From the NCBI GenBank assembly GCA_030622125.1, contig JAUXGM010000071.1, positions 1-11,358 on the forward strand: a DNA stretch of 11,358 nucleotides, written 5' to 3'. This document shows, in pieces, positions 1-11,358 of this stretch (positions within the stretch are counted from its first letter, which is position 1; each line of letters starts with the position of its first letter). A model generated the notes under the pieces. That model saw nothing but the letters and a program-made list of their open reading frames with translations. It ran no database searches and was not told where the DNA came from. Position numbers and translations under genes: made by a program. The stretch comes from a bacterium (GTDB taxonomy: Bacteria > AUK180).

Positions 1-40
1 CTCTTTTATGGCTTTTTGGATTTTTATATTTTTTTCTTTT

Positions 41-75
41 ACTATTTACTATTAACGATTTACTATTCACTGATT
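41..75. repeat. Degenerate heptamer tandem repeat, about five units
   Basis: Read in steps of seven bases, the units are ACTATTT, ACTATTA, ACGATTT, ACTATTC and ACTGATT, giving consensus ACTATTN. The first two and the fourth match the consensus exactly, and the third and fifth are decayed. Heptamer repeats of this sort occur between genes in several bacterial groups and can change copy number by slippage. No function is evident. The AT-rich context means part of the similarity could be chance. Confidence 0.6.
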
Positions 76-152
76 TTAATATTGTTTTTCACTAACCTTT
101 AACCTCTGTATTTCCCTTCTTTCCTTAACACCTTTTTTTTAAAAATGAAAAA

Positions 153-190
153 TTCCAGAAAAATGGAAAATTTAAGAAATAAGTTTTCCA
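153..190. promoter_or_regulatory. Overlapping inverted repeats upstream of the protease gene
   Basis: TTCCA at 153-157, TGGAAAA at 164-170 and TTTTCCA at 184-190 form two inverted repeats that share their middle arm. The arm pairs either leftward (5 bp, 6-base spacer) or rightward (7 bp, 13-base loop). They lie just upstream of the TATAAT-like boxes, so they could be an operator. They could instead be a mutually exclusive hairpin pair if transcription starts further upstream. The stems are short and AT-rich. Confidence 0.3.
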
Positions 191-191
191 A

Positions 192-219
192 TATAATAGA
201 ATATAATAAATGGTATAAA
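192..219 (+). promoter_or_regulatory. Possible promoter with TATAAT-like boxes
   Basis: TATAAT occurs at 192-197 and again at 202-207, and TATAAA at 214-219, 39 to 66 bases before the protease start. No convincing TTGACA-like -35 box sits at the expected spacing. In DNA this AT-rich such boxes arise by chance, so the call rests mainly on position before a long gene that follows a gene-free region. Confidence 0.25.
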
Positions 220-245
220 TCTTGCACGAAAATTTAGATTTATAA

Positions 246-251
246 AAGGAG
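246..251 (+). promoter_or_regulatory. Shine-Dalgarno site of the protease gene
   Basis: AAGGAG ends six bases before the ATG at 258. It supports that start, which is followed directly by a signal peptide. Confidence 0.75.
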
Positions 252-257
252 ACTTAA

Positions 258-3200
258 ATGAAGAAGTCTGTAATATTATTTTTGGCTTTACTTTTAGTAA
301 TTAGCGGTTTTGCTGCAAAAGAATGGACAATTATCGTATATTTGAACTGTGACAATAATCTTGAGCCTTTTGGAATTACAGATTTTCTGGAAATGTCTTC
401 CGTTGGTTCGGATGCAAATATTAACATCGTTGTTCAAATGGATAGAGCAACCGGATATAGTACTACCTATGGAAATTGGACTACCTGCAAAAGATTTTAT
501 ATAACACAGGGAATGACGCCTGATGCATCAAATGCACTTTCTGATCTCGGTGAGGTGGATATGGGAAGAGCAACAACACTTTCTACCTTTGTCAATTGGG
601 CAATTGATAATTATCCCGCAAATCATTACCTTGTTGATTGCTGGAATCACGGTGACGGTTGGACAAAAGGTGTTGCAATACATGGTGGTATATTTAAGGA
701 CTTTTCCAATGATAATTCATCCGGGAATTCAATATCGGTTGCAAACGGTGAACTTGATAGTGCTCTCTCAACTATAAACAATCATATTCACCAGAAAATT
801 GATCTAATCGGTTTTGATGCCTGTCTTATGAATATGTTTGAGGTAAATGAAGTATGTTCCCCTTATGCAGATTGGTTCGTCGGATCGGAAGAACTCGAAG
901 GGGCGGACGGATGGGTTTACGATTCCTTCCTCGGACCGCTTGCCCAAGCAAACGGGCAAATGACACCACAGGAATTAGGGGATAAGATCGCTTCAACCTA
1001 TGTCGCTTCAAATCAATCAACACAATCTGTAATAAATTTGGCAGAGGCAGCAAATTTCAAGACCAAACTCAATGCCTTTGCTGTTTCTATGATGCAGGCA
1101 CGCGGTGGAGGATACGGTTCAACAATAGAATCATTGATAAACAATACAACCCATTTTTTACAGGGATATTTATATTATTCTCCTGAAAGTGATTACAGGG
1201 ATCTCGGGGATTTTTTAGACAAGGTAATTGCATCATCTCTTCCTCCGTATTCAATTTCAAAAGCACAAGATCTGAAAAATTACTTTACAAATATTGTATA
1301 TTCCAATTATACAAGGGGAACAGGTTATGCAAATTGCGACGGTATTGCAATCTATTTACCGCTGCCTTCCAATTATTCAGCAAATAAAACATTATATACA
1401 AAACTTCCCATTGCCGACGGTGATTGGGATGAATTTATTGAAGGCATTTCAATGACACCTCCCAACCCTACTGTAAATCTTGCATATTATTCAAATATCA
1501 TTGATGACAGTGTGGGAGGGAATAATGACGGTGACCTTGATGGCGGTGAAACGGTGGATCTTGATATTACCCTCATAAATAATGAAGGTAAGAATCTGAC
1601 AGGCGTTAGCGGAATACTTTCAACGATAAATATATACACCACAATAAATACAGATTTGGCAAATTATCCTGATTTTGGTACGAAGGCAAATAATAAAAAA
1701 CAGACCTCTCTAACTCCCTACAACTTTTCGGTTAATAAAACTTGTCCGGCTGGAGAAAATATTGATTTTCAACTGAATCTCACAACAGATCAAGGTGCCA
1801 ATACTGTTTTTTTTACTATTACCGTAGATCAAATGGCTCCAAAGGTTGTAAATCTTATCTATGATAACCATATAATAGATGATTCAATTGGCGGTAATAA
1901 CGATGGGAATGCCGATGCAGCGGAAGATATTAATGTAACGATAACATTAAAAAATACGGAAATTGACGGTGCAACCGGTGTAAGTGCCACCATATCAACA
2001 TCAAATTCATACACAACAATTAATTCAAATAGTTCTACCTACCCCGATATTGCAAGCGGTGCAACCGGTCAGTCGGATACACCGTATCAGATATTTATTT
2101 CAACAAACTGTCCCGCCGGTGAGGTCGTTTTATTTGATATAGATATTACGGCAAATGAAGGAATATGGACGGATACTTTCACCATAACTGTGGATAGACC
2201 CTATGAACCTGTTTTATATAGCGGTTCAGATGTTCTACTTTTCCCTTCATGGTCTCATTCGGGAGATCCGCGGAAGATCGTTTACATTGTAAAGACAGGA
2301 GCGGGAACGGAAATAAGGATAAAGAATTCTGACGGTACGGGAAGCGAAACCGTTGTTGCAGATACTTCAAATAGTGTTTCACATATCTCTCAGATCTGTT
2401 GGTCGCCCGATGATCAGTATATCTTATTTGCGGGAATGGACCCAATAAGAATCCTTATATCCAAAAGTGACGGAAGTTCGATTGGAAATTCTCAATTGAT
2501 GCAGCCGGATTCTTCTGTTCATTACTATAAATTCATTGATCCAAATTGGACGGACAGCTTAAATCAACCGGATGGTAAGGAACGGATTACCGTCTCTGTA
2601 TCGGGCGATATATGGACCTATATTCCTTATGATACTACTTATGATTCCGGACTTCTACGCATTACGGCACTTTCCGATAACGAACTGGATATGACAAAGG
2701 TTGATAAATATTTTCAACCGATATGGAGTCCGGATAATACAAAGATCGCATTTGTCAGAAGACCTGCAACAAGAACAAACAGGGTTGCAAAGACGGATAT
2801 ATATGTTGTTGATGGTGTTCTTGATATTATTTCCGGCACAAATACTTATGTCGGCAGTCTAACAGATCCGAGAATGACTTTGGTTGATGGCGGTGATGCA
2901 CCGAATTATTCACCGAGTTTCTCTATTGACGGAACGATCATTTCTTATGTAAAAGACGTATTGGTTAAATTTAACAACCATACCTTTTATACCGATCCGG
3001 GCGGACAGATCGCAGCGGCGAATTTTGACGGTTACGGTAACGGTTCTGTTTTGGGAAACCCTCCTCTAAATAATATATACAATGAGGGCTTTTTGAAATG
3101 GGCAACAAGCGGCGGCGACAGATTTACTTTTGTTAAAGAGGAGGCGGGTAATTATGAACTTAGGGTTATCTGTGACCCGTCGGTCGGCGGATTTGCGAAA

Positions 3201-3911
3201 GAAGACGGAACCTCAAATTATGTTTTAAAGGATCGGTCAAGAACAACACTTACCATTTCTGAAACTGATAAAGTATCAATCTTAGTCGGTGAAATTTCAG
3301 CACCAATTTCAGTTCCAGCGAGTCATATTATTGGATTACAACCTATTGGCAGTTACAGAAATATTGTGATCAACGGACAAAATGATTACCAATTTATTGC
3401 CCCTGCAAGATTGTTCATATTCTATTCAAAAACCGAGATACCAAAATCTTATAATGAAAATGACATTACACTCTATAGATATGAAGATGGTAATTGGTTA
3501 AAAATTGATTCGAGCATTATTGATGATACGGACGGCAATCCTGAAAACGATATATTTGACGGCGGGTTTGTCGTAGCAGATATAAACAAGGCAGGGCTTT
3601 ACGGTCTTTTTACTACAAGGACTGTGGATGATAATAGGGTAGAAGAAGGTGACTTTATTATGGGACCAAATCCTGCAAATAATTATTTGAATATCTTCGC
3701 TGAAAATCCGGAGAAAATTGATATTTATTCAATCTCGGGAGTCAAGATCGCATCCCTTTCCGAATCGGCAATTGAAAAGGTTCATGGAAATAAATATGTC
3801 TGGAGATTGAAAAATAATAGTGGAAAAAATATCAAATCCGGTATCTATCTTATATATGTAAAATTTTTTAATGGCTCACAAAAATTAAAAAAAGCGGCAA
3901 TAATTCGCTGA
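258..3911 (+). CDS. Secreted clostripain-family (C11) cysteine protease with propeller and T9SS-type sorting domain
   Basis: This 1217-residue multidomain protein opens with a signal peptide (about 1-20: KK, then a long hydrophobic core ending GFAA). Residues 22-395 match peptidase family C11. The probable catalytic dyad is His131 in the NHGDGW motif and Cys189 in the GFDACLM motif, followed by the family-typical GSEE and DGW stretch at 209-219. Clostripain relatives cut after basic residues, but specificity here is not deducible. Residues 405-645 hold two copies of an Asp-rich module. Residues 660-900 contain four PD40/TolB-like propeller strands (PSWSHSGD, CWSPDDQ, IWSPDNTK, SFSIDGT). Residues about 1041-1118 resemble a ZU5-like domain, with LYRYEDGNW in it. 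The last 80 or so residues (GPNPANNYLNI, DIYSISG, KSGIYLIYV) look like a type A T9SS sorting domain, so the protein is probably exported and cleaved or anchored at the surface. The start is supported by a good ribosome binding site. Confidence 0.9.
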   Translation: MKKSVILFLALLLVISGFAAKEWTIIVYLNCDNNLEPFGITDFLEMSSVGSDANINIVVQMDRATGYSTTYGNWTTCKRFYITQGMTPDASNALSDLGEVDMGRATTLSTFVNWAIDNYPANHYLVDCWNHGDGWTKGVAIHGGIFKDFSNDNSSGNSISVANGELDSALSTINNHIHQKIDLIGFDACLMNMFEVNEVCSPYADWFVGSEELEGADGWVYDSFLGPLAQANGQMTPQELGDKIASTYVASNQSTQSVINLAEAANFKTKLNAFAVSMMQARGGGYGSTIESLINNTTHFLQGYLYYSPESDYRDLGDFLDKVIASSLPPYSISKAQDLKNYFTNIVYSNYTRGTGYANCDGIAIYLPLPSNYSANKTLYTKLPIADGDWDEFIEGISMTPPNPTVNLAYYSNIIDDSVGGNNDGDLDGGETVDLDITLINNEGKNLTGVSGILSTINIYTTINTDLANYPDFGTKANNKKQTSLTPYNFSVNKTCPAGENIDFQLNLTTDQGANTVFFTITVDQMAPKVVNLIYDNHIIDDSIGGNNDGNADAAEDINVTITLKNTEIDGATGVSATISTSNSYTTINSNSSTYPDIASGATGQSDTPYQIFISTNCPAGEVVLFDIDITANEGIWTDTFTITVDRPYEPVLYSGSDVLLFPSWSHSGDPRKIVYIVKTGAGTEIRIKNSDGTGSETVVADTSNSVSHISQICWSPDDQYILFAGMDPIRILISKSDGSSIGNSQLMQPDSSVHYYKFIDPNWTDSLNQPDGKERITVSVSGDIWTYIPYDTTYDSGLLRITALSDNELDMTKVDKYFQPIWSPDNTKIAFVRRPATRTNRVAKTDIYVVDGVLDIISGTNTYVGSLTDPRMTLVDGGDAPNYSPSFSIDGTIISYVKDVLVKFNNHTFYTDPGGQIAAANFDGYGNGSVLGNPPLNNIYNEGFLKWATSGGDRFTFVKEEAGNYELRVICDPSVGGFAKEDGTSNYVLKDRSRTTLTISETDKVSILVGEISAPISVPASHIIGLQPIGSYRNIVINGQNDYQFIAPARLFIFYSKTEIPKSYNENDITLYRYEDGNWLKIDSSIIDDTDGNPENDIFDGGFVVADINKAGLYGLFTTRTVDDNRVEEGDFIMGPNPANNYLNIFAENPEKIDIYSISGVKIASLSESAIEKVHGNKYVWRLKNNSGKNIKSGIYLIYVKFFNGSQKLKKAAIIR
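1470..2192 (+). repeat. Tandem duplicated Asp-rich module inside the protease
   Basis: Residues 405-525 and 529-645 of the protease are two copies of one module of about 120 residues. Both begin with VNL and an acidic loop of the pattern IIDDS-[VI]-GGNNDG-x-x-D, continue with TI-x-Y/S-TTIN, then CPAGE, and close with TFTITVD or FFTITVD. The acidic Asn/Asp/Gly loop suggests calcium binding, which is inference. The modules are probably beta-sandwich spacers between the catalytic domain and the propeller. Divergence between copies is substantial, so the duplication is old. Confidence 0.8.
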
Positions 3912-3952
3912 ACGGAAAGAAGAAAATCAGGCAAAAAATGATATAATAATTT

Positions 3953-5428
3953 ATGAGTAAGATCGCAATTGTCTATCCTCCATTTCAAAAAAACGGGTTG
4001 TACCCGTTAATTACACAGAATCGACAGTTTAGATTCGCTCATTCGAATAAGGTAAAGATCTACCCTCTGATATCGGCATCGCTTGCAACAATATTGAACA
4101 AGAATGGTCATAGTATTCTATTTTTGGATGGTGTAACCTTACGAATGAAAATGGATGAATTTATAATTAGGTTGAGAAAATTTGGACCCGATTACATTTT
4201 TATAGAGACAAAAACACCGCTTATGGATTTTATTAAAGAATTTATTTCCGGTACAAGGGAAATATTTTCGGGATCAAAATTTATATTGGTCGGTGATCAT
4301 GCAACCTATCAACCGGAGGAAAGTTTGCTTTATACAAAAAGTGATTATCTTATAGCCGGCGGTGATTATGATTTTTATGGGAACGAACTTATTAAAAGTA
4401 TAGAGGACAATCAAATTCTTCCGCAGGGATGTTATAAAAGAATGGGTGAGACCGTTAAGAGCGGAGGACACTTTAAATTGCTTGATGATCTCGACAAGAT
4501 ACCAATGATAGATAGAGAACTGACGAACTATTCTCTTTATGAAGAGGCATACCTATATCATCCCTGTGCCTATATTCTATCGGGAAGAGGATGCGGTGCA
4601 CGGATCGGGAAGGTCGGTCTCTGTACATTCTGTATATGGCAGCATACACTCTGGGATAGAACAGCTCGACTTCATTCGCCGCAGCGAGTTGCCGAGGAAA
4701 TAGAATTACTTGTAAAAAAATATAAGGTAAAAGAGATCTTTGATGATAATGAATCAGGGGCACTCTGGGATCACAGTTGGCTTGAAGAACTTTATCGGGA
4801 ACTTGAGAAAAAAAAGCTCGTAGGCAAATTCTACCTTTCTTCCAATGCCCGTATCGATGCTCTTGATGAAAAAACCTGTTCGTTAGCAAAGAAGATCGGT
4901 TACCGTCTTTTAAAGGTCGGAATGGAAACAGGGACCGATAAATTTCTGAAATTTATTGGAAAAAATGAAACGGTTGCCCTTATCAGAAGAAATATCAAGA
5001 CAGCAAAAGATAACGGTTTGATCATAATGCTTACCATAATGACCGGTTACCCGAAAGAAACATTGGATGATGTAAAAAAAACTTATAAATTGGCAAGGGA
5101 ATTGATGCTCTACAAAACCCATTTCGGTGATTGTCTACAGGCATCTGTCCTTACACCATATCCCGGTGCACCGCTTTTTGATTATGCATTAAAAAATAAT
5201 TCTTTTATTGAGCTACCGAAAAAGTATGACGACTATGATATGAGCAGATCTATCCTAAGATCGGAAATAGATGCAAATTACTGGTGCAATAAACTCTGGA
5301 AGATCCATAATCATCCGCTTTTTCTTTTAAGATCATTTTTAACATTGAGGCACTGGCAGGAGATTAAAGCAGCGTTTAACGGTATAAGATCGCTATTCGG
5401 GCACTTGAAGGATTTTTCTTCAAAATGA
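3953..5428 (+). CDS. Radical SAM protein with cobalamin-binding-like N-terminal domain
   Basis: A 491-residue soluble protein. Residues 1-165 look like the Rossmann-type cobalamin-binding domain of this superfamily (IAIVYPPF at the start, VGDHATYQPEE at 113-123). The DxHxxG cobalamin-ligand motif is not visible, so B12 binding is doubtful. The radical SAM core (about 200-410) carries Cys214, Cys224 and Cys227 after GRG, spaced CX9CX2C rather than the usual CX3CX2C. Supporting core motifs are HSPQRVAEEIELL, EIFDDNE, SNARID, KVGMETGTDKFLKFIGK, GYPKET and TPYPGAPLFDYA. The core resembles B12-type radical SAM enzymes of lipid or cofactor modification, but the substrate is unknown. The gene starts 41 bases after the protease gene. 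There is no Shine-Dalgarno site at the ATG, and a TATAAT lies five bases upstream of it. Confidence 0.88.
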   Translation: MSKIAIVYPPFQKNGLYPLITQNRQFRFAHSNKVKIYPLISASLATILNKNGHSILFLDGVTLRMKMDEFIIRLRKFGPDYIFIETKTPLMDFIKEFISGTREIFSGSKFILVGDHATYQPEESLLYTKSDYLIAGGDYDFYGNELIKSIEDNQILPQGCYKRMGETVKSGGHFKLLDDLDKIPMIDRELTNYSLYEEAYLYHPCAYILSGRGCGARIGKVGLCTFCIWQHTLWDRTARLHSPQRVAEEIELLVKKYKVKEIFDDNESGALWDHSWLEELYRELEKKKLVGKFYLSSNARIDALDEKTCSLAKKIGYRLLKVGMETGTDKFLKFIGKNETVALIRRNIKTAKDNGLIIMLTIMTGYPKETLDDVKKTYKLARELMLYKTHFGDCLQASVLTPYPGAPLFDYALKNNSFIELPKKYDDYDMSRSILRSEIDANYWCNKLWKIHNHPLFLLRSFLTLRHWQEIKAAFNGIRSLFGHLKDFSSK

Positions 5429-5565
5429 AAATACCGTTTCCCCATTAATTTTATGCGGGCTCCGATCAATTTTTTTGATTCAATTATACCGTTTATAGTT
5501 ATTTGTCTATCTGTTCTTTTGTTTTATTTCTTGATTTTATTTGGATTTATTATTATAATTTTGTT
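5429..5565. other. Short intergenic region before the envelope operon
   Basis: These 137 bases separate the radical SAM gene from the glycosyltransferase gene. They contain ATACCGTTT twice (near 5430 and 5486), a small AT hairpin (ATCAA, five T, TTGAT, around 5466-5480) and a T-rich stretch ending in TATAATTTTG at 5554-5563. There is no clear intrinsic terminator. The open frame extends back to a TTG at 5503, but I take this part as non-coding because the conserved protein begins at 5566. Confidence 0.5.
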
Positions 5566-6300
5566 ATGGAAAGAGTTTTAATAATCATACCGACCTTAAA
5601 TGAACGGCAAAATTTGGAATTACTATTTGAAAAATTATTTAAAATAACCGTTCAATTTGATATTTTAATAGTTGATGACAATTCTACAGACGGCACAAGA
5701 AAATTTGTTCGAACCAATCCATTATTTCAAAAAAGAATATTCATCATAGAGAGACCTAAAAAATTAGGGCTTGGAACTGCTTACATAACAGGATTTAAAT
5801 GGGGCTTTAAAAAAAAATACGATTATATTATGGAAATGGATGGCGATCTTTCCCATGATCCGAAATATATTTCCGGAATGTTGAATAAACTAAAGATCTA
5901 TGGTTACGATGTTATGATCGGTTCAAGGTATGTATATGGAATAAGTGTGATCAATTGGCCTCTTTCACGGTTAATAATTTCCTATTTTGCAAATTATTAT
6001 GCAAAGTTTGTTCTCGGGTTAAAGATCAAAGATACCACATCGGGTTTTGTTATTTATAAAGCGGCGGCATTGAAAGAACTTCCGTTAAGAAAGGTTTTTT
6101 CCAATGGATATTCCTTTCAGATAGAGATGAAATACCGATTACAGAAACTTAATAAAAGGCTTGGCGAATACCCTATAATTTTTTATGAAAGGAAACGGGG
6201 GAAATCCAAGTTATCAAGAAGGGTTGTTCTTGAAGCAGCGTATATGGTAATATTTCTTAAAATACTTCCCTTATTTTCATTGGTATGGAACAAAAAATAA
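5566..6300 (+). CDS. Polyprenol-phosphate mannosyltransferase-like GT2 glycosyltransferase
   Basis: A 244-residue family 2 glycosyltransferase of the dolichyl/polyprenyl-phosphate mannose synthase (DPM1) type, which moves a sugar from a nucleotide donor to a lipid phosphate on the cytoplasmic face of the membrane. Motifs in order: IIIPTLNE at 6-13, DDNSTDGT at 37-44, the metal-binding DxD in MDGDLSHDP at 91-99, GSRYV at 119-123, NWPLSR at 130-135, DTTSGF at 156-161, and a basic RKRGKSKLSRR tail at 209-219. The length fits the single-domain form without C-terminal membrane anchors. I chose ATG 5566 over the upstream TTG at 5503: homologues start right at the first beta strand, and the extra 21 residues are a hydrophobic, non-conserved stretch. 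No Shine-Dalgarno site is present. Donor sugar and lipid are not known from sequence. The gene overlaps the next one by 16 bases. Confidence 0.9.
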   Translation: MERVLIIIPTLNERQNLELLFEKLFKITVQFDILIVDDNSTDGTRKFVRTNPLFQKRIFIIERPKKLGLGTAYITGFKWGFKKKYDYIMEMDGDLSHDPKYISGMLNKLKIYGYDVMIGSRYVYGISVINWPLSRLIISYFANYYAKFVLGLKIKDTTSGFVIYKAAALKELPLRKVFSNGYSFQIEMKYRLQKLNKRLGEYPIIFYERKRGKSKLSRRVVLEAAYMVIFLKILPLFSLVWNKK

Positions 6301-7208
6301 GAAGGTATTTTCCATTTTTTATTGCAATTTTCGGAGCTGGAAATCTTTTTTATGACATATTTTATTTTTGGAAATTCAAAAAAGGAGAGGTCTGGGATCG
6401 TTACTTTTATGTTTTAAATAAGTGTGCAAAAAAATATGGCATACTATTTGTAAGTAAGATGTTAAATGAAGATCGGTATGAAATGATGAATAAAAAGCGG
6501 TACTTCCTAACTGATGTGATTATTGAAAATGACCCGAGAAGTATTGATTACAACTATTGGGACAGTAATTTAGACAATTATATCTTATCACTCAGGTATG
6601 TAAATGGGAGCTATAGTTCCCTTTATGGACAATATCTTCTTCGCAATTTTTTCCATTTTGAAGATACGAATATTCTAAATAATTTGAAAAAAATAGACAA
6701 AACTTTCCCACAAGTATACAGTGATCTTTCTTTCTACTATTATAAAAAAGGGAATTTGAATACTGCTGAGGACTATTTGGTGTATTCATACCTTCTTGAT
6801 CAGACATCGGAAAGTGTTGCTTTGAACTACGCAAATATACTGATAAAATCAGGTAAATATCAGAAAGCAGGGGCTGTAATAAATAAATGTATCAAGCTGA
6901 ATGGTGAATCATTTAAAGCACTTTATTCAAAAGGTGTCCTTTACCTCGATAAAGCAAAAAATGCAAAAAAAAGATACGGAACCCTTGATGAAGTGGATAT
7001 TAGGATTTCAAGAGAAAATTTTTTAAAGGCAGTAAAATATAATAACATGGATTATAAAAATTTTACCAATTTGGGGCAGACCTGTGCGATATTGGGTAAT
7101 TATGAAGAGGCAAAAAGATTTCTCGGCATTAGTTTGAATATAAATCCTAATAATGAAATAGCCGTTAAGTCGTTAAGAGCTATTGACAAAATGATAAATA
7201 AGAATTAA
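6285..7208 (+). CDS. TPR-repeat protein, probably membrane-anchored
   Basis: A 307-residue protein. An N-terminal hydrophobic segment (about 9-29) follows KIRR and could be a signal anchor, leaving the rest outside the inner membrane; this is inference. Residues about 144-300 show tetratricopeptide repeats: YSDLSFYYYKKGNLNTAEDY, then ANILIKSGKYQKAGAVINKC, then a partial unit around 212-250 interrupted by a Lys-rich insert, then NLGQTCAILGNYEEAKRFL followed by NINPNNEIA. Residues 30-140 are rich in Tyr and Asn and match nothing I recognise. TPRs act as protein-protein scaffolds. The start overlaps the end of the glycosyltransferase gene, implying translational coupling, and the CsgG-like gene follows 19 bases later. 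It may scaffold the envelope module encoded downstream. Confidence 0.8.
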   Translation: MEQKIRRYFPFFIAIFGAGNLFYDIFYFWKFKKGEVWDRYFYVLNKCAKKYGILFVSKMLNEDRYEMMNKKRYFLTDVIIENDPRSIDYNYWDSNLDNYILSLRYVNGSYSSLYGQYLLRNFFHFEDTNILNNLKKIDKTFPQVYSDLSFYYYKKGNLNTAEDYLVYSYLLDQTSESVALNYANILIKSGKYQKAGAVINKCIKLNGESFKALYSKGVLYLDKAKNAKKRYGTLDEVDIRISRENFLKAVKYNNMDYKNFTNLGQTCAILGNYEEAKRFLGISLNINPNNEIAVKSLRAIDKMINKN

Positions 7209-7216
7209 AATACAAT

Positions 7217-7222
7217 GGAGGT
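7217..7222 (+). promoter_or_regulatory. Strong Shine-Dalgarno site of the CsgG-like gene
   Basis: GGAGGT ends five bases before the ATG at 7228. It is the strongest ribosome binding site in the window and fixes the start, suggesting the CsgG-like protein is made at a higher level than its neighbours. Confidence 0.8.
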
Positions 7223-7227
7223 ATAGG

Positions 7228-8127
7228 ATGAAAAAGCTATTTTTTCTTACTTTTTTACTTGTGGGTATAGTAATGCTGAATGCGGTATCCGGTCCGAAGA
7301 TACGGATAGCAATCGCCGATTTTGAAGACAAGTCAGGCTCCTACGGACATTGGGAAGTTGGAAGAGGCATGTCGGATATGCTTATCACTGCTCTTGTTGA
7401 AAGTGGAAGATTTACTGTTATTGAAAGAGAACAGATGGATAAAATAATCGGTGAGCAAAAATTTTCTCTCACGGGAATGGTAACACAACAAACCTCAGCG
7501 AAATTAGGAAAGATGCTCGGAGTACCTTATCTTATAACAGGCAGCATCACGGAATTTATAAATAAAGCTTCATCCGGTGGAACCGGAATAAAAATTCGTG
7601 GTATTAGGGTAAGTGGGAAAAAATTTTATGGTAAGGTGGGCATTGATGTCAGGATCTATGATGTTTCTACGGGAGAAATTATCGTAGCGAAACATACGGA
7701 AGGAGAGAATAAAGGTGTTGGATTTAATCTCGGAGCTTCTCAAAACGGTATCGATTTTCGGAATTCGAAGATCAAAAAATCTCCGATTGGAAAAGCAGCG
7801 CGTAAGGCGATTGAAGAAGCTGTAAAAGCTATTACAGAAGCATTGTCGGATCGGAAATGGATCGGAAAGATCATCACTGTGAAAGAGGGAATGGTCTATA
7901 TCAATGGCGGTGAGAATTACGGTATAAAAGAGGGTGATACATTTACGGTAGAAAGTGTCGGGGATGAATTGATAGATCCCGATACAGGACTTTCTCTTGG
8001 CTCCGAAACAGAAGAAATTGGAAAGATCAAGGTTGTTCAAGTGAAGGAAAAATACGCTATATGTGAGGTAGTTTCAGGAAAAGGATTCACAAAAGGACAG
8101 CTTATTAAGGTGGAAGATGAAGAATAA
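7228..8127 (+). CDS. CsgG-family envelope protein with FlgT-like C-terminal domain
   Basis: A 299-residue exported protein with a signal peptide (about 1-21) but no cysteine for lipidation. Residues 24-160 match the CsgG/curli-assembly family: KIRIAIADFEDKSG, GRGMSDMLITALVESGRFTVIERE, then KLGKMLGVPYLITGSITEF and a YDVSTGEII strand. CsgG itself is a lipoprotein that forms a nonameric outer-membrane export pore. Two Gly-rich segments (113-140 and 158-186) sit where CsgG has its pore hairpins, but pore formation here is inference. The C-terminal third (about 212-296: GKIITVKEGMVYINGG, YGIKEGDTFTV, GKIKVVQV, KGQLIKV) resembles the FlgT C-terminal fold found on some CsgG/FlgO-type proteins. It shares 11 bases with the next gene. 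Role: envelope assembly or stress sensing, substrate unknown. Confidence 0.87.
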   Translation: MKKLFFLTFLLVGIVMLNAVSGPKIRIAIADFEDKSGSYGHWEVGRGMSDMLITALVESGRFTVIEREQMDKIIGEQKFSLTGMVTQQTSAKLGKMLGVPYLITGSITEFINKASSGGTGIKIRGIRVSGKKFYGKVGIDVRIYDVSTGEIIVAKHTEGENKGVGFNLGASQNGIDFRNSKIKKSPIGKAARKAIEEAVKAITEALSDRKWIGKIITVKEGMVYINGGENYGIKEGDTFTVESVGDELIDPDTGLSLGSETEEIGKIKVVQVKEKYAICEVVSGKGFTKGQLIKVEDEE

Positions 8128-8578
8128 AAGACTTTTTATTCTTGCAATTTTAATATTCTTTTTTTCAGTCTCTTGTAAAAATAATAATGCTGCACAAAAT
8201 GTTGATCAGGGTCAGAATCTAAAAACAGAGAAGGTCAAATTTTTGCCACAAGAAATTGTAAGATACGCTAATTTGGAATTAGATATATTAAATCATACAA
8301 AAAATCTTTCAAAGACAATAGAAAATTTTAAAAGAGGGGATCATTATTTTGTTTTCGGACAATCCTCAAATGTTGGAGGAATTCCCGAAAAAAAACGGGC
8401 AGCGGAAATTGATGCCAAAAGATGGGGTGCAATTTTTATGAAATATCTTTTAACAGGGGAAGAAAACCTTGATATGAAAGGACAGTATGTTAATTTCTTA
8501 GAGTTTGAAGGTGAGTTTAATGATAATCGAACAGGAAAAGTTTACAGAATATATAAATTTAAAGAGAGGGAAAAATGA
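8117..8578 (+). CDS. Small lipoprotein, possibly LPP20/FlgP-like
   Basis: A 153-residue protein with a lipoprotein signal peptide: a basic KNKR start, a hydrophobic core and the lipobox SVSC with Cys20 as the lipidated residue. Lys at +2 gives no Asp inner-membrane retention signal, so outer-membrane sorting is plausible. A low-complexity Asn/Gln linker follows (21-40). The most conserved-looking part is 75-112, with GQSSNVGGIPEKKRAAEIDA then KRWGA. That pattern faintly recalls LPP20-type lipoproteins, in which Ala/Lys-rich helix starts follow a short glycine strand, but I cannot confirm the family. The start lies inside the end of the CsgG-like gene with a GGTGGAAG-type purine stretch before it, and the stop overlaps the next ATG (ATGA). 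This position makes it a likely partner of the CsgG-like protein. Confidence 0.75.
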   Translation: MKNKRLFILAILIFFFSVSCKNNNAAQNVDQGQNLKTEKVKFLPQEIVRYANLELDILNHTKNLSKTIENFKRGDHYFVFGQSSNVGGIPEKKRAAEIDAKRWGAIFMKYLLTGEENLDMKGQYVNFLEFEGEFNDNRTGKVYRIYKFKEREK

Positions 8579-9330
8579 AGAGAAATTGGTTATTCTTAGT
8601 TTTTTTTATTCTCGTTTGTTTGTTTTTTGTCGGTTCGGAAAAAAAAGAACAGACAGACGGTATTATGACTTATTTGGAAGGAAATGCACAAAAAACGGAG
8701 TTAAAGTCCCATAATTGGAAATTTGTAAAAGAAAATGATGCGGTAAGTGGCGGGGAAAAAGTTAAGACATTGGATAAGTCTCGTGCCGAATTGGAACTTG
8801 ATATTGGAAAGGTTATAAGAATGGCACCGCTTACCGAAGTAAATATTCTGAAACTTTATAAAGAAATTACGGAGAAAGGCAAAAAAAGTGATATGAAGTT
8901 AAGCATTAAACAAGGAGCAATATACAGTAAGATAGATGCACTTGGTGAAGATGAAACATTAGAAATTGAAACTCCCCTTGCCTCGGCAACAATAAGAGGA
9001 ACAATCTTTCAGATAAACTGTGAAAAAGACGATAAGGTACAACTTGATGTTATAAAAGGAAAAGTTTGGGTTTATTCAAATGAAGTAAAAGACCCGAAAG
9101 CATTCTATGAGAAAAACAAATCTCCACACCGAATCGGGAAACCGTTTAAACGGATAAAGAAACCATATAAACAGGTTTCAAAAGGGGAATGGCTTGAGAT
9201 AGTTAAAAGCATGCAGCGAATAACGATCACCAGGGATGGAAAAACAGAGGTAACCGATCTTAATAAAGAGGATATAAATACAAAGTGGATTGAATGGAAT
9301 AAAAAATTGGACAGTAAGGGTTTAAAATAG
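8575..9330 (+). CDS. FecR-domain periplasmic protein
   Basis: A 251-residue protein. An N-terminal hydrophobic segment (about 5-20) acts as signal peptide or anchor. Residues 28-170 form a FecR domain: GIMTYLEGNAQ, WKFVKENDAVSGGEKVKT, SRAELEL, GKVIRMAP, KQGAIYSKI, the hallmark TPLASATIRGTIFQI at 133-147, and VIKGKVWVYS at 159-168. In this family the domain is a beta-rich module found in envelope sensors and, without the TonB-sensor parts, in many secreted proteins; no sigma factor gene is adjacent. A strongly basic Lys/Pro/Arg stretch (about 171-203) separates it from a last strand region (VSKGEWLEIV and onward). It starts in an ATGA overlap with the lipoprotein gene, with GAGAGGG upstream as ribosome binding site, so the two are coupled. 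Confidence 0.85.
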   Translation: MKRNWLFLVFFILVCLFFVGSEKKEQTDGIMTYLEGNAQKTELKSHNWKFVKENDAVSGGEKVKTLDKSRAELELDIGKVIRMAPLTEVNILKLYKEITEKGKKSDMKLSIKQGAIYSKIDALGEDETLEIETPLASATIRGTIFQINCEKDDKVQLDVIKGKVWVYSNEVKDPKAFYEKNKSPHRIGKPFKRIKKPYKQVSKGEWLEIVKSMQRITITRDGKTEVTDLNKEDINTKWIEWNKKLDSKGLK

Positions 9331-9334
9331 GGAT

Positions 9335-10540
9335 ATGGCAATAATCTTAAATATTCTTCTATTTATTTGTATAAATGGTATTATTTTTTCTAATTTTTTC
9401 TCAAAAGTGCTTATTTATCTTTCTACCAAAAAAGAAATTCCAGACGGAAAAAGATTTAAAACTCTTATTGGAATTGAAACATTTCTTGTTATTCTCTATC
9501 TATTTTTAGCATTTTTGCTTATAACTCTTTTTAAGAACGGATTTATAAATAAATGGTGGGAAATCATCATTATTGTTCTATTCACCCTTTATTTTGCTCT
9601 GGCAAATGTATTTACAAATAAATTTTCTCATAATATTACTGAAAAGCAAATTAATAATATTTTCGGGTTGGGATTGATCTTATTTTATGTACCATTTTTT
9701 TTACCCGTAACATTTTTAATATTTATCCTTTTACAAAAGCAAAAAAAAGAAATTATTTCAAAAAACTTTCCTATCTATCTTACGGAAAATCAATTAAGAA
9801 CAATTATTGAAAAAGACTCGGAATTAGAAAAAGATGAAAAGGATATGTTGACATCAATAATTGGATTTGCCAATATTAAGGCAAGTGAGATAATGATTCC
9901 ACGAACCTCAGTTGTATCCATTGGGAAAGATGCGGAATTTGGCAATATTCTTTCTCTATTTAAAGAAAAGGGTATTTCCCGTTTACCTGTTTATAAAGAA
10001 AATCTTGATAACATTGTAGGAATACTTTATTTAAAGGATCTCATCGGTATCTCAAAAGAGGATTTTATATTATCAAAATTTGTCAGAAAGCCCATTTTTA
10101 TGCCTGAAACCGTAAAACTTGATGAACTCTTAAAGGTAATGATCGAAAAAAAGATGCAAATGATAATAATATTGGACGAGTACGGTGGAACATCCGGAAT
10201 ATTAACAATGGAAGACATTATAGAAGAGGTGGTCGGTGAAATTGAGGATGAATACGATACACATAGAAAAGATATTGAAAAGGTCGATAAAAATACATAT
10301 AAGGTAAAGGCATCCGTTGAGATTGAAGATATCAATGAAAAGCTTGGGATCAATATCCCCAAACAAGATGTTGAAACAGTTGGTGGGTTCGTACTTACAT
10401 TGGTGGAAAGGATACCGAAAAAAGGAGAGACCTTTAAATACAATAATTTACATTTTAGAATCCTTGATGCAGATGACAGAAAAATCAACTGGTTGCTTCT
10501 AAGTATTAAACAAAAGGTGAAAAATGAAAAAACTGAATAG
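9335..10540 (+). CDS. CorC/HlyC-type CBS-domain membrane protein (CNNM-like), divergent membrane part
   Basis: A 401-residue protein. The N-terminal half has about four hydrophobic segments (4-29, 45-67, 75-94, 108-134). Residues 180-305 hold the paired CBS domains with hallmark motifs SEIMIPRTSVVSI at 184-196, GISRLPVY, VGILYLKDL, and DEYGGTSGILTMEDIIEEVV at 281-300, followed by GEIEDEYD. Residues 318-395 match the CorC_HlyC C-terminal domain (VETVGGFVL, IPKKGETFKY). Relatives are linked to magnesium or cobalt efflux and resistance, and CBS pairs bind adenine nucleotides. The membrane part shows no clear DUF21 sequence pattern, so transport function is less certain than the family name suggests. 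It begins four bases after the FecR gene's stop, with only a weak ribosome binding site, and overlaps the next gene by 17 bases. Confidence 0.9.
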   Translation: MAIILNILLFICINGIIFSNFFSKVLIYLSTKKEIPDGKRFKTLIGIETFLVILYLFLAFLLITLFKNGFINKWWEIIIIVLFTLYFALANVFTNKFSHNITEKQINNIFGLGLILFYVPFFLPVTFLIFILLQKQKKEIISKNFPIYLTENQLRTIIEKDSELEKDEKDMLTSIIGFANIKASEIMIPRTSVVSIGKDAEFGNILSLFKEKGISRLPVYKENLDNIVGILYLKDLIGISKEDFILSKFVRKPIFMPETVKLDELLKVMIEKKMQMIIILDEYGGTSGILTMEDIIEEVVGEIEDEYDTHRKDIEKVDKNTYKVKASVEIEDINEKLGINIPKQDVETVGGFVLTLVERIPKKGETFKYNNLHFRILDADDRKINWLLLSIKQKVKNEKTE

Positions 10541-11120
10541 TATATTTCTTGCAGGACTTTTTGTAATTATTCCGATTGCCATCACGTTTTATATCCTTTA
10601 TATTGTAGTGCGATTCGGTGACAACATAACAGCACCTCTCCTACAATATTTACATACGGCTTATAATTTCCCCATGATTCCCGGAACGGGTTTGATCCTT
10701 ATAATTATCTTGATCTTTGTTGTCGGCATTATTGCAAGAAATTTAATCGGTAAACACATAATAAAATTACTCGATCTTCTATTTCATACCGTACCGATCA
10801 TAAATAGAATTTACGGTAGCATAAAAGAAATATCAAACTCTTTTTTAGGCACAAAGGAAGGAAAGGTATTTAAGAAAGTAGCATTAGTTGATTATCCGCA
10901 TAAAGGTGTAAAGGCACTCGGTTTTATAACAAATGAAACAACGCTTCTTGATACAAAGGATGAGGATTATGTTTCAATATTTCTTCCAACAACACCTAAT
11001 CCGACATCAGGATTTTTTTTACTTTATAAGAAAAAGGATGTAACTATTCTTGATATGTCAATAGAAAATGCTCTTAAAATGATAATCTCCTCCGGTGCTG
11101 TTGAAAAAATGAAAAAATAA
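10524..11120 (+). CDS. DUF502 family membrane protein
   Basis: A 198-residue protein with two strong transmembrane segments (about 8-29 and 55-72). Family hallmarks are IPGTGL at 52-57, the HTVPIINRIYGSIKE stretch at 88-102, GFITNE at 133-138 and FLPTTPNPTSGF at 153-164. DUF502 proteins are widespread in bacteria and plants (the plant COV/LCV proteins belong here), and their biochemical role in bacteria is not established. The length is normal, so the gene is complete. AAGGTGA lies four bases before the ATG as ribosome binding site, and the start is inside the CorC-like gene, giving translational coupling. It is the last gene of the run. Confidence 0.92.
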   Translation: MKKLNSIFLAGLFVIIPIAITFYILYIVVRFGDNITAPLLQYLHTAYNFPMIPGTGLILIIILIFVVGIIARNLIGKHIIKLLDLLFHTVPIINRIYGSIKEISNSFLGTKEGKVFKKVALVDYPHKGVKALGFITNETTLLDTKDEDYVSIFLPTTPNPTSGFFLLYKKKDVTILDMSIENALKMIISSGAVEKMKK

Positions 11121-11145
11121 TCTGTTGTTACAAAATGAAAACGTT

Positions 11146-11179
11146 AAAAAATTTTACTAAATGGAAATGTTAATTTTTT
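11146..11179 (+). terminator. Possible weak AT-only terminator after the operon
   Basis: AAAAAATT at 11146-11153 and AATTTTTT at 11172-11179 can pair across an 18-base loop, and the right arm ends in a T run. The stem has no G-C pairs, so it would be weak. It is listed because it is the only T-run hairpin downstream of the last gene. Confidence 0.22.
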
Positions 11180-11272
11180 TCAAAATTATATTGAAATTAT
11201 TGCAATATCTTTTCACCTCCGTTTCAGATTTTCAAAAATATTTGACCATAAATATCCGTTGCTAAAATTCAA

Positions 11273-11358
11273 TAACTCACTTCGTTCAAACAAATTGTAA
11301 TTTTTTTCTTGGGACACACCTAAACATCAGAGGAATGTCCCGCTTGTTATGTGTGTTA
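11273..11358 (-). other. Candidate integron attC-like recombination site at the window edge
   Basis: TAACTCAC at 11273-11280 pairs with GTGTGTTA at 11351-11358 (7 of 8). AACAA at 11289-11293 pairs with TTGTT at 11344-11348, and GGGACA at 11311-11316 pairs with TGTCCC at 11336-11341 around a 19-base loop. Read on the - strand, it starts TAAC, eight bases, CAAG, one base, GGGAC. As I remember them, the V. cholerae VCR attC sites have that same pattern, and the aadA attC shares the TAAC, eight bases, CAAG part. The other end reads GTTTG, ten bases, GTTA. The 86-base length is in the attC range. Against it: the inner spacers are unequal, the core reads GTTATTG rather than GTTRRRY, and no integrase or cassette gene is visible. 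No T run follows the hairpin on either strand, so a terminator is unlikely. Confidence 0.45.

Follow-up and report, generated by a model that had tools for sequence, protein, structure and literature searches.

A CsgG/FlgT-type protein, a small lipoprotein and a FecR-domain protein as a candidate outer-membrane complex in bacteria without detected flagella or curli

Organization of the locus

Three overlapping genes lie on the forward strand of the window (i.e., the whole 11,358-nucleotide stretch of DNA analyzed here), at positions 7228-8127, 8117-8578 and 8575-9330 (all +), and encode a 299 aa CsgG protein (csgG-flgT), a 153 aa lipoprotein and a 251 aa FecR protein (fecR1). The first two genes have the 11 bases 8117-8127 in common, and the last two an ATGA at 8575-8578, both overlaps being read directly from the sequence, as the original prediction had described them. 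The identities it had proposed were also borne out: Pfam recovered a CsgG protein with a FlgT-like C-terminus and a FecR protein (PF03783, PF16538 and PF04773 all match), and the lipobox-type cysteine of the small lipoprotein (Cys20) is invariant in five homologues. The operon neighbors on the same strand encode a CorC/GldE-like CBS-domain membrane protein (9335-10540, Pfam CBS and CorC_HlyC) and a DUF502 membrane protein (10524-11120, Pfam 6e-33).

A CsgG protein with a FlgT-type fold

The csgG-flgT product (7228-8127, +) carries a Sec signal followed by a CsgG family match (PF03783, E 3.5e-43) and a C-terminal FlgT domain (PF16538, 30.9 bits vs. a cut-off of 27; residues 223-285, 7894-8082, +), while FlgT_M matched under its cut-off and weaker matches to LpoB and TolB_N were also recovered. 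In profile searches, CsgG from the PDB matched this protein at E 3e-17, and TsaP chains matched its FlgT_C-type domain (3jc8, E 2.9e-8; 6ve2, E 7.7e-8). Against NCBIfam, the match to HfaB was weak, and the protein fell under the CsgG/HfaB naming cut-offs. No lipobox was found in the CsgG protein, whose signal region includes no cysteine, and 4 of its 51 relatives have one. Judged by its signal region, it is thus an ordinary secreted protein, not a lipidated one.

The AlphaFold2 (AF2) monomer model of this protein (pLDDT 84.7) has the flagellar protein FlgT as its top structural match in the PDB (8z5n, Z 19.1, 249 residues, rmsd 4.6; 3w1e, Z 16.5), and the matched portion of FlgT comprises its middle and C-terminal domains. 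PelC and CsgG rank after FlgT (Z 14.2-14.4), with CsgG itself at Z 14.3 over 177 residues (rmsd 4.6), and Foldseek ordered the two in the same way (FlgT E 3e-16, CsgG E 1e-10).

Two regions correspond to the membrane hairpins of CsgG. The first (TM1; residues ~112-137, 7561-7638, +) aligns without gaps to E. coli CsgG (SGGTG vs. SGGVG), its glycine-rich pattern is kept in relatives, and all but one of the 51 relatives (50 of 51) carry an aromatic residue in the loop that matches the CsgG constriction. The second (residues ~158-182, 7699-7773, +) was placed tentatively, from alignment position and length. Since hydrophobic residues showed no significant alternation in the hairpins, the second hairpin was modelled with low confidence (pLDDT ~50-74), and the best match, FlgT, is a ring protein that forms no pore, a membrane pore is only putative here.

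A small lipoprotein with a likely LPP20/FlgT_N-type fold

Sequence comparisons of the lipoprotein (8117-8578, +) returned little: no significant Pfam family, LPP20 included; PDB matches at E 0.11 or worse; no convincing match in profile comparisons with LPP20, FlgT, SLH, FecR and CsgG sets, the LPP20 proteins of the wider cluster described below included; and, among the other 381 genomes of a broad sample, weak partial matches (E 4e-4 or worse) with no convincing relative. The AF2 model is confident from residue ~41 onward, with an ordered domain at pLDDT ~92 (residues 43-153, 8243-8575, +) that lies C-terminal to a disordered linker. The eight highest-ranking fold matches of this model are all Lpp20, Tip-alpha, HP1454 or FlgT N-domain structures (Z 7.4 to 5.3), with dodecins coming after rank 8; H. 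pylori Lpp20 is the best of them, at a moderate Z of 7.4 (i.e., under 8), and the FlgT N-domain scores 5.3-5.4. Because these Z-scores are moderate, we consider the modelled LPP20/FlgT_N-type fold likely rather than firm.

FlgP, FlgT and Lpp20 (HP1456) are reported to have very similar structures, with FlgP and FlgT assembling into disks (PMC11756786). The likeness of the trio to FlgO/FlgP/FlgT of Vibrio, first noted from the letters alone, reappears in the structural matches of both models, with FlgT best for the CsgG protein (Z 19.1), and Lpp20 best (Z 7.4) with the FlgT N-domain at 5.3-5.4 for the lipoprotein.

A FecR protein with a conserved C-terminal tail

The exported product of fecR1 (8575-9330, +) has a FecR domain at residues 62-164 (8758-9066, +; PF04773, E 8.2e-12), and nothing useful was obtained for it from a PDB sequence search (best match 3tuf SpoIIQ, E 0.016). 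C-terminal to this domain lies a tail of the form KPY..VS...W..IVK.MQRI.I..DGK...W..WN..LD (9163-9312, +), which is common to FecR proteins inside the family and in other phyla, and in which P197, V201, W206, N242 and D246 are invariant over 23 sequences. This tail marks the FecR proteins of these phyla as one family, and suggests a candidate docking segment. A tree of FecR sequences is not used as evidence here, as long branches came together in it and one of its rows had been read from the wrong strand.

An LPP20-like protein at another locus (L150, 8026-8448) has a C-terminus resembling the FecR tail, which suggests a shared docking segment. At loci L193, L199, L201 and L202, tail-bearing FecR genes sit beside LPP20/SLH genes or occur as two copies a few kb apart, with csgG not detected nearby. 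Among NCBIfam models, the FecR protein from the window scores best against Lsa33 and LipL45, two surface proteins of Leptospira, though well under cut-off.

Conservation within the family and flanking genes

The order csgG - lipoprotein - fecR - CBS gene is kept in all five family genomes (four genera), and the gene ends within the trio overlap or lie ≤6 bases apart; given this conserved order and close abutment, the arrangement is not a matter of chance. The original prediction looked for a trio conserved across distant genomes, which held in part: the linkage of CsgG with FecR extends across distant phyla, whereas the exact trio is limited to one family, because the lipoprotein sequence family was found nowhere else in a 386-genome sample.

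The DUF502 gene comes next in four of the five family genomes, and the fifth contig stops before the corresponding position. Both the CorC/GldE-like and DUF502 genes were considered as members of the module and rejected, as they follow the trio in this family only. On the other side, the upstream TPR protein had been proposed as a possible member, and this was not upheld in the two family genomes with sufficient upstream sequence (the contigs of G001 and G004 end too early): in G003 the homologue makes up the C-terminal portion of a TMEM260-like/TPR protein, and G002 has a pilin gene upstream. The upstream TPR gene is thus not a conserved partner. The TPR protein of the window itself (6285-7208) corresponds to the C-terminal part of the G003 protein at the same place, and seems to lack the transferase part.

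A wider cluster across phyla

Scanning GTDB genomes with an alignment of the CsgG protein yielded 80 loci, many of them from KSB1, Calditrichota, Zixibacteria, Edwardsbacteria and Omnitrophota. A recurring gene order (LPP20-like, TPR/SLH lipoprotein, FlgT-like, CsgG-FlgT_C, FecR) was seen in relatives from KSB1, Calditrichota, Zixibacteria and Edwardsbacteria, and is followed in many cases, KSB1-type loci among them, by genes for an AI-2E-type permease, a DUF512 radical-SAM protein and the Der GTPase. Among loci with enough upstream sequence, LPP20 was found upstream of csgG in 31 of 48, a FlgT-like gene in 28 of 48 and SLH in 26 of 48, and FecR lay downstream in 24 of the 59 loci with downstream sequence. 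For the 38 loci with both flanks available, LPP20, SLH, FlgT and FecR were all in place in 14, and FecR with at least two of the other three in 17. All these neighborhood counts are lower bounds, as the simple ORF caller used leaves some genes masked by antisense frames where loci are GC-rich. Component matches were concentrated around csgG (142 of 389 ORFs within 3.5 kb vs. 4 of 224 ORFs further off), and many CsgG homologues sit outside any such cluster.

Of the 386 genomes in an independent sample, 89 encode the CsgG protein at E ≤ 1e-30, and 11 have a tail-bearing FecR on the same strand at ~1 kb or nearer to csgG, six of these outside the family (adjacencies read by hand from coordinates and checked in part). 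The genomes compared are mostly metagenome-assembled. No description of this cluster was found in the literature searched for CsgG together with LPP20/FlgT/FecR, TolB/LpoB or SLH.

The genome that includes the window also holds a second locus (G000:C114; L085, 3816-10448), with genes for an LPP20-like protein, a TPR/SLH lipoprotein, a FlgT-like protein, a FecR paralogue and a protein of 902 aa that matches no Pfam family and is possibly AsmA-like. This second locus was found again in four family relatives. Between them, the two loci hold the components by which the cluster is defined, i.e., CsgG with FlgT_C next to a tail-bearing FecR, and LPP20, SLH/TPR and FlgT-like genes in the same genome. 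Most simply read, the cluster of the other genomes is spread over two loci in this one, each with a FecR copy.

A setting apart from flagella, curli and sigma factors

No flagellar, curli or sigma-factor genes were found in the window, and no ECF sigma factor gene occurs either among its genes or among those scanned around the second FecR. A wider search of the five family genomes (91-96% completeness) recovered no match to FliF or Flagellin_N (controls positive), and none of the five matched Curlin_rpt (PF07012) or CsgF (PF10614), with a positive E. coli control. The original prediction had noted the absence of flagellar, curli subunit and sigma genes from the window and suggested a separate complex; a setting independent of flagella and curli is supported, as the lack of detected flagellar and curli core genes extends to the five family genomes. 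Among 17 other cluster-bearing genomes (completeness not given), FliF is present in eight and absent from nine. As FliF is undetected in the family and missing from these nine genomes, the module does not depend on flagella.

Relation to known systems and proposed function

The module puts together, in another arrangement, parts known from two machines, the curli channel and the flagellar H-ring. With the H-ring of sodium-driven Vibrio flagella (FlgO/FlgP/FlgT), it has in common the FlgT middle and C-terminal fold modelled for its CsgG protein and the LPP20/FlgT_N-type fold predicted as likely for its lipoprotein, along with LPP20 and FlgT_N-like proteins in the wider cluster. In contrast to the H-ring, it occurs in a family without FliF or flagellin matches, spreads FlgT-type domains over separate genes, adds FecR and SLH/TPR proteins, and keeps the CsgG hairpin region. 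With curli CsgG and the holdfast protein HfaB it shares the CsgG family, the sequence of the first hairpin, the loop aromatics and the weak HfaB match, but its CsgG protein differs from that of E. coli in having no lipid anchor and an extra FlgT_C domain, and neither curlin nor CsgF was found in the family genomes. The small protein is probably similar to LPP20/FlgP disk lipoproteins (H. pylori Lpp20, Tip-alpha) in its predicted fold and predicted lipid anchor, although it has no Pfam LPP20 match and its sequence is restricted to the family. TsaP, a ring protein of the type IV pilus secretin, likewise has a FlgT_C-type domain, whereas the module protein has no LysM match (Pfam) and has a CsgG core. 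Finally, Lsa33 and LipL45 of Leptospira share an exported FecR domain and are the best NCBIfam matches, but with scores well under the cut-offs and nothing matching the C-terminal tail.

Our preferred reading, to which we assign a probability of roughly 0.45, is that the trio forms part of a CsgG/FlgT-type outer-membrane ring complex, in which the lipoprotein would form a disk and FecR would be a partner in the periplasm, put to a use other than flagella or curli. For this complex we infer oligomerization, membrane insertion, contacts between the proteins, any substrate and function, and the structure models are those of monomers. All three proteins would be exported, and the non-lipidated CsgG-FlgT protein would oligomerize into a ring, with its FlgT_C domains forming a periplasmic collar and its CsgG hairpins perhaps inserted as a barrel in the outer membrane. 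The lipoprotein, attached to the outer membrane through its lipid and a flexible linker, could pack around or under this ring, on the model of FlgP and FlgT in flagellar disks, while the FecR protein would dock from the periplasm via its conserved tail. Elsewhere, the ring probably also contains the LPP20 and FlgT-like proteins and the SLH/TPR lipoprotein encoded in the cluster, and it may be attached to the cell wall through the SLH domain.

One alternative, which we regard as unlikely, is a true export channel, i.e., a nonameric pore like curli CsgG that secretes a surface polymer or fiber, with the lipoprotein and FecR as CsgE/CsgF-like accessories. The TM1 region and loop aromatics do resemble CsgG, and a larger CsgG family beyond curli was already suspected in 2012 (PMC3521004), but the five family genomes have no curlin repeats or CsgF, no substrate gene is conserved beside CsgG, the protein is not a lipoprotein, and its best whole-chain match is FlgT rather than CsgG. 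Equally improbable in our view is a purely structural role as a collar or brace that forms no pore, in which a FlgT/TsaP-like ring stabilizes another outer-membrane machine or links the outer membrane to peptidoglycan. Such a role would fit the FlgT_C domain common to TsaP and FlgT, FlgT as best structural match, the SLH/TPR lipoprotein in the cluster and the LpoB/TolB-like core of the CsgG protein; against it, the first CsgG hairpin region is kept at full length, no conserved partner machine adjoins the cluster, and FliF is absent from the family and present in only 8 of the 17 other cluster-bearing genomes. The FecR domain takes its name from an anti-sigma factor, but that the FecR protein is an anti-sigma-type regulator, its neighbors being unrelated envelope genes sharing an operon by accident, is very improbable: the window has no sigma factor gene, linkage of fecR with csgG/LPP20/FlgT-type genes recurs in different phyla, and the common tail lies outside the FecR domain.

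CsgG is known from curli export and FlgT from the flagellar H-ring, which are unrelated machines, and one protein of the module carries the fold of both, in a multi-phylum cluster that also occurs where flagella and curli are undetectable. Since this cluster is found across phyla, including bacteria without detected flagella or curli, it probably builds an undescribed outer-membrane structure in these little-studied groups. Returning to the ring complex, one may speculate further, though doubtfully, that channel of CsgG type and ring of FlgT/FlgP type form a single structure, a so far undescribed machine of the outer membrane that is widespread in, and not confined to, the KSB1/Calditrichota/Zixibacteria group; the flagellar H-ring and the curli channel would then be specialized relatives of an envelope complex able to function in the absence of both. 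The module itself, if real, connects two outer-membrane machines in a way that can be tested, and offers a first approach to the function of a conserved cluster not described in the literature searched.

Other genes of the window

The CBS/CorC protein (9335-10540) has no match to the Pfam CNNM domain in its membrane part, and its best NCBIfam score is to GldE (gliding motility; 3e-61, under cut-off). At the other end of the window, positions 258-3911 encode a 1217-aa clostripain-type (C11) protease with a PD40 repeat, the C-terminus of which resembles a type IX secretion sorting domain (21.5 bits, under the cut-off of 27).
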